In this document: piece after piece, positions 1 through 64,000 of the stretch
Position numbering within the stretch: the first letter of the stretch is position 1
Layout of the letters: each line of letters starts with the position of its first letter
Assembly (NCBI GenBank): GCA_001029295.1
Contig: LDXJ01000062.1
Location: 248,001 to 312,000, forward strand
Direction: 5' to 3'
Length of the DNA stretch: 64,000 nucleotides
From: Peptococcaceae bacterium CEB3
GTDB lineage: Bacteria; Bacillota; Desulfitobacteriia; Desulfitobacteriales; Desulfitobacteriaceae
Notes under the pieces: generated by a model
Database searches by the model: none
Told to the model about the DNA's origin: nothing
Seen by the model: only the letters and a program-made list of their open reading frames with translations
Position numbers and translations under genes: made by a program

Positions 1-398
1 GTTGGGTCCACACCGGGGATATGGCCGAGCAAGACCCGGAGGGTTTCTACCGCATTGTGGGTCGGAAGAAAAATATGTTCATAAGCGGAGGAGAGAACGT
101 ATTTCCTCCGGAGATTGAGACCGTGCTCTATCAGATTCCCGAAGTGCATGAATGTTGTGTGATCGGAGTGCCTGACTCGAAATGGGGAGAAGTCGGGAAG
201 GCCATTGTCGTTTTCAAACCGGGCCAGGGCCTCTCCAGGGATGAACTCATTGCGTTTCTCAAGATGCGGCTCGCCCCCTACAAGGTTCCGAAATATGTGG
301 CCTTTGTCAGGGAAGTTCCCAAGAACTCGGTGGGAAAAATTGTGGCCCAAGAAGCGTTCAGGCTTTATGGCAAGTCCGAGGACGAGAGTCTTGTCTGA
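1..398 (+). CDS. Acyl-CoA synthetase (AMP-forming), C-terminal part
   Basis: This is the last ~130 residues of a class I adenylate-forming enzyme whose start lies before the window; the reading frame is open from base 3 (WVHTGD). It shows the hinge motif of the family (GRKKNMFISGGENVFPPEIE) and, near the end, the catalytic-lysine region PKNSVGKI. Such enzymes activate a carboxylic acid to an acyl-adenylate and then to the CoA thioester. The substrate cannot be read from this fragment. The downstream FabH-like gene suggests an acyl-chain pathway, but a 320-base gap separates them, so operon membership is unproven. Confidence 0.9.
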   Translation, partial: WVHTGDMAEQDPEGFYRIVGRKKNMFISGGENVFPPEIETVLYQIPEVHECCVIGVPDSKWGEVGKAIVVFKPGQGLSRDELIAFLKMRLAPYKVPKYVAFVREVPKNSVGKIVAQEAFRLYGKSEDESLV

Positions 399-720
399 TG
401 GCGGAAAGATAGTCAAAAAAGCAACAAGGGCAAGGCGTGGGAGGAGAGGTGAAGAGAGCATGAGAAAAGACTTAGGGAGAGGTTAAGAAAGGATGATGGG
501 AGAGGGAGACGACAAGTAAGGAAACAATGAGAAAAGGTATGGAGAAAGAGTGAGAAACAACGTGGGAAAAGGAAGAGACGAAGATACAATGGCAGCCGCA
601 GGAAATGGAGCAAGACGCCATATAAAGAGTCTGCCAAGCAAACGGGGAAGCCCCCATGTGGCAGCTGGCAGGTCTACAAGGGGAGGGGTAACGGGTGCCC
701 AAAGAGCCGCAAAGGGCCGA
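399..720. other. Purine-rich spacer of about 320 bases
   Basis: The plus strand is strongly purine-rich, with many GAGAG/GAAAAG runs. The downstream FabH-like frame is open back to base 550, but its first ~57 codons look low-complexity and resemble no part of the family. I see no convincing promoter or terminator. Confidence 0.4.
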
Positions 721-1797
721 GTGAGCGGAGAAGAAATAGGCACTGTCCCGGTTGGCTTGCGGAGTATCGGGGTGTATTATCCGGAGACGGTGATCACCAG
801 CCGGGAAATCGCCGGATGGAGCGGTATTCCGGAAACGGTGATCCGGGAGAAATTCGGCATTGAATCCAAGCGCAAAGCCGGACCGGAAGACACTGTCTCA
901 GAAATGTGTACAAAGGCGGCCCGAAACTGTCTTCAAGGTATTATAGAACCCGAAGCGATTGATCTTCTCATTTATCATGGCAGTGAGTACCGGGACTATT
1001 ATGTCTACAATTGTTCAGCCCAAATTCAACATAAGCTGGGTGCCGTCAATGCCAAAACGTTCGAACTCCATAACTTGTGTTCATCCGGACCGCTGGCCCT
1101 GCAGTTGGCCAGGTCCCTGATGCTCGTTCACTCTGAAATCAAGAACACTCTCTTGGTGGTGGGCACCAGGGAGTCGGACCTGGTTGATTACAGGAATGAG
1201 CGGGCCAGGTTCATGTTCAACTTTGCCGATGGGGCAGCAGCCTGCCTGTTGCAACGGAGTTGTGATCGGAATGAGATCCTGGCCACAGAGATGATTACTG
1301 ACGGAAGTTTTGCGACAGATGTCGCGGTCCATGCCATAGGAAACGTCAACTATGCCCAGGGATTTCAGCTGGAGCCAGATTTCGGCCTGGCAGAAGAGGC
1401 AAAGGCGCAGGGAAAAAAGGTATCTTATTACGGCTTAGATGTGTCGGATCCCGTCTCCATGAAAGAACGACTTGACACGTTGTCCCTGGCCAATTTTGTC
1501 AAGGTGATCCGGGGGGCGGCTGAGAAAAGCGGATACAATCCTTATGAGATTAAGTTTCTGGCACCCATTTTCATGAAGCGTTCGATTTTGGACCATATTC
1601 TCGCTCAATTCCATATGACACCGGAGCAGTCCTTTGTCCTCAAGAGTTTCGGACATGTCCAATCGGCTGATGCCTATATCTCTGTTTATGAAGGATTGAA
1701 ATTGGGTCGCATTCGTGAGGGAGACCTGGTGATCATGCTGGGGGCGGGAACGGGCTATTCATGGGTGGCGACGGCCCTTAAGTGGGGAAAGTGTTGA
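721..1797 (+). CDS. FabH-like 3-oxoacyl-ACP synthase III family protein
   Basis: A thiolase-fold condensing enzyme of the KAS III group, about 358 residues from the GTG at 721. Similarity to the family begins at GTVPVGLRSIG. The nucleophilic cysteine is present (LHNLCSSGPLAL) and the C-terminal GAGTGYSWVATAL corresponds to the usual GGGFTWG segment. The other two catalytic positions differ: where FabH has the HQAN histidine this protein reads APIFMKR, and where it has the GNTS asparagine it reads FGHVQSADA. Condensation by the classical mechanism is therefore doubtful; acyl transfer or a divergent Claisen reaction is possible. The frame is open to 550 (alternative starts GTG 550, ATG 589), but 721 gives the family's normal length. 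The next gene starts 29 bases downstream. Confidence 0.8.
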   Translation: MSGEEIGTVPVGLRSIGVYYPETVITSREIAGWSGIPETVIREKFGIESKRKAGPEDTVSEMCTKAARNCLQGIIEPEAIDLLIYHGSEYRDYYVYNCSAQIQHKLGAVNAKTFELHNLCSSGPLALQLARSLMLVHSEIKNTLLVVGTRESDLVDYRNERARFMFNFADGAAACLLQRSCDRNEILATEMITDGSFATDVAVHAIGNVNYAQGFQLEPDFGLAEEAKAQGKKVSYYGLDVSDPVSMKERLDTLSLANFVKVIRGAAEKSGYNPYEIKFLAPIFMKRSILDHILAQFHMTPEQSFVLKSFGHVQSADAYISVYEGLKLGRIREGDLVIMLGAGTGYSWVATALKWGKC

Positions 1798-1826
1798 AGG
1801 CGCACGAGGAAAGGATGGGTACATTT

Positions 1827-2441
1827 ATGAAAGTCATCGGATTTTCCGGAAGTCCACGAGAAAACGGGAACACGGCGTTTTTGGTGCAGACGGCCCTGAA
1901 TCAACTGCAAAAACAAGGTATCGAGACGGAACTTATCCGACTGGGGGACAAGCAAATAGAACAGTGTACCGGTTGTTATTCATGTGTCCAAGAAAAGGAA
2001 TGCCTGATAGAAGACGACTTTCCGGAGATATTCCGGAAAATGCTGGAGGCGGACGGGCTAATTCTGGGTTCTCCGGCTTATCACTCTTCCATCACTCCCA
2101 AATTGAAAGCTTTGTTGGACAGGGCTGGATTTCTGGGCCGTTGGGTCGCGAATGACATGAAAGGCGAAAATTCCACTTATCAATGGCAAGGGACCGCATT
2201 TTCCGGGAAGGTGGTCGCTCCCATCACGGTGGCCCGCCGGGCCGGGCAAAACTTTGCTTTTGCCCAGTTGCTGCTTTGGGCAACGGTCAATGATTTCATC
2301 GTAGTGGGTTCCAATTACTGGAATATCGCGGTGGCAGGAACGAGTGGCAAAGTTGACGCGGATCAGGACACGGAAGGGATCGGAGTCATAAACCACATGG
2401 CTGAAAATATGGGTCATCTGCTCACTCAGCTCAAGAAATGA
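1827..2441 (+). CDS. Iron-sulfur flavoprotein / NADPH-dependent FMN reductase family
   Basis: A flavodoxin-fold protein of about 204 residues. The N-terminal phosphate-binding loop GFSGSPRENGNT binds FMN, and LGSPAYHSS is the second flavin contact. A compact cysteine cluster (CTGCYSCVQEKEC) matches the Cys spacing of archaeal and clostridial iron-sulfur flavoproteins, which hold a [4Fe-4S] cluster near FMN and pass single electrons, often to O2 or peroxide. The start at 1827 (MKVIGFSGS) is preceded by AGGATGGG; ATG 1815 in the same frame is possible. It probably shares a transcript with the FabH-like gene. Confidence 0.85.
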   Translation: MKVIGFSGSPRENGNTAFLVQTALNQLQKQGIETELIRLGDKQIEQCTGCYSCVQEKECLIEDDFPEIFRKMLEADGLILGSPAYHSSITPKLKALLDRAGFLGRWVANDMKGENSTYQWQGTAFSGKVVAPITVARRAGQNFAFAQLLLWATVNDFIVVGSNYWNIAVAGTSGKVDADQDTEGIGVINHMAENMGHLLTQLKK

Positions 2442-2444
2442 TTC

Positions 2445-2472
2445 TTGCAATTCGAACTTCAAGGTATATAAT
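2445..2472 (+). promoter_or_regulatory. Sigma-A promoter of the hutH leader
   Basis: TTGCAA, a 16-base spacer, then TATAAT. The expected start near 2479 gives a ~225-nt untranslated leader before hutH. Confidence 0.55.
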
Positions 2473-2478
2473 GGGATT

Positions 2479-2703
2479 GGGCTAAGGCTGTGTTTCCGGT
2501 GGGATTAGCTATGAGCGATTAGTACGTAGAGCCGCCGGTTCGGCCCAGTTGAGGGTTTTGTTTCGTTATTTGATTTATGATGTCGAAAATTCAATCGAGG
2601 GCCGGAGGGCCAGAGATAGTGAGCCAAAGTCACAAGTGGTTAGGGGCTTATACCTTTTCGGTATGGGCTCCTTTGTTTTTTTGTCAAGAAAAGGGGAATT
2701 AAA
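2479..2703 (+). promoter_or_regulatory. Structured hutH leader, candidate cis-regulatory RNA
   Basis: Between the promoter and hutH lies a leader with pairable segments: GCCG/CGGC around 2532-2543, CGGCCC (2538-2543) against GGGCCG (2598-2603), and a GGCC-ggag-GGCC hairpin at about 2601-2612. It ends in an intrinsic terminator just before the hutH ribosome site. This is riboswitch- or attenuator-like architecture. I could not match it to a known class (T-box, SAM, glycine, lysine and c-di-GMP cores are absent). Confidence 0.4.
2642..2682 (+). terminator. Terminator hairpin in the hutH leader
   Basis: Arms AGGGGCTTATACC and GGTATGGGCTCCT pair with G-T wobbles around a TTTTC loop and run into TTTGTTTTTTT. 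It ends 21 bases before the hutH ATG, so it could act as an attenuator rather than terminating the upstream gene. Confidence 0.75.
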
Positions 2704-4269
2704 ATGAAAACGCCAAAGATAAAAAAAGTCATAACGATCGGCCAAGGCAAACTCTCCCTAGAGGATGTGGTCGCCGTGGCTCGCTACCGGAGCAAGGTCC
2801 GATTGTCTCAACCTGCCAAGGAGGGCATGCAGAAAAGCCGGAGCTATGTGGAAAAGCTCCTTCGGGAAAATCGGGTCGTCTACGGATTGACAACCGGTTT
2901 TGGCAAATTTAGCGACACCCTGATCTCACAGGAGGATACCAAGGCTTTGCAGTGGAATCTAATCCGGAGTCATGCCTGCGGGATCGGAGAGCCCTTGGCC
3001 CAGGAAATCGTACGGGCCATTATACTGCTGCGGATCAACGCCTTGTCTCTGGGATACTCCGGGATTAGGCCGGAAACCGTGGAAACACTGGTATCGATGC
3101 TCAACCACGGAGTGACGCCGGTCATTCCGGAAAAAGGCTCACTGGGAGCCAGCGGAGATCTAGCACCCCTGGCCCATTTAGCTTTGGTCGTAGTCGGGGA
3201 GGGAGAAGCCTTCTACGGTGGGGAACGCTTGCCAGGTGGGGAGGCCATGCGCAGGGCGGGCATTGCCACTGCGGTCCTTGAAGCGAAAGAGGGACTGGCT
3301 CTAATCAATGGCACTCAGGTTATGACGGCTATCGCCGCCCTGGCGATTTGGGATGCTCTCAACCTGGCGGACTGGGCGGATGGTGCCGCTGCCCTATCCT
3401 TCGAGGCTTTACTGGGGGTCAAGGATGCTTTGGATCCTGAGACACACCGCCTTCGACCTCATCAAGGGCAGGCTGAGGTAGCAGCCAACCTGAGAAAGCT
3501 GACGGAAGGCAGTAAATTGCTTACGGCTCAGGGCGAACAAAGAGTCCAGGATGCCTATTCCTTAAGGTGTGTGCCCCAGGTGCACGGGGCTAGCCGGGAT
3601 GCCTTTGCCTACATCGCCGAAAAAGTGCGCATAGAGATGAACTCAGCGACGGACAATCCCCTTATTTTCGCGGATGAAGATCGGGTCATCTCCGGTGGGA
3701 ATTTTCACGGACAGCCGGTGGCCTTGGCCATGGATTTTCTTTCGATCAGCGTAGCCGAACTGGCGGACATTTCCGAGCGCCGGCTGGAGCGTCTGGTCAA
3801 CCCCCAATTGAATGAAAAACTCCCGCCCTTCTTAACGGAGCACGGCGGGATGAACTCGGGCTTTATGATTGCTCAATATGCGGCGGCATCCTTGGTGTCC
3901 GAGAACAAATCTTTGGCCCACCCCGCGAGCGTGGACTCGATCCCTTCTTCGGGCAACCAGGAAGACCATGTTAGCATGGGGACGATTGCCGCCCGTAAGG
4001 CCAGGGAGATCATCGTCAATGCCTATTATGTTTTGGCTATTGAAGTGCTGGCGGCGGCACAAGCCGTGGACTTTCGCGGAGCGGAATCTTTGGGAGAAGG
4101 GACCCGTTGGCTTTACGAGAGATGCCGGGAACAGGTGTCTTTTGTGGCTGAGGATCGGGCCCTCTCCGCAGACTTTGAGAAATTCGCCCGCTATATGAGG
4201 GAAACGCGGCTGGCGGCGGGCCTGTTGCAAGGACAGCATCCGGCGCCGCAAAGGTTCGGAAGAGTTTAA
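2704..4269 (+). CDS. hutH: Histidine ammonia-lyase
   Basis: Deaminates L-histidine to urocanate, the first step of histidine catabolism, in the cytoplasm. The 521-residue protein has the usual length. It carries the Ala-Ser-Gly triad that cyclises to the MIO electrophile (GSLGASGDLAPLAHL), the upstream catalytic segment YGLTTGFG, and the conserved NPL and SGGNFHGQP motifs. An AAAAGGGG ribosome site precedes the ATG. No hutU, hutI or hutG lies beside it. The preceding leader with a terminator suggests transcript-level control. A tyrosine/phenylalanine ammonia-lyase relative is less likely given the overall HutH-like sequence. Confidence 0.93.
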   Translation: MKTPKIKKVITIGQGKLSLEDVVAVARYRSKVRLSQPAKEGMQKSRSYVEKLLRENRVVYGLTTGFGKFSDTLISQEDTKALQWNLIRSHACGIGEPLAQEIVRAIILLRINALSLGYSGIRPETVETLVSMLNHGVTPVIPEKGSLGASGDLAPLAHLALVVVGEGEAFYGGERLPGGEAMRRAGIATAVLEAKEGLALINGTQVMTAIAALAIWDALNLADWADGAAALSFEALLGVKDALDPETHRLRPHQGQAEVAANLRKLTEGSKLLTAQGEQRVQDAYSLRCVPQVHGASRDAFAYIAEKVRIEMNSATDNPLIFADEDRVISGGNFHGQPVALAMDFLSISVAELADISERRLERLVNPQLNEKLPPFLTEHGGMNSGFMIAQYAAASLVSENKSLAHPASVDSIPSSGNQEDHVSMGTIAARKAREIIVNAYYVLAIEVLAAAQAVDFRGAESLGEGTRWLYERCREQVSFVAEDRALSADFEKFARYMRETRLAAGLLQGQHPAPQRFGRV

Positions 4270-4463
4270 GGCATCCGGCAATCGGCAAGGAATATCCGTG
4301 GCGGAGGGCGGGCAGGCAACCGGCACCCTAAACGCGCAGCGTCGAGGCTCATGAGGTACCCCTACAGGGAAAGCTGAGTCTTCCCACGGCTGCAGCCCGG
4401 CCGAAGCCAGCGGGTTCTAAGACCTTATTGCTTTTGACCTCATTATTCTTGACCTATACAAGC

Positions 4464-4492
4464 TTGCAATATTTTCGTTAACTAAGTAAAAT
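4464..4492 (+). promoter_or_regulatory. Sigma-A promoter of the marR-type gene
   Basis: TTGCAA, 17 bases, TAAAAT. A wider inverted pair ATAAGA/TCTTAT lies just downstream (about 4491-4522), where a MarR autoregulatory site would be expected. The GC-rich stretch 4270-4430 after hutH holds only short palindromes. Confidence 0.5.
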
Positions 4493-4552
4493 AAGACTAT
4501 AGCGGATAAAGCTTAATCTTATGATGAACTGCTCTGAGAGGGAGGTTTTATC

Positions 4553-4987
4553 ATGGTTGAAGACGGAGTGACGGAACAGTTCCTGGGTTACTGGCGAGCC
4601 ATCAACCGGCACTTGCGCAAAGGGATGCTGACAGAAGGAGAGGAAAGGATAACCCGTTTACAATGGATGCTGTTGCGCCAAGTGAACAAAGGGGAGTCCT
4701 GTACCATGGGGGGTCTGGCCGATAAATTCGGAGTCCGGCCCAGTACCATATCGCAGATGGCGGACCGCTTGGAGAAAGCGCAACTCATACACCGGGTTCC
4801 CGATACTCGAGACGCACGCGTAAAATTTATTACTCTGACGGAAAAAGGACGGACGTTTATCCAAGAGGTGGAAGCGTTTTGGGCGATCCGCCTGGAAGAA
4901 GGGCTTGGCCAGTTTTCCTCCGAGGAACAGAGCGTCCTGCTCCAACTTCTGGGAAGATTGGCGTCTTCCCTGGCCGGGCCAAGGTAA
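4553..4987 (+). CDS. MarR family transcriptional regulator
   Basis: A 144-residue winged-helix regulator. The recognition-helix region (KFGVRPSTISQMADRLEKAQL) is followed by the wing with the family-typical DTRDARVKFITLTEKG. MarR proteins bind palindromes as dimers and are released by small aromatic or toxic ligands. A clear GGGAGG site precedes the ATG at the expected distance. The next gene is a multidrug-type ABC exporter in the same direction 291 bases away, a common regulator-target arrangement, so control of that exporter is the likely role (inference). The 4988-5278 gap holds no further recognisable feature. Confidence 0.9.
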   Translation: MVEDGVTEQFLGYWRAINRHLRKGMLTEGEERITRLQWMLLRQVNKGESCTMGGLADKFGVRPSTISQMADRLEKAQLIHRVPDTRDARVKFITLTEKGRTFIQEVEAFWAIRLEEGLGQFSSEEQSVLLQLLGRLASSLAGPR

Positions 4988-5278
4988 GTGATTATCGCTC
5001 GACGCAGATGGACTGACGAACAAGAACGACGAATATGAGCGACGAACAAGAGACAGCAGGCGATGTTGCGGCAGCCCCCTCGGCCTCATCAGGCCGCACC
5101 CCCTTGGCGGGGTAGAGGGTAAGTCAGATAAGAAGATGAGATAGCAAGGAAAAGTCTTGGCAACCGGGTTTTCAGTTGTTCGTAAGTCGAGTAGAAAGCA
5201 CCGCACGCAGCGCGTGGCGCACGGCGCTTCTAGAGTTTACATGTTATTTTACGGAGCCGGAGGAAGGGCGATGGGTCT

Positions 5279-7177
5279 ATGGGAGTAGAATTCCGCGGCA
5301 TGGGGCTGGGGGCTAATTCCGGGGGAAGCGGTTCGGGAGGGAGCCGCTGGCGCCTAAGGGAGTTGGCAAACCAGGAACATTTTGATTGGCAGATCGCCAG
5401 GAGGGTACTCAAGGCCTTTGTGCCCTACTGGCCAATGGCCATCCTGGTGACTCTGGTGATTTTTCTGACCGCCGTAGGCACGGTGGCACCGGCTTGGCTG
5501 ACCCAAAAAATCATCGATGACGGTATCCTTAAAGGGCGGGTTTCCGTGCTGACTTGGCTCACACTGGCCTTGATTGCGGCCGCGATTGCCACTGGGCTTC
5601 TGGGAGTCTTGCAGAACTGGCTCAGTAATTTGATCGCTCAAAATGTCATGGCGGATTACCGCCTGGCCCTCTTTCGCAAATTACAAGAACAGACGGTAAA
5701 CTTTTTTGCCTCCAACCAAAGTGGAGATCTGGTGTCCAGAGTCATGAATGACGTGACGGCCATTCAGAACGTGATCAGCACCACCTTAGTGGGGTTTATG
5801 AGCAATCTGCTCATGATTGCGGTTACGCTAACCCTCATGTTTAAAATGGACCTGCGGATGGCCGTGCTCGCCATGGTCGTTGTTCCCGCCTTTGTCATTC
5901 CCACGCAACGGGTGGGTCGGGTGAGGCAGAAACTCCAGGCCGAAATCCAGGAATGGCTCTCCGCCATGACCGTGCAGTTGAGTGAGACCCTGGGAGTGAG
6001 CGGGGCGCTTTTGATCCGGATGTTTAACCGGGAGCAAGCGGAGGAGAAAAAGTTTGCGTCCGCCAACGTCAAATTGCGGGACTTGCAGGTCCGGCAAGGT
6101 CTGATCGGGCGCTGGCTGTTCATGTGGCTGGGGATGTTTTCTTCGATAGGACCCGCTTTGCTCTGGGGCTACGGTGGCTGGCTGGTCATTCACCATGAAA
6201 TGGAACTGGGGGTCATTGTCGCCTTCACGACTTTACTCGCCAAACTGTACGGACCTCTGAGCCAACTGGCCCAGGTACATGTGAACGTGCTTTCGTCCAT
6301 CGCCTTGTTCCGACGCATTTATTCAGTCATGGATCTGGAGACCGAAGTGAAGAGCGGCTCTGTGACCCTTGCGGACCGGGAGGTTTTGGGGCGTATAGAA
6401 CTCCGGGGAGTTTCTTATTCCTACCCAGACTATGACGGCCGGGACGAACGCAGACCGGCTCTGCGGGAGGTCACTCTGACCCTGGAACCGGGTCAAAAGG
6501 TGGCTCTGGTGGGTCCGAGCGGAGCGGGCAAGACCACTCTGCTGAACTTAATTCCTCGCTTTGCCGATCCGACCGGCGGCTGCGTGTTACTGGATGGTAT
6601 TGACAGTAAAACCCTTTCCTTGCGGTCACTGAGAGCGCAGATGGGGCTTGTGCCGCAGGATCCCTTCTTTTTCCACGATACCGTCTGCAATAACCTGCGG
6701 GTGGCCCGGGAAGACGCGACACTGGCGGAGATGGAGCAGGCCTGCCGAACGGCCCAGATTCACGATATGATTGCTGATTTGCCCGATGGGTATCAAACCA
6801 TGGTTGGTGAACGAGGGTACCGGCTTTCCGGCGGGGAGAGACAGCGCTTGGCGATTGCGCGTGTTTTGCTGCAGGGACCGCGTATTGTTTTGTTGGATGA
6901 GGCTACGAGCGCTCTCGATACCGTGGTCGAACGAAAGATCCAGGACGCCTTGACGGTTCTTTTGGCCGGCCGGACGGCGCTGGTCATAGCCCATCGCCTA
7001 TCCACCGTTCTGGCGGCAGACAAAATCGTGGTCTTGAATGAGGGCGGGATGGTCGCTTACGGTAAACACGAGGAGTTACTGCAAACCTGTCCTTTATATA
7101 GAGAACTCTACGAAGTTCAGTTCGGCGTGCGGGATGACTCTAGGCCGGAGCCGGAAACAGAGAAAGGAGGCAGGTAG
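5279..7177 (+). CDS. ABC-type multidrug/lipid exporter, fused membrane and ATPase domains
   Basis: A 632-residue half-transporter of the MsbA/LmrA type. Residues ~45-330 form a six-helix exporter domain. The ATPase domain shows Walker A GPSGAGKTT, Q-loop GLVPQDPFFF, signature LSGGERQRLAIARVL, Walker B IVLLDEATSALD and the switch histidine in VIAHRLSTV. It probably works as a homodimer in the cytoplasmic membrane, exporting drugs or lipids. The N-terminus has a Gly/Ser-rich stretch (GANSGGSGSGGSRW), so the true start may be downstream, although GGAGGAAGGG lies just before 5279. The upstream MarR gene suggests inducible expression. Confidence 0.93.
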   Translation: MGVEFRGMGLGANSGGSGSGGSRWRLRELANQEHFDWQIARRVLKAFVPYWPMAILVTLVIFLTAVGTVAPAWLTQKIIDDGILKGRVSVLTWLTLALIAAAIATGLLGVLQNWLSNLIAQNVMADYRLALFRKLQEQTVNFFASNQSGDLVSRVMNDVTAIQNVISTTLVGFMSNLLMIAVTLTLMFKMDLRMAVLAMVVVPAFVIPTQRVGRVRQKLQAEIQEWLSAMTVQLSETLGVSGALLIRMFNREQAEEKKFASANVKLRDLQVRQGLIGRWLFMWLGMFSSIGPALLWGYGGWLVIHHEMELGVIVAFTTLLAKLYGPLSQLAQVHVNVLSSIALFRRIYSVMDLETEVKSGSVTLADREVLGRIELRGVSYSYPDYDGRDERRPALREVTLTLEPGQKVALVGPSGAGKTTLLNLIPRFADPTGGCVLLDGIDSKTLSLRSLRAQMGLVPQDPFFFHDTVCNNLRVAREDATLAEMEQACRTAQIHDMIADLPDGYQTMVGERGYRLSGGERQRLAIARVLLQGPRIVLLDEATSALDTVVERKIQDALTVLLAGRTALVIAHRLSTVLAADKIVVLNEGGMVAYGKHEELLQTCPLYRELYEVQFGVRDDSRPEPETEKGGR

Positions 7178-7357
7178 ACAGACAGACCGCACCAATACTT
7201 TCGGTATTGTAGCATATTCTTATGCCCGGAATCAAAAAAATAAAAAGGAGTTCCTGGATTCTTTAGCTGAAATTTACATTGGTTTAACTTATTGTTAACG
7301 ATCAGGTGCTAAAATATTGTCTGTAGGAAGCTGTTTTGTTCGGGAAGGAGATACACC

Positions 7358-7510
7358 ATGACCCAGCAAGAAGAAGGGATTATTGCCGGTATTTGGGGTG
7401 GACTGCGGCAGAACCGGAGCCAGCCTGTGCGTTCCGTTAGGGTCAGGAGCCAAAACAGGGCCAAAATACCGGTCTTGACACGGACTAGTAAGCGTCTTAA
7501 GATTTCTTAA
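7358..7510 (+). CDS. Small basic hypothetical protein (50 aa)
   Basis: A short frame with a very good ribosome site (GGAAGGAGATACACC before ATG) encodes a 50-residue protein, starting MTQQEEGIIAGIWGGLRQN and ending in a basic Arg/Lys-rich half. Its stop codon lies inside the stem of a strong intrinsic terminator, the arrangement expected for a compact monocistronic gene. I recognise no family. A function in nucleic-acid binding would be only a guess from the charge. Confidence 0.5.
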   Translation: MTQQEEGIIAGIWGGLRQNRSQPVRSVRVRSQNRAKIPVLTRTSKRLKIS

Positions 7511-7525
7511 GCCGCTTTTCTTTTT
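7489..7525 (+). terminator. Intrinsic terminator of the small ORF
   Basis: AAGCG-T-CTTAAG, loop ATTT, CTTAAG-C-CGCTT, then TTCTTTTT. The arms are symmetric except for one mismatch. Confidence 0.85.
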
Positions 7526-7638
7526 GGCTGGCCGAGTAGGGCAATGTTTCGTTTAGCGCCGGCGGCTAGGGGCGCAACAAGAGAGTTTTGAAATGCGCCA
7601 AGATGTGAGAGAATAGACTTAACATGGGGGGTGGAACA

Positions 7639-8112
7639 GTGTTTAGCATTACGCACGGTGAGGTCAGCTTCGAGGAGACATACGCCTTGATCAAGGCTTA
7701 CTTGGCTTCCGATGAGAAAGGTGAGTACCGCGTTTCTGTGGGAGCGGACAGTCAGAATTTCAGCTACACCAAGATCCCAATTATCATAGGAATTCACAAA
7801 GTGCAAAACAATGTGGGCAGAGGTGGAATTTTCTTTGCCGAAATCAAAAGGGTGAAAAGGATTAGCAACATACGCCAGAAGATTCTCTACGAAACAAACT
7901 TAAGTCTGGATTTGGCTGAAAAGCTGCGGCAAAGGTTTGCCCAGGATCATATCCGCAATGAGATTGCTATCCACGTGGATGCCGGATTCAACGGGCCGAC
8001 CCGGGACTACATTCCCGAGATAACTGGGTGGGTCAAAGCCTGCGGATTTCGCTGTGTGGTGAAACCTGACGCCTATATGGCATCGAGCGTGGCCAACAGG
8101 CTGTCGAAGTGA
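7639..8112 (+). CDS. YkuK/DUF458 family RNase H-like protein
   Basis: About 157 residues resembling B. subtilis YkuK (DUF458), a family predicted to adopt an RNase H-like fold. Acidic residues sit where such folds place metal ligands: SVGADSQN in the first strand and IHVDAGFNG later, with the family-typical VKPDAYMASSVANRLSK at the C-terminus. The biochemical role is unknown; a nuclease or nucleic-acid-binding function is inferred from the fold. GTG 7639 is preferred because GGGGGTGG precedes it at a suitable distance; ATG 7624 is in frame. Monocistronic. Confidence 0.8.
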   Translation: MFSITHGEVSFEETYALIKAYLASDEKGEYRVSVGADSQNFSYTKIPIIIGIHKVQNNVGRGGIFFAEIKRVKRISNIRQKILYETNLSLDLAEKLRQRFAQDHIRNEIAIHVDAGFNGPTRDYIPEITGWVKACGFRCVVKPDAYMASSVANRLSK

Positions 8113-8617
8113 GATGAGATGCATGATGTATAATAATTAGGTTTTTACGCAAAATAGCTCTGAGAGTACGCACTGGTTGAGCCAAGATTTTCGGATACTC
8201 GACGAAAGGGCATCCGGGGGTTGGCCAAAGATTGTACCCGAGGATTGCATCCGATGGTACAGTCGGAGGGAAGATTCTATACGGTTAGGAAAAGTTTCAT
8301 TGCGGTCAGTATTACATATTGATTGCAATGAGGTTCCAACTTATCGTATAGGGTCGAGCGCAGATCATAACGGGTGTTGTAACGGTCATATTCAGCCGAG
8401 AGGTTGGGTATGGCTGGGTAAATATCCGCTATGGTCGAACGAACCATCGGTGTGGGTGGCGAACTGTTTTGTCGTGGTCGCAAGATTACGTCGGGGCATT
8501 AAACCATTTATATCGGTGCAAGGTAGATCAGCGGCGTGCTCTCTTTAAAAATTCCCTCTATAGGCCCTCTATTGGCGGGGGGAAATGAAAATATACTGCC
8601 GCAGGCAGCCTGATTAG
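8113..8617. other. About 500 bases without a supportable gene
   Basis: A TATAATAAT box lies near 8141. Otherwise the sequence has atypical codon patterns in all frames, and the longest frames have no ribosome site and no recognisable similarity. It may be decayed sequence or an untranslated RNA; I cannot tell. Confidence 0.3.
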
Positions 8618-8653
8618 TTCCGCATCACTCTAGGGTGGTGCGGAATCTTTTTC
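8618..8653 (+). terminator. Strong intrinsic terminator
   Basis: TTCCGCATCAC pairs with GTGGTGCGGAA (one G-T wobble) around TCTAGG, followed by TCTTTTT. A smaller hairpin CTGCC-gca-GGCAG lies just upstream at 8596. It would end any transcript crossing the 8113-8617 stretch, which hints that the stretch is transcribed. Confidence 0.75.
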
Positions 8654-8846
8654 TGCAGGAATCTTCCTTTTTTCGGATAAATAGACATAGGTGGTGAGTT
8701 TAGACGGGGATGGTCGGTCACACAACATTTGGAGAAGGTTCAACGCAGCGATTGGTGGCCGCCGTGCACATACCAGGTGTTTTTTGGGCATGGATATAGC
8801 GGCAGACACTGATGGTCGGTCGCCCGGCACGCTTTGCCCGAGGATC

Positions 8847-8874
8847 TTGACAGCTCAGGGGTGTTTACGATAAT
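8847..8874 (+). promoter_or_regulatory. Sigma-A promoter of icd
   Basis: A perfect -35 TTGACA, 16 bases, GATAAT. It lies 77 bases upstream of the isocitrate dehydrogenase start. Confidence 0.6.
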
Positions 8875-8950
8875 GTGGCAGGTGGGCACTGGGAGAGGAT
8901 TTATCATACGCGGGCCCAATCTTGGGGAATAGGGAGGAAAAAAGCGGTAC

Positions 8951-10159
8951 ATGCAAAAAATTACGATGCGCACCCCTTTAGTCGAGATGGATGGAGACGA
9001 AATGACCCGGATGATCTGGCAATCCATCAAGGATATATTGCTCAATCCTTACATCGATTTGCAGACGGAGTACTATGATCTCGGATTAAAGAAAAGGGAT
9101 GAGACCGAAGACAGGATCACAGCTGAGGCAGCCGCCGCCACGAAAAAATACGGAGTTGCCGTCAAATGCGCCACCATCACCCCCAATGCTCAGCGGGTTG
9201 AAGAGTACAACCTGAAAGAAATGTGGAAGAGCCCTAACGGGACTATTCGCGCGGCTCTGGATGGGACGGTTTTTCGTTCCCCCATTGTCGTAGCGGGAAT
9301 CCGGCCGCTCATACCCACTTGGAAAAAGCCGATCACGATCGCCAGGCACGCCTATGGAGACATCTATAGAAATGTCGAGTACCGGGTAGAGGAACCCGGT
9401 ACGGCAGAACTCGTCTTCACTAACCGTAAAGGAGAACAGACGCGGCAAACCGTCTTTGACTTCCTGGGCAAAGGAGTCGTGATGGGGATGCATAATCTCG
9501 ATCACTCGATTGCCAGCTTTGCTCGCTCTTGTTTCAATTATGCCTTGGACCTCAAACAGGACCTCTGGTTTTCGACCAAAGACACGATTTCCAAGCAATA
9601 TGATCATACCTTTAAAGATATTTTCCGGGAAATTTACGACGAGGAATACCGGGAAAAGTTCCGGGAAGCGGGGATCGAGTATTTTTATACGTTAATTGAC
9701 GATGCCGTGGCTCGTGTGATTCGTTCCGAGGGAGGCTATATCTGGGCCTGTAAGAACTATGACGGTGATGTCATGTCAGACATGGTGGCCACCGCTTTCG
9801 GCAGCCTGGCCATGATGACTTCGGTGCTGGTCTCCCCGGACGGCTGTTATGAGTTCGAAGCGGCCCATGGCACCGTCACCCGCCACTATTACCGCCATCT
9901 GAAGGGAGAAGAGACCTCCACCAATTCCATGGCTACGCTCTTTGCCTGGACCGGGGCTTTAAAAAAGCGCTCCGAGTTGGATGGACTGAGGGATTTGGCC
10001 GAGTTTGCCCGTAAATTGGAGACGGCGGCCCTGAAGACGATTGAGGGCGGGATTATGACCAAGGATCTGGCCCAAATTTCACTTCTCCCCGAGAAGAAAA
10101 CTGTCAATACGGAGGGTTTTCTCTGGGCTGTCAAGGGCGAGCTCGAGAGAGAACTGTAG
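8951..10159 (+). CDS. icd: NADP-dependent isocitrate dehydrogenase, eukaryotic-type
   Basis: Oxidatively decarboxylates isocitrate to 2-oxoglutarate with NADP+ in the cytoplasm. The 402-residue sequence matches the homodimeric subfamily of eukaryotic cytosolic/mitochondrial IDH rather than E. coli Icd. It has [17 protein letters not shown] with the substrate-binding Ser and Arg, [22 protein letters not shown] with metal-binding aspartates, and [10 protein letters not shown] of the cofactor site. A GGGAGG site lies 11 bases before ATG. It stands alone, with no aconitase or citrate synthase beside it; in an anaerobe it probably supplies 2-oxoglutarate and NADPH for biosynthesis. Confidence 0.95.
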
Positions 10160-10279
10160 TGGAAGGAGAAGTCTCCCCGGGACGAGGCATGTGAAAGGGA
10201 AGGTCCGGGAACGCCCCCGACCAATGCCGTGACATCAGGGGGAAGACTCCGGCAGAGAGTTAAAGAACCGGGATGGTCA

Positions 10280-10312
10280 AAGAGAGAAAGAGAGAAAGAG
10301 AGAAAGAGAGAA
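10280..10312 (+). repeat. Short tandem repeat, unit AGAGAAAG
   Basis: About four perfect copies of the 8-base unit AGAGAAAG, followed by a G-rich run, in the leader of the EamA gene. The unit number could change by slippage and alter spacing in the leader; this is inference. Confidence 0.85.
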
Positions 10313-10364
10313 GGGGGGGAAGGGGGTCTTTGCTGAAGCCGGAAGCAGCCGGGCCCCGCTGATT

Positions 10365-11270
10365 ATGAAAATACCGCGTTCTCTATGGGCTGATATTTTG
10401 CTGACTTTTGTCGCTCTTATCTGGGGCCTCAGCTTTACGGCTGTTAAGGATGGCATCGCCGTGATTCCGCCTATGGAGTTCATCGGCTTGAGGTTTATAA
10501 TTTCCTCCCTCGTGTTGGGAGTTGTCTTTTTCAACCACCTCAAAAAGATGACCCTTCAGGAATTACTGGCGGGTTGTGTGATTGGCTTTTTCCTCGCCCT
10601 CGGTTTTCTCACCCAAACTATTGGCTTGGCTTACACGACCCCTGGCAAGTCGGGTTTTTTAACCAGTTTGTATATTATCATCGTTCCCTTTTTGACTTCG
10701 CTGTTTTGCAAGAAATTCGTCGGCTGGATACCTATCGCCGCTGCCGTTTTGGCCTTCGTGGGAGTATGCTTGATCTCTTTAGCCAGAAGTGACGCCTTCT
10801 CGTTGGGTCCGGGAGATATTCTCTCCATTCTTTGTGCCTTTGCCTTTGCCCTGCAGATCCTGGCGGTTGCTCACTATGTTAAGAAGTACAACATGTATGT
10901 TTTAACCGTAATCCAGATTGTTGTCACAGGGGTTATCAGTTTGGCTTATTCTTTTACGTTCGAACCGGTCACCGGGGTTCTGCCCGGTACGGTCTGGCTG
11001 GCTATGATTTACACGAGCCTGATGGCAACCTGCTTTGCTTTTTTGGCGCAGAATTTCGCCCAAAAACATACTTCCTCATCTCACGCGGCTTTGCTGCTCG
11101 GTTTGGAAGCCCCTTTTTCCCTGCTGTTTTCCGTTGTCATTTGGGGTGAAGTCCTTACCCCCAGGAGTATTATAGGCAGTGCGCTTATCTTTGCGGCGAT
11201 CTTGCTGGTCGAGGTGATCCCCTCATTTTGGCAGTCGGCTGGCGGAAGGAAGGGTACTACGGTGTCGTAG
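10365..11270 (+). CDS. EamA/DMT family transporter
   Basis: A 301-residue membrane protein with ten predicted hydrophobic helices in two EamA repeats. The first starts ADILLTFVALIWGLSFTAVK, and each repeat ends in a hydrophobic helix followed by basic residues. The drug/metabolite transporter superfamily moves amino acids, nucleotides or other metabolites across the cytoplasmic membrane; the substrate cannot be told from sequence. It appears monocistronic, with a terminator 70 bases downstream. The ribosome site is weak, and the purine-rich tandem repeat lies in its leader. Confidence 0.9.
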   Translation: MKIPRSLWADILLTFVALIWGLSFTAVKDGIAVIPPMEFIGLRFIISSLVLGVVFFNHLKKMTLQELLAGCVIGFFLALGFLTQTIGLAYTTPGKSGFLTSLYIIIVPFLTSLFCKKFVGWIPIAAAVLAFVGVCLISLARSDAFSLGPGDILSILCAFAFALQILAVAHYVKKYNMYVLTVIQIVVTGVISLAYSFTFEPVTGVLPGTVWLAMIYTSLMATCFAFLAQNFAQKHTSSSHAALLLGLEAPFSLLFSVVIWGEVLTPRSIIGSALIFAAILLVEVIPSFWQSAGGRKGTTVS

Positions 11271-11339
11271 CGTTGTTTGGTTGATACTGGTTCTGATCAG
11301 AAATACTCGGTGTGCCGATGGTCACCGTACTGACATCTG

Positions 11340-11370
11340 CCCGCGTTTTCTTGAGAAACGCGGGTTTTTT
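11340..11370 (+). terminator. Intrinsic terminator after the EamA gene
   Basis: CCCGCGTTT, short loop, AAACGCGGG, then TTTTTT. Confidence 0.85.
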
Positions 11371-11522
11371 GAGAGACTCTGCCAGTCGGATGGAGGTCGG
11401 GGTGGAGGTGATCGACTACCGGCAGCGGCGGAGCGGGGACGGCGGCGGTAGCGGTGAATATGGGGTTTGCGTTATAGCCCCCTGCGTCGTTGGGATCACA
11501 TAGTTGCGACGGTGACGGACGT

Positions 11523-11556
11523 GCCGATACAGATGCAGCGCTGCATCTGTATCGGC
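11523..11556. promoter_or_regulatory. 34-bp perfect palindrome, candidate enhancer site for the sigma-54 activator
   Basis: Two 17-base arms (GCCGATACAGATGCAGC and its exact reverse complement) abut with no spacer. The centre is about 122 bp upstream of the -24 element of the adjacent sigma-54 promoter, the usual enhancer distance. There is no T-run, so it is not a terminator. Likely ligand: the activator encoded at 13448-15445 (inference). Confidence 0.6.
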
Positions 11557-11659
11557 TGTGCCGGTCAGATGCTACGGTGGGTGTATTTTGGCAAGCCTGA
11601 AACGGGACAAGATACGCCTGTGGCTGGGGGTGGGCGGTTGCGGCGGATCCGTCACTTTA

Positions 11660-11677
11660 TTGGCACAATTTTTGCTA
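11660..11677 (+). promoter_or_regulatory. Sigma-54 (-24/-12) promoter of the alcohol dehydrogenase
   Basis: TTGGCACAATTTTTGCTA fits the consensus YTGGCACR-N4-TTGCW, with exactly 10 bases between GG and GC. The expected start near 11688 leaves a ~195-nt leader. Confidence 0.75.
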
Positions 11678-11749
11678 ATACATTAACAACGAATATCGAG
11701 TTTTCAGAAGTGCGCAACTCGTCTAATCTCGGAGAGAGAGGAGGGATAA

Positions 11750-11845
11750 GTGAGTGACCTAATTTCAAGAGACAGCATCCTCGAGAGTGATGAGTCCTCG
11801 GGAGTGATGTGTCCGGCGTCAATGTTGGCCCGGAGAAGGAGCTAA
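11750..11845 (+). CDS. Possible 31-aa leader ORF
   Basis: A GTG start directly behind GAGAGGAGGGATAA opens a 31-codon frame (MSDLISRDSILES...) ending 38 bases before the dehydrogenase start, inside the sigma-54 leader. It could be a leader peptide or simply a strong stray ribosome site; no similarity is recognised. Confidence 0.25.
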   Translation: MSDLISRDSILESDESSGVMCPASMLARRRS

Positions 11846-11883
11846 ACGGCTGAGCCGCAAGCAAGAAAATGGGAGGGGTATCG

Positions 11884-12927
11884 ATGAAAGCGTTTGTCTA
11901 TCATGGTCCCAGGAATATGAGTCTTGACCAGGTGCCGGACCCGAAAATTCTCCAACCTACCGATGCCATTGTCAAGGTAACCACCTCTACCATTTGTGGC
12001 ACAGACAAACACATCAGAAACGGCGGGATGCCTGAAGTCGAGCCGGGGAGAATCATTGGCCACGAATTTTGCGCGGAGGTCGTTGAGACCGGGACGGGCG
12101 TGAAGAAATTTAAAAAAGGGGATAGGGTTGCCGTATCCTGTGTCACTCAGTGTCTGGAGTGTTACTACTGTAAACGCGGGCTGTATTCGCGCTGTGAAAA
12201 CGGCAGCTGGATTTTCGGTTATAAGATTGATGGCTGTCAGGCTGATTTCGTAAGGGTTCCCTATGCGGACAACGGGATGTACCTAATTCCCGACGGCTTG
12301 ACGGATGAGGACGTTTTATTCGTTGGAGATATTTTGTCTACAGGCTATTTCGGGTCCGAAAACGGCAAAATTCAGCCGGGAGATACTGTCGCCGTGTTCG
12401 GGTCAGGTCCGGTGGGGATGTGCGCGATGGCTGCGGCCCGCTTGTGGGGGCCGGCGAGAATTGTCGCTGTGGACATCGACGAATCCAGACTCCAATTTGC
12501 CCAAAAACAAGGTTGGGCTGACTATGGACTCAACCCCCAGAAAGTGGATGTGACAGAGGCCCTCAAGGATATGACTCACGGCCGGGGTGCGGATGTAACC
12601 ATTGAGGCCAACGGTTTTGAGCCGACATTTAAAGGGGCCATTGCGGGAGTAAGGCCGGGTGGAACTGTTTCCCTGATCGGGGTGTTCGAAAAACCTCAAA
12701 TGTTGGAGATGCAAAAACTCTGGATTCAAAATATTACGATCAAGATGGGGCTGGTGCCCTCCAATCACATACCTGAACTCATTGACCTGATCAAAGAGGG
12801 AAAACTCAACATGAAACCGCTTATCACGCACACAATACCGTTGTCACAGGTCGCGGAAGGGTATGATATCTTTGAACAGCGGCGTGATAACGCCATTAAA
12901 GTCGTGCTCAAAGCCGATGCCGATTGA
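11884..12927 (+). CDS. Zinc-dependent alcohol dehydrogenase (secondary-alcohol type)
   Basis: A 347-residue medium-chain dehydrogenase resembling clostridial NADP secondary-alcohol dehydrogenases. Catalytic zinc ligands are visible (TICGTDKH, GHEF and the aspartate in FVGDILSTG), as is a complete structural-zinc Cys set (CLECYYCKRGLYSRC) and the cofactor fold VFGSGPVGMCA. It would interconvert an alcohol with a ketone or aldehyde using NAD(P)H. Start 11884 is set by GGGAGGGG just upstream; ATG 11869 is an in-frame alternative. A sigma-54 promoter, an upstream palindrome and the neighbouring AcoR-like activator suggest substrate-induced expression (inference). Confidence 0.92.
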   Translation: MKAFVYHGPRNMSLDQVPDPKILQPTDAIVKVTTSTICGTDKHIRNGGMPEVEPGRIIGHEFCAEVVETGTGVKKFKKGDRVAVSCVTQCLECYYCKRGLYSRCENGSWIFGYKIDGCQADFVRVPYADNGMYLIPDGLTDEDVLFVGDILSTGYFGSENGKIQPGDTVAVFGSGPVGMCAMAAARLWGPARIVAVDIDESRLQFAQKQGWADYGLNPQKVDVTEALKDMTHGRGADVTIEANGFEPTFKGAIAGVRPGGTVSLIGVFEKPQMLEMQKLWIQNITIKMGLVPSNHIPELIDLIKEGKLNMKPLITHTIPLSQVAEGYDIFEQRRDNAIKVVLKADAD

Positions 12928-13045
12928 CCGCAAGCCCGATTGGGGGGGTCAAACGCGGGCGGGATGAGCGTAGAGTAAAGTAAGCCACGGTTAGTGCTGA
13001 TTAAGCCAGCGTTGTCAACGATGGTAAACGGTAGCAGGGATTAAA

Positions 13046-13074
13046 AGGAGGCGGGAAAACCCCGCCTCCTTCTC
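13046..13074 (+). terminator. Hairpin terminator after the alcohol dehydrogenase
   Basis: AGGAGGCGGG, loop AAAA, CCCCGCCTCCT, then a short pyrimidine run TCTC. The rest of the 12928-13447 gap is unremarkable apart from the promoter at 13323. Confidence 0.7.
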
Positions 13075-13322
13075 GCCTTCCCATGGTTAAACGGGCGGGG
13101 AGTATCGTGTCTCCTCTCTTATGGCTTAAACCACTTCTCGACTTCACATCTTGCGACAGCCGGCGGGGATCCTGTGTTTCTACGGATTGACTTCCTTCCC
13201 GCGTTGAAACGCGAGGATTTCCAAGTTCCAGCACTCAGCAGAAGCTGAGGCTGGACTGGCAGGCGGTACAAGTGGCCTCTATGCGGTCGCCGTTAGGCCG
13301 CCGGAGAGCGCACTATTCTATC

Positions 13323-13351
13323 TTGCTACGGAGCGAGGATACTCTTATAAT
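13323..13351 (+). promoter_or_regulatory. Sigma-A promoter of the sigma-54 activator gene
   Basis: TTGCTA, 17 bases, TATAAT, about 97 bases before the start codon. Confidence 0.6.
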
Positions 13352-13447
13352 TAGTTGGTAAGGGTACGAAGGTTATGAGCACTTGGTGTCTCCATGGCGT
13401 CAAACGCCGGTTGCGTGTGGTTGCGGGTACGGGATGAGGAGGTTGAA

Positions 13448-15445
13448 ATGGGCTTTCTTTTCGGAATTTCCAGCGGAGAGGGACTTTTCAGACAGAGAGA
13501 GGCATTGGAGGAGGCACGGAGTGCCTTTCTGTACAACCCCTTGAACTGTCGTTCGATGCGTCCGGTTATCTATGATTCCTGGCTGCGTTGTCTCCAGAGC
13601 GGGATCGATCCTGCGCGCAAACGGGCAAAGGATCCCTCAGAAAAGAAAGAGAACGGAGAGATCTCGGGGTCTTCCGGGCTCTGCGAATGTGCTTTGCCCG
13701 TTTTGACGGAGTTACTTGTTCAAGTGCAAGAAACCAGCCACCTTCTCATCCTGAGCGATGCCCAGGGACGGATCAATTTTCTCGACGGTGATCGCCGGGT
13801 GAAACGTCAGGCGGAAAGAATTAATCTAGTGCCGGGTGCCAACTGGGCGGAAGAGGAGATCGGGACGAATGCCATCGGCACCGGCCTGAAAGCCGGCAAC
13901 CCGGTTCAGGTTTTTGCGGCCGAGCATTTTTGCGAGGGGATTCATGACTGGGTCTGTTCCTCCGCGCCCATAGCGGACCCTTTGACGAGTGAGGTGCTGG
14001 GGGTTGTCGATGTCACCGGAAATTGGAGGGAAGCCCAGACTCACACCCTGGCCCTGGCGATGATGACTGCCAAGATGGTTGGACAAGAGATGCGGAAACA
14101 AGCGGAAATTGCGAGGCAGCAACTGAGGGAAAGATATTTAGCAGAGGTCCGCCGCTCTCAGGAGGACGGGATTGTTGTGTTTGACGGGGGGTTTAATCTT
14201 GTAGAGGCAAACCCTCGCGCCCGGGAATGGGCTGAACGTGCGACTGGAAGAAGTTCGGCCCGGGTGTGGTCCGACCCGGAACTTCGCGCGTACTTTTGGA
14301 CGCGTCACCGTTCCCTGGGGCAGGAGCATGGATACGAAGTTTTCCCGCAACAGTTGGGTTTTCCGGGCTTGATTCAGCAGATTTTCTCTGCCGGGAAAAG
14401 CATCGGGTTTCTTCTTATTCTGCGACCCCGGGGCGGCAAGAGAATAGGCAAGAGGCCCGCGGATTCTCCGTGGGAAAAAGTTATCGGCAGGTCCCCCAGC
14501 CTGCTTGCTGCCATCGAACAGTGCGACAGAGTGGCCAAAGCCAATGTCTCGATCCTCCTGTCGGGAGAAACCGGGTCAGGCAAAGAACTCTTCGCCCAAG
14601 CCATTTATCGGGCGAGTGAACGGCGCCGGGGCCCGTTTGTGGCTTTAAACTGCGGGGCGGTGCCACAGGAATTGTGTGCCAGCGAGCTTTTTGGTTATGC
14701 TCCCGGGACTTTCACAGGGGGAATGAAAGAAGGGAAGCAAGGGAAGTTCAAGCAGGCTCAGGGTGGGATATTGTTTCTTGATGAAGTCGGCGAGATTCCG
14801 TTGCCCTTACAGATTCACTTCCTGCGTGTACTGCAAGAGCGGGAAGTGGTACGGCTGGGAGCGGCAAAGGCCACCCCGGTGGATGTCCGGGTTATCGCCG
14901 CTACTCATCAAGATCTTGAGCAACTTGTGCATGACGGCTTGTTCCGCATGGATTTATATTATAGGTTAAACGTCGTAAGCATCGCGATTCCGCCTTTGAG
15001 AGAACGCCGGGAGGATATTCCGCTTTTGAGCGAGCACTTTCTGGAGGAACTGGCGCACAAATACGCCAGGCCGGGTCTTAAACTGGCTCCATTCGTGCGA
15101 GAATTTCTTGCCAACATTTATCCGTGGCCGGGAAATGTCAGGGAGTTGAGCAATAGTTTGGAGCACGCCGTGCTGTTTTGCCGCACCGGGACGATTATGA
15201 TGGATGATCTTCCTCAGCCCCTGCAACACTATTTGGGGGGTGATTCCCCTTTGAGCGAAACCGAACAGCCGGGCGTCGGACGAACAAAGACGAACGGAGA
15301 CCCGGAAAGGGAAGAACTGCTCGGTTTATTGCTGCAATCCGGAGGCAATCTGTCAGCCACGGCCCGCCGGTTAGGTGTAGCGCGTACGACCTTGTACAGG
15401 CATTTAGAGAAATGCGGAGTGAACAAAAACATGAGCTTTAATTAA
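13448..15445 (+). CDS. Sigma-54-dependent activator, AcoR-like (GAF-PAS-AAA+-Fis)
   Basis: About 665 residues. Residues ~30-230 resemble the sensory region of acetoin/glycerol-type activators such as AcoR and DhaR, with a GAF-like core (GTNAIGTGLKAG). A PAS-like segment follows, then the AAA+ domain with Walker A GETGSGKE, Walker B ILFLDEVGE and the arginine-finger region, and a C-terminal Fis-type helix-turn-helix (SATARRLGVARTTLYRHL). The sigma-54-contact loop reads GTFTGG instead of GAFTGA, keeping the essential Phe and Thr. Start 13448 follows GAGGAGG; an ATG at 13394 is in frame. It most likely activates the adjacent dehydrogenase through the 11523 palindrome. Confidence 0.92.
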   Translation: MGFLFGISSGEGLFRQREALEEARSAFLYNPLNCRSMRPVIYDSWLRCLQSGIDPARKRAKDPSEKKENGEISGSSGLCECALPVLTELLVQVQETSHLLILSDAQGRINFLDGDRRVKRQAERINLVPGANWAEEEIGTNAIGTGLKAGNPVQVFAAEHFCEGIHDWVCSSAPIADPLTSEVLGVVDVTGNWREAQTHTLALAMMTAKMVGQEMRKQAEIARQQLRERYLAEVRRSQEDGIVVFDGGFNLVEANPRAREWAERATGRSSARVWSDPELRAYFWTRHRSLGQEHGYEVFPQQLGFPGLIQQIFSAGKSIGFLLILRPRGGKRIGKRPADSPWEKVIGRSPSLLAAIEQCDRVAKANVSILLSGETGSGKELFAQAIYRASERRRGPFVALNCGAVPQELCASELFGYAPGTFTGGMKEGKQGKFKQAQGGILFLDEVGEIPLPLQIHFLRVLQEREVVRLGAAKATPVDVRVIAATHQDLEQLVHDGLFRMDLYYRLNVVSIAIPPLRERREDIPLLSEHFLEELAHKYARPGLKLAPFVREFLANIYPWPGNVRELSNSLEHAVLFCRTGTIMMDDLPQPLQHYLGGDSPLSETEQPGVGRTKTNGDPEREELLGLLLQSGGNLSATARRLGVARTTLYRHLEKCGVNKNMSFN

Positions 15446-15457
15446 CAGAGAAGTAGA

Positions 15458-16216
15458 TCAAGCGGGACGTATTTCGCTCACGCTTTTGAGAATGACATCC
15501 GCCCGTCCGTCCAACTCCCCGAAAATGGATGCTCCGGTCAGCACCCCGACCGTCAGTGCCGCCCTCCCAGCCCTGCCCATCTCGATGTCGAGCAGGGAAT
15601 CGCCGACGGCGAGGCACTCTTGGGGTTCAAGTTCCAATCGCTCACAGGCGAGCCGGAAAAGGGCCGGAGCCGGTTTGCCTTCCCGAACCTCGTCACGGCA
15701 GGCACAAGCGGAGATGAAAGGGCTCATTTTTGCCGCCTCTAACAGAGATCTCGTTCTGAGAAGGGAATCGTTAGTCGCCACGGCTATCTTGACCCCGGCT
15801 TTGTGCAAGGCGGAGAGCATCTCCAGGGTTCCGAACATGGGTATGGCCTGGCTGGCCAAGTCCACCTCCAAATCGGCTTCATCAAAAGCAGCCAGGATGG
15901 CGGCCAAGCCGCTGTCCCAGGGTAAGCCCAAGTGCAGGTAAAGTAGGGCATTGACCGCGGCCGCGGTCTGCTCCCTGGTTCCTATGACAATCACACTCCG
16001 TAAAGCGATCCGATCGTTCTCCTCAAGACCCATAACCCGCTCTGTCAGGCGGGTTATTTCAGTTGTCAGGTTCAGCTTTTTCTCCAAGATACCCGCGCGG
16101 GTGCGGATAAGGCGCGGCCATATTTTGAGGGAATCCATCAAGGTCCCGTCTTTGTCGAAAACGATGCCGCGGCAGCTCACTCGCTTGCCGTCCAAACTTA
16201 AGAGAGCCATACTCAC
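15458..16216 (-). CDS. HAD-family hydrolase (phosphoglycolate phosphatase-like)
   Basis: A 252-residue haloacid-dehalogenase-type phosphatase. Motif I FDKDGTLMDS carries the nucleophilic and acid/base aspartates, motif II is VATND, motif III REGKPAP and motif IV VGDSLLDIEMG. An alpha-helical C1 cap lies between motifs I and II. It hydrolyses a small phosphate ester in the cytoplasm; the substrate is unknown. GTG 16216 or ATG 16210 could start it, behind AGGGGATAGGG. It follows the flavodoxin-like gene by 17 bases, so the two are probably one transcript, and it converges with the sigma-54 activator. Confidence 0.88.
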   Translation of the reverse strand: MSMALLSLDGKRVSCRGIVFDKDGTLMDSLKIWPRLIRTRAGILEKKLNLTTEITRLTERVMGLEENDRIALRSVIVIGTREQTAAAVNALLYLHLGLPWDSGLAAILAAFDEADLEVDLASQAIPMFGTLEMLSALHKAGVKIAVATNDSLLRTRSLLEAAKMSPFISACACRDEVREGKPAPALFRLACERLELEPQECLAVGDSLLDIEMGRAGRAALTVGVLTGASIFGELDGRADVILKSVSEIRPA

Positions 16217-16233
16217 CCTATCCCCTCATACCT

Positions 16234-16791
16234 CTACAGCTTTAGCTTGGAAGCTGCCATTTCCCGCGCCGCGGCGTGAATGGTATCGAGCTTGTATCCC
16301 CGGCTCCTCTGGGTGATCCCGATAAGGTCGAACTTTTCCGTCTTGACATGCATTAGGAATCTTTCCATGGACGTCAGGCAGGAAGTCAAGCCATTGCCGC
16401 TTCCGCCGGCGGCAGCCACGGCGAGAAAAGGTTTACCCTGCAAAAAGGTCTTCTCGTTTCTGAAGGCTTCACAACGCCGCAGCCGATCGGTAAAAGCTTT
16501 GGCTGATTCGCTCAGATCGCCCCAATACACGGGTGTGATCAGGACGAAGGCGTCCGCGTCGGCCATGGAGGCATGCAAACTCTGGAAATCATCCTGAACC
16601 TGACATTCGTGCTCGTTGCGGCAAGGCCCCCAACCGTTACCGCAAGCTTGGCAGTGGCCTATCTGCAGGCGGTTCAGGTTGATCATGTCCACCTGAGCGC
16701 CGGCCGCTTCTGCCCCGGCCTTGGCGGCGCTGCCACAGGCAGCGGTTAAACCTTCAATATTAGGGCTGCCAGTCAAGATCATTACTTTCAT
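16234..16791 (-). CDS. NAD(P)H-dependent oxidoreductase, flavodoxin-like FMN protein
   Basis: A 185-residue flavodoxin-fold reductase with the FMN loop ILTGSPNIEGLT, the second flavin contact ITPVYWGDLS and a Cys-containing segment (HCQACGNGWGPCRNEHEC). This resembles iron-sulfur flavoproteins, though the cysteine spacing is looser than in the gene at 1827. The likely role is FMN-dependent reduction of quinones or electron transfer. The start at 16791 (MKVMILTGS) follows AAAGGATGG; upstream in-frame codons look non-conserved. A TATAAT box on this strand lies near 16835. Confidence 0.85.
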   Translation of the reverse strand: MKVMILTGSPNIEGLTAACGSAAKAGAEAAGAQVDMINLNRLQIGHCQACGNGWGPCRNEHECQVQDDFQSLHASMADADAFVLITPVYWGDLSESAKAFTDRLRRCEAFRNEKTFLQGKPFLAVAAAGGSGNGLTSCLTSMERFLMHVKTEKFDLIGITQRSRGYKLDTIHAAAREMAASKLKL

Positions 16792-17016
16792 AAAATCTAG
16801 TCCATCCTTTGCTTTGAATTTGCCGTGACCATTATAACACGTACGGGGCACGGAAGTCGTGGGTGGCGTAAAGAAGCGCCGCGTGGCGGTGGTTGGCTCG
16901 GCGTGTTATAATTAATGGTGATTAGTTGATTGGGCACAGATTCAGTTAGACTGTTGGCGATTGCGCCGCTGGAGCCGGATTAAACCGTAAGTATGCGCTG
17001 AGCTGGGGTGGGAAGA

Positions 17017-17139
17017 ATGATCATAGGTTTTGGCTTCGGGACTCCCATGCAGAGCATTCTGATGCTTTTACTTACGGCACTGGTTAGCTATTTCCTTTTT
17101 CGCGGCTGGCGCGGGAGAATTCGCGCCGGTTCGACCTGA
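17017..17139 (+). CDS. Small single-span membrane ORF, possibly frameshifted
   Basis: A 40-codon frame behind GGGGTGGGAAGA encodes one hydrophobic helix (SILMLLLTALVSYFLF) followed by a basic stretch. It stops at 17139, but an overlapping frame (+2, 17127-17189) continues with an acidic, helical tail ([18 protein letters not shown]) that looks coding. Joining them would give a ~56-residue membrane protein with a charged cytoplasmic tail. Either a one-base indel broke the gene or the two frames are unrelated. No family recognised. Confidence 0.4.
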   Translation: MIIGFGFGTPMQSILMLLLTALVSYFLFRGWRGRIRAGST

Positions 17140-17245
17140 CAGATGAGGAGATTGAGCGAAGGCTCGATGAAGAGTTGGGACGGAGGTGAGGCAGCAGGAG
17201 ACGCTGGTGAGAGTACAGGATGTCGGGGATGTTAGGAGGACTATA

Positions 17246-17962
17246 ATGATAAGCAGAATCGCCGAGGCCATAAAACTTAAGAATCAACCGGTAGCCGTCT
17301 TCCGCTCAGACGTTAAGCCCGCAGGAGCTCTGCAGTTCCGTGAGGAAAGGTGGGGCTGCGCCATCGCTATGTTAAATGCGGCGGCCAAAGGTCGCACGGC
17401 TGTCTTTGACGTTGAGACCACGACCTGTCAGGGCGGCAGAGTGGGGCTTGGCTTCAACCGCTTTGAGTTAGGCTTTATTGAGTATTTCCTGTCAACCGGC
17501 GGTGTCGGTGGGAGAGAAGGGGAATTTTACAAGAAGAGTCCGGAAATAGCGGCTCAATTTGCGACCGGATTGCCCGACGTGGCAGCGAAGACTTACCTGG
17601 TTTTCAGCCCCCTGTCCCAGTTGGCCCCGGACGAAACTCCTGAGGTCTTGATTTTTTTGGTCAACGCGGATCAACTTTCCGCCCTGGTGCAGTTTGCTAA
17701 TTTCGATAAACCGACCCAGGACAATGTTAAAGTGGAGATGGGTTCAGGTTGTCAACAAGCCGTACTCTATGCTTTAGCCGAGGTGGAGGCGGAAAATCCG
17801 AAGTGCGTCATAGGGCTGACCGATCCTTCCGCACGTAAGTTTATCGACAAGGATGTGCTTTCTTTCAGTATCCCCTACAGACGTTTTCTTGAACTGGAGG
17901 CCCAAGTGGATGAAAGTTTCCTGACCAAAGAGACCTGGCGGCAGATTGCGGCGAGAATTTAA
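17246..17962 (+). CDS. DUF169 family protein
   Basis: A 238-residue protein of the DUF169 family, which is widespread in anaerobes and has no assigned reaction. Visible hallmarks are an early VAVFRSD segment, a conserved Cys/Gly region ([12 protein letters not shown]), YFLSTGG and the C-terminal [13 protein letters not shown] and FSIPYRRF blocks. Several conserved cysteines (WGCAIA, TTCQGG, GSGCQQA) would suit metal or cofactor binding, but this is speculation. GTTAGGAGGAC directly before ATG 17246 fixes the start. It is transcribed alone and is followed by a pseudoknot-like repeat and a terminator. Confidence 0.85.
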
Positions 17963-17991
17963 CGGCGCTTCCCGCTGTGAAGGAACTGTAG

Positions 17992-18054
17992 CCCGCCGCA
18001 AGCCCCGGGTGGTTTTAACCATAGGGAAAAGGCGGGTTTACTCGTGGGCTTCGG
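17992..18054 (+). repeat. Pseudoknot-like repeated element, copy A
   Basis: About 62 bases closely similar to 37306-37367. CCCGCC (17992) pairs with GGCGGG (18031), enclosing a TGGTT-TT-AACCA hairpin. AAGCCC (18000) can pair with GGGCTT (18046) beyond the first helix, forming an H-type pseudoknot. It starts 30 bases after the DUF169 stop codon. I recognise no named RNA class. Confidence 0.55.
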
Positions 18055-18108
18055 CAAATTTGCCGGTAAAGGCGGCACAGATGCAAGGAAGGGCGGCACA
18101 AATGATGG

Positions 18109-18149
18109 AGGCCGGCAGCGATTCTTTGTGGATCGGCCGGCCTTTTTTT
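18109..18149 (+). terminator. Intrinsic terminator after DUF169 gene
   Basis: AGGCCGGC pairs with GCCGGCCT, an inner CGAT/ATCG extends the stem, and TTTTTTT follows. Confidence 0.85.
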
Positions 18150-18257
18150 GCTAATCAGAAAGTATAACTTTCACGTCGCACAAGTGCAACTTCGGCTTCT
18201 GCCTTCGCCAAAAGGCATCGTCGGCCGGCAAGCTATGTTTCAGAGTTTCGGCCTCGG

Positions 18258-18282
18258 CGATACAGTCCACCGGACTGTATCG
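18258..18282. repeat. Inverted repeat with 11-base arms
   Basis: CGATACAGTCC, ACC, GGACTGTATCG: perfect arms around 3 bases, 57 bp before the -35 of the MerR-type gene. The half-sites CGATACAG/CTGTATCG also occur in the 34-bp palindrome at 11523, but with wider spacing. Function unknown; no T-run follows. Confidence 0.6.
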
Positions 18283-18338
18283 TGGCACAAGCCGAGTTTT
18301 CTTACGCTATTATAAACGGGTTAAGGATAAAATGACAC

Positions 18339-18369
18339 TTGACCTTGACGTTTGGTCATGGTTTATGCT
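18339..18369 (+). promoter_or_regulatory. MerR-type promoter with 19-bp spacer and internal operator
   Basis: TTGACC, 19 bases, TATGCT. The long spacer holds an imperfect dyad, CCTTGAC-gtttg-GTCATGG (18343-18361). Overlong spacers with an internal dyad are the hallmark of MerR-family promoters, so the downstream regulator probably controls itself. Confidence 0.75.
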
Positions 18370-18389
18370 AAAGCGCGAAGGAGGCAACT

Positions 18390-19160
18390 ATGGCGTACAC
18401 CGTCAACAAAATGGCCCGGCTGGCCGGTGTGAGCTCGAGAACCTTGCGATTTTATGACAAGATCGGTCTGCTCACACCGTCGGCGAGAACGGACGCCGGG
18501 TACAGGCTCTATTCGGATCATGACGTTGCGCGACTTCAACAGGTGCTCTTTTTCCGTGAACTGGACTTTCCCCTGGTCAAGATTCGGGAAATATTGGATG
18601 ACCCAGGTTTTGACCGGAAAGAAGCTTTAAAAGGACAGGCCGAGTTTTTGGAGGAGAGGGCCGGAAGGTACCGCAAACTGGCGCAATTGGCCAGAGACAC
18701 TTTGTTGAGTTTGGAAGGAGGACCGAAAATGACAAATGAAGATCTCTTCACCGGCTTCGATTACGACAGGATGATGGAGGAGCAAAAACAGTACGAGCCG
18801 GAAGTACAAGAGCGTTGGGGGCAGACTGAGGCTTACAGGATCTCGAAAGAACGAACCGCCAACTATACGAAAGAGGATTGGGAGCAGATTAATAAGACTC
18901 AAATGACCAATCTCAAAGAACTGCGCGATCTATTCACGGCGGGGGTTCCCCATACTGATCCCAGAGTGCAGGCGGTGGCAGAAAAGGCGCACAAATTCAT
19001 CCACGACACGTTTTACCCTTGCTCGCTGGAAATGTTCAGCTGCCTGGGTAAAATGTACGTGACGGATTCCCGTTTCACCGCCTACTATGATAAGTTCGCC
19101 CCCGGACTCGCCGCCTACTACAATGAGGCAATTCAGCATTACTGTCTCGCAGGGGATTGA
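18390..19160 (+). CDS. MerR family regulator with TipAS ligand-binding domain
   Basis: A 256-residue regulator. Residues 1-75 are the MerR winged helix (VNKMARLAGVSSRTLRFYDK) and the wing with AGYRLYSDHDVARL. A dimerisation coiled coil follows to ~115. Residues ~120-255 match the TipAS domain (thiopeptide-binding globin-like domain of Streptomyces TipA; KERTANYTKEDW, HKFIHDTFYPCSLEMF). Such proteins capture antibiotics and activate their own or neighbouring promoters. The cysteine used by TipAS for covalent thiostrepton capture may correspond to YPCS; this is inferred. GAAGGAGG precedes the ATG. No efflux gene lies beside it, so autoregulation is the only visible target. Confidence 0.92.
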   Translation: MAYTVNKMARLAGVSSRTLRFYDKIGLLTPSARTDAGYRLYSDHDVARLQQVLFFRELDFPLVKIREILDDPGFDRKEALKGQAEFLEERAGRYRKLAQLARDTLLSLEGGPKMTNEDLFTGFDYDRMMEEQKQYEPEVQERWGQTEAYRISKERTANYTKEDWEQINKTQMTNLKELRDLFTAGVPHTDPRVQAVAEKAHKFIHDTFYPCSLEMFSCLGKMYVTDSRFTAYYDKFAPGLAAYYNEAIQHYCLAGD

Positions 19161-19280
19161 GCGGCCCGGCAAAAGAATAACATTTAACATGACCAGAAGA
19201 ATGCACCGCCCTTTCCCTTTTCCGTGGGGGGCTTCCGCCGGTTCGCCGCCTGGCAACGCAATTGCGGGGGATCCGGATAG

Positions 19281-20018
19281 TCATCTTATTTTGGACTTAC
19301 TGCGATTTTCCGCAAAACCTTCTTTTCTGTGCAAGTCCGCAATCACTTCTCCCAGAGGATTGACGGCCAGGTACAAAACGTCTTCCGGCGACGAAGCCCC
19401 CAGTTTTTTCAGTTGTTCGTTCAACCAAGTGTTGTCATACTTTGTAGACCGCAATTTGTCATTGTCGATCTCACCATCGACTATGATCTCGGTGAAGGGA
19501 CCTTCCCCCTTTCCCGAAAGGTTAGGTCCCTGTACCAGATCAATCTTCGAGACAGACTGACTGGCTTGCCGCGGAAGGATACTCAAGTTTCCTGTGGGTT
19601 CCAGGATGGCGTATTCTATGTCGGAAAAGGTGAAATATCCCTTTTCCCGCAGGAGCATCATCAAGACATCCAGATTGACTTTCGTTTTGCGCAGGTTTTG
19701 CCGCAGCATAATTCCCTTGTGTATGAGTACAATGGGTTCGCCATTGCTAATTCTGCGAAAGAGGCGGGATTTAAGTGCGACCACCGCGGCCAGAATCGAC
19801 AAGATTGAAAACAGAATCAAAGCGTAACAAGAGATTGCCCAAGTGCGCAGGTCCGTAGCTAAGAGCATATTTGCCGCGACATTTCCCATAGCCGCTCCTG
19901 CTACCCAGTTGAAGTAGGTTAACTGAGTTAATTGCGTGCTGCCAATAAGGCGAACCAGCAGCAATAGGATGGCGAAAGTAGCAAGGGCACTAATCGTAAG
20001 AAATGGCCATAAGTACAT
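19281..20018 (-). CDS. YetF/DUF421 family membrane protein
   Basis: A 245-residue protein with three N-terminal hydrophobic helices (residues ~5-85) followed by two soluble domains of the DUF421/YetF type; the family repeat includes EPIVLIHKG and YFTFSDIEYAILEPTG. B. subtilis relatives are sporulation- or stress-associated membrane proteins of unresolved function. It converges with the MerR-type gene. Transcription would start from the 20.03-kb side, where GGAGGG lies before ATG. The C-terminus is basic (AENRSKSKIR). Confidence 0.88.
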   Translation of the reverse strand: MYLWPFLTISALATFAILLLLVRLIGSTQLTQLTYFNWVAGAAMGNVAANMLLATDLRTWAISCYALILFSILSILAAVVALKSRLFRRISNGEPIVLIHKGIMLRQNLRKTKVNLDVLMMLLREKGYFTFSDIEYAILEPTGNLSILPRQASQSVSKIDLVQGPNLSGKGEGPFTEIIVDGEIDNDKLRSTKYDNTWLNEQLKKLGASSPEDVLYLAVNPLGEVIADLHRKEGFAENRSKSKIR

Positions 20019-20092
20019 GATAGCTCTTTTGTTCCCTCCTTATCTCCATTCTTTGCCAAGGGTAAGGACATTAAGTAAGGCTAGACTTAAAA

Positions 20093-20210
20093 GAATGGAT
20101 TGCAAAGCCTAAGGGATAGACGGGATAGATAGCAAAGAACCGGAGCGATAGATGGGATAGATGGCAAAACTTAAAGGATGGATGGCAAAGCTTTAAGGGT
20201 GGATGTAATG
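20093..20210 (+). repeat. Imperfect direct repeats, GGATrGATxGCAAAG units
   Basis: Four degenerate copies of a GGATAGATGGCAAAG-like unit at irregular 22-32 base spacing. They sit in the ~670-base gap between yetF and the pfkB-type gene. No coding frame supports them. The rest of the gap holds a terminator (20410) and a GC hairpin (20544). Confidence 0.65.
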
Positions 20211-20409
20211 TAATATGCGGGAATTTCCACCGCTCTATACGCGGTTGCGCAGTCGTCTGTCGATATGGAGACGCCTACCGTGCCTATTTTCACTGTGTGC
20301 CGGTAGTGCGCTACCACCTGGATGGGGTAGGGGTTTGCGAGAAAATAGACTCACCGCGCCAGTCATGCCCGCCAAACCGCTGAGCCCGGGATTGGGGTTT
20401 GCAGAAGAA

Positions 20410-20441
20410 AGGCCTGCTGAACTCGTCAGTGGGCCTTTTTT
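20410..20441 (+). terminator. Intrinsic terminator in the gap
   Basis: AGGCC-tg-CTGA, loop ACTCG, TCAG-tg-GGCCT, then TTTTTT. No upstream gene on this strand explains it, so an unannotated short transcript may end here. Confidence 0.75.
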
Positions 20442-20543
20442 ACAGCGCGATTGTTCTGTCTGAGTGAGCCCTTCCGCAGCTTGATCCATTCGAAGCAGTG
20501 GGTATAATGAGAATAGGGTGAGACTAGGGAGCCGGTTCGAGAC

Positions 20544-20570
20544 TCAGTGGGGGGAGACTACCCCCACTGA
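20544..20570. other. GC-rich hairpin upstream of the sugar cassette
   Basis: TCAGTGGGGG and CCCCCACTGA form a 10-bp stem without a T-run, about 120 bases before the pfkB-type start. Confidence 0.55.
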
Positions 20571-20690
20571 AGCAAGATACAGGGAACTTCTCCCATTTGT
20601 AGAAGTGAAAGTCTCACGCAGGGATAAGGGGCGGATAGTGCTAACGATTTTGTTAAATAATAAATTTGCGTCAAGGGAGGTGGAGGACCA

Positions 20691-21700
20691 TTAAATTTGG
20701 CATCGCCGGACCGGTTTCTAAGGACTACGTTATCTTGCCTTCGGGTCAGTGCTCAGAAAGATACGGGGCTGTGGCCTATAGTGTCAGCGCGTTGCTCAAA
20801 CTGCTTGAACGCTCTTCGGATCAGGTGATTTGCCTTTCTCACCTGGCACCTGAAGATTTTGCCGCGGTTTCAGCCCTTCTCGACCATCCCAACCTCGATT
20901 TAACGGGTTTGACCCCCATGGACAAGGGTACGACCGAAATTGAACTGACCTACCTTAATGGCAAAGAACGGCAAAGCCGGCAAAGCAACGTCATGCCGCC
21001 TTTCACTCTAGGCGAAATGGACTTGTTCTCAGAGTGCGAAGCCGTGCTCTTGATGCCCCTGAATGAGAGTGATATTCCCCTGGCTTGCGTGCAAAAACTG
21101 AGGGGGATGACAAAGGGACTGCTTTTTCTGGATGTTCACGGCTTGATTACAGGGCTGAACGAAAGGGGAGAGAGGTTTAGAAAGAAGTGGGCCGATGCCG
21201 CGGCCTGGCTGCGAGAGATTGATATTCTCAAGATGAATGACAGTGAGACTTCCTGGGTGGCCGGCAAGCCGCTGAAGGAACTCGAGGAATTTGTGGAATT
21301 TGCCGCGGGGATTGTGGCTTCGGGGCCCAAGGCCTGCTGGATCACTTTTGGCGACCGGTCTTCCTTGGTCTCCTGGCGCCGAGAGAAACGCGTTTTTTGG
21401 GCTCAAGTACCGGTCGTCACCGACATAGGGCCTGTCCTGGACACGACAGGCTGCGGGGACGCGTCCTCAGCCGGTTTTCTTTACAGTTACGTCAAACTCT
21501 TTCACAATCCCATTCATTCGGTCATTCTCGGCAACACGCTCGGCTCGCTCAAAGCCGCGTCTCTGGAAACCAAGGCTTTCCCCCCTCTTATGGAAATAAA
21601 AGGGGTTATTGTCGCACACTATGGCGAGTATTTGCATACTTTGCTGGATGATTTCCTGACCAGCAACCACCTCATCGTTCACGAATTCAGAGGAGAGTGA
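20691..21700 (+). CDS. PfkB-family sugar kinase
   Basis: A ribokinase-like carbohydrate kinase, about 336 residues. The C-terminal catalytic block DTTGCGDASSAGFLYSY carries the anion-hole Gly residues and the catalytic Asp; the N-terminus KFGIAGPVSKDYVI is typical. It would phosphorylate a sugar, probably the first step of the four-gene cassette that follows. The strong ribosome site GGGAGGTGGAGG leads to ATTAAATTTGGC, so the best-placed start is an AUU codon at 20691. The only in-frame conventional alternative is TTG 20666, upstream of that site. The next gene begins 4 bases after the stop. Confidence 0.85.
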
Positions 21701-21704
21701 AAAA

Positions 21705-22877
21705 GTGAAAGTCATATGCACGGCTCAAATGGGAGGGACAGCTCTGGGTCAAACCATGCGCGTGGTAGCGGTGGCTAAGGAACTTAAACGCAGGGGCCAC
21801 CAAGTCAAGATTTTGGCCGGAGAGAAACAAATCCCCCTCATGCAGAGTCAAGGCCTTGATTTTATTCCCATGCCGCCCTTGGCGGCCGATTTTCCCTTTG
21901 GGGCTATGTGGGGGGCCCCTGGGAAAGCAAGGGAAGAAGTGATGGCTCGCCTGAAGCAAATCATAGAGCCGCTGGCCAAGGCGGAGCAGGAAATTGTGCG
22001 GCGGGAAAAGCCTGAGGTTATGGTTTGCGGCAGTTTCACCGGGCCGTCGTCGGCTCGGGCTTGTGATATTCCCTGCGCGCTGGTCGTCTTGCAGCCTCAT
22101 GGGCGAAAAACCATGGAGTTTGCCACTCAGCGGATGCAGGGTGGGACGCGATTTTGGGAAATGCTCAAAGCTGTAAGCCTTATCATCATGGAGGGCATGC
22201 CGGAACTCGACGGGGGCATGGCGGCGGAGATCAAGGGCGAATGGGCCGAAGCCCTGCGCGAGAAAATACGCTTTACCGGTCCGCTCTTGGCGGAACCCCC
22301 GGAAAACCTGTCCGCGCGGGAAGACTTGAAATTCAGGTACGCGGGGGATAAAGAGGGCGCGTTGGTCTATGTGACGATAGGGGGGGGCACTCCGTTAATC
22401 GGTAAGGATTTTCTTTCTCTCGTTCTTGAGGCGTTTCGACCCCTTCCGGATGTGCATGTGGTCATGGCCACCGGCTTAGCGCTTGAACCCGGGGAATTGG
22501 CGGAGTACGATCCGCCGTCGAATGTCTCAGTCCATGGTTTTGTTCCCGGTCTGGAATTGATTAAAGCGAGTGATGTGACGGTTTTTCACGGGGGCTCGTC
22601 AACCCTGATGACTTGCCTGGCCTGCGGGACACCGGCGGTAGTGGTGCCTTCCATGGTTGAACAGGAAGATAATGGGGCCGTGTTGGAGGCCAACGGAGCG
22701 GGTATTGTCTTAGCCAAAAACGATCTGACCCCGACGGCTTTAGCCGAAGCCGTGCGGAAGATTCTTCAAGAGCCTGCTTTCCGGCGAAATGCCGAAAAAC
22801 TGAGACAGTTGGGAGAAAAATACGGGGGTGCGTCGGCTGCGGCTGATATGGTTGAACAAATGTCTAAGCAGGAGTGA
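21705..22877 (+). CDS. Glycosyltransferase, GT1/MGT-like (GT-B fold)
   Basis: A 390-residue UDP-glycosyltransferase-like enzyme. The N-terminal acceptor half ends near residue 200. The C-terminal donor half contains LVYVTIGGGTP, VSVHGFVPGLELIKASDV and the family signature HGGSSTLMTCLACGTPAVVVP, followed by acidic QEDNGAVLE that normally contacts the sugar. It would transfer a nucleotide sugar to a small lipophilic acceptor or lipid; the acceptor is unknown. It is tightly linked to a kinase, nucleotidyltransferase and phosphomutase, so it probably uses the sugar nucleotide they make. Confidence 0.88.
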   Translation: MKVICTAQMGGTALGQTMRVVAVAKELKRRGHQVKILAGEKQIPLMQSQGLDFIPMPPLAADFPFGAMWGAPGKAREEVMARLKQIIEPLAKAEQEIVRREKPEVMVCGSFTGPSSARACDIPCALVVLQPHGRKTMEFATQRMQGGTRFWEMLKAVSLIIMEGMPELDGGMAAEIKGEWAEALREKIRFTGPLLAEPPENLSAREDLKFRYAGDKEGALVYVTIGGGTPLIGKDFLSLVLEAFRPLPDVHVVMATGLALEPGELAEYDPPSNVSVHGFVPGLELIKASDVTVFHGGSSTLMTCLACGTPAVVVPSMVEQEDNGAVLEANGAGIVLAKNDLTPTALAEAVRKILQEPAFRRNAEKLRQLGEKYGGASAAADMVEQMSKQE

Positions 22878-22882
22878 GGCTG

Positions 22883-23644
22883 ATGAAGACGTTGATTTTG
22901 GCGGCGGGCAAAGGTACCCGCCTGCGTCCCCTGACCACTTATGTGCCCAAACCGATGCTGCCGCTGCAAGGCAAACCATTGCTGGAATGGGTTCTTCTGC
23001 CCCTGATTGAGGCCGGAATGAAGGATTTTGTGCTGGCTGTCAGTTACCTGGCCGAACAGATCGTCAACTATTTTGGCGACGGCGCCAGATGGGGCGTGAG
23101 GATCAGTTACAGCAGGGGTCCGGAACCTGCCGGCAAGGCGGGGGAAATCTGGCGGGCCCGCGAGCTCTTGGCTAGCGACGAGGAGCCGTTTCTGCTCGTG
23201 CCGGGAGATACCATTGCCCATCTGGATTACCGGGAATTGCTGAATTTTCACCGGGTTCACGGGGGACCGGTGACAGTCGCGTTTTCCAGAAGGTACCGGC
23301 TGGAAGTGGGAACGGGGGAAGTGGATGAAATGGACCGGGTTGTGAGATTTCGGGAAAAGGCGAATTTGGATCTGCCGGTGAGCACAGGCGCTTATGTCTT
23401 GGATGGGCGCATTTTCTCCGAGATCGAAACCTTGCAGCCGGAAGGACGGGAAGTGGATTTGCCCGCCGAGGTTTTTCCCCGCCTCTTAGCCAAAGGGATG
23501 CCCATATACGGCTATGTACGCGACTATCCTTGGTGGGATGTGGGGCGGATGAATGACTATGACAAGCTGGTCGGGCTCTCCCCAGCGCAGGCCGGCGAAA
23601 TCTTGGGCGGGGGAGGGCCAGATGAACATTTTCAAAGCCTGTGA
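22883..23644 (+). CDS. Sugar-phosphate nucleotidyltransferase (RmlA/GlmU-like)
   Basis: A 253-residue nucleotidyltransferase starting MKTLILAAGKGTRLRPLT, the NTP-binding loop, followed by KPMLPLQGKPLLEWVL with the catalytic lysine. Asp in LVPGDTIA is the metal ligand and VSTGAYVLDG marks the sugar-phosphate site. It would convert a sugar 1-phosphate and an NTP to an NDP-sugar. It starts 5 bases after the glycosyltransferase stop behind AGGAGTGAGG and overlaps the next gene by 23 bases, which indicates translational coupling. The nucleotide and sugar cannot be read. Confidence 0.9.
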   Translation: MKTLILAAGKGTRLRPLTTYVPKPMLPLQGKPLLEWVLLPLIEAGMKDFVLAVSYLAEQIVNYFGDGARWGVRISYSRGPEPAGKAGEIWRARELLASDEEPFLLVPGDTIAHLDYRELLNFHRVHGGPVTVAFSRRYRLEVGTGEVDEMDRVVRFREKANLDLPVSTGAYVLDGRIFSEIETLQPEGREVDLPAEVFPRLLAKGMPIYGYVRDYPWWDVGRMNDYDKLVGLSPAQAGEILGGGGPDEHFQSL

Positions 23645-25013
23645 CATCCGGGGTGTTTATGGCGAGGATCTGACAGAGAAGGAGGCCTATGCCCTGGGGC
23701 GGGCATGCGGCGACTGGCTCCGCGCTCCGGTGTGTCTGGTGGCCGGGGATGTGCGTTTAAGTACGCCGGTGCTGAAAGCCGCTTTGAGCGACGGTTTGGT
23801 TCAAGCGGGTTGCCGGGTCACTGACGCGGGGGTTTTAACCACTCCCGCTTTCTATTATGCCGTGCAACGGACAGGCAGTACTCTGGGCATCATGGTTACG
23901 GCCTCGCACAACCCTGCGGCCTATAACGGTTTCAAAATCCTGGTGGAAAACAGGCCGATTCAGGAGGAAGAGCTGGCCCTCTTGCGGGATCTGATGGCAG
24001 CGGGTACTTTCACGGCCGGAGCGGGTCATTACCGCCGGGATGATGAATGGCTGAGCCTGTATCGTAAGGAAATCCTGCGGCATTTTCGACCTGAACAACC
24101 CCGGGTCCGGTCGGGAACCGACAAGGTCAGCCTACAAAAACCCCGGGTGGTCCTGGACTGTGGCAACGGGGCCTGCTCTCTGCTTGCTCCGGAGATCTTT
24201 CGATCTTCGGGTTATGAGGTTGAGGAGCTTTTTTGTGTTCCGGACGGAAATTTTCCCAACCGTCCGCCTAACCCGGCTGTGGCCGAGAATTTGACGATTT
24301 TGCGGCGGCAAATGAGCGGCAAAAGGGATGCCGTGGGCATCGCGTATGACGGAGACGGGGACAGGGTCGCTTTTGTCTCGGAAAGCGGGCAGATGATCGA
24401 GAATGACCGCCTTCTGATCCTCTTTGCCCGTCATCTTTTGACCAGGGAAAAAGGGGTTATCGTCTACGATTCCAAATGCTCGATGGCGGTTGCGGAGGAA
24501 ATTGAACGTCTGGGCGGAACCCCGCGTATAGCCCGCTCGGGGCATGGCTTTGTGCGCACGGAGTTCTTGGCGGCCAAGGCGCTTTTGGCCGGGGAACTCA
24601 GCGGCCATTTTTTCTGGCGCGCTTTGCTCTTTGACGATGCCATTTTCTCTTCACTGATGCTTCTGGATTTACTGCAAGAAAACGGACAATCACTGGCTCA
24701 GGCGGACGCCGCCCTCCCTCGCTACTTAATTACACCTGATATTCGCCTGCCCTTTGCGGGGGATGCCCAGGCCTTGATCGAGGATATGGCGCAAAGACTC
24801 TCCGGTTTTCCCCTTTCCCGCCTGGATGGTGTGCGCGTGGAACTGCCGGATTGCTGGGGGATGGTCCGGCCTTCCGTCACGGAGCCCATCATCACTCTGC
24901 GCTTTGAGGGAAAAAACGAGGAAAGGCTGCATTTCATTTCGGAACAGGTTTTGGCAGCCCTGCCTGAGGATGTGAGGCCGGATGCGCTTGCCGCGCTCGG
25001 AAAGGTGCTTTAA
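23622..25013 (+). CDS. Phosphomannomutase/phosphoglucomutase
   Basis: A 463-residue alpha-D-phosphohexomutase. It has the N-terminal CDIRGVYGEDL, the phosphoserine loop TASHNPAAYNGFKI, the metal-binding YDGDGDRVAF, the sugar-binding GELSGHFFW and the phosphate-binding C-terminal RPSVTEPIITLRFEG. It interconverts hexose 6-phosphate and 1-phosphate and so links the kinase to the nucleotidyltransferase. The start at 23622 follows GGGGGAGGG inside the end of the preceding gene. The convergent peroxiredoxin ends 15 bases after its stop. Confidence 0.93.
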   Translation: MNIFKACDIRGVYGEDLTEKEAYALGRACGDWLRAPVCLVAGDVRLSTPVLKAALSDGLVQAGCRVTDAGVLTTPAFYYAVQRTGSTLGIMVTASHNPAAYNGFKILVENRPIQEEELALLRDLMAAGTFTAGAGHYRRDDEWLSLYRKEILRHFRPEQPRVRSGTDKVSLQKPRVVLDCGNGACSLLAPEIFRSSGYEVEELFCVPDGNFPNRPPNPAVAENLTILRRQMSGKRDAVGIAYDGDGDRVAFVSESGQMIENDRLLILFARHLLTREKGVIVYDSKCSMAVAEEIERLGGTPRIARSGHGFVRTEFLAAKALLAGELSGHFFWRALLFDDAIFSSLMLLDLLQENGQSLAQADAALPRYLITPDIRLPFAGDAQALIEDMAQRLSGFPLSRLDGVRVELPDCWGMVRPSVTEPIITLRFEGKNEERLHFISEQVLAALPEDVRPDALAALGKVL

Positions 25014-25027
25014 AGGTGGACTTGCCT

Positions 25028-25597
25028 TCATATTTTCCCGGTATAGGCGAAGTCGCGGTGAATGCCCGGCATTCCAGGCTGCCAGTCGGCCGGGACGCCC
25101 AGTCCGGTCGCGGCTTCAAACTGCAGGCCTTGAATGACCCGGATGATTTCCGGGACATTTCTGCCGACTTCCGGAGGGTTGAGGCAGGAAAACTTGACCT
25201 CTCCACCGGGAGCAATGATGAAAGTGGCGCGGAAAGCATACCCCAACCCCTCTCTCAGAACTCCGTAAAGGCGGCATATGTCTTGGGTCCGATCCGAGAG
25301 CAGGGGATATTGAACACTGCGCGCCGACGGGGAGGTGGCGGCAAAGATCTTGTGAGAATAGATGCTGTCCGTACTGATGCCCAGGACTTCCGCTCCTAAT
25401 TGTTGGAAGGTGTGATAGCGCGCTGCCACGGCCGCTAATTCTGTCGGTCAGACAAAGGTGAAATCACCGGCGTAAAAGAAGAGAACCACCCATTGATTGA
25501 GGTAATCGCTGAGCTTGACAGTCACCTTGTCACCATGGTAATAAGCCTCGGCCACGAAATCCGGCGCCATTTCCGTGGGTTGGATCATATGACTCAT
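25028..25597 (-). CDS. Selenocysteine-containing peroxiredoxin (in-frame UGA at the active site)
   Basis: An AhpC/TSA-type thiol peroxidase of about 189 residues that reduces H2O2 and organic peroxides. The frame is interrupted only by TGA at 25450-25448. It lies exactly at the peroxidatic Cys of the motif (here GDFTFV-U-PTEL, normally FTFVCPTEL), and similarity continues unbroken on both sides (AARYHTFQQLGAEVLGIST). A hairpin starts 10 bases after the UGA. This is best read as selenocysteine, not decay. The usual C-terminal resolving motif (EVCPAxW) reads GLGVPADW, so the partner cysteine is absent. ATG 25597 follows GGGGGCGAAGG; upstream ATGs at 25624 and 25669 are possible. Confidence 0.85.
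25416..25437 (-). promoter_or_regulatory. Candidate bacterial SECIS hairpin
   Basis: Starting 10 bases 3' of the UGA, TAGCG and CGCTA form an outer stem, with GCC/GGC pairing possible inside, giving a 22-nt hairpin within the coding sequence. Bacterial SECIS elements lie at this distance from the UGA. Loop details need modelling. Confidence 0.5.
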
Positions 25598-25785
25598 GTC
25601 CTTCGCCCCCTGATAAATTTCCATTTCAGTATACGCCGGTGTGTGAAATTTGCGCCCGGATTTTATCAAAGGGTTTACGGGACCATCAGAGGAAGAGGGC
25701 CCCTGCCAAACCTTGGATGTGGTAAAATGAGGAGGGCGAGCTTAGTTCTACTGACCAACAAGCTGCAACAAGGAGGAAGTCCGGG

Positions 25786-26601
25786 ATGTACTTTGAAGAG
25801 ATGGGTGATCGTACCAGACCTACCCTTGTTTTTATCCATGGGGGTGGCATCAGCGGCTGGATGTGGCGTCAGCAGGTCGAATACTTCAGTGATTTCCATT
25901 GCCTCGTTCCGGACTTGCCCGAACACGGGAAAAGCAGCAAAGAAGGGCCATTGTCCCTAGAGGACTGTGCCGCCCGTATTGCCCATCTCATTGAAACGAG
26001 GTCCGGCAACAGCAAGGCTCACGTCGTCGGGCATTCCCTCGGGGGCAAAGTAGTGGTTGAGCTTTTGGCAAGCAGGCCCGATCTCATAGACCGGGCCGTG
26101 GTGGCAAGTGCCTTATTTGGCTCTATGTTTCTTCTTAACCTGGTTCATCGGTCGTCTGTTTACAAGCTTACCGTCTCCATGATGAGGAGTAAAAGGCTGC
26201 GTTCCTGGACAGCGGGACAGTTGAAATTCCCCGACCGGTTCTCCATTGAAAAAGCAATGGAGGACTTCAAAGTACTGACACCCGAATCTCTCTACAGAAT
26301 CTATGATCAGCTCTATCAATACCAAGAAATGCCTAACGGTTTGGCACAAGCCCAGGTGCCTACTTTGGTAATGGCCGGTGAAAAGGAACCGAGGGTCATG
26401 AAACAATCCGTTGGGGAGATAGCCGGAGCCCTTGCGGTTTCTCAGGGAGTCCTGTTGAAAGGGGCCGACCACACGTATCCTTGGACAAGGCCGGACACTT
26501 TTAACGGCCTGGTTCGTTCTTGGCTAAGCGAGCAAAATATCGAGGAGCGCAGATTTCCGGGGGTAGAGTTTCTCGCCACGCGATCCCAGAGGATGGGTTA
26601 A
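25786..26601 (+). CDS. Alpha/beta hydrolase
   Basis: A 271-residue alpha/beta-fold hydrolase. It has the oxyanion segment LVFIHGGGISGWMW, the nucleophile elbow GHSLGG (catalytic Ser), a helical cap at residues ~120-185 and the catalytic His in GADHTYPW; the acid is probably the Asp/Glu after LVMAGEKEP. It would cleave an ester, lactone or C-C bond; the substrate is unknown. AAGGAGG lies before ATG 25786. It is monocistronic and diverges from the peroxiredoxin. Confidence 0.9.
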   Translation: MYFEEMGDRTRPTLVFIHGGGISGWMWRQQVEYFSDFHCLVPDLPEHGKSSKEGPLSLEDCAARIAHLIETRSGNSKAHVVGHSLGGKVVVELLASRPDLIDRAVVASALFGSMFLLNLVHRSSVYKLTVSMMRSKRLRSWTAGQLKFPDRFSIEKAMEDFKVLTPESLYRIYDQLYQYQEMPNGLAQAQVPTLVMAGEKEPRVMKQSVGEIAGALAVSQGVLLKGADHTYPWTRPDTFNGLVRSWLSEQNIEERRFPGVEFLATRSQRMG

Positions 26602-26926
26602 GGTCGGGGTTTTATAACTATTTTCGAAATGATTAGAATCCGGTATGTTATTGCAGCTTACCGGTGGACCGATAATGCTTTGCCAAAAGTAAGGAGGAAC
26701 GTTTGCCTCAATCGCTTATGGTCTAGTATCATCTGCGACCTGCAAAAAGCCATCATAGATGCTGCAGGAATTTCGTCGTGGTTTGTGGAATTACTGCTGT
26801 GGAACTACTGTCATACCGTTGTGGAAACTGTCGAGCACGAGTTCTGACTATCTGGACGAAGTTGCGTTTACGGGTGAGGGTCGAGGAGGACGACCCCTTG
26901 GCGAGTGGAATTATGGGGTGATTTGG
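26602..26926. other. About 325-base gap before the WYL pair
   Basis: The frame of the first WYL gene stays open from 26759, but its first 56 codons look non-conserved. A 14-base near-tandem repeat (GTGGAATTACTGCT / GTGGAACTACTGTC) lies near 26784. No promoter stands out. Confidence 0.35.
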
Positions 26927-28102
26927 ATGACTAAAGTTGAGCGCCAACACCAATTGGTCAAGCTGGTGGCGACTTCACCTTGGACATATACGGTGGACGC
27001 GTTGGCCTTAGATTTGGGGTCGAGTGTCAGCAGTGCTGTTCGGGATCTGAGAGAGCTGGAAGCGAATGGTTACACCTTCGCGAGAAATGAACGCGGTCAA
27101 CTATTTCTCCAAGAAGCGGGGTGGGACAGTTTCGCGGGCATCAAAGACGCGGCCATCCGCCAGTTAGAGATCCTGCGCTTCGTAGCGGCCCATGTACAAC
27201 GTGTGGAAAGACCGGACCTCGTGAGTCGTTTTACTAGGGGGGGCGAGGTGAGCGAGAAAACGATCGAACGCGATCTCAAAGTTCTTTGCCAAAGGCACTT
27301 GATTGATGAGAAAAGCGGGAGATATGCTCTGAACGCGAGCCAACTGCTTCCCCCCATAGAATTGGATGCCGTGGAAAAAGGCCTGTTAATCGATGCTTTG
27401 GCTATGCAGGGAGAGGTTTCGGCCAGAAAAGATGAAGCGAAGTCCGCCGCGGCAAAACTGCACGTTTCTTTGCGCTTGCCGCGGGATGAGATCGAGACCG
27501 TGGTGGTGCATGGCCGCAGGCCGGTTGAGAATTTGCGCAGAAGTTATTATTGTCAGCGTCTTGAGGATTGGGCTCGGGAACGGCGAACCGTCAAGCTGCT
27601 TTACCGCCGTAGCAGGGAGGCGGCCCACGAGGTCAGGGTCAACCCTTTGGGAATTGTTTATTACTGGGCCCTTGACAACTGGTACTTGGTGGCCCAAGAG
27701 GACAAAAGCCCGCAGGTGATAAAGACCTATTCGGTCGACCGCATTCTCCTTCTGGAAGCAACGGATGTCGAGTTTTCCTCTCCGGAAGGATTCCGGCTGG
27801 AAGACTGGTACAAATTCTCCTGGGGGGTCTTTCGTCGAGGGAGCCCGGTTAAAGTAAAAATCCGTTTTTACAACTACTATGCCACCATTCAACGGGTCAA
27901 CGAAGAATTGGCGAATCGGGAAACCTGCAGCCTACGGGAAGAGAACGACTGCCTCATCGTCGAGGACCGGGTGGACGGCTTTGCGGAACTTGCCGTCTGG
28001 GTCAGAGGTTTCGGACCCGGGGCGGAAGTGATGGAACCGAAGGAGTTACGTGATTTGGTCATCGATGATCTGGAGAAGACGCTGGACGTCTACGGGGGGT
28101 AA
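26927..28102 (+). CDS. WYL-domain transcriptional regulator 1
   Basis: A 391-residue regulator. A winged-helix region at residues ~1-60 (ATSPWTYTVDALALDL) and a second helical block (EKTIERDLKVLCQRHLID) resemble DeoR/PafC-type DNA-binding modules. The WYL domain spans ~220-300 with the name-giving NWYLVAQED, and a WCX-type C-terminal extension follows. WYL proteins sense nucleic acids or small ligands and often act in pairs. The ribosome site is weak (ATGGGGTG). The second WYL gene starts 7 bases after its stop, so the two probably form a heteromeric pair as in PafB/PafC. Confidence 0.85.
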   Translation: MTKVERQHQLVKLVATSPWTYTVDALALDLGSSVSSAVRDLRELEANGYTFARNERGQLFLQEAGWDSFAGIKDAAIRQLEILRFVAAHVQRVERPDLVSRFTRGGEVSEKTIERDLKVLCQRHLIDEKSGRYALNASQLLPPIELDAVEKGLLIDALAMQGEVSARKDEAKSAAAKLHVSLRLPRDEIETVVVHGRRPVENLRRSYYCQRLEDWARERRTVKLLYRRSREAAHEVRVNPLGIVYYWALDNWYLVAQEDKSPQVIKTYSVDRILLLEATDVEFSSPEGFRLEDWYKFSWGVFRRGSPVKVKIRFYNYYATIQRVNEELANRETCSLREENDCLIVEDRVDGFAELAVWVRGFGPGAEVMEPKELRDLVIDDLEKTLDVYGG

Positions 28103-28109
28103 TAAAGTC

Positions 28110-29078
28110 ATGGACTCCGTCTTGAGAGTGGAAAGGATACTGGCTCTGATCGAGGCGAAGCAAGGAATTTGCGGACAGGCATTGGCGGACGCTTGCGGGG
28201 TTCCCTGGTCTTTGCTGGAAAAAGATCTGAAGACGATTTTGCTGGATCTGGACCATCCCATTCCCCTTTATACAGATGCTGACGAAATGGCGGAGGAAAG
28301 CGCGGACCGGCTGTCCCCCGAAACGAGATGGTTTTTGGAAACTGCGCAGAGAAGTAATGTTCCGGTCCATTTGACAGTGGGGGAATTTCTGCAGATCTTG
28401 GAGGCCTTGGATTTCATTCAGCAGAAACAGACGAGAGGGGTTACCCTCAAAGAGAAAATCTCGGCTGGTCTGGACCTGGCGCCTGAGGGAAACCATCGCT
28501 ACATAAAAGGAAGCCTGGCTCCTCTGCAGCGTATCGACGCCGAGATTCTTCTCACGCTGGAAAGTGCCCTTAACCGGCGGAGAAAGATATCTTTTGCCTT
28601 CAACGCCCAGATCGTCATGGCCGTTCCGTTGGGGGTTGTTTACTACTCCCGCCTGCGGCAATGGTACCTGGCCGTCGGCAGCGGGGAGATAATCAAGACC
28701 TATAATCTAAGCAAAATCCGGGACCTAAGAATAACGGCAGAGCCTTTCATCTATCCCGAGGGTTTTTCCTTGCGCAATTGGCTGGCTCCGCGCTGGGGCA
28801 TGGAGTTTGGGGAAACCCTGGACGTGAAAGTGAGGTTTATGAACCGCTCTCAGACCCTCGCCAAGGTGCGCAAGGATGTGGCCCACCGCTCCTGCGTGCT
28901 CCGGGAAGAAGAGGGCGGTCAAAGCCTGATTTACGAAGATACGATCATCGGGAAAAACGAATTCCTGGCCTGGATTCTCGGATTCGGTTCTGCCGCGGAG
29001 ATTCTGGAACCCGCGGAACTGCGCCAGGAGATCATTTCTCGGGTTAAGGAATGCTTGGCCCACTACGCGCGAATCTGA
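28110..29078 (+). CDS. WYL-domain transcriptional regulator 2
   Basis: A 322-residue partner of the preceding WYL regulator. The N-terminal helix-turn-helix is degenerate (RILALIEAKQGICGQALADA), the WYL domain contains RQWYLAVGSGEIIKTY, and the C-terminal WCX-like part (EILEPAELRQEII) mirrors the end of the first protein. GGGGGG precedes ATG 28110. Such tandem WYL pairs occur in many clostridia with unknown regulons. No obvious target gene adjoins them; the GNAT gene downstream is 100 bases away. Confidence 0.85.
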   Translation: MDSVLRVERILALIEAKQGICGQALADACGVPWSLLEKDLKTILLDLDHPIPLYTDADEMAEESADRLSPETRWFLETAQRSNVPVHLTVGEFLQILEALDFIQQKQTRGVTLKEKISAGLDLAPEGNHRYIKGSLAPLQRIDAEILLTLESALNRRRKISFAFNAQIVMAVPLGVVYYSRLRQWYLAVGSGEIIKTYNLSKIRDLRITAEPFIYPEGFSLRNWLAPRWGMEFGETLDVKVRFMNRSQTLAKVRKDVAHRSCVLREEEGGQSLIYEDTIIGKNEFLAWILGFGSAAEILEPAELRQEIISRVKECLAHYARI

Positions 29079-29178
29079 GTCAGGTTTTGTCATGCGATGT
29101 TCAGCTTTAGCTGAACGGGTTCACTTTCGTTGCCTTGTGATTACGGCGATTGACTGGAAAGGAAGGGAGGGAGCGGAC

Positions 29179-29685
29179 TTGCGGCTGCCCAACGAAGCGC
29201 GGACAGAAGTTGATGAGGGTCCCGGTTCCCGGCTCAAAGAGGAGCCGGTGGTTAGACAGGCCAGGCATGAGGATTTAAAGGACATCCTGGAACTCTATGC
29301 CCAGCTGGATTTGACGGGGAAAGAAGTCTTGGCGCCGGCAGAGGCGGAAAGCATCTGGGGCAAGATGGAGCGCTACCCGGACTACAAGCTTTACGTGGCA
29401 GATAGGGGTGGACAGATTGTGGGGGTATTTGCCTTGGCGATTATGGACAATCTTGCCCATGCCGGGAGACCGTCGGGTTTGCTGGAAGATGTCGTGGTCA
29501 GCGAGGAGCACCGGGGAAAAGGAATAGGACGCTTGATAATGAACTACGCGGTTGGCTATTGTCAACGGCAGGGATGCTATAAAGTCGCACTCTCCAGCAA
29601 CCTCGCTCGGGAAGGAGCCCATGTCTTTTATGAACGGTTGGGGTTTAAAAAACATGGCTATAGTTTTTCTCTGGAACTTGGGTAG
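29179..29685 (+). CDS. GNAT family N-acetyltransferase
   Basis: A 168-residue acetyltransferase with the acetyl-CoA pyrophosphate loop EEHRGKGIGRLIMNYA and the terminal FYERLGFKKHGYSF strand typical of RimI-like GNATs. It acetylates a small molecule or protein N-terminus; the substrate is unknown. TTG 29179 is chosen because GGAAGGGAGGGAGC sits just before it. The frame is open to 29092, and the extra residues there resemble nothing. It is followed by the SRAP gene. Confidence 0.85.
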   Translation: MRLPNEARTEVDEGPGSRLKEEPVVRQARHEDLKDILELYAQLDLTGKEVLAPAEAESIWGKMERYPDYKLYVADRGGQIVGVFALAIMDNLAHAGRPSGLLEDVVVSEEHRGKGIGRLIMNYAVGYCQRQGCYKVALSSNLAREGAHVFYERLGFKKHGYSFSLELG

Positions 29686-29758
29686 GCTAAACCCGGAGGA
29701 ACAGAGCAAAGTTCCTCTGCTCAAGCGGGAATGTCTCGTAAGGAAAGGTTGATGGCGC

Positions 29759-30433
29759 GTGTGTGGTCGATTTTCCTTGGCGGAACCGGAAGGAATCGGA
29801 GAGCGGTTTGCTGTTGGCCTGCCGGCTCAGCCGCTCCAGCCCCGCTATAACATTGCTCCGTCCCAACCGGTTGCCGCTGTGATCAATGAAGCCGGGGTCA
29901 ACTACCTAAAAACGTTTCGCTGGGGGCTGGTGCCTTCTTGGGCCAAAGATGCGGCGATCGGTTACAAATTGATCAACGCGCGGGCGGAGACCTTGGAGGA
30001 GAAAGCGAGTTTTCGCGCGCTCTTGCAAAGGAAGCGTTGCCTCATCCCGGCCGATGGCTTCTACGAATGGAAGAAAACGGGACGCGGCAAACGACCTTAT
30101 CGCATCACTTTGCGAGAAGGAGAGATGTTTGGGTTCGCCGGGCTTTGGGACTCGTGGCGATCACCAACAGGAGAGACGGTCAACTCCTGCACGATTATCA
30201 CCACCAGGGCGAATGCCTTGGTGGGAGCCATTCATGACCGGATGCCTGTCATATTGCCGCGGGAAGCGGAAACAATATGGCTTGACCAGGCTCTCGCTTA
30301 CAGTCCGGCCTTAAAGGATCTGCTGGTGTCTTTTCCGGCTGCCATGATGCGGCTTTATGAGGTCTCGCCGCTGGTAAATTCGCCGGCCAATGAGAGCCGG
30401 GAGTGTATTGGAGGAATTCAGGATGCAGAGTAA
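29759..30433 (+). CDS. SOS-response-associated peptidase (SRAP, YedK/HMCES family)
   Basis: A 224-residue protein that forms a thiazolidine crosslink to abasic sites in single-stranded DNA. It starts MCGRFS (GTG start), so the catalytic Cys2 is exposed after Met removal. The other hallmark residues are present: PRYNIAPSQ, INARAET, PADGFYEWK with the active Glu, and AIHDRMPVIL with the His. AAGGAAAGG lies upstream. It overlaps the next gene by 11 bases, suggesting coupling, although a functional link to a thioesterase is not obvious. Confidence 0.93.
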   Translation: MCGRFSLAEPEGIGERFAVGLPAQPLQPRYNIAPSQPVAAVINEAGVNYLKTFRWGLVPSWAKDAAIGYKLINARAETLEEKASFRALLQRKRCLIPADGFYEWKKTGRGKRPYRITLREGEMFGFAGLWDSWRSPTGETVNSCTIITTRANALVGAIHDRMPVILPREAETIWLDQALAYSPALKDLLVSFPAAMMRLYEVSPLVNSPANESRECIGGIQDAE

Positions 30434-30899
30434 ACCCGTTAAGTACTCACAAGTCACCATGGCCAATGTCATGTTGCCCCAGCATGCCAATCCGTCGGGG
30501 AATGTCCATGGCGGCGAGATTATGAAACTGATTGACAGTGCTGCCGGGGTTGTGGCCCAGAGGCATTCTCGCTCGAATGTCGTTACCGCCAGGGTGGATG
30601 AACTCATCTTTCTGCGCCCCATCCGCATCGGCAACGTGGTCACGTGTTACGGAAAATTAACCTTTGTCGGCCGGAGTTCTATGGAAGTTTCGGTCACGGT
30701 CACAGTGGAAGACGTCTCCAAGGATGAACCGGCTAAGATGGCTTTAACGGCCTACTTAACTTTTGTGGCGCTGGACGCGAACGGAAAGCCCCGGGAAGTG
30801 CCGTCTCTGGAGATTGCCGATGAAGAGGAACGCCGCTTATTCGAGGAAGGGCGGCAACGCTATCTGGCTTATAAGCAGAGCCGCAACAAAGGCGCTTAA
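30423..30899 (+). CDS. Acyl-CoA thioesterase (hotdog fold, YkhA/BACH-like)
   Basis: A 158-residue single hotdog-domain thioesterase. The catalytic segment reads HANPSGNVHGGEIMKLID, with the Asp of the family, and VTARVDELIFLRPIRIG follows. It hydrolyses acyl-CoA esters in the cytoplasm and probably assembles as a hexamer. The start at 30423 is inside the end of the SRAP gene, behind TTGGAGG. Chain-length preference cannot be told. Confidence 0.9.
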   Translation: MQSKPVKYSQVTMANVMLPQHANPSGNVHGGEIMKLIDSAAGVVAQRHSRSNVVTARVDELIFLRPIRIGNVVTCYGKLTFVGRSSMEVSVTVTVEDVSKDEPAKMALTAYLTFVALDANGKPREVPSLEIADEEERRLFEEGRQRYLAYKQSRNKGA

Positions 30900-31130
30900 T
30901 TCCACTGGGCACCTTCATCGACAGCAACCATTGTTTGACGGGTTACGGAGGTATTTGTCAAATAATCCAAAAATATGCTAAAGTAAAAGGGGAGGAGAGC
31001 CTGCCCTTGTTCATTTTCCCAGGTCTGGTCATTGATCTCAAATTGGTATTTGAAGGCATTTAGCGTGGCTAACATAGCCGGAGATTGCTACTGCGCTACT
31101 GCCAGATGAGTGTGGTGGGTTATCATTAAA

Positions 31131-31541
31131 ATGACAGATGTGACAGCGGCGATCATTGTGGACGGCAACAAGATCCTAATAGCTCAGCGGGCCCCCGGTC
31201 AAAATCAGGCAGGCAAGTGGGAATTCCCGGGCGGCAAGATGGAGCCGGGAGAGACCCCAGAAGAGTGCCTGCAGCGGGAGATCAAAGAAGAACTTGATGT
31301 GGATATAGAAGTCCGGAGTTTCTTCGCCGAGAGCAGGTATGAGTATGAGAGCGGGGCGATCAGACTCAGGGCTTTTTGCTGCCGTTGGATTTCAGGCACG
31401 TTTTCCCTCATTGTACATAGCCGGATAGAGTGGGTTGAGGGCGATGAACTGGAGCGTTATAATTTCGCTCCGGCGGACATTCCCTTGGCACGGAAGTTGA
31501 AACGATTGAGAATAGGGACCAGTGGACGACATTGGGCCTGA
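31131..31541 (+). CDS. Nudix hydrolase, MutT-like
   Basis: A 136-residue Nudix enzyme. The box is complete: GGKMEPGETPEEC followed by REIKEEL, preceded by AGKWEFPGG as in MutT/8-oxo-dGTPases. It probably sanitises oxidised dNTPs or hydrolyses another nucleoside diphosphate derivative. The start at 31131 (MTDVTAAIIV) has only a weak upstream GTGGTGGG. It is separate from the thioesterase and lies 72 bases before the methylase gene. Confidence 0.9.
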   Translation: MTDVTAAIIVDGNKILIAQRAPGQNQAGKWEFPGGKMEPGETPEECLQREIKEELDVDIEVRSFFAESRYEYESGAIRLRAFCCRWISGTFSLIVHSRIEWVEGDELERYNFAPADIPLARKLKRLRIGTSGRHWA

Positions 31542-31588
31542 CCCGTACGGTCGAAAAAGTAAACCCGACGGAAAGGAGGAGCAGGGGA

Positions 31589-31621
31589 ATGAGAGTATCC
31601 TGCCGAATGCCGCATGTATAA
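31589..31621 (+). CDS. Possible 10-codon leader ORF overlapping dam
   Basis: The best ribosome site here (AAAGGAGGAGCAGGGG) leads to ATG 31589, which opens only ten codons (MRVSCRMPHV). They end at 31621, 8 bases inside the methylase frame that starts at ATG 31614. Termination-reinitiation coupling is possible, as is a downstream start at 31641 for the methylase. Confidence 0.3.
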   Translation: MRVSCRMPHV

Positions 31622-32462
31622 TGACAAATCGGCTAAGCCCATGCTCAAACCTGTGGTCAAATGGGTGGGTGGCAAGAGACAGATTTTAGACGAGATCATG
31701 AAATATATTCCCCGGAATATCTCCACCTATTATGAGCCTTTCCTGGGGGGTGGGGCCGTTTTGTTCGAGCTCCAGCCCGAAGAAGCCGTGGTCAACGATC
31801 TTAACCGGGAGTTGATCAACCTGTATCAGGTGATTAAGGACCGGGTCGATGAACTCATTGAGGACTTGCGCAAGCACAAGAACGAGAAGGGGTACTATTA
31901 CAGGATGAGGAGGCTTGACCGTGACAAGGTGGTCTACTCTGAACTTACCCCCGTCCAAAGGGCCTCAAGAGTGATCTACCTCAACAAGACTTGTTACAAC
32001 GGTTTGTTTAGGGTGAACAAAGCCGGGGAATTCAATACCCCTTTTGGCCGTTACAAAAATCCCAAGATCGTCAATGAGGTGGGTTTGCGAGCCGTCAGCG
32101 CCTATTTAAACAGGGCCTCGGTTCGCATTACCTGTCAGGATTTCGAGCAGGCGGTCCAAGGAGCGGAGAGCGGGTCGTTTGTCTACTTTGACCCCCCTTA
32201 CGATCCGCTTTCCCAGACGGCCGATTTTACCGCTTATGCTGAGGGCGGCTTTGGTCGTGAAGAACAAGAAAGACTGAAACAGACCTGCGACCGGCTGAAC
32301 GAGAAAGGGGTACGCTTCCTGCTTTCCAATTCCGCCACAGATTTTATTAAAGACCTCTACCAAGGGTACAAGATTGAGATTATCCAAGCGAAGCGCTCGG
32401 TCAACTCTGTAGCCGCGCGACGAGGTGGGATTCAGGAAGTCTTGGTGTTCAACTACCCCTAA
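31614..32462 (+). CDS. dam: DNA adenine methyltransferase (Dam/DpnM family)
   Basis: A 282-residue N6-adenine methylase of the alpha group. The SAM site shows KWVGGKRQ and PFLGGGAVLFEL; the catalytic motif is FDPPYDPLS. RVNKAGEFNTPFGRYKNP is typical of GATC-specific Dam/DpnM enzymes, so GATC is the likely target (inference). No restriction gene lies nearby, so it is an orphan methylase that may act in repair, replication or gene control. Start ATG 31614 overlaps a short leader ORF. Confidence 0.92.
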   Translation: MYNDKSAKPMLKPVVKWVGGKRQILDEIMKYIPRNISTYYEPFLGGGAVLFELQPEEAVVNDLNRELINLYQVIKDRVDELIEDLRKHKNEKGYYYRMRRLDRDKVVYSELTPVQRASRVIYLNKTCYNGLFRVNKAGEFNTPFGRYKNPKIVNEVGLRAVSAYLNRASVRITCQDFEQAVQGAESGSFVYFDPPYDPLSQTADFTAYAEGGFGREEQERLKQTCDRLNEKGVRFLLSNSATDFIKDLYQGYKIEIIQAKRSVNSVAARRGGIQEVLVFNYP

Positions 32463-32605
32463 TCGCTGCCCGGAGACTGCGGTTTTCCTCCACGGATGAC
32501 AAAGGCTCTCCGGTGCCGAAATGAGGGGCAGCTTTCAAGCAGAGGAGTTTACCGGATTCGCTCGTCTTTTACTGGAACCGGCACCCAAGGTGGTAGAAAT
32601 GCGTT

Positions 32606-32640
32606 ACGATGAGTGCCCGGTCTTCCCGGGCACTCATCGT
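32606..32640. terminator. 15-bp perfect hairpin between convergent genes
   Basis: ACGATGAGTGCCCGG and its exact complement flank TCTTC. No T-run exists on either strand, but its position between dam and blaR1, which converge, suggests a bidirectional stop or mRNA-end stabiliser. Confidence 0.55.
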
Positions 32641-32655
32641 TATCACTTCCATGGG

Positions 32656-34791
32656 TTACCACTGTCTGCCCTGGCTGCCCGGACCGTTAGCCATCATATT
32701 CACGGTTCCCCGGGGATAGAGCACATTATAGTGATCGAGTGACGGGTCCGGGTTACTGCTGGTCGGTTGCGGGAAGACCAATTCAAGTTTAAAGTCCGGT
32801 CCTGCCGTATAGCCGATGATTTCCTGGCTGCCGACGGTGGCGTTATAGGGCGGGGTGCCCAAGACTTGTTTGGCCTTGCTCAAGGTTATGCCTGAGAAAG
32901 TGCTGTGGGCGAAAGACCGGACTTCAAAGATCTGACCTCCTTTATTGAAGCCAAAGACTATATCGTGGTTGGAATAGGTGACATAGATCCCGTTGGCCGC
33001 CGCCACCCAGTTGCTTTGATTGGGCTTTCCCCACGATTGTTCCACGGTGGAGATATTGGTTGTCTTGGCTGGGTAGCTGCTGTTATTTATTACTTGCCCG
33101 GCTGTGGCCAACTGCATCATATTGAGCAAAAGCAAGGTATTGGGATCGGTAGTTTGGACTGCTTGAGCCGGACTGGTCGCCTGCAGAGGATGATCGGCCA
33201 AAATCTTCTCGACCTCTTTGTATCCCGGCGGGAAGGCGTAGTTGTAACGGGCGGGAAGGGCAAAGACATAGCTGTTGTTGTGCCCCAATTCACTGGGGTT
33301 AATGGGAGCGGCGCCGATATGGAAGTCTCCCTGTTGCAGGGAACTCCACTGGGCAGAGGTAAAGATCATGATCGGAATATCCTGCCGGGGGTTCTTTGAG
33401 GTCCAGCGGGGATCGCGGAGAGTAATCAGGGGACCGGTAGCCGTGATCGTATTAGTCTTGACGTTGTTACCGCTCCAACGGCCTTGGATAACCGAATATC
33501 CTTGCCAGCTGTCCGGCAGGGAAAAATTAAAACCATACTTGGTGTTGCGGTAGATGAGGGAGCCGGAGGTACTGGGAGAAGCGTTGGGCGGGGAAGTCTG
33601 CTGGCTGCCGGGTACGGGGGTGTTTTGTCCCGGGTTCGGGGACTGGTTCAGCCCGGAACATCCGACGACGAGGGTCAGAGCCAAGGCGACCACCGCCCAT
33701 TTCAAGGCGGTCTTTTTGGACGAAGCAATCATGACGATTCTCCTTTTGTTAAACTTGTTGGCGAAACCGAGGGTTCCTGGGGTCCAGTGCGGCTGTGAAA
33801 GCAGCTGCAAGAGGGTGATGATGGTCTGAGCATAGGGCTTGTGTTCTTCGGGTTTGAGGGCGGTGAGGGCTGTGGCGTCACAAGCGATCTCACAGTCCTG
33901 CTTCATTCGCTGCAAAGCATAGCCAATGAGTGGATTGAACCAGTAGAAGGCTTGCACAAAGGTAACCAATACGTTCGTCAATTGGTCGCGTCTTTTTAAG
34001 TGACTCAGCTCGTGCAAGAAAATGAAGCGCAATTCTTCCGCCGACAACTGAGCCGCAATCTCAGGGGAAACCATGATTTTCGGCCGGAACAAACCGAAGA
34101 GGGCAGGGGATTTCAGGGAGGGGTCGCAGATGACAGAAACATTGGCCCGGACCCCGAGACGCGCCTGGCAGTCCGCCAAGACGGCAGTCACGGCCTGGGT
34201 CCGACAGAGCGGGCGCTTTCTGAGCTTCAGCCATAAGAGTCCGTTAACCAGGAGAATATAGAGCATTATGGCTAAAACTCCGGCCAGCCAGATCGCGGCG
34301 GCTGTGGTCCAGTTGAGCCCGATCCCGGGGCTAGCCGGGGCAGATACCTCACTCCCGGAGGCGGGAGTCCCGGTCCCGGACACAGGGCCGACGGTCGAAG
34401 GGGAACTTTGCCCGTCGGGCTGACTCTCTGGGGTTACTGTGGCTGAGGAGGGCTTTCGGGACAGCCCCAGCGTGGGAGTTCCGCCCGAAGCAAAAGGAGC
34501 AGCAACGTTGAATGAAGCGGACAGCGCTCGTTGAGGGATAAGATGGAGGAGATTGAAGGAAGCGGGGGGGGTAAAGGGAATCAGGAGTTTCAGGATGAGC
34601 AAAAACCAAAGCGCGTAATGCCAATGGGCACTGAGTCTCTGGTGCAAGAGCCGTTTGACCACGAGGATGCCCAAGGCCATCAAGCCGCCCAAGAGGGACA
34701 AAGAGACGGCGTAGCGAAAGAGGTCCACGTAATGAAAAAGGTTTACGTAGCGAAAGAGGTTCACGTAGCGAAAGAGGTCGGCCAAATTCAC
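32656..34791 (-). CDS. BlaR1/MecR1-type M56 peptidase with YjgB-like (DUF4309) C-terminal domain
   Basis: A 711-residue membrane metalloprotease. Hydrophobic helices lie at about 28-48, 55-75, 160-185 and 360-378. The cytoplasmic zinc site is HELSH at 260-264 with the downstream EIACDATAL. In place of the penicillin-binding sensor of BlaR1, the extracellular part (after residue 378) holds a Pro/Ser linker, a domain starting YRNTKYGFNFSLPDSW, and from ~545 a DUF4309 domain as in B. subtilis YjgB (FGFNKGGQIFEVRSF, LDHYNVLYPRGTVN). VVGCSG near 377 resembles a lipobox. With blaI upstream, it probably cleaves the repressor on sensing an external signal. The N-terminus is built of 6-residue repeats. 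Confidence 0.87.
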   Translation of the reverse strand: MNLADLFRYVNLFRYVNLFHYVDLFRYAVSLSLLGGLMALGILVVKRLLHQRLSAHWHYALWFLLILKLLIPFTPPASFNLLHLIPQRALSASFNVAAPFASGGTPTLGLSRKPSSATVTPESQPDGQSSPSTVGPVSGTGTPASGSEVSAPASPGIGLNWTTAAAIWLAGVLAIMLYILLVNGLLWLKLRKRPLCRTQAVTAVLADCQARLGVRANVSVICDPSLKSPALFGLFRPKIMVSPEIAAQLSAEELRFIFLHELSHLKRRDQLTNVLVTFVQAFYWFNPLIGYALQRMKQDCEIACDATALTALKPEEHKPYAQTIITLLQLLSQPHWTPGTLGFANKFNKRRIVMIASSKKTALKWAVVALALTLVVGCSGLNQSPNPGQNTPVPGSQQTSPPNASPSTSGSLIYRNTKYGFNFSLPDSWQGYSVIQGRWSGNNVKTNTITATGPLITLRDPRWTSKNPRQDIPIMIFTSAQWSSLQQGDFHIGAAPINPSELGHNNSYVFALPARYNYAFPPGYKEVEKILADHPLQATSPAQAVQTTDPNTLLLLNMMQLATAGQVINNSSYPAKTTNISTVEQSWGKPNQSNWVAAANGIYVTYSNHDIVFGFNKGGQIFEVRSFAHSTFSGITLSKAKQVLGTPPYNATVGSQEIIGYTAGPDFKLELVFPQPTSSNPDPSLDHYNVLYPRGTVNMMANGPGSQGRQW
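34711..34782 (-). repeat. Four 18-bp tandem repeats encoding the BlaR1 N-terminus
   Basis: Unit GTAGCGAAAGAGGTTCAC on the plus strand (coding on minus). The four copies differ at a few bases and keep the frame, giving LFRYVN-like hexapeptides at residues 6-27. Copy number could vary by slippage without a frameshift. Confidence 0.9.
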
Positions 34792-34809
34792 GGGTTCACC
34801 CCCTTCCCC

Positions 34810-35187
34810 TTACTGGAGCTTTTCGTCCAGCAGATGTCTCAGTTCTTGAATCTCTTGGGCAGACAAGCTCTCCTCTCGGACAAAATGGGTCAGAAGCAAC
34901 TGAAAGGAATCGCCATACACTTTGTGCAGAAACGACTTCGTTTCTTGGTGGATGCACTCCTCTTGGGAAACCAAGGGATAAAAGCGGTACAAAGACTCGT
35001 CTTTGTTCACTCCCAGGGCTCCTTTTTTGACCAAGCGGCTCATCAAAGTTTGAATCGTCTTAGGACTCCAATCCTTTACCGACTTCAAGCGTTCGACCAC
35101 CGAGGAAGCCGTCAGCGGTGATTCTTCCCACAGGACTTTCATAATGAGCCACTCCGCATTCGATATCTTGCCAGCGGCATCGTTCAT
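34810..35187 (-). CDS. BlaI/MecI family transcriptional repressor
   Basis: A 125-residue winged-helix repressor. ISNAEWLIMKVLWEESPLTA and SPKTIQTLMSRLVKKGAL form the DNA-binding part, and the C-terminal helices mediate dimerisation. The family is inactivated by proteolysis through the partner BlaR1 protease, whose gene begins 18 bases downstream. A GTGTAAT-N10-ATTACAC dyad lies 27 bases upstream of its start, where autoregulation is expected. GGGAGG precedes the ATG. Confidence 0.92.
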   Translation of the reverse strand: MNDAAGKISNAEWLIMKVLWEESPLTASSVVERLKSVKDWSPKTIQTLMSRLVKKGALGVNKDESLYRFYPLVSQEECIHQETKSFLHKVYGDSFQLLLTHFVREESLSAQEIQELRHLLDEKLQ

Positions 35188-35213
35188 CTAGAAAAGCCTC
35201 CCTCTTCTTTAAA

Positions 35214-35237
35214 GTGTAATCTAGGCTTAAATTACAC
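35214..35237 (-). promoter_or_regulatory. Candidate BlaI operator
   Basis: GTGTAAT, 10 bases, ATTACAC: a perfect 7-base dyad upstream of blaI. It contains the TGTA/TACA half-sites typical of BlaI/MecI operators. Confidence 0.65.
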
Positions 35238-35358
35238 CAGTAGGGCGAAATTGTCAAGAGCAACCGGTCGAAAAAGGAGAGACATTTTCTGGATTCGGCC
35301 CTCGGGTTTTCGCCACGTGCATTTGAGGCGGCAACCGTGGAAATTTGTGGAACGGGGA

Positions 35359-35387
35359 TTGGTATTTTCTCAAGATAACGATATAAT
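35359..35387 (+). promoter_or_regulatory. Sigma-A-like promoter of the decayed antitoxin gene
   Basis: TTGGTA, 17 bases, TATAAT. The -10 overlaps the first possible ATG of the antitoxin remnant, so it would produce an almost leaderless transcript. Confidence 0.4.
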
Positions 35388-35592
35388 GAATGCACGAATA
35401 TCGATCATGACTAAGAACGGCACAGGGGATATGGTGGTGATGAGTATAGAAACCTATGAACGACAACAGGCTTTAATTGAACTTTATGGGAAATTAGCAG
35501 AAGCTGAGGTTGAGATTGCAAACGGCGTAGAAGGAAAGGACTTCTTCGAAGTGGCCAAAAAGCTGAGGGCTTATGTTCATGGAAAAGTATGA
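35386..35592 (+). pseudogene. Truncated Phd/YefM-type antitoxin, toxin lost
   Basis: The frame encodes the C-terminal two thirds of an antitoxin (TKNGTGDMVVMSIETYERQQ to FEVAKKLRAYVHGKV), but the N-terminal DNA-binding segment of ~28 residues is missing. An overlapping GTATGAATTTTTATTATAGAG resembles the start of the toxin gene that normally follows; after ~6 codons the sequence becomes the 3' end of the EamA gene on the other strand. This is a decayed toxin-antitoxin module. The in-frame ATGs at 35386 and 35407 lack a ribosome site. Confidence 0.7.
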
Positions 35593-35599
35593 ATTTTTA

Positions 35600-36523
35600 T
35601 TATAGAGACAGGGCCGCCATCACACTTCTGAACGTAATGGCAGCAAGCACAATCACACCCCCGGCCAAAGCCCAGGGCCCCGGCGCTTCGCCCAAAAAGA
35701 GGAATACCCATACGGGATTTAGGATAGGCTCAAGAATGAGAGTCAGGACTGCTTCCAGCGCTGTCGCGTGCCTGATGGCTTTGGCATAAAGGATATAGGA
35801 GATGCCGAGCTGTACCGTCCCTAGGATACACAGGTAGAACCAGCCGGTGGGACTGGGCCAGGAGCCGAAGAGGAAGGGGACCCCGATGACGGCGGTGAGG
35901 ATATTCCCCAAGAAGGCGGATTCCCAGGGGGAACCGTCTTTCTGTTTACGCATAAAGATGTGAAGGAAAGCAAAACTGATTCCGCTCGCCACCCCCAGGG
36001 CATTGCCCAAGACCCCTTTGGTGCTGAGGTGGTCGAGAAAAAACAGAGTCATACCCAAGATGACGATGACGACAGTGACCCAATCCGACGGCTTAGTTCT
36101 CTCATGCAAAAGCCAGGCTCCCAAAAAGGCGACGTAGATGGGCGCGGTGTATTGAAGCAGGATCGCGTTAGCGGCTGAGGTGTACTTGGTCGCTGCGACA
36201 AATAGGATGACGGTGGCGGCATAGGATACCGCCCCGCCCATCTGTGCCCAGGACCACGTGATCTTCGGTTTGCCCAGGACGAGGAGCATGAGGACCGCCG
36301 CAATGGCACTTCTCACTCCGGCTATGGCCAGAGGGTTGGCGTGGACGGACTTGATCAGGAGTCCGCCCGAACTCCAGAGAGTCGCCGTAATGACCAAGAA
36401 GAGGATAGCCTTGGGCCTTTCCCTTTTGGCGGTCGGTGAGGAGGTGCCGGCCGCGGCGGAGACTCTGTCCGCTGCGGGAACGTTGGCTGCCAAAGGAATT
36501 CCGTTTTCTTTGTTCGGGTTCAA
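35600..36523 (-). CDS. EamA/DMT family transporter
   Basis: A 307-residue membrane protein with ten hydrophobic helices in two EamA repeats after a soluble Ala-rich N-terminal tail of ~38 residues. Repeat one starts AILFLVITATLWSSGGLLIK; repeat two contains LGNALGVASGISFAF and LGISYILYAKAIRHATA, and LEPILNPVWVFLFLGE is typical of the RhaT/YdcZ-like group. It probably exports an amino acid or other metabolite; the substrate is unknown. It lies convergent to the antitoxin remnant, 8 bases away. Its own upstream region (36524-36722) shows no clear promoter. Confidence 0.9.
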   Translation of the reverse strand: MNPNKENGIPLAANVPAADRVSAAAGTSSPTAKRERPKAILFLVITATLWSSGGLLIKSVHANPLAIAGVRSAIAAVLMLLVLGKPKITWSWAQMGGAVSYAATVILFVAATKYTSAANAILLQYTAPIYVAFLGAWLLHERTKPSDWVTVVIVILGMTLFFLDHLSTKGVLGNALGVASGISFAFLHIFMRKQKDGSPWESAFLGNILTAVIGVPFLFGSWPSPTGWFYLCILGTVQLGISYILYAKAIRHATALEAVLTLILEPILNPVWVFLFLGEAPGPWALAGGVIVLAAITFRSVMAALSL

Positions 36524-36722
36524 TTGTCACAGATCCTTTCGTATTGATCCTGTCCCAGTGAACGATGCCCTCACCCCTTTAGCATAACAATGTTTTGGCG
36601 GTAAGCAAAGTCCCTTTTGCGATTCTTCCGCATTTTTTGAACGGTCTTGTGTCCTCCACCCGACGGTCGTTGTCTAAAGCTGCCCTCACCCGGCAATAAC
36701 TAGGGGAAATAAGTATAGGGGG

Positions 36723-37283
36723 GTGCGCGCTTTGGGAATGACATCCGTAGTCGCCGATCCAATGCCATTGCCGGCTGAGGGATTGGTGCTTGTGGCGTAT
36801 GAAGAACACCCGGAAGCTTTCCAGGTTAAAGTCTACGAAGAGGAAGACTTTGGGGTCGGTGGCGATCCAGGGGGCAATCAGCAAGAGATTGCGCGATATC
36901 TCGTTTGCAGGGAACATTTGCCTCAAGCCCTGAGCGAGCTCAGGGAAATGTATACCGGATGGGCTAAAGTCGAAAGGACTCAGCCCTTAAAGATTATCGG
37001 CATTCATAATGAAGACCCCTTTACTCTCTTTATCCAGTTTTCGCTGGGGGAGCGTTATTTCATCTATGAGCGGGGCCGCGGCTCAAGAAGTGAGACGGTA
37101 CGGGAAGAATTGTTCGGCCGCAAGCATCATCTCAGGCTGCGCTTTTTGAACAAGGAAGATGAAAAATACCTGATCGCGGCGCTGAGGTTTCTGCCGAAGG
37201 CGAAAAAGGCGATCGGCTTTTATCCTTATGCACCGGCCGCGAGATCGTCCGGCTGCCAGCGGCCGGGGACATGCGGCCGTTAA
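36723..37283 (+). CDS. Hypothetical protein (about 186 aa)
   Basis: I recognise no family. It is a soluble protein with an acidic middle (VYEEEDFGVGGDPGG) and a basic C-terminal half rich in Arg/Lys (RFLNKEDEKYLIAALRFLPKAKKAIGF), with no signal peptide or membrane segment. GTG 36723 sits close behind TATAGGGGG; ATG 36738 is an alternative. The last ~15 residues (Cys-, Arg- and Gly-rich) look poorly conserved and may reflect read-through. A pseudoknot-like repeat follows 23 bases after the stop, mirroring the arrangement after the DUF169 gene. Confidence 0.6.
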   Translation: MRALGMTSVVADPMPLPAEGLVLVAYEEHPEAFQVKVYEEEDFGVGGDPGGNQQEIARYLVCREHLPQALSELREMYTGWAKVERTQPLKIIGIHNEDPFTLFIQFSLGERYFIYERGRGSRSETVREELFGRKHHLRLRFLNKEDEKYLIAALRFLPKAKKAIGFYPYAPAARSSGCQRPGTCGR

Positions 37284-37305
37284 GATGCCGTTGTTAATAC
37301 CGTAA

Positions 37306-37367
37306 CCCGCCGTAAGTCTCATGGTTTTAACCATCAGGAAAAGGCGGGTTTGCTCGTGGACCTCAGC
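37306..37367 (+). repeat. Pseudoknot-like repeated element, copy B
   Basis: This matches copy A at 17992-18054. CCCGCC (37306) pairs with GGCGGG (37343) around an ATGGTT-TT-AACCAT hairpin, and AAGTCT (37314) faces GGACCT (37358) as the second helix with one mismatch. Between copies, the central C/G pair of this second helix has become T/A, a compensatory change that favours an RNA structure. Confidence 0.55.
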
Positions 37368-37513
37368 CGGTGCGCAGCCCGAAAAATCGGCGGGCGAAGT
37401 TTTTATTTCATTGGAGTTTATACTTTATTAATAGGGGATTTAGGAATTGGCAAGGTTTAACGGTTAGAATAGAGAAAGGAAGCTTCCGAGGAAAGTGTGA
37501 AGGAGATGGAGGA

Positions 37514-38755
37514 ATGAAGTTTAAGAAAAAGACCGCTCTGCTTTTGAGTTTTACCATGGGAGCTCTGCTGGTGGCGACGACCGCTTTGGCCGATATGACC
37601 CATAAAAGCGGGTATGACCAGCTGAAAGGCGCGCTCAAGGGTACGGCGGCTCAGTGCAACGGCAAATTCGACAATTTTACCATGGATATTTCTTATGTTA
37701 TCAAGGATAACGGCAAAACTGTCAGTTCGTCAGATACTGTGCAAAAGATTGACCGCAAAGATAACGCCAGCCTGAGCCAGACGGAACTGGTGACCCAGGA
37801 CGGGGGACGCCAAGCCAGTGAACACTATGCCGATCCACAAACAATGATTGACCACTCGTCGCAGGTTTCCGCTTATTTTGTGACGCATTTCGACCCGGCC
37901 CGCAAATTTGACGTCTTTTCCGACCCTTTCCAAGCCAAGGGAGCGGGGGATGTTGAGCGCATCGTGGATGCCGTCGTCGGCAACCTGAAAGACTATGTCG
38001 TGGTCAAGGAAAATCCGGATGGGAGCAAAGAGTTCTCAGGTTCCCTCAATGAGACCCAGATTCCGCCGCTGATCAACGCGCTGGTTTCCTTTCAGGCCAA
38101 GCAGGGTATTGTCCACTCCCTGCCTCAGTTGACCCAAGACATCTTTGTCAAAGAGATCAAGGGTAATGCCCAGGTGAACCGAGACGGAGTTATGCAGAGC
38201 CTTCTGGGCACGCTCGTGCTGTCCGGCAAGGATGCTCAGGGGCAAGTCCACGTGATCAGCCTTGAGGTCCTAGCCAAGTTAAGCGGGATCAATGCCACCC
38301 AGGTGGTCAAACCCGATCTCAGCGGGAAAAAAGTGCAAGAAAACACGGTTGCGAGTGCGACGTACAAACAGCAAACCGTCGACCCGAAAATGTTCGTGGG
38401 TGAATTCAAAAACGATATTGTCGTCCAAAAAGGCGGCAAATTCGTCAAAGCCGGAGTGAGGACCCTGAACATTACCCAGGCGGATCAACAGACGGTGAGC
38501 GGTCAATACAAGGAGGAGTATAAGCCGGGCTTTGAAAGCTATGCCACACATAAACTAGACTTCCAATTCAAAGCCGAGTTATCCCCGCAAGGTGGTCAGG
38601 GAGCGTTTAAATTCAATGCGGTTGGGGCTAACGGGAACCAAATCAGCGGTCAGCTTTATTTCGACCCCCGCTTAGACAAGATTAATTTAGTGTTTAACGG
38701 GATGGGACGCATGGGACAAGGATACGATTCCACCTTTGATCCGGTGTTCCACTAG
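37514..38755 (+). CDS. Secreted hypothetical protein
   Basis: A 413-residue protein with a clear signal peptide: basic KFKKK, a hydrophobic core LLLSFTMGALLVATTA, and ALA before the mature DMTHKSG. The mature part is hydrophilic and beta-rich, with no Cys cluster and no anchor visible, so it is probably released or wall-associated. I recognise no family; the layout loosely resembles secreted partners of envelope-sensing systems. GAAGGAGATGGAGG precedes ATG 37514. It lies upstream of an ABC transporter and two-component system, separated by a hairpin. Confidence 0.7.
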   Translation: MKFKKKTALLLSFTMGALLVATTALADMTHKSGYDQLKGALKGTAAQCNGKFDNFTMDISYVIKDNGKTVSSSDTVQKIDRKDNASLSQTELVTQDGGRQASEHYADPQTMIDHSSQVSAYFVTHFDPARKFDVFSDPFQAKGAGDVERIVDAVVGNLKDYVVVKENPDGSKEFSGSLNETQIPPLINALVSFQAKQGIVHSLPQLTQDIFVKEIKGNAQVNRDGVMQSLLGTLVLSGKDAQGQVHVISLEVLAKLSGINATQVVKPDLSGKKVQENTVASATYKQQTVDPKMFVGEFKNDIVVQKGGKFVKAGVRTLNITQADQQTVSGQYKEEYKPGFESYATHKLDFQFKAELSPQGGQGAFKFNAVGANGNQISGQLYFDPRLDKINLVFNGMGRMGQGYDSTFDPVFH

Positions 38756-38793
38756 GACCTTGTGCGGGGAACCGTAACTGCGCAGAATATGGT

Positions 38794-38824
38794 AGGAGTG
38801 AGTCTCCAGATGGGACTCACTCCT
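38794..38824 (+). terminator. Hairpin after the secreted-protein gene
   Basis: AGGAGTGAGTC, nine-base loop, GACTCACTCCT: an 11-bp stem without a T-run. Further on, overlapping palindromes CTTAAT-GTA-ATTAAG (38991) and ATGTAA-TTAAG-TTACAT (38995) lie just before the ABC operon and may be an operator. Confidence 0.5.
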
Positions 38825-39027
38825 CCTGCCGGTATTTCCCTCAGGTGTCAGGCAAGCGTGAGATACTCGGTTTTTAGGTGGAAGTGGTACCTCGTGCCTT
38901 GCCGGCCGACTTCATCCTTCGTGGTGGAGTGTAATTTTTGAGCTTGACGGCTTTCGGTGAAATTCCCCTTTCGTCATCGGAGTCCTAATGCTTAATGTAA
39001 TTAAGTTACATGGCGAGGAGGTTGGAT

Positions 39028-39768
39028 GTGAGCAAAGAACAAGTGATTGAAAAAGTGATTGAGCTTGAGCATTTGACCAAGGTCTATAAGAATGGTCGGG
39101 GGATCGATGACATCAGCCTGGATATTTACCGGGGGGATGTTTTCGGTTTTCTCGGGCCCAACGGCGCCGGTAAGACGACAGCCATGAAAGTGATGACCGG
39201 TTTGATCCGTCCTGACCGGGGGGAGGTCAGAATTCTCGGCCACAGCGTTGCTGAAGAGTATGAAAAAGCCATGGCTAAAGTGGGCTGTATGATTGAGACT
39301 GCCGAATCTTATCCTTACTTAAGTGCTTTTGAGAACTTGAGACAGTTCGCCCGCTATTACCCGGGAGTCGATGAAAAACGCGTTGACGAAGTTCTGGAAC
39401 TCACCGGCATGTTAAAATACAAGCGGGAAAAGCCAAAGAGGTTTTCCCTGGGTATGAAGCAGCGCTTGGGCTTGGCGGCTGCCGTTCTCTCCCGGCCGGA
39501 GGTCGTGATCTTGGACGAACCTTTGAACGGGCTTGATGTGGAAGGGATGATCGCCATGCGCAATCTGATCAAGGGCTTAGCGGAGAGGGAGACGACTTTC
39601 TTTATTTCCAGCCATTTAATTCATGATGTGGAACTGACCTGCAACCGGATCGGGGTGATCTACAACGGAAGAATCCTTGACGTGGACTCGACCGCCAACA
39701 TCTTGAAGAATTACGCGTCGCTGGAGAATTATTTTGTGAGTGAGGTTGAGCAAAGTGGCCGTATTTAA
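39028..39768 (+). CDS. ABC transporter ATP-binding protein
   Basis: A 246-residue ATPase of the CcmA/BcrA type: Walker A GPNGAGKTT, signature FSLGMKQRLGLA, Walker B VVILDEPLNGLD and the switch His in ISSHLIHDVE. It energises the membrane partner encoded next. GTG 39028 is chosen because GAGGAGG lies just before it; ATG 39010 is in frame but inside an upstream palindrome. It overlaps the permease gene by 14 bases. The four-gene layout ATPase-permease-kinase-regulator is typical of peptide-antibiotic or envelope-stress detoxification modules. Confidence 0.92.
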   Translation: MSKEQVIEKVIELEHLTKVYKNGRGIDDISLDIYRGDVFGFLGPNGAGKTTAMKVMTGLIRPDRGEVRILGHSVAEEYEKAMAKVGCMIETAESYPYLSAFENLRQFARYYPGVDEKRVDEVLELTGMLKYKREKPKRFSLGMKQRLGLAAAVLSRPEVVILDEPLNGLDVEGMIAMRNLIKGLAERETTFFISSHLIHDVELTCNRIGVIYNGRILDVDSTANILKNYASLENYFVSEVEQSGRI

Positions 39769-40507
39769 AACTGCGCTGATCAATGAAGTTGAAAAACTCA
39801 GCAAGAAGAAGAAGGCCTGGGTGGCTGTGATCCTTTCCTTGGCCGTCATCGTGGTGGGTCAACTGGTGATTTTGGCTGTCCGCAGCGGTTTTGGCCTTCG
39901 GGGTGTGGGCAGCGGCGAGTTCCCTCTCCTCGTTCTCTCCCTGGTGGTGAACACGATTCTCCCTCTCTTTGCGGCTTTGGTCGCGATCGACAGTTTTTCC
40001 GGGGAGAGTGCTCAAAATACCCTGCGCATCACCTTAACGCGGCCTGTCAGCCGTTTCAAGGTCTTCACCGCGAAAATCGGGGCTATTGCCCTTTTTCTCT
40101 TGGGTGCACTGGTGCTGCTTTTCGTATTTTCTGTCTTGGCTGGGCTTTTGTTCAATGCCAGTTCCCTGACCTGGTCTGATTTTTTCCGCCTTGTTCTCTC
40201 ATTTCTGGTGAGCCTGCTGCCGTTGGTCGTCTTGGCTCTGGGCATTGTCCTCTTGACGAATGTGGCGAGAAGCGGGATTACGGTGTTCTTCCTGGCCATT
40301 CTTGCCTTTTTGCTCCTGAAAGTCCTGGGCTTGGTGTTTTCCGGCTATGCCGATTTGTTGCCGACGGCTCAGCTGGACTGGTATAATCTATGGTTAGCAG
40401 ATGTTTTTCCCGTGGCTGCGGTTGTCCGGCAATTTTTGCTCATGCTCGGTTACGGGGTTATGTTCTTCGTGGCCGGATTCTACTTATTTGATCAGAAGGA
40501 ACTTTGA
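39755..40507 (+). CDS. ABC-2 type permease
   Basis: A 250-residue membrane protein with six hydrophobic segments (from ~28-50 to 222-243). The conserved GESAQNTLRITLTRPVSRFK loop after helix 2 is characteristic of BcrB/NosY-like ABC-2 permeases. It forms the membrane channel for the preceding ATPase. GTG 39755 is best placed after GAGG; GTG 39740 is in frame. The end overlaps the start region of the histidine-kinase gene, indicating one transcript. Confidence 0.88.
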   Translation: MAVFKTALINEVEKLSKKKKAWVAVILSLAVIVVGQLVILAVRSGFGLRGVGSGEFPLLVLSLVVNTILPLFAALVAIDSFSGESAQNTLRITLTRPVSRFKVFTAKIGAIALFLLGALVLLFVFSVLAGLLFNASSLTWSDFFRLVLSFLVSLLPLVVLALGIVLLTNVARSGITVFFLAILAFLLLKVLGLVFSGYADLLPTAQLDWYNLWLADVFPVAAVVRQFLLMLGYGVMFFVAGFYLFDQKEL

Positions 40508-40509
40508 GT

Positions 40510-42015
40510 ATGAACCTTAAGTGGCGCTTGAGCTTAGCCAATACACTGGCGGTCCTTGTGCCGGTGGGCCTTACCGTCCTCGTGGCTCTGGCCTACCTCT
40601 TCCTTTACGGCCAATTGTCCGGTCTGGGTGGCTTGTGGTCAGACTACCAAAAAATGGCTGAAGTGCACTCTGTGGTTCTGAGCAGCGAAAAGAGTATTCT
40701 CGAAGCGACCCCGGGGGCGGTGGAAAAGGCCGCTTTTCAGCAGCGTTTGCGGGACGATTTGGCCGGCATTCAGGGTGAGGTTGTCATCATAAAAAACGGG
40801 AAACTCCTGTTTTCTTCCCGTTCTTTCAGTAAGATTGCCATCGCCAAATTCCTGGAGGAGGGAAAGGCCTCGTCCGCGGCGGGACCGGTGGAGGCAGGGG
40901 GGACAGACTATGTGGTACGGGAAGTGGATCTCCGTTTTAAAGACGGCTCCCAAGGTTATGTCCTCCTACTGGCGCCGGTCACCCGCAGCTTGCCGGCACT
41001 CGGCGAGTTTCTCTTTCTGCTGGGGGCCTCTTTTGTTTTGTCGTTTTTAGCGATGAATTTTTGGGTCTCAGTTCGCTTCTCGCGCAGTATTTTAAGTCCG
41101 CTCAGCAACTTGCGGCAGGCGGCGGCCGAAATCAGCCGCGGGAATCTTGACTGCCAGATCGCGGAGGAGGGAGACGAAGAAATCCGAGCCTTATGCCGGG
41201 ATTTGGAGCGGATGCGGATCAAGCTCAAAGACTCCGTCCACATCCAGATGCAATATGAGGATAATCGCAAAATGCTCATTTCCAGTATCTCACACGACCT
41301 GCAAACCCCGGTGACCTCTATTAAAGGATATGTGGAAGGAATCCTGGACGGGGTGGCCAATACTCCGGAAAAGGAGCGGAAATACCTGCAAACCATTCAT
41401 GTCAAAGCAGAGCAGATCGATCAGATGATCGAGGACCTTCTCCTCTACGCCAAGCTGGATCTTCATCAGGTCCCGTTCAATTTCGAGAAGACAGATGCCG
41501 AGGATTATCTCCGGGACTGTATCGAGGAAAATGAAGCGGAGTTGGCTCGCCGGCAGATAGAGATAACATTGCGGACGGATTTGCCACAACGGCGTGAACT
41601 CCTCCTGGACCGGGAGAGAATGAAAAGGGTATTGGTCAATATTCTCGACAATGCCTGCAAGTATATGAACAAAACTCCGGGAAAAATTACGCTCATTTTG
41701 CGGGAGACGCCTGCCGGCACAATTGTGGAGGTCCGGGACAATGGCGCGGGCATTCCGGCTCAGGATCTGCCGCGTATTTTTGATCGTTTCTTTCGTTCGG
41801 ATCTGGTCGGACTCCGGAAAAACGGGAGTGGCTTGGGTTTGGCGATCGCCAAACAAATTGTGGAAGGTCATGGGGGAAGAATTTGGGCCGTCAGTGGGGA
41901 AGGGGTAGGGACGAGCATCATGATCTCTTTGCCGAAGGGGGCCGGAGGCGCTGACCGTGCCGTCTTGGCGCCAAAAGGTTCTGAAGTTCGGGGAGGTTCG
42001 GGAGGTTCGGGGTAG
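40510..42015 (+). CDS. Membrane sensor histidine kinase
   Basis: A 501-residue kinase. TM1 is ~12-36, an extracytoplasmic sensor spans ~37-155 and TM2 ~158-180. A HAMP linker follows (LSNLRQAAAEISRGNLD). The phosphoacceptor His lies in SSISHDLQTPVTSIKGY. The catalytic domain has the N-box LVNILDNACKYM, G1 VRDNGAGIP, F-box IFDRFFRSD and G2 GSGLGLAIAKQI. It would phosphorylate the response regulator that begins 11 bases after it, probably sensing a ligand of the linked ABC transporter. AAGGAAC precedes ATG 40510. Confidence 0.94.
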   Translation: MNLKWRLSLANTLAVLVPVGLTVLVALAYLFLYGQLSGLGGLWSDYQKMAEVHSVVLSSEKSILEATPGAVEKAAFQQRLRDDLAGIQGEVVIIKNGKLLFSSRSFSKIAIAKFLEEGKASSAAGPVEAGGTDYVVREVDLRFKDGSQGYVLLLAPVTRSLPALGEFLFLLGASFVLSFLAMNFWVSVRFSRSILSPLSNLRQAAAEISRGNLDCQIAEEGDEEIRALCRDLERMRIKLKDSVHIQMQYEDNRKMLISSISHDLQTPVTSIKGYVEGILDGVANTPEKERKYLQTIHVKAEQIDQMIEDLLLYAKLDLHQVPFNFEKTDAEDYLRDCIEENEAELARRQIEITLRTDLPQRRELLLDRERMKRVLVNILDNACKYMNKTPGKITLILRETPAGTIVEVRDNGAGIPAQDLPRIFDRFFRSDLVGLRKNGSGLGLAIAKQIVEGHGGRIWAVSGEGVGTSIMISLPKGAGGADRAVLAPKGSEVRGGSGGSG

Positions 42016-42026
42016 GAGGAAGGACC

Positions 42027-42725
42027 GTGAAAAAGATCTTAATCATTGAGGATGACGCCAGTATTGCTGAATTGCAGAAAGACTACTTGGAACTGGCCGG
42101 GTTCGAGGTCATGATTCGGACGGATGGGGAGAGTGGCAGGCAAGCGCTTCAAACCGAAGGGATCGATTTGCTCATCCTTGATATCATGCTGCCGGGGCTT
42201 GACGGCTTGGAGCTCCTGCGTGGGATGAAGGAAAGCAAAGATATTCCGGTTCTCCTCGTCTCGGCCAAGAAAGAGGAAGTCGATAAGATCAAAGGGCTGA
42301 GTTTGGGCGCGGATGATTATATCACCAAGCCTTTCAGTCCGGGGGAATTGGTGGCCAGGGTTAAATCTCACCTGGAAAATTACGGACGCCTGAAAGAACG
42401 GTTTAAGTCCGGGGTCAGGGAGACTCCCACTCTGCGCATCCGCGGTCTGGAGATAGACCGGGCCGCCCGCCGCGTCTTTGTCCATGGGGAAGAGGTGAAT
42501 CTGGCTCAGAAGGAATTTGAGCTCCTGCTCTTTTTAGCCCAGAACCCGAACCGCGTTTTCGGCCGCGAGGATCTCTTTGAACGGGTCTGGGGTTTAGAGT
42601 CCTTGGGTGACGCGTCCACCGTGACTGTGCACATCGCCAACGTGCGTAAGAAGATTGAAACTAATCCCGGGAATCCTCAGTACATTGAGACCGTGTGGGG
42701 GGCGGGGTATCGCTTCAAAGTATGA
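42027..42725 (+). CDS. OmpR-family response regulator
   Basis: A 232-residue two-domain regulator. The receiver domain has acidic EDDAS, the phosphoacceptor Asp in LLILDIMLPGLDG, the switch Ser in VLLVSAKKEE and the Lys in ITKPFSPGELVARV. The C-terminal winged helix (LAQKEFELLLFLAQNPNRVF, ETVWGAGYRFKV) binds DNA. AGGAGGAAGG precedes ATG. It is the last gene of the ABC-kinase-regulator operon and the presumed activator of it. Confidence 0.95.
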   Translation: MKKILIIEDDASIAELQKDYLELAGFEVMIRTDGESGRQALQTEGIDLLILDIMLPGLDGLELLRGMKESKDIPVLLVSAKKEEVDKIKGLSLGADDYITKPFSPGELVARVKSHLENYGRLKERFKSGVRETPTLRIRGLEIDRAARRVFVHGEEVNLAQKEFELLLFLAQNPNRVFGREDLFERVWGLESLGDASTVTVHIANVRKKIETNPGNPQYIETVWGAGYRFKV

Positions 42726-42746
42726 GCGCTGCCAGACTCGGCTCTT

Positions 42747-42831
42747 GATCGTTTTTTTCGTTCGGACCGGGTCGGAGTCAGGAAACGCGGGAGTGGCTTG
42801 GGTTTGGCGATTTCCACCGGCTCCCCCGTTG
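42747..42831 (+). pseudogene. Histidine-kinase fragment (duplicated F/G2 box)
   Basis: An in-frame ~28-codon fragment just after the response-regulator gene reads LDRFFRSDRVGVRKRGSGLG, then LAIS. It copies, with substitutions, the kinase segment at about 41780-41850. The flanks are not kinase-like. It is a remnant of a duplicated or recombined second kinase. Confidence 0.7.
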
Positions 42832-42990
42832 GCAGCAGGAATTGTTGCCGCTATGGCGAAAATATACTATTAGCAAGGGGATTAAGATATTTCAAGGGGA
42901 TTAAGACATTTACAGAAGAGAACAGCCTAGGGATTAGTCTTAGGAAATTCGTCAGCGCTGGCCTGCCATGTCAGTTAGGGAGACGATCAG

Positions 42991-44460
42991 ATGGATGTTG
43001 CACGCTTTGCCTTTTACCAGCTGGGTGAAAGCGCCGGACGCGCCATGGGGTGTGCCGACTTTTCCATGCTCGTGAAGATCCTGGGCACTCTGGGTTTGGG
43101 TGACCTCCAGATCGACTGGAAAAATAACCGACCCGTGTTTCGTTTGTCCGGGCAAGGCAGGCCAAGATCCGCAGCCGCTACGGTCTCCTGCTTTTTCCAG
43201 GCGGGTTTTTTGGCCGGGTGCTTAGAGAGCTTTTGGCGGGATAAAGTCGTAGTCGAAGAAAGCAGGTGCCTGAGTTTGGGTGACAGCTGTTGTGAATTTT
43301 CTGTCGCTCCGGACTCCCAATGGCCCAGTTCTGCTTTTTGTGCTTCTACACCGGGGGTTATCGTCGGGCAGGTCGATAAGGTGGCTGTCCGTTCCTTTTT
43401 AGATTTACAGAAACAGTGGTTGCAAGCGGCTGGGATGACGGCTACGGCTGGGGTCAGTCCACCCAAAAGAGCGGAGAAGAATAATTCATCTTCTCCGGTT
43501 TTTACCCTCCAAGATCTGAAAGGGATATCTCAAAGTATGGTCGATTTGAAGCAAATGGCCGCCAGGGCAGCTCGTTCGGATTTCACGGTCCTGATCCAAG
43601 GGGAGTCAGGTACCGGTAAGGAACTGTTGGCTCAAGCTATCCACCATATGAGCCGGCGGGCGCAGGGGCCCTGGATCAGCCTTAATTGCGCCGCCGTCCC
43701 CGAAAATCTTTGGGAAGCCGAGTTCTTTGGTTTTGAGGAAGGTTCATTCACAGGGGCGAAAAAAGGCGGCAATCCGGGTAAACTCGAACTCGCGCATGGC
43801 GGGACGCTCTTTCTGGATGAAATCGGCGACATGCCCCTGGCGATGCAGGCCAAATTGCTGCGGGTTCTGCAATATGGAGAAGTGCAAAAACTGGGCAGTG
43901 TTCACCGCTTGGCGGTGGATGTCCGTTTAATTGCGGCGTCCAATAAAAATCTGACGCGACTGGTAGAGGAGGGTGGGTTCCGAGAGGACCTTTATTATCG
44001 GCTCAATGTCATCCGGCTGGAAATTCCACCTCTGCGCGAGCGGCCGGAGGATATTCCGGTTCTTGCCCTGCATATCCTGGAAAAGCTCAGCGGGAAATAT
44101 CCCGAGGGTTCAAAGAGGATCACGCCTGCCGCCTTGGGGCGTTTGCAGCAATATGTCTGGCCGGGAAACGTGCGGGAGCTGGAAAATATTATGGAAAGAG
44201 CTTTTTCTTTGATTGACGGCGAGCTCATCGACTTGGAGGATCTCCTGGCCTTTCTGCCTGGGAACCTCACTTCTCCGGCCGGCCGGGTGGGCGGTTCGCT
44301 CAAAGAGAGTTTGGCGGGAATTGAACGCGAGTTAATCCTGGAAGCGATTGAAGCGGCCGCAGGCAACCGTACCCAGGCGGCACGGATTTTGGGCCTCTCC
44401 CGTTCCACCCTCCACGTCAAATTGAAGCAGCACAATATAGTTTGGGAAGACGAGCCTTAG
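42991..44460 (+). CDS. Sigma-54-dependent activator with V4R sensor domain
   Basis: A 489-residue enhancer-binding protein. Residues ~1-120 match the V4R/XylR-type ligand domain (FFQAGFLAGCLESFW, SLGDSCCEFSV), which in relatives binds small hydrophobic or metal-linked signals; four cysteines make a metal or redox input plausible. The AAA+ domain has Walker A GESGTGKE, the sigma-54 loop GSFTGA, Walker B LFLDEIGD and RLNVIRLEIPPLRER. The C-terminal Fis helix-turn-helix ends NRTQAARILGLSRSTLHVKL. It is followed by tandem dyads and a sigma-54 promoter for the hdr/mvh operon, which it most likely controls. Confidence 0.92.
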   Translation: MDVARFAFYQLGESAGRAMGCADFSMLVKILGTLGLGDLQIDWKNNRPVFRLSGQGRPRSAAATVSCFFQAGFLAGCLESFWRDKVVVEESRCLSLGDSCCEFSVAPDSQWPSSAFCASTPGVIVGQVDKVAVRSFLDLQKQWLQAAGMTATAGVSPPKRAEKNNSSSPVFTLQDLKGISQSMVDLKQMAARAARSDFTVLIQGESGTGKELLAQAIHHMSRRAQGPWISLNCAAVPENLWEAEFFGFEEGSFTGAKKGGNPGKLELAHGGTLFLDEIGDMPLAMQAKLLRVLQYGEVQKLGSVHRLAVDVRLIAASNKNLTRLVEEGGFREDLYYRLNVIRLEIPPLRERPEDIPVLALHILEKLSGKYPEGSKRITPAALGRLQQYVWPGNVRELENIMERAFSLIDGELIDLEDLLAFLPGNLTSPAGRVGGSLKESLAGIERELILEAIEAAAGNRTQAARILGLSRSTLHVKLKQHNIVWEDEP

Positions 44461-44506
44461 GCGCAAACGAATAGGCAGAATAATGAGGGAACTGATTATT
44501 CGGAAT

Positions 44507-44545
44507 TGTCCGGATTTCTGGACGGGGTGTCCGAAAAACCGGACA
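44507..44545 (+). promoter_or_regulatory. Tandem upstream activator sites for the V4R activator
   Basis: Two dyads of the form TGTCCG-N6-CGGACA. The second (44528-44545) is perfect; the first (44507-44524) has a degenerate right half (TGGACG). Their centres are 21 bp apart, two helical turns, and ~200 bp upstream of the -24/-12 promoter, the classic enhancer layout. Confidence 0.75.
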
Positions 44546-44569
44546 GTTTAGCCTGCCGCCACAGTCAAG

Positions 44570-44596
44570 TCTCCTCCGAAAAGGGGAGATTTTTTT
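44570..44596 (+). terminator. Intrinsic terminator after the activator gene
   Basis: TCTCCTC, loop CGAAAA, GGGGAGA, then TTTTTTT. A second, partly similar GGGGAGATTTTTGCTTGTCAC segment lies near 44649. Apart from the activator sites and promoter, the 44461-44783 gap holds nothing else. Confidence 0.75.
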
Positions 44597-44732
44597 GTCT
44601 GTCAGTCCCCAAGTGTGCCTTCGCTCGACCTATCTCTGCTCTTTACGAGGGGAGATTTTTGCTTGTCACTGCCCGGGCGGTACCGGCAAATGCCAAGAAA
44701 GGTCTGCGGTCGGGCGGCATAAGCCCGGTTTA

Positions 44733-44749
44733 GTGGCATGGATCTTGCA
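44733..44749 (+). promoter_or_regulatory. Sigma-54 (-24/-12) promoter of the hdr-mvh operon
   Basis: GTGGCATGGATCTTGCA matches TGGCAYR-N4-TTGCA exactly, with 10 bases between GG and GC. The predicted start near 44760 lies 24 bases before the hdrC ATG. Confidence 0.8.
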
Positions 44750-44783
44750 CCCCTGCCATGGGATAAAGAGAGGAGGGAGGCCC

Positions 44784-45356
44784 ATGACAGAGGAACTGCC
44801 GGTCCTGCAGGAGGGGAGCTTGGATCCGGATTTTAAGCGCCTAATTGAGACCCTGTCCGGTGCCCAAAACCTCAATGCCTGCATCCAATGCGGGACCTGC
44901 TCCGGTTCCTGCTCGTTCAGCGAGCGGATGACGCATACACCCCGCCGCTTGCTGGAGATGGTGCGGGCCGGGATGCGGGAGGAGGTTCTGAACAGCGACA
45001 CCTACTGGTACTGCACTTCATGTTATTACTGTACTGTACGCTGTCCGCGGGGAATTAATCTGACCGAAGTCATGTATGCCCTCAAACACCTGGCGATTTC
45101 CGTAAACAAAGACAAAAACGCGGCTTTTTACGATTGTTTCGGGTCTGTCCTGCAAAGCTACGGCCGGCTGTATGAAAACGGACTGCTGCTAAGACTCGCT
45201 TTAAAGACGGATCCCCTCATGCTGGTCGCTTACGGTCCTATCGGGGTGAAGATGTTTCTTAAGGGCAAACTCAATATTTTGCCCAGCCGGGTGCGAGCCC
45301 TTGCGGAGATCCGGCGGCTTTATGAAAAAGTGGGGGAAATGGAGGAAAAAATATGA
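44784..45356 (+). CDS. hdrC: Heterodisulfide reductase subunit C
   Basis: A 190-residue iron-sulfur protein with two [4Fe-4S] motifs: CIQCGTCSGSC near residue 37 and CTSCYYCTVRCP near 78. HdrC relays electrons from HdrA to the HdrB active site. GAGAGGAGGGAGG precedes the ATG. It is the first gene of a seven-gene operon behind a sigma-54 promoter, and its stop overlaps the hdrB start by 4 bases (ATGA). The substrate of the complex in a non-methanogen is unknown, probably a disulfide or a protein partner. Confidence 0.93.
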   Translation: MTEELPVLQEGSLDPDFKRLIETLSGAQNLNACIQCGTCSGSCSFSERMTHTPRRLLEMVRAGMREEVLNSDTYWYCTSCYYCTVRCPRGINLTEVMYALKHLAISVNKDKNAAFYDCFGSVLQSYGRLYENGLLLRLALKTDPLMLVAYGPIGVKMFLKGKLNILPSRVRALAEIRRLYEKVGEMEEKI

Positions 45357-46231
45357 ATTATGCCTATTACCCGGGTTGCTCCCTCCATGCCACGGCTCGC
45401 GAGTACGATGAGTCAACCCGGGCGGTTTTTGAAAATCTGGGGATAGGCCTGCGGGAGATCGAGGATTGGAACTGTTGCGGGGCCACCGCCCTGCCTTCCA
45501 CCAGCTACCTCTTTTCCCTCGTCGTTCCCAGCCGCAATCTCGCTCTGGCCGAGGAGACGGGGCAAGACGTGGCGGTAGCCTGCAATTCCTGTTTCGTCAC
45601 TTTGCGCCGGGCGAAGTCCGTCTATGAAGAGAATCCGCTCTGGCGGGCCAAGATTCAGGAAGCCATGGGCGCCATTGGCCGAAGTTTTGCAGCCAGAGTG
45701 CAGATTAGGCATGTCCTCGACATTGTGGTCAACGATGTGGGCCTAGACCGGATAGCCGAGACGGTGCGCAGGCCTTTGCGGGGTTTAAAAGTCGTACCTT
45801 ACTACGGTTGCCAGATTGCCCGGCCGAAAAACGAATTTGCTCATCCCGAACTGCCCACGGAAATGGACCGCCTCTTGGAGGTCTTGGGGGCGAAGGTTCT
45901 GCGCTATGATCACAAGACGAAATGCTGTGGCGGTGCCTTGATGACGACGAAACCCGACGCCGTGTTGGAGCTGGAAAAGGAACTTTTAGGCGAAGCGGAT
46001 CTACGGGGGGCGGAGGCTATGGTCGTGAGCTGTCCGCTTTGCCAGTTCAACCTGGATGCCTATCAGGACAAAGTCAATAAACGGTTTCAAACAAACTATA
46101 ACATCCCGGTGATCTATTTCACTCAGCTTCTGGGAGTGGCCCAGGGGTTAGCCCCGAAAAAGCTCGGTTTGAAACGGAATCTTGTTCCACTGAGGGGACT
46201 CCTGCACAAGTATTACGGGGAGGTGATCTAA
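45353..46231 (+). CDS. hdrB: Heterodisulfide reductase subunit B
   Basis: A 292-residue catalytic subunit with two CCG domains. The first carries YYPGCSLHA, DWNCCGATAL and ACNSCF; the second YYGCQIARP, TKCCGGALMTT and SCPLCQFNLD. In HdrB these cysteines hold a pair of non-cubane [4Fe-4S] clusters that cleave a disulfide. All ligand positions appear present, so it should be catalytically competent. It overlaps both neighbours by 1-4 bases. Confidence 0.94.
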   Translation: MNYAYYPGCSLHATAREYDESTRAVFENLGIGLREIEDWNCCGATALPSTSYLFSLVVPSRNLALAEETGQDVAVACNSCFVTLRRAKSVYEENPLWRAKIQEAMGAIGRSFAARVQIRHVLDIVVNDVGLDRIAETVRRPLRGLKVVPYYGCQIARPKNEFAHPELPTEMDRLLEVLGAKVLRYDHKTKCCGGALMTTKPDAVLELEKELLGEADLRGAEAMVVSCPLCQFNLDAYQDKVNKRFQTNYNIPVIYFTQLLGVAQGLAPKKLGLKRNLVPLRGLLHKYYGEVI

Positions 46232-49200
46232 TGGCAGAGGAGATTAGGACCGGGGTCTATGTCTGCCATTGCGGCACAAACATTGCGGATAAAGTGGATG
46301 TCCAGGCTGTGAGCAAATTCGCCGGAACCCTGCCTGGCGTAACGGTCAGCCGCGATTATAAGTACATGTGCTCGGATCCCGGACAGGATCTGATCAAGAA
46401 AGATATTAAAGAATTGGGGCTGAACAGGGTGGTCGTCGCCTCTTGTTCTCCCCGCATGCACGAACCGACTTTCCGCCGCGCGCTGGCAGCCGCGGGACTC
46501 AACGGATACCTCTTTGAGATGGCTAACATCCGGGAGCAAGTTTCCTGGGTAAGCAGTAATCCCCTGCAGGCGACGGTTAAAGCCAAATCCCTTGTTTCCG
46601 GCGCGGTGCGCAAGGTCAGATACAACCGCCCTCTGGAGGAAAGGTATGCCCCGGTCAATCCAAACGTGTTGATTGTGGGCGGCGGGGTGGCCGGCCTGGA
46701 AGCCGCTTTGAAAATAGCGGAGTCGGGAAACCAAGTCTATCTTGTGGAGAGGGAGGCCTCTTTGGGCGGCAATATGGCGAAGTTTGACAAGACCTTTCCG
46801 ACCCTGGATTGTGCCGCCTGCATTTTGACCCCGAAAATGGTTGAGGCCGGCCAACATGAAAAGATCAAACTCCTTACTTACAGTGAAGTGACTCAGGTCG
46901 ACGGATTTATCGGCAACTTCCAGGTCAAAGTCCGGCAAAAAGCGCGCTATGTTGATGTGGACAAATGCACCGGCTGCGGCGACTGCGAGCAGGTCTGTCC
47001 CGTCAATACGGTGGACAGATTTAACGAAGGGTTGAGCGAGCGCAAGGCTATTTTCAAGGAATTTCCCCAAGCTGTCCCCAATGTCTATCAAATAACGAAG
47101 AAGGGGACGGCCCCCTGCCGTCTGACCTGCCCGGCCGGGGTCAATGTGCAGGGATATATGGCCTTGACCCGCCAGGGCAAGTACAGTGAAGCGCTGGCTT
47201 TAATCAGGGAGGCTATGCCCTTGCCGGCTGTTTGTGGTCGCGTGTGTTTCCATCCCTGTGAAGGGGAATGCCGGCGGGGTGACCTGGATCAACCGGTGGC
47301 CATCAATGCGGTAAAGCGTTTCCTGGCGGATCATGAAGCGAAAAACGGGTCCGTTCCACCCGTGTCAGCCCCTGCCAGCGGGCGGAAGGTGGCTATTGTC
47401 GGGGCCGGCCCGGCCGGTTTGGCGGCGGGCTATTATTTGAGCAGAGCCGGGCACGAGGTGGTCGTCCTGGAGGGAAAAGCGGAAGCCGGCGGGCTGCTTC
47501 GCTACGGTATTCCTGAATACCGTCTCCCTAAAGATATTCTCCGGTGGGAAATCGACCAGATCAGCCGGGACGGTGTGAGCGTCAGGATCAACCAATGGCT
47601 GGGGCGGGATTTCACCCTGGAAAAATTGCGCCAGGAATACGATGCGGTTTTTCTGGCTTTAGGCACGTCCAAGGAGCAAACCTTGGGTATTCCGGGCGAG
47701 GAGCTGCAGGGAGTTGTCAGCAGCCTCAAATTCTTGGAATCCGCCAACACGCGGGCGGAGAGCGTCAGCGGCCGGGTGTTAGTCATCGGCGGCGGCAATG
47801 CCGCGGTGGACGCCGCCCGTACGGCTTTGCGGCTGGGGGCCCAAAGCGCGGAAATCATTTACCGGAGAACCCGGAACGAGATGCCGGCTTTTGCCGAGGA
47901 AATCCGGGAGGCGGAAAAGGAGGGTGTAAAATTCCGCTTTCTCACCGCTCCCATGCGAGTCGTGGGTCGGGGCGGCCGGGTGCAAGCCTTGGAGTGCCAA
48001 CCGCGGCAGTTGGGAGAAGTGGATGCCGGTGGCCGGCGCCGGAGCATTCCTGCCTCAGGCCCCAATGTGCTCTTAGAAGCGGAGTTAATCCTGGTCGCCG
48101 TGGGTCAGAAGGTGGAACTTCCGGCCTCCTTGGCCGGTAAAGTGGCTCTTGGCGCCAGGGGAACGGTTCTGGTGGATGAATATGGGCAGACGAGCAGCCC
48201 GGGGGTATTCGCCGGCGGGGACTTGGTGAGCGGACCCTCGAGCATGGTGGAGGCGATTGCGGCCGGGAAAGAGACCGCCCGGGTTATTGACGCGTTCGTG
48301 CGCGGTCAGGCGCTGCCGGGGCCTGTTCCCAAACCCCAACCCCTGCCCCAACCCGCCAACCCGGATAGATTTTACAAGGCCGCCCGGCATGAGCCGGCCC
48401 AGCTGGAACCGGAAAAGCGGCGCGGCTTGAGTGCGGAGATCACGGTCACCCTGAGCGAGGAAGAGGTTCTGGATGAGGCCAAGCGTTGTTTGGATTGCGG
48501 GGTCTGTTCGGAATGTCAGGAGTGCGTCAAAGTTTGCCAAGCTGGGGCGATTGATCACGGGATGCAGGATGAAGAAGTGGAATTAGAAGTGGGCAATATC
48601 ATCCTGGCCACGGGCTATGAAACCCTTGATCCCAGCCTCGGCGTGCAGTGGGGTTATGGGCGCTTTCCCAATGTTCTGACCGGTTTGCAGTTTGAGCGCT
48701 TGAGTAATGCTTCAGGACCTACCTTGGGCAGGATCGTCCGGGAAGACGGGCGAGAGCCTGAAGCTGTCGCTATCTTGCACTGTATCGGCAGCCGGGACAA
48801 GAACTACAAAGAATACTGTTCCCGGGTCTGCTGCATGGCCAGCCTTAAATTCGCCCACCTGGTCAAAGACAAGACGAAGGCTAGAGTGTACGAATTTTAT
48901 ATCGACATGCGGGCCTATGGCAAGCAGTACGAAGAATTTTACAACCGGGTTCAGGATGAAGGGGTAAATTTCATCCGGGGTAAAGGAGCCGAGGTTCTGG
49001 AAAAAGACGGGCGTCTGGTGATCCGGGCCGAAGATACGCTTTTGGGTGTTTTCCGGGAGGTCCCGGTGGACATGGTCATCCTGAACACGGCGCTCACGCC
49101 CCGGTCCGACGCCGACGCGGTGGCCCGCCTCTTCACGATTCAGCGCAGTGCCGACGGTTTCTTCCTGGAATCTCATCCCAAATTGGAACCGATTAAAACG

Positions 49201-49563
49201 GCGACAGACGGTATCTATTTGGCTGGGGCCTGCCAGGCACCGAAGGATATTCCCGACACGGTGGCCCAAGCGGCCGGGGCGGCGGCGGAAGCCTTGGAGA
49301 AAATCTCGGCCGGCCGGGTGCGGATTTCCCCCATCACCGCTTACTGTCTGGAAGAACTTTGTTCCGGTTGCAAGACCTGCATTCCCCTCTGCCCCTATAA
49401 TGCCATTACATTTTCGGAAGAGAAAAAAGTCGCGCTCTACAATGAAGCGCTCTGCAAGGGCTGCGGCACCTGTGTGGCCTCCTGTCCTTCCGGAGCGGCC
49501 CACATGCGTAACTTTGAAGAGGAGCAGATGCTGGAGATTATCGAGGGGGTGTGTGCGCTGTGA
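46231..49563 (+). CDS. hdrA: Heterodisulfide reductase subunit A with inserted GltD/NfnB-like NAD(P)H module
   Basis: An 1110-residue flavoprotein, far longer than usual HdrA (~650). HdrA sequence comes first: VYVCHCGTN at the N-terminus, FAD loop VGGGVAGLEAAL at ~149 and a ferredoxin motif CTGCGDCEQVCP at 247-257. From ~290 to 695 lies a complete glutamate-synthase-small-subunit-like unit: cysteines CRLTCPAGV and CGRVCFHPCEGEC, FAD loop VGAGPAGLAAGYYL, NAD(P)H loop IGGGNAAVDAARTA and GGDLVSGPSSMVEAIAAG. HdrA resumes at ~750 (CLDCGVCSECQECVKVC) and ends with two [4Fe-4S] motifs (CSGCKTCIPLCP, CKGCGTCVASCP). Two FADs plus an NAD(P)H site suggest that NAD(P)H joins H2, ferredoxin and the HdrB substrate in bifurcation (inference). 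Confidence 0.93.
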   Translation: MAEEIRTGVYVCHCGTNIADKVDVQAVSKFAGTLPGVTVSRDYKYMCSDPGQDLIKKDIKELGLNRVVVASCSPRMHEPTFRRALAAAGLNGYLFEMANIREQVSWVSSNPLQATVKAKSLVSGAVRKVRYNRPLEERYAPVNPNVLIVGGGVAGLEAALKIAESGNQVYLVEREASLGGNMAKFDKTFPTLDCAACILTPKMVEAGQHEKIKLLTYSEVTQVDGFIGNFQVKVRQKARYVDVDKCTGCGDCEQVCPVNTVDRFNEGLSERKAIFKEFPQAVPNVYQITKKGTAPCRLTCPAGVNVQGYMALTRQGKYSEALALIREAMPLPAVCGRVCFHPCEGECRRGDLDQPVAINAVKRFLADHEAKNGSVPPVSAPASGRKVAIVGAGPAGLAAGYYLSRAGHEVVVLEGKAEAGGLLRYGIPEYRLPKDILRWEIDQISRDGVSVRINQWLGRDFTLEKLRQEYDAVFLALGTSKEQTLGIPGEELQGVVSSLKFLESANTRAESVSGRVLVIGGGNAAVDAARTALRLGAQSAEIIYRRTRNEMPAFAEEIREAEKEGVKFRFLTAPMRVVGRGGRVQALECQPRQLGEVDAGGRRRSIPASGPNVLLEAELILVAVGQKVELPASLAGKVALGARGTVLVDEYGQTSSPGVFAGGDLVSGPSSMVEAIAAGKETARVIDAFVRGQALPGPVPKPQPLPQPANPDRFYKAARHEPAQLEPEKRRGLSAEITVTLSEEEVLDEAKRCLDCGVCSECQECVKVCQAGAIDHGMQDEEVELEVGNIILATGYETLDPSLGVQWGYGRFPNVLTGLQFERLSNASGPTLGRIVREDGREPEAVAILHCIGSRDKNYKEYCSRVCCMASLKFAHLVKDKTKARVYEFYIDMRAYGKQYEEFYNRVQDEGVNFIRGKGAEVLEKDGRLVIRAEDTLLGVFREVPVDMVILNTALTPRSDADAVARLFTIQRSADGFFLESHPKLEPIKTATDGIYLAGACQAPKDIPDTVAQAAGAAAEALEKISAGRVRISPITAYCLEELCSGCKTCIPLCPYNAITFSEEKKVALYNEALCKGCGTCVASCPSGAAHMRNFEEEQMLEIIEGVCAL

Positions 49564-50078
49564 GTGAGCTTACGACGGGTTCTGCGCCTGCGGGTTCTCC
49601 GCCTGAATATGAACCGAAAATCATCGGTTTTCTCTGTAATTGGTGTGCCTATACGGCGGCTGATTTAGCCGGGATCGCCCGCATCAAATACCCGGACAAT
49701 ATCCGCATCGTCCGGGTGATGTGCACCGGCCGGGTGGAGCCGACCTTTGTTCTCAAAGCCCTCTCGGCCGGGGCGGATGCCGTGTTGGTGGCCGGGTGCC
49801 ATCCGGGTGGCTGCCATTATCAGGAGGGCAACTACAAAGCCTACAAACGCACGCTGTTACTCCAAAACATGCTGCCTCAATTTGGGATCGAGAAGGAGCG
49901 CTTTCGGTTGGAGTTTGTCGCCAGCAGCGAAGGGGAGAAATTTGCTCGCGTGGTGGGAGAAATGGTAGCCAAGATCAAGGAGTTGGGGCCGCTGTCCGGC
50001 GCCGGGGTAAGACTGGCCGCTTTGGATGGCTTCTTCACCGAGAAGGAAAGGATAGAAGGAGGGGTGAACCTTGGCTGA
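49560..50078 (+). CDS. mvhD: Hydrogenase/Hdr linker subunit MvhD ([2Fe-2S])
   Basis: A 172-residue MvhD/FlpD-family protein that wires the hydrogenase to HdrA. Conserved cysteines are visible in FLCNWCAYTAADLAG, VMCTGRVEPTF and GCHPGGCHYQEGNYKA, which ligate a [2Fe-2S] cluster. GTG 49560 overlaps the hdrA stop (GTGA) and GAGGGGG lies upstream. Its own end overlaps mvhG by 8 bases. The position between hdrA and mvhG matches methanogen and clostridial Mvh-Hdr operons. Confidence 0.92.
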   Translation: MSELTTGSAPAGSPPEYEPKIIGFLCNWCAYTAADLAGIARIKYPDNIRIVRVMCTGRVEPTFVLKALSAGADAVLVAGCHPGGCHYQEGNYKAYKRTLLLQNMLPQFGIEKERFRLEFVASSEGEKFARVVGEMVAKIKELGPLSGAGVRLAALDGFFTEKERIEGGVNLG

Positions 50079-51108
50079 CAAATTGAAGTTTGCCTTCTAC
50101 TGGAACGCCAGTTGTGGCGGCTGTGAGATCGCGGTTCTCGACATCAACGAAAAGATCCTCGATGTGGCCGCCCTCGCAGACATCGTGCTCTGGCCGGTCG
50201 CTCTTGATTTCAAGTATCACCATGTTCAGGCCCTTCCCGACAACTCAATTGATGTCAGCTTCATCAACGGTTCGATCCGCAATTCGGAACAGAAGGAAAT
50301 TGTAGAATTGCTACGGCAAAAAAGCAAAGTCGTGGTGGCTTTCGGCTCCTGTGCCCATCTGGGGGGAATTCCGGCTCTGGCCAATTTGCGCAGCCGGGCG
50401 GAAATATTCGAGCGGGCTTATCGGGAAACACCCAGCACAGTGAATCCGGAAAATGTTCTGCCCCAGCCGCGTACTCGGGTTGCGGAAGGAGAATTGGAAC
50501 TTCCTGTCTTCTTCGATCACGTCTACCGCCTGGACGAGGTCATTCCGGTGGAATACTACGTCCCCGGCTGTCCGCCCACGCCGAAAATGATCGTTGAAGC
50601 CGTGACGGCCATTGCCGAAGGGAAACTGCCGCCGGTGGGTTCGGTTTTCGGCGGCACGACGACCGTGTGCGACTCTTGCCGGCGCACCAAGGAGGAAAAG
50701 AAGGTCAAGGCCTTTCACCGTATTCACGAAGTGGAGGCCGATCCGGAGCGGTGTTTTCTGGAGCAGGGAATAATCTGTGCCGGTCCGGCCACGCGAGATG
50801 GCTGCGGTACGCTCTGCCTCAATGCCAACATGCCTTGCCGGGGTTGCTTCGGTCCTCCCGACGGGGTTGCCGATCAAGGGGCACGCCTTTTGTCCGCTCT
50901 GGCCACATTGGTGGACAGCAAAGATTTGGATGAGATTCAGGGGTTAATCGACCAAGTGGTCGACCCCGCCGGCTATTTTTATCGTTTCGGGATGTCCAGT
51001 TCTCTGCTGAAACACAAAGTCCTGCGGCCAGAAGAAGCCGGCGCCCAGCAGGCGGAGACAAAAGCCCAAGTGGCGGCCGCCGGCCAGGAAGGGAGGGGGG
51101 CCCGGTGA
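50071..51108 (+). CDS. mvhG: [NiFe] hydrogenase small subunit MvhG
   Basis: A 345-residue electron-transfer subunit of a group 3 [NiFe] hydrogenase. The proximal-cluster cysteines are in WNASCGGCEIAVLD, FGSCAHLGG and YYVPGCPPTP. The C-terminal half has more ligands (TVCDSCRRTK, CFLEQGIICAGPAT, GCGTLCLNANMPCRGCFGP) for the medial and distal clusters. No Tat signal is present, so it is cytoplasmic. It starts at TTG behind AGGAGGGG and overlaps mvhA by 4 bases. The last ~30 residues are Ala/Gln/Glu-rich and non-conserved. Confidence 0.93.
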   Translation: MADKLKFAFYWNASCGGCEIAVLDINEKILDVAALADIVLWPVALDFKYHHVQALPDNSIDVSFINGSIRNSEQKEIVELLRQKSKVVVAFGSCAHLGGIPALANLRSRAEIFERAYRETPSTVNPENVLPQPRTRVAEGELELPVFFDHVYRLDEVIPVEYYVPGCPPTPKMIVEAVTAIAEGKLPPVGSVFGGTTTVCDSCRRTKEEKKVKAFHRIHEVEADPERCFLEQGIICAGPATRDGCGTLCLNANMPCRGCFGPPDGVADQGARLLSALATLVDSKDLDEIQGLIDQVVDPAGYFYRFGMSSSLLKHKVLRPEEAGAQQAETKAQVAAAGQEGRGAR

Positions 51109-52571
51109 GTCTGAAACAAGTTACGATCAACCCCATCACCCGCTTGGAGGGGCACGGTAAGATCGAGATTTTCCTCGATGAGCGGGGGGATGTCGCCAAC
51201 GCCTATTTCCAGGTCCCGGAACTGCGCGGGTTTGAAAAGTTCTGCGAGGGCCGCCCGGCTGAAGAGATGCCCCGGATCACCCCTCGCATCTGCGGTGTTT
51301 GTCCGTCTGCCCATCACATCGCCTCAACCAAAGCTCTGGACGGAGTTTTTAACGTTGAACCGCCCCCGGCTGCTAAGAAATTGCGGGAACTCTTTTACAA
51401 TGCCCATATGATTCACTCCCATATTGCCCATTTCTACGCCTTGGCCGCGCCTGATTTTGTGGTCGGCCCGGACGCGGACCCGGCTGAGCGCAATATACTG
51501 GGGGTCATTGGTAAGGTCGGGCTGGAAGTGGGGGGCGAGGTGATCAAACATCGGGCCTACGCTCAGGACATTCAGGCTATGATCGGGGGAAAGCCCACCC
51601 ACGCGGTCTGCGGTTTACCGGGGGGGATGAGCAAGAGCATCACGGAGGAGGAACGCAAGGATATTGAAGCGAAAGGAGAATCATTCGTCCGTTTTGCTCA
51701 GTTTTCCCTCAAGATTTTCGAAGATGTAGTGCTCAAGAACCAACGCTACGTGGATCTGATTCTCGGGGATCTCTATTACATGAGGTCTTATTACATGGGT
51801 ATGGTCGACGCCCAAAACAAGGCTAGCTTCTATGAAGGTCAGGTCAGGGTGGTCGACCCGGAGGGTAAGGAATTTGCCAGGTTCTCGGGGTTGGATTATC
51901 TGGAACACATCGGCGAGCACGTGGAGCCCTGGTCCTATCTTAAGTTTCCCTTCCTGAAAAAACTGGGCTGGAAAGGTTTCCAAGACGGCCCGCAGAGTGG
52001 GGTGTACCGCGTGGCTCCACTGGCCCGACTCAACGCGGCGGATGGCATGGCCACACCTTTGGCCCAGGAAGCCTATGAAAAGATGTACTCTACCCTGGGG
52101 GGTAAGCCGGCCCACCATACCCTGGCCAATCACTGGGCTCGCTTGGTTGAGCTCCTCTATTCTTCGGAAAGAGTGCTGGAACTGGCCCGCGATCCGGAGA
52201 TTACCAGCCCCCGGATTCGCGCCCTGCCTGAGGGGATTCCCAAAGAAGGGGTGGGAATTATCGAAGCCCCGCGGGGGACGCTCATCCACCATTATCAGAC
52301 GGACGAAAAAGGTATCCTGACTAAAGTCAATTTGATTGTCGCCACAGGTAACAATAACGCCGCTATCAATATATCCGTGCAAAGGGCGGCCAAGGGTCTG
52401 ATCAAAAAAGGCAAGGTGAGCGAGGGTCTCCTCAACATGGTGGAAATGGCCTTCCGCGCCTATGATCCCTGCCTGGCCTGCGCCACCCACAATCTTCCGG
52501 GCTCCATGCCGCTCCTGGCCAGAATCTATGACCATGACGGAAATTTATGGCAAGAAGTAAAGCAGGGCTGA
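51105..52571 (+). CDS. mvhA: [NiFe] hydrogenase large subunit MvhA
   Basis: A 488-residue catalytic subunit that splits or forms H2. The four nickel cysteines are in the N-terminal [15 protein letters not shown] and C-terminal DPCLACATH motifs. After DPCxxCxxH a ~27-residue tail remains ([17 protein letters not shown]...), which a maturation protease would remove; such a protease is encoded downstream. It starts with GTG overlapping mvhG. Together with MvhG/D and HdrABC it forms an H2-driven electron-bifurcating complex. The active-site residue is Cys, not selenocysteine. Confidence 0.95.
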
Positions 52572-52603
52572 ACGGGACTGCGACAAGTGTTACAAGCGTA
52601 AAT

Positions 52604-52772
52604 CAGGCAAGGATAGACACATGTGGCGCAAGAATCCACTTGATGGACGCCCCCGGCTCGGTTAAACTGCAGGCAAGGGTAGATACAGGCGGGGCAAGAA
52701 TGTCGTCTTTGCGGGAGTTCTTGAAGTTTAGCCTCTGGGCAAGGACAGATACAAGTCAAGTAGGGTAAGAAT
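52604..52772 (+). repeat. Three 32-base repeats at an exact 66-base period
   Basis: Repeats start at 52604, 52670 and 52736, share CAGGCAAGGrTAGAyACA and GCAAGAAT, and are separated by 34 unrelated bases. Copies 1 and 2 differ at 5 of 32 positions; copy 3 is more diverged and has a 5-base insertion. The element fills the gap between mvhA and its maturation protease. A Cys-rich frame on the opposite strand is probably a by-product. Confidence 0.8.
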
Positions 52773-52801
52773 AGGGGTGCCACTAAAAGAGGCGGTGGGT
52801 C

Positions 52802-53419
52802 ATGGGAATTTTAGAAAGTGCTCCGGCACTTGGAGAATCAAGGTCGAGCGGCACCTTGTCGGGAATGGACGCCGGGGCCGGACAAGTGCGGTCAGGAGAA
52901 AAAAGGGTGGGGAGTGAAGGTGGGGGGAAAAGATCGAACTTGCTGATTTTCGGTTTGGGTAACACGTTGCTCTGCGACGACGGAATCGGCATTTACTTGG
53001 GGCGCCGCGTGTCCGCCTTGCTCTCGGGAGAGGATGGCTGCACCGGACCCAGGGCGGATTTCGTCGAAGCTTCCCTGGCGGGACTACAGCTGCTGGATTA
53101 CATCGTCGGTTACGAGTCTTTGGTGATCATTGATGCCATCCAAACCGCGGACGGAGTGGCCGGGCAACTGTACTCTTTCGGAGAAGAGGAATTGGCCGCT
53201 ACCGTACGCCTGACCTCGGTCCACGACATCAATTTGGCTACGGCCCTCCAACTGGGTCGCAGGTTGGGTATGCAGATTCCGTCCCGAGTGCTCATTTACG
53301 CTGTCGAGGCCAAAGATATCTTCACTTTTCAAGAAAGCTGCACGCCGGAACTGAATGCCGTCATTCCCGACTTGGCGGTAAGAATTTGCCTAGATATCCG
53401 GGAAAAATATGCCGGCTGA
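52802..53419 (+). CDS. Hydrogenase maturation protease (HyaD/HycI family)
   Basis: A 205-residue nickel-dependent endopeptidase that clips the C-terminal tail of the hydrogenase large subunit after metal insertion. The core begins LLIFGLGNTLLCDDGIGIYL, with the family GxGN motif and metal-binding Asp; the second acidic ligand lies in LVIIDAIQTAD and the histidine in TSVHDINLATALQL. The first ~48 residues are a Gly/Ser-rich extension without similarity, so a start nearer 52920 is possible, though GAGGCGGTGGG precedes ATG 52802. It is the last gene of the operon and presumably matures MvhA. Confidence 0.9.
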   Translation: MGILESAPALGESRSSGTLSGMDAGAGQVRSGEKRVGSEGGGKRSNLLIFGLGNTLLCDDGIGIYLGRRVSALLSGEDGCTGPRADFVEASLAGLQLLDYIVGYESLVIIDAIQTADGVAGQLYSFGEEELAATVRLTSVHDINLATALQLGRRLGMQIPSRVLIYAVEAKDIFTFQESCTPELNAVIPDLAVRICLDIREKYAG

Positions 53420-53516
53420 AGCCGACGTCGTCTTGACGGGCGCCGCAACCGACATCGCGGCTTGTCACGTAACCAGCATGGCGACAGACCCCGCAACCGC
53501 CATAGTAACACGAGTG

Positions 53517-53546
53517 ACAGCCTCCGGCTAAGCCGGAGGCTGTTTG
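53517..53546 (+). terminator. Terminator of the hdr-mvh operon
   Basis: ACAGCCTCCGGC, loop TTA-like, GCCGGAGGCTGT, then TTTGATT: a 12-bp perfect stem ~100 bases after the protease stop. Confidence 0.8.
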
Positions 53547-53547
53547 A

Positions 53548-53823
53548 TTACTCATGTAGATTTTTTCCGTCCGCGTTGTGCAACGGTACGCTGTCATAGT
53601 AGAGTTCGTCCGGACAGATATCAACTCCGTTTTGCCACACAATTGACAGTCCGGAAACATGAACAGTATTGAACATGGCAGGCTTTTGCAACTCTCCAAA
53701 CGGGACGAAATCGAAGTAAGGCTTTACGTCGAATATTCTGGTTTCATTGTTGCTGAACCTAATCAGCAATCTGTAATTGTCAAGGGGTTTTACCACAGTC
53801 GCTCTCGGACGCATGTTTTTCAC
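53548..53823 (-). CDS. DUF2442 family protein
   Basis: A 91-residue protein of the DUF2442 family. It contains FSNNETRIFDVKPYFDF and the C-terminal VWQNGVDICPDELYYDS that define the family. Its start overlaps the end of the DUF4160 gene by 4 bases. DUF4160/DUF2442 pairs are common mobile two-gene modules and are regarded as toxin-antitoxin-like; DUF2442 would be the partner/antidote (inference). Composition is more AT-rich than the flanking hydrogenase genes, in keeping with transfer. Confidence 0.85.
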   Translation of the reverse strand: MKNMRPRATVVKPLDNYRLLIRFSNNETRIFDVKPYFDFVPFGELQKPAMFNTVHVSGLSIVWQNGVDICPDELYYDSVPLHNADGKNLHE

Positions 53824-54086
53824 TCCAGTCCCTTGATTTTCAGGAGTTCGCCGTCATTTCTGTACGCTGTCCATGACGCTCTCAGTTCGTCGGAATGCAA
53901 AAGGACCCATGCTTCAACCAGTTTGGTCTGTTTGCGCGGTAACTCACCTGCTAGAATATTAGCATCAAAGTCAATGGACATCTCGTAGCTATTGTACATT
54001 GCGTGAACATGCGGTACATGGTGCTGAGTACCTTTTTCGATATATAAATAAATCAAAATTCCATAGAACGATGATATCAAAGGCAC
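53820..54086 (-). CDS. DUF4160 family protein
   Basis: An 88-residue protein of the DUF4160 family. Its hallmarks are the start PLISSFYGILIYLYIE, HHVPHVHAMYNSYEMSIDF and the tail LVEAWVLLHSDELRASW. The frame extends upstream to 54167, but family members begin just before PLISSFYG, so GTG 54086 is chosen; its ribosome site (GTGAG) is weak. It is coupled to DUF2442 by an ATGA overlap and is probably the toxin-like member. Confidence 0.82.
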   Translation of the reverse strand: MPLISSFYGILIYLYIEKGTQHHVPHVHAMYNSYEMSIDFDANILAGELPRKQTKLVEAWVLLHSDELRASWTAYRNDGELLKIKGLE

Positions 54087-54254
54087 GTTCGTCAACTCAC
54101 TTTCTATATTAAGTATATTGCATTTTTCCCCGCTTAACAATACTAAGACGCTGAGTCGAGAAGACATTTATCGCGCGGCTGACGAGTGGACTGTCAAATG
54201 CCTTCTCATACCCGCCGGCCTGCTGGTCGTCGAAGCCGAGGAGAAAGGTGCATC

Positions 54255-54428
54255 ATGACGGCCAATGCCATTACCAGTGGGGGACTGGTTCTGGTGAATT
54301 GTTCCCGCGGCCATCTCATCCTGACTTTCGGTCGTTTCATGATCAAACAGGGCTGGTCCGGTGCAAGGTTCGACCTTCCAGTGAGCTCTAAGAGTATCCT
54401 CGAATCTTGGCTTCGTCCCAACGATTAG
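54255..54428 (+). CDS. Hypothetical small protein (57 aa)
   Basis: ATG 54255 follows GAGGAGAAAGG and opens 57 codons with no recognised family; one Cys is present and the C-terminus is SILESWLRPND. An overlapping upstream frame ends TGA within the same ATGA, as in coupled genes. That frame has no ribosome site and conflicts with the DUF4160 leader region. It could be a real small gene or chance. Confidence 0.35.
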   Translation: MTANAITSGGLVLVNCSRGHLILTFGRFMIKQGWSGARFDLPVSSKSILESWLRPND

Positions 54429-54461
54429 GGCAAAAAACAGATTACTATGGGTTCAAGGTTA

Positions 54462-54490
54462 TTGACATATGGTCAAAATAGACCTAGAAT
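54462..54490 (+). promoter_or_regulatory. Sigma-A promoter with overlapping dyads
   Basis: Perfect TTGACA, 17 bases, TAGAAT. TTGAC-atatg-GTCAA overlaps the -35, and a GGCATATGCC palindrome lies at 54498-54507 near the start point, so a repressor site is likely. It drives the zinc-ribbon gene. Confidence 0.75.
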
Positions 54491-54576
54491 AGATTATAGG
54501 CATATGCCAATAAAAACTCGGGAGCTATACACTGACCGTGAGTCACTCAGAATTTAGGAGAGAGGGGTTACGTGTT

Positions 54577-54855
54577 ATGCCAAATAGAGATGGAACCGGA
54601 CCTTGGAATCAAAGCAGCGGACAAGGGCAAGGAAACGGACAAGGGCAGGCCGCAGGGAGAGGAATGGGAAGAGGATCAGGAAGAGGCATGGGAAGAGGAA
54701 TGGGAACAAGGGGTCAAGGCGGCAATAATTTCGGCGCGGGTCCCGGAGGAGATTGCGTCTGTCCGAAATGTGGGACGAAAGTATCGCATCGGGTAGGTAG
54801 TCCGTGTAATTCCCAGACCTGCCCCCAGTGTGGTGCGCAGATGATCAGAGGATGA
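54577..54855 (+). CDS. DUF5320-like Gly/Gln-rich protein with zinc ribbon
   Basis: A 92-residue protein. The N-terminal MPNRDGTGPWN is the DUF5320-type signature, a low-complexity Gly/Gln/Arg-rich middle follows (GRGMGRGSGRGMGRGMG), and the end is a zinc ribbon (CVCPKCGTKVSH, CNSQTCPQCGAQM). Such proteins accompany NifX/NifB-like and Mrp/NBP35 genes in anaerobes and are thought to take part in metal or Fe-S handling. ATG 54577 follows GAGGGG at ten bases. Confidence 0.75.
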   Translation: MPNRDGTGPWNQSSGQGQGNGQGQAAGRGMGRGSGRGMGRGMGTRGQGGNNFGAGPGGDCVCPKCGTKVSHRVGSPCNSQTCPQCGAQMIRG

Positions 54856-54923
54856 GCAGATGAGAAGGGGATGACCGGTGTTTGCTCGTATTGCACAATA
54901 AGCAGAGAAAGGAGGTGACAACC

Positions 54924-54968
54924 ATGCCAGGAGGAGATGGAACAGGCCCGTTGGGAAGAGAACACTGA
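54924..54968 (+). pseudogene. Truncated DUF5320 paralogue (14 codons)
   Basis: AAAGGAGGTGACAACC is an ideal ribosome site, followed by MPGGDGTGPLGREH and a stop. This equals the invariant first residues of DUF5320 proteins (MPxGDGTGPxGxG), cut short. It is either a truncated gene copy or a translated short peptide. Confidence 0.6.
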
Positions 54969-55016
54969 ATAAGGCAAATACCTACTTAATGAGGTGGGCA
55001 GGGGTAACTTCCTAAC

Positions 55017-55039
55017 AGCCTACTTTTGAAAAGTAGGCT
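55017..55039 (+). terminator. Hairpin downstream of the DUF5320 remnant
   Basis: AGCCTACTTT, TGA, AAAGTAGGCT: a 10-bp perfect stem with a three-base loop, without a following T-run. Confidence 0.5.
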
Positions 55040-55123
55040 GGACCGAACGTGAGCACTGGTTAGTTGTTGGAGATGGATGGTAAGGGTAGAGTAGACTTAA
55101 GCGAAAAGAAAGGATAATGCAGG

Positions 55124-55525
55124 ATGTCAAAGTTAAGTACAGCTTTACAGGAGATTATCGCCAAGCAAGATGTTTTTCCGATCGCAACGGCTAATCAAGA
55201 TGGCACGCCGAATGTCGTGCCCATGACCTTTGTGAAGGTCTATGATGAAAACAACCTGTTAATCGTCGATAATTTCATGAACAAAACCAGAAAGAATTTG
55301 GCCTCAAATCCTCGCATGGCTATTTGTGTATGGGATCTTAAAGCCGGTCAGGCTTATCAGATTAAAGGGAGGACAACCCGGGCAACGTCGGGAAAAGTGT
55401 TCGATGAAGCCAAAAACTGGGTTGAGGAAAAAATGCCGGGTTTACCAGCGCAGGCAGCAGTTCTGTTGAGTGTGGAGCAAGTTTTTGTGTGCCAGCCGGG
55501 TGATGATTTAGGTAAGGAAGTTTAA
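55124..55525 (+). CDS. Pyridoxamine 5'-phosphate oxidase-like flavin-binding protein
   Basis: A 133-residue split-barrel protein of the PNPOx-like family. The FMN-binding strands read FPIATANQDGTPNVVPMTFVKV and NKTRKNLASNPRMAICVWD. Relatives in anaerobes bind FMN or haem and may reduce small molecules; PLP synthesis is unlikely for such a short member. AAAGGATAATGCAGG precedes ATG. It stands alone between the zinc-ribbon gene and the DUF134 gene; the gap 55526-55770 shows no clear promoter. Confidence 0.88.
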   Translation: MSKLSTALQEIIAKQDVFPIATANQDGTPNVVPMTFVKVYDENNLLIVDNFMNKTRKNLASNPRMAICVWDLKAGQAYQIKGRTTRATSGKVFDEAKNWVEEKMPGLPAQAAVLLSVEQVFVCQPGDDLGKEV

Positions 55526-55770
55526 GAGAGTTTGAGTCTTCGTTTTTTTGGCTTTAAGTAAAGAAACATAAAAACGAGCAGGATGAGAGATTTTTGTTAG
55601 GGTTCGCGAGAGAGTCTGCCGAAATTGTCCGAGCTAGTGAGTACATCTATGGGCTGAGCTAGAATGCATGTGAGAGTCTGCCTGAGAAGGGATAGGCTCT
55701 CCATGACCCAAAAAGCAACCTAATACTGCGGTAATATGTGCATAATGACATTGGGGTGGTGCGCCAGGGG

Positions 55771-56103
55771 ATGTCAAGACCAATAAAATGCCGAAGGGTC
55801 GATTTTGTTCCCGTTAACCCAGCGTTTTACCCGCATCTAGAAAACTCTGAAGAAGTGGTGTTAAGGATCGAAGAAGTGGAAGCGATGCGGCTTTCCGACT
55901 ATGAGGGCATGGAGCAGGATGCCTGTGCTCAAAGTATGCAGATATCCCGAGGGACATTCCAACGGCTCATCTATGCGGCTAGGAAAAAGCTGGCCGACGC
56001 GTTGGTCAATGGTAAGGTGATCCGCATTGAAGGCGGGAACTACGCGGTTGCAGGGCAATCGGGAGAAGCGCATGGAAGATGCAGAAGATTTCGTGGGGGA
56101 TAA
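55771..56103 (+). CDS. DUF134 family putative DNA-binding protein
   Basis: A 110-residue protein. It starts MSRPIKCRRVDFVP and contains LRIEEVEAMRLSDYEGMEQDACAQSM and the helix-turn-helix QISRGTFQRLIYAARKKLADAL, all typical of DUF134, a sigma-70-region-4-like regulator usually found with NifX/NifB-like and Mrp genes. It probably regulates this metal-cofactor cluster. GTG 55738 is in frame, but similarity begins at 55771. Confidence 0.87.
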   Translation: MSRPIKCRRVDFVPVNPAFYPHLENSEEVVLRIEEVEAMRLSDYEGMEQDACAQSMQISRGTFQRLIYAARKKLADALVNGKVIRIEGGNYAVAGQSGEAHGRCRRFRGG

Positions 56104-56273
56104 GACAACTCATTCAATACGGCCAAAAAATATCGGTAAGAATACCGGTGTAAAATACCTTCAAAATTCAACAGGCTTCTTTCTGGTTACTGGGTTCGGG
56201 GCTGCGTTCGCGCGCTCCCTAACGTTAAGGCAGAGATGTAGTTCAATAGTTTTTCGGAAAGGGTGTCGGCGAT

Positions 56274-57209
56274 ATGAGAATTTTTGGCCCCGTTCCTTCC
56301 AGACGACTAGGGCAAAGCCTTGGCATTAACAACATTCCGCCGAAACATTGTTCCTATTCCTGCGTTTATTGTCAGTTAGGGAGAACCGACAGGATGCAGA
56401 TGGCGCGGAGCACCTTCTTTGAACCGGAGGACCTTTGGCAGGAAGCTGAGACCAAGATCACTCAGCTAAAAAAGCTGGAACAGAGAATCGACTATATCAC
56501 GTTTGTCGGTGACGGAGAACCCACCTTGGACGAAAACTTGGGAAAAACGATAGGGCTTTTTAGACAATCCGGCTTTAAAGTAGCCGTAATTTCAAATGCG
56601 TCCTTGATTTGGCGGCATGATGTCAAGGACGATCTAATGTTGGCTGACTGGGTGTCTTTAAAAGTAGACTCGGTCCGTGCGGACACATGGCATAATATAG
56701 ATAGGCCTTACGGGTACTTGAGTCTCAAAAATATCCTAAACGGTATCATAGACTTCGCCCGGGTTTTCAAAGGTACGTTAGTTACCGAAACTATGCTTGT
56801 CAGGGGGATAAATGATGACGAAGAAAGCGTCGGGCAGACGGCGGCTTACCTTAGAAAAGTCAAACCGGCCAAAACTTACATCTTAGTGCCAACCCGGCCC
56901 CCAGCGGAAAAAGCCGTGATGAGGCCAAAGGAAGAGAATCTGCGAGCAGCCTGCCGGATTTTTGGAGAGAAGGTTAAAACCCAGGTGGAGTGCATATGTG
57001 GGGATGAGGGGACGGATTTCAGCATGGAGGGAGACCCAAGAGAAGACATTTTGAGCATTGCCTCGGTTCATCCGCTCAGAAAGGAGGTCGTAGCATTGTT
57101 ACTCAAACGACGTAACTGCGAGATGGATGTTGTTGACAAATTGCTCAAAGAAGGTGCCATGGAGCAGGTTTCCTACGAAGGAAGACGTTACCTTTTAAGA
57201 AAGTGGTAG
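56274..57209 (+). CDS. Radical SAM protein (COG0731/molybdenum-cofactor-like)
   Basis: A 311-residue radical SAM enzyme of the group annotated as Fe-S oxidoreductase. The cluster motif is PKHCSYSCVYCQLG, the SAM-binding glycine segment FVGDGEPTLD, and IGLFRQSGFKVAVISNASL follows as in the AdoMet barrel. The C-terminal part (after ~250) has a small winged-helix-like segment (VVDKLLKEGAMEQVSYEGRR). The reaction is unknown. It starts ~170 bases after the DUF134 gene and is followed closely by an Mrp-type ATPase, so it probably shares their cofactor-related role. Confidence 0.88.
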   Translation: MRIFGPVPSRRLGQSLGINNIPPKHCSYSCVYCQLGRTDRMQMARSTFFEPEDLWQEAETKITQLKKLEQRIDYITFVGDGEPTLDENLGKTIGLFRQSGFKVAVISNASLIWRHDVKDDLMLADWVSLKVDSVRADTWHNIDRPYGYLSLKNILNGIIDFARVFKGTLVTETMLVRGINDDEESVGQTAAYLRKVKPAKTYILVPTRPPAEKAVMRPKEENLRAACRIFGEKVKTQVECICGDEGTDFSMEGDPREDILSIASVHPLRKEVVALLLKRRNCEMDVVDKLLKEGAMEQVSYEGRRYLLRKW

Positions 57210-57251
57210 AAAGCGGTAAGACCTCGCGAGAGACATAATGCGAGAGACGTA

Positions 57252-58124
57252 ATGATTAAGGGGATGGACGTAGTGGACCAACAAGGAAAAATAGCAGATT
57301 TTCAAGATTTCAAAGTAAAGACACTCGAGACAAATTCGATCCGGCGGGTGATCGGCATTGTCAGCGGCAAAGGAGGCGTTGGCAAATCCCTAGTGACTTC
57401 TATGCTGGCGGTGCTGATGAAAAGGAAAGGCTACAATGTCGGTATTCTGGACGCTGATGTCACAGGCCCTTCCATACCGAAGATGTTTGGCATTAACAGT
57501 AAGGCCGGGGGAAACAAATACGGCCTGGTGCCCGTCCAATCTGGGGATGGTATCCGTATCGTTTCCGTGAACCTTCTTTTGGAAAAAGACGACATGCCCG
57601 TAATCTGGCGCGGTCCCATACTCTCCGGAACAGTTAAACAGTTTTGGTCGGAGGTGGTTTGGGGAGACCTGGATTTCCTCTTTCTTGATATGTCACCGGG
57701 AACCGGAGACGTCCCTTTGACAGTCTTTCAGTCTCTGCCACTGGATGGGGTTGTTGTGGTGTCCTCCCCTCAGGACCTCGTTCACCTGATTGTGCGCAAA
57801 GCTTACAATATGGCAAGATCAATGGATATTCCCGTCCTGGGGATTATAGAAAACATGAGTTATTTAAACTGCCCGGATTGCGGCAAGCGGATCAATGTGT
57901 TCGGCGACAGTCACATCGAAGCCATTGCGGCGGAGCTTGGGACACAGGTGCTGGGCAAAATGCCGATTGATCCGAGCGTTGCCGAGCTTTGCGACCACGG
58001 GGAGATTGAGAATATGACGCAGGATTACCTGGAGGCGGCAGCGGACCATATTGCTAAAATAACAGAAACGACAGGGCAAGAAATCAATCCAGAAAACAAT
58101 AAAGAAGGTAATAAAGAAGGTTGA
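57252..58124 (+). CDS. Mrp/NBP35 family P-loop ATPase (Fe-S carrier)
   Basis: A 290-residue deviant-Walker ATPase: GIVSGKGGVGKSLVTSML for the P-loop, DADVTGPSIPKMFG, and DFLFLDMSPGTGDVPLT. The cluster-bridging CxxC lies in NMSYLNCPDCGKRIN. Dimers transiently bind a [4Fe-4S] cluster and deliver it to apo-proteins. The C-terminal end is a Asn/Lys/Glu-rich tail. It starts 42 bases after the radical SAM gene and is followed by a metal transporter-NifX fusion, in keeping with metal-cofactor trafficking. ATG 57264 is an alternative start. Confidence 0.92.
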   Translation: MIKGMDVVDQQGKIADFQDFKVKTLETNSIRRVIGIVSGKGGVGKSLVTSMLAVLMKRKGYNVGILDADVTGPSIPKMFGINSKAGGNKYGLVPVQSGDGIRIVSVNLLLEKDDMPVIWRGPILSGTVKQFWSEVVWGDLDFLFLDMSPGTGDVPLTVFQSLPLDGVVVVSSPQDLVHLIVRKAYNMARSMDIPVLGIIENMSYLNCPDCGKRINVFGDSHIEAIAAELGTQVLGKMPIDPSVAELCDHGEIENMTQDYLEAAADHIAKITETTGQEINPENNKEGNKEG

Positions 58125-58129
58125 TGGAC

Positions 58130-58194
58130 AGAGCCCGCACATTCGCGACTTCAGTCATGAGTTAGGACGGTCTTGCATACGACATGCGGGCTCT
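58130..58194 (+). other. Long-loop inverted repeat after the Mrp gene
   Basis: AGAGCCCGCA (58130) pairs with TGCGGGCTCT (58185) around ~45 bases. It might be a terminator-like or protein-binding element in the spacer between the Mrp and transporter genes; no T-run beyond TTATG. Confidence 0.45.
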
Positions 58195-58339
58195 TATGTC
58201 AGATTCCCTCGCTGCTGGACTCCCTCATGGCGGAGTCCCATCTCGGGGGATTCCTATCTCTGAATGCCCTGGCCTGTACCTAGCCGGTCGGGTAATTCGG
58301 CGTGATTTCAAGGGGGCCAAGTCTGAGAGGAGGCCGAAG

Positions 58340-59548
58340 ATGAAGAAGGTTGAAAAGACAGCGGTTGCCGCCTTTTTAGTCAATGCCTGTGCCTTCGTGA
58401 TAAAATACGGTTTAACCCTTTATTCGGGAAGCATCGCGTTAAGGGCGGAGGCCTTTCACTCATTGACTGATGTGGTAGCGTCAGTGACCGTTTTCGGCGG
58501 TCTCAAGTTGGCCAACCGGAAAACCCGCCGCTTTCCCTATGGCCTTTATAAAGTAGAAAACCTGGTATCCGCTCTTGTCGGGATCATGATAATTTTCGCG
58601 GGGTATGAGATTGCGAGGGAAGTGTTTCTCGGGGCGGGTCAGACTGTAAAAAACAGCGGGTGGAATATCGGCGGTATGTGTGTCGTGATTGCCGGATTGG
58701 GCATCTTTTCCGCCTACGAGCGAACCGTCGGGAAAGAAACGGGGTCCCCGGGTTTAACGGCGGACTCCAGGCATTTCCTGACCGATGTTATGACCAATTC
58801 GGTGGTCTTGATTGCATTGCTGTCAAATTACTTCGGCCTAAGACTGGATCGGCCGGCCGCCGTCCTCATTGTATTATTCATTATTTGGTCGGGGGGAAAG
58901 GTCACCCTCGACGCGATTAAAGTCCTTCTCGACATGTCTCTGGATAAGGAAACCTTGGCCCAAATTAAAGAGAGCATTCTCAATGAGGCGCTCGTTTTAA
59001 AGGTCCAAAGCCTTATTGGCAGGAGTTCCGGACGTTACAAGTTTGTCGAAGCCAATATAGTCCTCAACACGAATGATCTAAACCGGGCTCACGAAGTATC
59101 GGAGCGAATCGAGAAAGAGATACGGGAAAAGACGGCAAATATCGATGAAGTTTTCATCCATTATGAACCCGTCGCCAAGACGAGCTACCGTTATGCTCTG
59201 CCAGTCGAAGATCCGGAGGGAGAGAGGATCAGTGCGCATTTTGGGGAAGCACCCTATTTTAGATTTACGATCGTAGAGAAGGGAAAGGAAGACAGCATCT
59301 CTCGTCAGGAGGTGGTGAGAAACCCCGTTCCTGTGACTGAGCAAGGCAAAGGCATCTTAACAGCGGAATGGCTCAGCCGTTGCGGGACCGACGCGGTACT
59401 CATGCGCAACCGGCTGGGGGGCAAGGGGCCTCTCTATGTGTTTTCCCATGTTGGCATAAAAGTGATTAACACGGAGGAGACGACGGCTGCCAGGGCTTTA
59501 GAGGTTCTGGGTCTTCATGGCGCGAACGCGAATTCTTCGCTGGATTAG
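58340..59548 (+). CDS. Cation diffusion facilitator fused to a NifX/NifB-type domain
   Basis: A 402-residue fusion. Residues ~1-290 form a CDF metal efflux protein: six hydrophobic helices, the TM2 metal site FHSLTDVVAS and TM5 site DSRHFLTDVMTNS, and a cytoplasmic ferredoxin-like tail. Residues ~300-395 match the dinitrogenase FeMo-cofactor-biosynthesis fold (ISAHFGEAPYFRFTIVE, AEWLSRCGTDAVLM, VINTEETTAARALEVL). The NifX-like part could bind a metal or cluster and gate transport (inference). GAGAGGAGG precedes ATG 58340; an upstream extension to 58184 is not conserved. Confidence 0.9.
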   Translation: MKKVEKTAVAAFLVNACAFVIKYGLTLYSGSIALRAEAFHSLTDVVASVTVFGGLKLANRKTRRFPYGLYKVENLVSALVGIMIIFAGYEIAREVFLGAGQTVKNSGWNIGGMCVVIAGLGIFSAYERTVGKETGSPGLTADSRHFLTDVMTNSVVLIALLSNYFGLRLDRPAAVLIVLFIIWSGGKVTLDAIKVLLDMSLDKETLAQIKESILNEALVLKVQSLIGRSSGRYKFVEANIVLNTNDLNRAHEVSERIEKEIREKTANIDEVFIHYEPVAKTSYRYALPVEDPEGERISAHFGEAPYFRFTIVEKGKEDSISRQEVVRNPVPVTEQGKGILTAEWLSRCGTDAVLMRNRLGGKGPLYVFSHVGIKVINTEETTAARALEVLGLHGANANSSLD

Positions 59549-59603
59549 GCAGAGTAAGGAAAATGTCTTATGCAATAACTTGCGTTGACACCAGGGACAC
59601 GCT

Positions 59604-59867
59604 CTATTCGTAATGTGTCCACATCCTAAAAACTATTACAGTACTCTCTTCTTCAAGAACCTTATAGACAAGCCTGTGGTGGATGTTGATCCGTCTGGAA
59701 TATTTCCCCGTTAGATCCCCAACGAGCGTTTCATAGGGTGGAGGATTTTGAAAGGGATTTTCGCTCAGGATCTTTAATAGCTTTTTCGCCTTCCGGTCAA
59801 GGCTTGCCTGTTCGAGTTTCCTCGCGTCTTTCAACGCCTGCTTGGAAAAAACTAATCTAAATCCCAT
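59604..59867 (-). CDS. YoeB/Txe-family toxin (ribosome-dependent mRNA interferase)
   Basis: An 87-residue RelE-fold toxin. It begins MGFRLVFSKQALKDARKLE and ends with the characteristic LTGKYSRRINIHHRLVYKV and VIVFRMWTHYE, where catalytic Arg, Glu and His/Tyr residues lie. It cleaves mRNA at the ribosomal A site. It overlaps the antitoxin gene by 16 bases, so translation is coupled. A longer upstream frame to 59981 is an artefact of the overlap. Confidence 0.9.
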   Translation of the reverse strand: MGFRLVFSKQALKDARKLEQASLDRKAKKLLKILSENPFQNPPPYETLVGDLTGKYSRRINIHHRLVYKVLEEESTVIVFRMWTHYE

Positions 59868-60109
59868 CCCAGATCCTCCAGGGTTTTCATGTCTTTGATC
59901 GGTGTGTTTTCCGTTTCCTGGATGCTTTCTCTCAACCCCGGTACAGACAGTAAATACAGCGTTTCCTGGATGGCTCGCCAATCTTGCTCCGAGATCAAAA
60001 CCACGTTGCCTTTCTTGTACGTGATTTGAACCGGTTCGCTGGAGGAAATGGTGTCTTCAATTAATCTATAAATGTTTTGTCTTGCCTCGGTTATCGGAAT
60101 GGTCTTCAT
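59852..60109 (-). CDS. YefM/Phd-family antitoxin
   Basis: An 85-residue antitoxin. MKTIPITEARQNIYRLIEDT is the DNA-binding and dimerisation part; the middle NVVLISEQDWRAIQETLYLL and the acidic C-terminus that wraps the toxin follow. GGAGGCGATC precedes ATG 60109. With the toxin it forms a complete type II module; a strong promoter with a GTAC-containing dyad lies upstream. Confidence 0.9.
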   Translation of the reverse strand: MKTIPITEARQNIYRLIEDTISSSEPVQITYKKGNVVLISEQDWRAIQETLYLLSVPGLRESIQETENTPIKDMKTLEDLGWDLD

Positions 60110-60128
60110 AATGATCGCCTCCAATATC

Positions 60129-60157
60129 ATTATATGGTACGGGATATTGTACGTCAA
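60129..60157 (-). promoter_or_regulatory. Promoter/operator of the yefM-yoeB module
   Basis: On the minus strand TTGACG, 17 bases, TATAAT. Within the spacer, GTAC-aatatccc-GTAC forms a dyad, as expected for an autoregulating YefM-type antitoxin. Confidence 0.65.
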
Positions 60158-60261
60158 GACCATGGGAAATGTGCTGCCCGAGCAATAATGGACTAATGGT
60201 CATTATTGCTCAGGTTAGAGGGGTCAACGTAGTGAGATGAAAATAGGGAGGGCTGATCAAC

Positions 60262-60999
60262 ATGTACAATACAACCGTTTATGAACGCCTTCGCCGTAAA
60301 ATGAGCGAACTGGCTCAAGAACACGGCCTTCTTCAGGCGGAAGTTACCATTGAGACATCTGTGCTCACTGCTGAGCAGGCAATCGGGCAGCCGGAACGCA
60401 AGGATTTTCCGCTTTTGAAGGGTAAAGAGAAAATGGTGGAAGCCGATCTCCGGGGAAGTAAAGGACAGGCTTTTACAAACCGGCCGGGAAAATTTCATGG
60501 GACTTTGGGGGAAATTCTTGCTTTGCCGTTAAAAGACAGCTATGAGCGAGCCCTTTTTGTATCCGCCCTCAATGCCCTAGTTCGCTACACTGGCCTTGTG
60601 GGCAACACAAAGCATTGCCGGAATGAAGGGCCCAAGCTATGTGGCCAAGAAATTGTTGCGTTTATTCGACAACGCTACGGGAATCCCAAATTGGGAATAG
60701 TAGGACTTCAGCCGGCACTTGTCGCAGCTTGCGCCTCAGCCTTTCGTTTGCGGGTACTCGATCTTGATCCCGAAAACATCGGACGGGAGAAAGAAGGCAT
60801 TCTCATTGAAGACGGTGCCACTGCAGCTAAAGAGGTGACCGCTTGGGCCGATGTCCTCTTTGTCACCGGAAGCACTCTGGTTAATAACACCATTGGAGAT
60901 TGGCTGAATTTGGACAAACCTGTGGTCTTTTTCGGGAACACAATTGCTGGGGCGGCGGAGATTCTTGGTTTGACGCGTTATTGTCCGTGTTCAGATTAG
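60262..60999 (+). CDS. DUF364 putative heavy-metal chelation protein
   Basis: A 245-residue protein with the DUF364 C-terminal domain (LGIVGLQPALVAAC, VLDLDPENIG, ADVLFVTGSTLVNNTIGDWL), described as a putative heavy-metal chelator with Rossmann-like topology. The N-terminal ~100 residues carry an enolase-N-like segment common in this family. The final residues (TRYCPCSD) supply two cysteines. It probably handles a metal or cofactor intermediate (inference). GGGAGGGC precedes ATG 60262. The sequence right after its stop is the remnant of another gene. Confidence 0.82.
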   Translation: MYNTTVYERLRRKMSELAQEHGLLQAEVTIETSVLTAEQAIGQPERKDFPLLKGKEKMVEADLRGSKGQAFTNRPGKFHGTLGEILALPLKDSYERALFVSALNALVRYTGLVGNTKHCRNEGPKLCGQEIVAFIRQRYGNPKLGIVGLQPALVAACASAFRLRVLDLDPENIGREKEGILIEDGATAAKEVTAWADVLFVTGSTLVNNTIGDWLNLDKPVVFFGNTIAGAAEILGLTRYCPCSD

Positions 61000-61000
61000 C

Positions 61001-61198
61001 GATTGGGGTGATAACATTACGTTCTCAACGGTAGCCAGCTTGCATACCATGCTGGAAGAGGAGAGCCCCATGCCTTATTTTTTTGATATCGTTGATTATT
61101 CCCACTTGACCCATGAAGAACTTAGGAAGCATATTGATCGGGTGGGTGCGACTTTCTACAGAAGCGGAGTGTTATCAATGAGTCGTGAGTCTAAGTGA
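61001..61198 (+). pseudogene. Remnant of an MNT-type nucleotidyltransferase
   Basis: From the DUF364 stop onward an open frame reads as the last ~65 residues of a minimal nucleotidyltransferase (LHTMLEEES, PMPYFFDIVDYSHLTHEEL, HIDRVGATFY). Here PYxxDxVD carries the third active-site Asp. The N-terminal half with the GSxARG motif is absent, and there is no start with a ribosome site. No HEPN partner follows. Decayed half of a HEPN/MNT-type module. Confidence 0.65.
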
Positions 61199-61233
61199 TG
61201 GCGATGGGTGGAAAGTTTGACACTGTATAACAT

Positions 61234-61256
61234 AAAAAGCCCTTCGGGACTTTTTA
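61234..61256. terminator. Bidirectional terminator
   Basis: AAAAAG-CCC, loop TTC, GGG-ACTTTTT: A-run and T-run flank the stem, so it works in both directions, for the remnant above and the Phd gene below. Confidence 0.7.
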
Positions 61257-61283
61257 AATTAATAGACGAGTTATCGTATGTCC

Positions 61284-61574
61284 TCAGGATTGTCCTTCAT
61301 CGGGTGCATCCTCAATTCCCGCCCAAAAATCTTCATCATAAAGCCACAGGGTATTGGACGCGTGCGCTTCGGTTTGTGCCTTCCTGAGCTCGCTAAGAAC
61401 GTACTTTTTGTGCAGATATTCCTCATAAGCGGCGTACTCATCGAAATTGATCATTACAGCGGTACCATTTCCGTTTTTTGTAATAATAACCTGATCGTGT
61501 TGCTCCAGTAGCCGCGCAATCTCAGGAAAATTATTACGCAGTTCTCTGGCTGCCCTAACGTGAGTATTTCTCAT
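61284..61574 (-). CDS. Orphan Phd/YefM-type antitoxin
   Basis: A 96-residue prevent-host-death-family protein. AARELRNNFPEIARLLEQHD and VIITKNGNGTAVMINFDEYAAY are diagnostic. No toxin gene lies downstream (only a remnant and a terminator) or upstream, so it is an orphan antitoxin or a silencer of a distant toxin. A -10-like TATCAAAATA region precedes it on the minus strand; GAAGGTGTG serves as ribosome site. Confidence 0.85.
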   Translation of the reverse strand: MRNTHVRAARELRNNFPEIARLLEQHDQVIITKNGNGTAVMINFDEYAAYEEYLHKKYVLSELRKAQTEAHASNTLWLYDEDFWAGIEDAPDEGQS

Positions 61575-61715
61575 ATATTCACACCTTCTCTGATCAACAT
61601 TGTATCAGTATTTTGATACGGCATGCAACAGAGCAAAAGTGTTAAGCCGCCAAGTGGTCGGATAGGCTCAATTTGCAGCTTTCTCATATCAGCAAAGCAA
61701 CATGAAGATGAACCA

Positions 61716-61755
61716 CAAGAACGGCATTATGTTTCGTCATAATGCCGTTCTTGTT
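61716..61755. other. 17-bp perfect hairpin
   Basis: ACAAGAACGGCATTATG and its exact complement around TTTCGT, in the ~300-base gap (61575-61880) downstream of rubrerythrin. No T-run on either strand. The rest of the gap holds a 14-base direct repeat. Confidence 0.65.
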
Positions 61756-61798
61756 ACTTCCATGCCAGTTCGGGGTATGGTTTCAAATAGCTTCACTA

Positions 61799-61826
61799 TT
61801 AAACCGTGTCGATTAAACCGTGTCGC
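61799..61826 (+). repeat. 14-base tandem duplication
   Basis: ATTAAACCGTGTCG occurs twice in a row, 55 bases after the rubrerythrin stop codon. Probably a slippage product. Confidence 0.9.
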
Positions 61827-61880
61827 GGGGAACCAGCGGAGAATTTCAAGCGGCGGACAAAGTGGGGAGTTTCGCTCTTC

Positions 61881-62414
61881 CTAGTAATTCGCCGCCACGA
61901 TTTCGTAGTAGGCTTGGGGATGGCTGCACACCGGGCAAACATCGGGAGCTTCCGGACCCTCATGGATGTGGCCGCAGTTGCGGCAGCGCCAGTAGACTTT
62001 TTCCGGTTTGGCAAAAACCTTGCTTTCTTGAACGTTGGCCAAGAGCTGACGGTAGCGCTCATCATGGCTTTTTTCAATCTGGGCCACTCCCTCAAAGAGT
62101 TGGGCGATGTCTTCGAATCCTTCAGCCCGGGCTTCTTTCGCCATAGTCGGGTACATGTCCGTCCATTCGTAGTGCTCTCCACCCGCGGCTGCCTCAAGGT
62201 TGGAGGCGGTGTCGCCGATGCCGTTCAAGAGCTTGAACCAAATCTTGGCATGCTCTTTTTCGTTGCCAGCCGTCTCCAAAAAGAGGGCAGCCAGCTGCTC
62301 ATATCCTTCTTTCTTCGCTTGAGAGGCAAAATAAGTGTATTTGTTCCGGGCTTGGGATTCCCCTGCAAAGGCTGCCAACAAATTTTGCTCGGTTTTACTC
62401 CCTTTGAAATCCAT
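61881..62414 (-). CDS. rbr: Rubrerythrin
   Basis: A 177-residue non-haem iron peroxidase. Residues ~1-135 form the ferritin-like four-helix bundle with the di-iron ligands ([36 protein letters not shown]). The C-terminal rubredoxin domain has [10 protein letters not shown] and [12 protein letters not shown]. It reduces H2O2 to water with electrons from rubredoxin or reductase in the cytoplasm. GAGGAATG precedes its ATG. It follows the desulfoferrodoxin gene by ~80 bases in the same direction, forming an O2-defence unit. Confidence 0.95.
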
Positions 62415-62495
62415 CTGGCATTCCTCCTCAAAAACGTCCTCTTTTCCTGGGCATGTCCAACGGTGGCAAGTGTGCTGCGGAGTACTTCCGCTTTC

Positions 62496-62876
62496 TTACC
62501 GGTCTTTCCAGAGACCGTGCAAGTTACAATAGGCCCGCACTTCAGTTACAGCAGCTGCATCCACGGCAAAAACCGCTTCCGGACTTTGCCCGGGGGCTAA
62601 TTCCGCCCGCAGCACCTGGTTTGCGGTCAGAACCTCAATGAAGCGGATGAAGTGTTTTTCCTCCATCGGATGGGGTACGGATCCTACCTTGACCAACAGT
62701 CCCGCACCAGTTTGTTCGACTACGGGAATGTGCTTTTCCTTAGCCCCCTCCTGGGCCAGAGCATCGAGCTTGACCATGGGTTGGTGACAGCAGACTAAGG
62801 CGGGCGCCCCCGGGTTGACCACCTCAATCACATTGCCGCAAATGTTGCACTTGTAGAGTTCCCGAACCTTTGTCAT
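62496..62876 (-). CDS. dfx: Desulfoferrodoxin (superoxide reductase, 2Fe-SOR)
   Basis: A 126-residue superoxide reductase. The N-terminal desulforedoxin centre has LYKCNICGNVIEV and LVCCHQPM (Cys4 iron). The catalytic centre II ligands lie in EEKHFIRFIEV (His) and CNLHGLW (Cys and His) at the C-terminus. It reduces superoxide to H2O2 without making O2. The start at 62876 (MTKVRELYKC) follows AAAGAGGTG. It is probably co-transcribed with rubrerythrin, which removes the H2O2 produced. Confidence 0.94.
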   Translation of the reverse strand: MTKVRELYKCNICGNVIEVVNPGAPALVCCHQPMVKLDALAQEGAKEKHIPVVEQTGAGLLVKVGSVPHPMEEKHFIRFIEVLTANQVLRAELAPGQSPEAVFAVDAAAVTEVRAYCNLHGLWKDR

Positions 62877-63044
62877 GAATAAGCACCTCTTTCTCCTCAT
62901 AATGTCCCGTTCTTACCTGTAATCATTACTAAGTAGTTACGGTTCTACCTGTTATATTCTACGGAAAGTCCCGTTTTCCTCCTTTGACAGTGGCTAAGAA
63001 AAAGATTATTTTTCGGGACGAATCTCGAAAAGTAGGAGTACCAC

Positions 63045-63198
63045 AACTACCCGCTGCAAACGGAGAGTAATTCCGGTACCTGACCTACACCCGAAGAAAA
63101 AGGGGAAACAGTTTGGGTTGGGCTCACGCCCGGAGCAAACAGGAAACAATTTGGGTCCGACTCACACCCGCAGCAAATAGGAAACATATTTGAGTCTG
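63045..63198 (+). repeat. Four imperfect ~39-base tandem repeats
   Basis: Units begin near 63045, 63084, 63123 and 63161, sharing cTCACrCCCG, GAGCAAA, GGAAACAATTTGGGT. They lie in the ~420-base gap between dfx and argC, just upstream of the argC promoter. Non-coding; function unknown. Confidence 0.75.
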
Positions 63199-63203
63199 CC
63201 CAT

Positions 63204-63232
63204 TGCATAATTATACGAAGAACTGTATACTT
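63204..63232 (+). promoter_or_regulatory. argC promoter with overlapping ARG-box-like site
   Basis: TTGCAT, 17 bases, TATACT. TGCATAATTATACG (63205-63218) lies between the boxes and resembles an ArgR operator half pair (TGxATAATTATxCA), so arginine repression is likely. Confidence 0.6.
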
Positions 63233-63300
63233 ATGAAGTAGTATGAAGCTTGGATTTCATGTGGAATCCCAAGGGTGGAATTCCAAGGGGGGGTGAAGAG

Positions 63301-64000
63301 GTGCGTGTGGGCATTTTAGGGGCCACCGGATATACCGGGCAAGAGCTGGTCCGCCTGCTGTCAAACCATCCAGCGGCGGAAATTATCTATTTGGGTTCAT
63401 CCAGCACGGCGGGGCAGCCTTACGCGGGGATATGTCCTCAGTTCAGCGCGGAAAATCTCGGCCTGTTGCAGGACGAAACCGTGCCGGACGGGGTGGACGT
63501 CCTATTCTGCGCTTTGCCGCATGGAATTACGGCGGCTAGGGCGCGGGGGTTTCTGGAACGCGACATAAAGGTGATCGACTTGGGAGCGGATTTTCGCCTG
63601 CACAGGGCTGAGGTTTATGAAAAATGGTATAAGATAAAGCATCCGGCGGCGGAGCTTCTGCCGCAAGCAGTCTATGGCCTGCCGGAATTGCACCGCAAGG
63701 AGATAAACGGGAAGTCCCTGGTGGCCAATCCCGGCTGCTATCCGACGGCGACCCTCCTGGCTCTGGTTCCCTTACTCAGAGCCGGTCTGTTGCGGGAGGA
63801 TTCACTAATTGTAGACGCTAAGTCGGGGGTTTCCGGCGCCGGTAGGGGCGCATCCATGGGAACGCACTTCTCGGAAGTGAATGAGAACTTTAAGCCTTAC
63901 GGGGTGGCGGAGCACCGGCACACGCCGGAGATTGAGCAGGAACTTTCAGAGGCCGCCGGGCGGGAATTGGTTGTCAGTTTCACGCCGCACCTGGTGCCGA
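63301..64000 (+). CDS. argC: N-acetyl-gamma-glutamyl-phosphate reductase, 5' part
   Basis: The first ~233 residues of ArgC, which reduces N-acetylglutamyl phosphate to the semialdehyde with NADPH in arginine synthesis. The frame runs off the window end. The NADP-binding loop is VGILGATGYTGQELVRLL, the catalytic Cys lies in ANPGCYPTATLLAL, and AKSGVSGAGRGASMGTHF is the substrate loop. Catalytic His is expected in VAEHRHTPEIEQ. GTG 63301 follows GGGGGGGTGAAGAG. It is probably the first gene of an arginine operon. Confidence 0.95.
   Translation, partial: MRVGILGATGYTGQELVRLLSNHPAAEIIYLGSSSTAGQPYAGICPQFSAENLGLLQDETVPDGVDVLFCALPHGITAARARGFLERDIKVIDLGADFRLHRAEVYEKWYKIKHPAAELLPQAVYGLPELHRKEINGKSLVANPGCYPTATLLALVPLLRAGLLREDSLIVDAKSGVSGAGRGASMGTHFSEVNENFKPYGVAEHRHTPEIEQELSEAAGRELVVSFTPHLVP

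Follow-up and report, generated by a model that had tools for sequence, protein, structure and literature searches.

A V4R-type sigma-54 activator and a candidate promoter-enhancer cassette at the hdrCBA-mvhDGA operon of Peptococcaceae bacterium CEB3

Introduction

The way in which bacteria switch their H2-linked, presumably electron-bifurcating Hdr-Mvh complexes is poorly known. The window analysed here, a 64,000-nucleotide stretch of DNA from the sulfate-reducer-like Peptococcaceae bacterium CEB3, contains such an operon directly behind the gene of a sigma-54-dependent activator, and raises the question of whether this neighbour controls it. The original prediction described a V4R activator, two dyads, a -24/-12 promoter and the operon as one complete layout, and the domains, the sites and an rpoN gene confirm this. 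The local activator very likely switches on hdrCBA-mvhDGA through a self-contained cassette, as judged from sequence. The cassette is compact and conserved, has defined sites, and also occurs in a named species, Acididesulfobacillus acetoxydans, which makes the question directly testable.

The hdrCBA-mvhDGA operon

The genes of the operon and the protease gene behind it are as follows.

44784-45356, + strand: hdrC, two 4Fe-4S motifs
45353-46231, + strand: hdrB, two complete cysteine-rich CCG motifs
46231-49563, + strand: hdrA, 1110 aa, inserted GltD-like NAD(P) domain at residues ~290-690
49551-50078, + strand: mvhD (PF02662)
50071-51108, + strand: mvhG, [NiFe] hydrogenase small subunit (PF01058, VhuG-like)
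51105-52571, + strand: mvhA, [NiFe] hydrogenase large subunit with RICGVC and DPCLACATH motifs (PF00374)
52802-53419, + strand: hydrogenase maturation protease (PF01750), probably the last gene of the operon; same order in relatives

The two CCG motifs of HdrB, the L1 and L2 cysteines of MvhA, and the presence of both MvhD and MvhG assign the predicted complex to the HdrABC-MvhADG type. It is H2-linked, to judge from its subunits, and the acceptor of its Hdr part would be a disulfide. The complex resembles methanogen HdrABC-MvhADG in having HdrA, HdrB, HdrC, MvhD, MvhG, and MvhA with intact catalytic motifs. In contrast, it is bacterial, and its HdrA has a GltD-like insert, which is the type III layout. 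Type III HdrA is defined by insertion of a GltD domain; it was described in archaea, where it has been proposed to use NADH (PMC12054007). The GltD-family match covers residues 290-690 of the HdrA studied here, and the insert is conserved across relatives. Its second dinucleotide motif is GGGNAA, as against GXGXXG in PMC12054007, and by the rule of that study GGGNAA would point to NADPH.

The activator and its V4R sensor

The activator gene lies upstream of the operon and encodes the following regions.

42991-44460, + strand: V4R-type sigma-54 activator (bEBP), 489 aa (Pfam PF02830, PF00158, PF25601, PF02954; motifs; orthologues in five further genomes)
42991-43308, + strand: V4R sensor region, residues 1-106; C67, E90, C93, and C101 are the predicted zinc ligands (aligned to the MJ1460 and MopR structures)
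43522-44019, + strand: AAA+ sigma-54 interaction domain, residues 178-343 (PF00158, E=3.2e-67)
44311-44430, + strand: Fis-type HTH, residues 441-480, the presumed reader of the dyads (PF02954)

The protein has the build of a bEBP. Its AAA+ domain carries the Walker A/B motifs (GESGTGKE as Walker A; GTLFLDE) and a GAFTGA-type sigma-54 loop, here GSFTGA, and its C-terminus is a Fis-type DNA-binding domain. The closest named relative is A. acetoxydans, whose activator is 87% identical.

The V4R profile itself matches residues 66-106. In MopR-type sensors a structural zinc is held by three Cys and one Glu (PMC10715001), and DmpR likewise has a three-Cys-one-Glu zinc site (PMC7264223). Residues C67, E90, C93, and C101 of the activator align column by column with C155, E178, C181, and C189 of MopR, and they are invariant in four orthologues. 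The conserved cysteines are thus probably a zinc site. The original prediction drew attention to a cysteine-bearing sensor; the cysteines are indeed conserved, but their reading as the mark of a redox sensor was set aside, since these residues correspond to the structural zinc site in MopR and DmpR. C21 and C100 do not vary among the four orthologues either, and they fall outside the zinc explanation. Residues 1-106 contain no His, and Trp43 is not conserved in G039, so the His/Trp pair that anchors phenol is missing. Without that His, phenol would not be expected as the ligand. A structure model of the V4R region, made from two sequences, is weak (mean pLDDT 59.5). Among PDB structures it most resembles the V4R protein MJ1460 and MopR, which does no more than agree with the sequence alignment.

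Promoter, terminator and dyads

Four sites lie between the activator gene and hdrC.

44507-44524, no strand: dyad 1, imperfect, candidate enhancer (UAS), TGTCCGGATTTCTGGACG; position kept in relatives, degenerate in G043
44528-44545, no strand: dyad 2, perfect palindrome, candidate enhancer (UAS), TGTCCGAAAAACCGGACA; conserved in 6/6 genomes
44567-44592, + strand: intrinsic terminator of the activator gene, between dyads and promoter; equivalent hairpin and T-rich tail in 6/6
44734-44749, + strand: -24/-12 promoter, TGGCATGGATCTTGCA, predicted start ~44760; conserved in 6/6 before orthologous hdrC

The promoter contains GG-N10-GC at the fixed spacing, in a genome with one clear rpoN. It lies 188 bp past dyad 2 and 34 bp ahead of the hdrC ATG, where a near-perfect -24/-12 promoter had been predicted. 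The genome (G000) is rich in sigma-54 equipment, with about 44 full-length activators among 55 profile matches. Its sequence contains 60 TGGCAY-N5-TTGCW sites, compared with 10 for the reversed pattern and 6 for the wrong N6 spacing. A second consensus -24/-12 site occurs in the window at 11661-11676, and another sigma-54 activator at 14480-14983.

The dyad centres are 21 bp apart and lie 3' of the activator gene. The description of two TGTCCG-N6-CGGACA dyads at this spacing was slightly overstated: the spacing is right and dyad 2 is exact, being also a TGT-N12-ACA palindrome, but dyad 1 has two mismatches. The looser pattern GTCCG-N7-GGAC matches both. The 5.3 Mb genome has a single pair of such sites with a gap of 4-6 bp, and the reversed control gave zero. 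In first-order Markov resamples of the intergenic region, at least two such dyads arose with P ~0.0002.

Further dyads were sought across the whole genome with exact and one-mismatch patterns, and with a weight matrix at 30 of the 60 sigma-54 promoters. Apart from one borderline site, the matrix found no other strong dyad at these 30 promoters, and it had no match upstream of the activator gene. The other targets near -24/-12 promoters for which the original prediction proposed a search are not claimed. Two other perfect or near-perfect dyads were considered as second targets and treated as chance: the one at C62:347563 is within a coding sequence, the one at C25:15511 between frr-like and uppS-like genes, each without a -24/-12 site in the stretch examined. 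The borderline dyad (17.3 bits) was also rejected. It lies 477 bp 5' of the sigma-54 promoter of proline-catabolism-like genes, inside the coding region of a PAS-type activator. At that locus (G000:C47:58500-63000, L095), the PAS-type activator is divergent from the sigma-54 promoter, and proline dehydrogenase-like and aldehyde/P5C dehydrogenase-like genes follow downstream.

Conservation within the order

A search with the sensor domain in 74 genomes of the order gave six strong matches (G000, G001, G039, G043, G047, and G048). A search with HdrC in the same 74 genomes found orthologues, at 70% identity or above, in those six and no others. They span two families and are related, so their co-occurrence does not represent six independent events. 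The order activator-hdrCBA-mvhDGA is complete in G000, G001, and G039, and is cut by a contig end in G043 (in mvhG) and G047 (after hdrB). A -24/-12 motif precedes hdrC at all six orthologous loci, compared with a nearby motif at one of 24 more distant hdrC-like loci.

Dyads lie 3' of the activator in all six genomes and are followed each time by a terminator. In the five genomes that allow the measurement, the centre of dyad 2 lies 99-223 bp upstream of the predicted start. Palindromes are thus kept upstream of the promoter while their distance from it varies, as is characteristic of an enhancer. Dyads that are not conserved in relatives sharing this gene order had been named as grounds for abandoning the prediction, which withstood this comparison across six genomes and two families. 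In A. acetoxydans the intergenic region retains both dyads, the terminator, and the promoter, while much of the remaining sequence differs and some is lost. In three relatives dyad 2 measures 17 bp, as against 18 bp elsewhere, so the spacing of its half-sites is variable.

In G048 the activator and hdrC are on separate contigs, each adjoining the same repeat, and the promoter is kept. The repeat is nearly 200 bp long (agtatatactcggcaac...) and is found beside the activator (L139, ~2540 to end) and beside the hdrC promoter (L153, ~1160-1346). This suggests either a true, repeat-mediated split or an assembly artefact. In the tree, the activator of G039 (family f1; L092) clusters with family f2, and G039 has the 17-bp form of dyad 2 in common with that family. 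The whole cassette may have moved horizontally between families f1 and f2.

Proposed mechanism and alternatives

Dimers of the activator would bind the two dyads behind their own gene through the Fis-type HTH. The V4R domain would take up a small-molecule signal, upon which the AAA+ domains would oligomerise, and the oligomer would loop over the terminator to RNA polymerase-sigma-54 at 44734-44749. Transcription would begin near 44760 and cover hdrCBA-mvhDGA, probably with the maturation protease gene, and the terminator would stop transcription of the activator gene from reading into the operon. Dyad binding by the activator, looping, the start site, the extent of the operon, the ligand, and the conditions of expression are predictions at this stage.

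Sigma-54 control of the operon is probably real. Transcription mainly from a sigma-A promoter, with the sigma-54 site minor or a relict, is very unlikely: sigma-A promoters can be degenerate, but a crude consensus scan of the + strand of 42700-44900 found no sigma-70-like match, and six genomes retain the -24/-12 motif amid a much diverged intergenic region. The dyads might instead serve another protein or autoregulation, with another activator of the genome driving a sigma-54-dependent operon. About 44 full-length activators are encoded in the genome, and in the window the dyads are closer to the 3' end of the activator gene than to the promoter. This explanation is nevertheless unlikely, as each of the six genomes combines dyads and activator with this hdrC and its promoter, and the 30 scanned sigma-54 promoters show no further strong dyad, the borderline site aside. 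For autoregulation, dyads downstream of the activator gene are in the wrong place, and the stretch upstream of it has no matrix match.

It is highly improbable that the dyads are RNA hairpins of the 3' end of the activator mRNA, with a role in stability or termination, and not protein-binding DNA. Their position, after the stop codon and ahead of the terminator, would suit this, and dyad 2 could form a six-pair RNA stem. However, a distinct terminator, complete with T-rich tail, comes after them in all six genomes, and the letters TGTCC/GGACA themselves are kept where an RNA stem would need compensatory pairing only. Tandem TGT-N10-12-ACA sites are moreover standard for Fis-type activators, according to a study of Clostridiales (PMC6615313). 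The reading preferred here remains that of dyads bound by the neighbouring activator.

Comparison with known systems

According to the same study, the EBPs of Clostridiales are mostly adjacent one-component activators, with V4R among their sensor domains. Their UAS of the form TGT-N10-12-ACA are common with Fis-type activators, often number more than one, and are mostly 100-250 bp from a TTGGCATN5TTGCT promoter (PMC6615313). The present dyads fit this UAS class, and their distances are close to its 100-250 bp. The parts of the study examined list no hdr/mvh target in the Clostridiales EBP regulons, and the term 'hdr' is absent from the main text. The examined parts of a reconstruction of sigma-54 regulons across bacteria likewise contain none.

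MopR, DmpR, and PoxR have the same one-component plan of V4R, AAA+, and Fis domains, and the C-E-C-C zinc pattern of the activator aligns exactly with that of MopR. In contrast, the activator has a much shorter N-terminal region without the phenol anchor, and its targets are unrelated.

In D. vulgaris Hildenborough, the sigma-54 response regulator DVU2394 controls the DVU2405-2397 adh-hdr operon (PMC3333781, PMC4641369). It is similar in being a sigma-54-dependent activator of an hdr-bearing operon in an anaerobe, and it has the same GSFTGA loop variant. In contrast, it is a two-component response regulator of a different phylum with a direct-repeat site, and its operon includes an alcohol dehydrogenase. 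Flx presumably takes the place of the Mvh hydrogenase in that operon. The original prediction knew of no description of sigma-54 control of an Hdr-Mvh complex by such a V4R sensor. Sigma-54 at an hdr operon has this precedent; no account of an Hdr-Mvh operon under V4R or sigma-54 control was found in the open-access literature. The cassette is a familiar type of switch, the local one-component sigma-54 activator, and what is new is its target together with the V4R sensor.

Activators at the same operon in other Bacillota

The HdrC search was extended to 399 genomes of the phylum outside the order. At four loci (L189, L190, L191, and L192; families f36, f6, and f45) a PAS-type activator stands directly ahead of hdrCBA-mvhDGA and the protease gene. 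In three of them a -24/-12 motif precedes the hdrC match by about 80 bp, whereas the fourth has only the weak TGGCATGAATTTTGGA. All four have repeats resembling GTGTACAC, GTGTTAAC, or GTGTAAAC in the intergenic region. These loci are thus similar to the V4R cassette in the position of the activator and the target operon, and in three cases the promoter. In contrast, they have a PAS sensor, other repeats, and an HdrA without the GltD insert, and their activators form a separate supported clade. The HdrA of L189-L193 aligns as residues 1-283 plus ~750-1109. A tree of 49 activators places the V4R proteins (100/100) and the PAS proteins (100/98) in two distinct clades and does not show them as sister groups. 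Elsewhere in the phylum there are longer V4R activators (L141-L146 and L148), with no hdr/mvh homologue in the 12 kb of sequence examined.

Since an unrelated PAS lineage precedes hdrCBA-mvhDGA elsewhere, Hdr-Mvh seems to have come under sigma-54 control, or to have had its activator exchanged, at least twice. That one operon is served by two unrelated lineages of activators with different sensors suggests that strict signal-dependent control has been repeatedly favoured. A more speculative and rather doubtful proposal is that the V4R domain is a dedicated sensor of an intermediate of H2/disulfide electron flow, such as a thiol, persulfide, or flavin-derived ligand, and not of an aromatic compound, and that V4R and PAS control were acquired independently across Bacillota. 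A comparison of the ligands of the two lineages could reveal the cell's signal.

A different hdrCBA operon, in a genome of the same family (G021, genus g4), also has a -24/-12 motif, TGGCACGAACCTTGCT (L160, 2052-2067, minus strand). This motif is directly ahead of the first possible hdrC start codon, and hdrC probably begins at a later Met.
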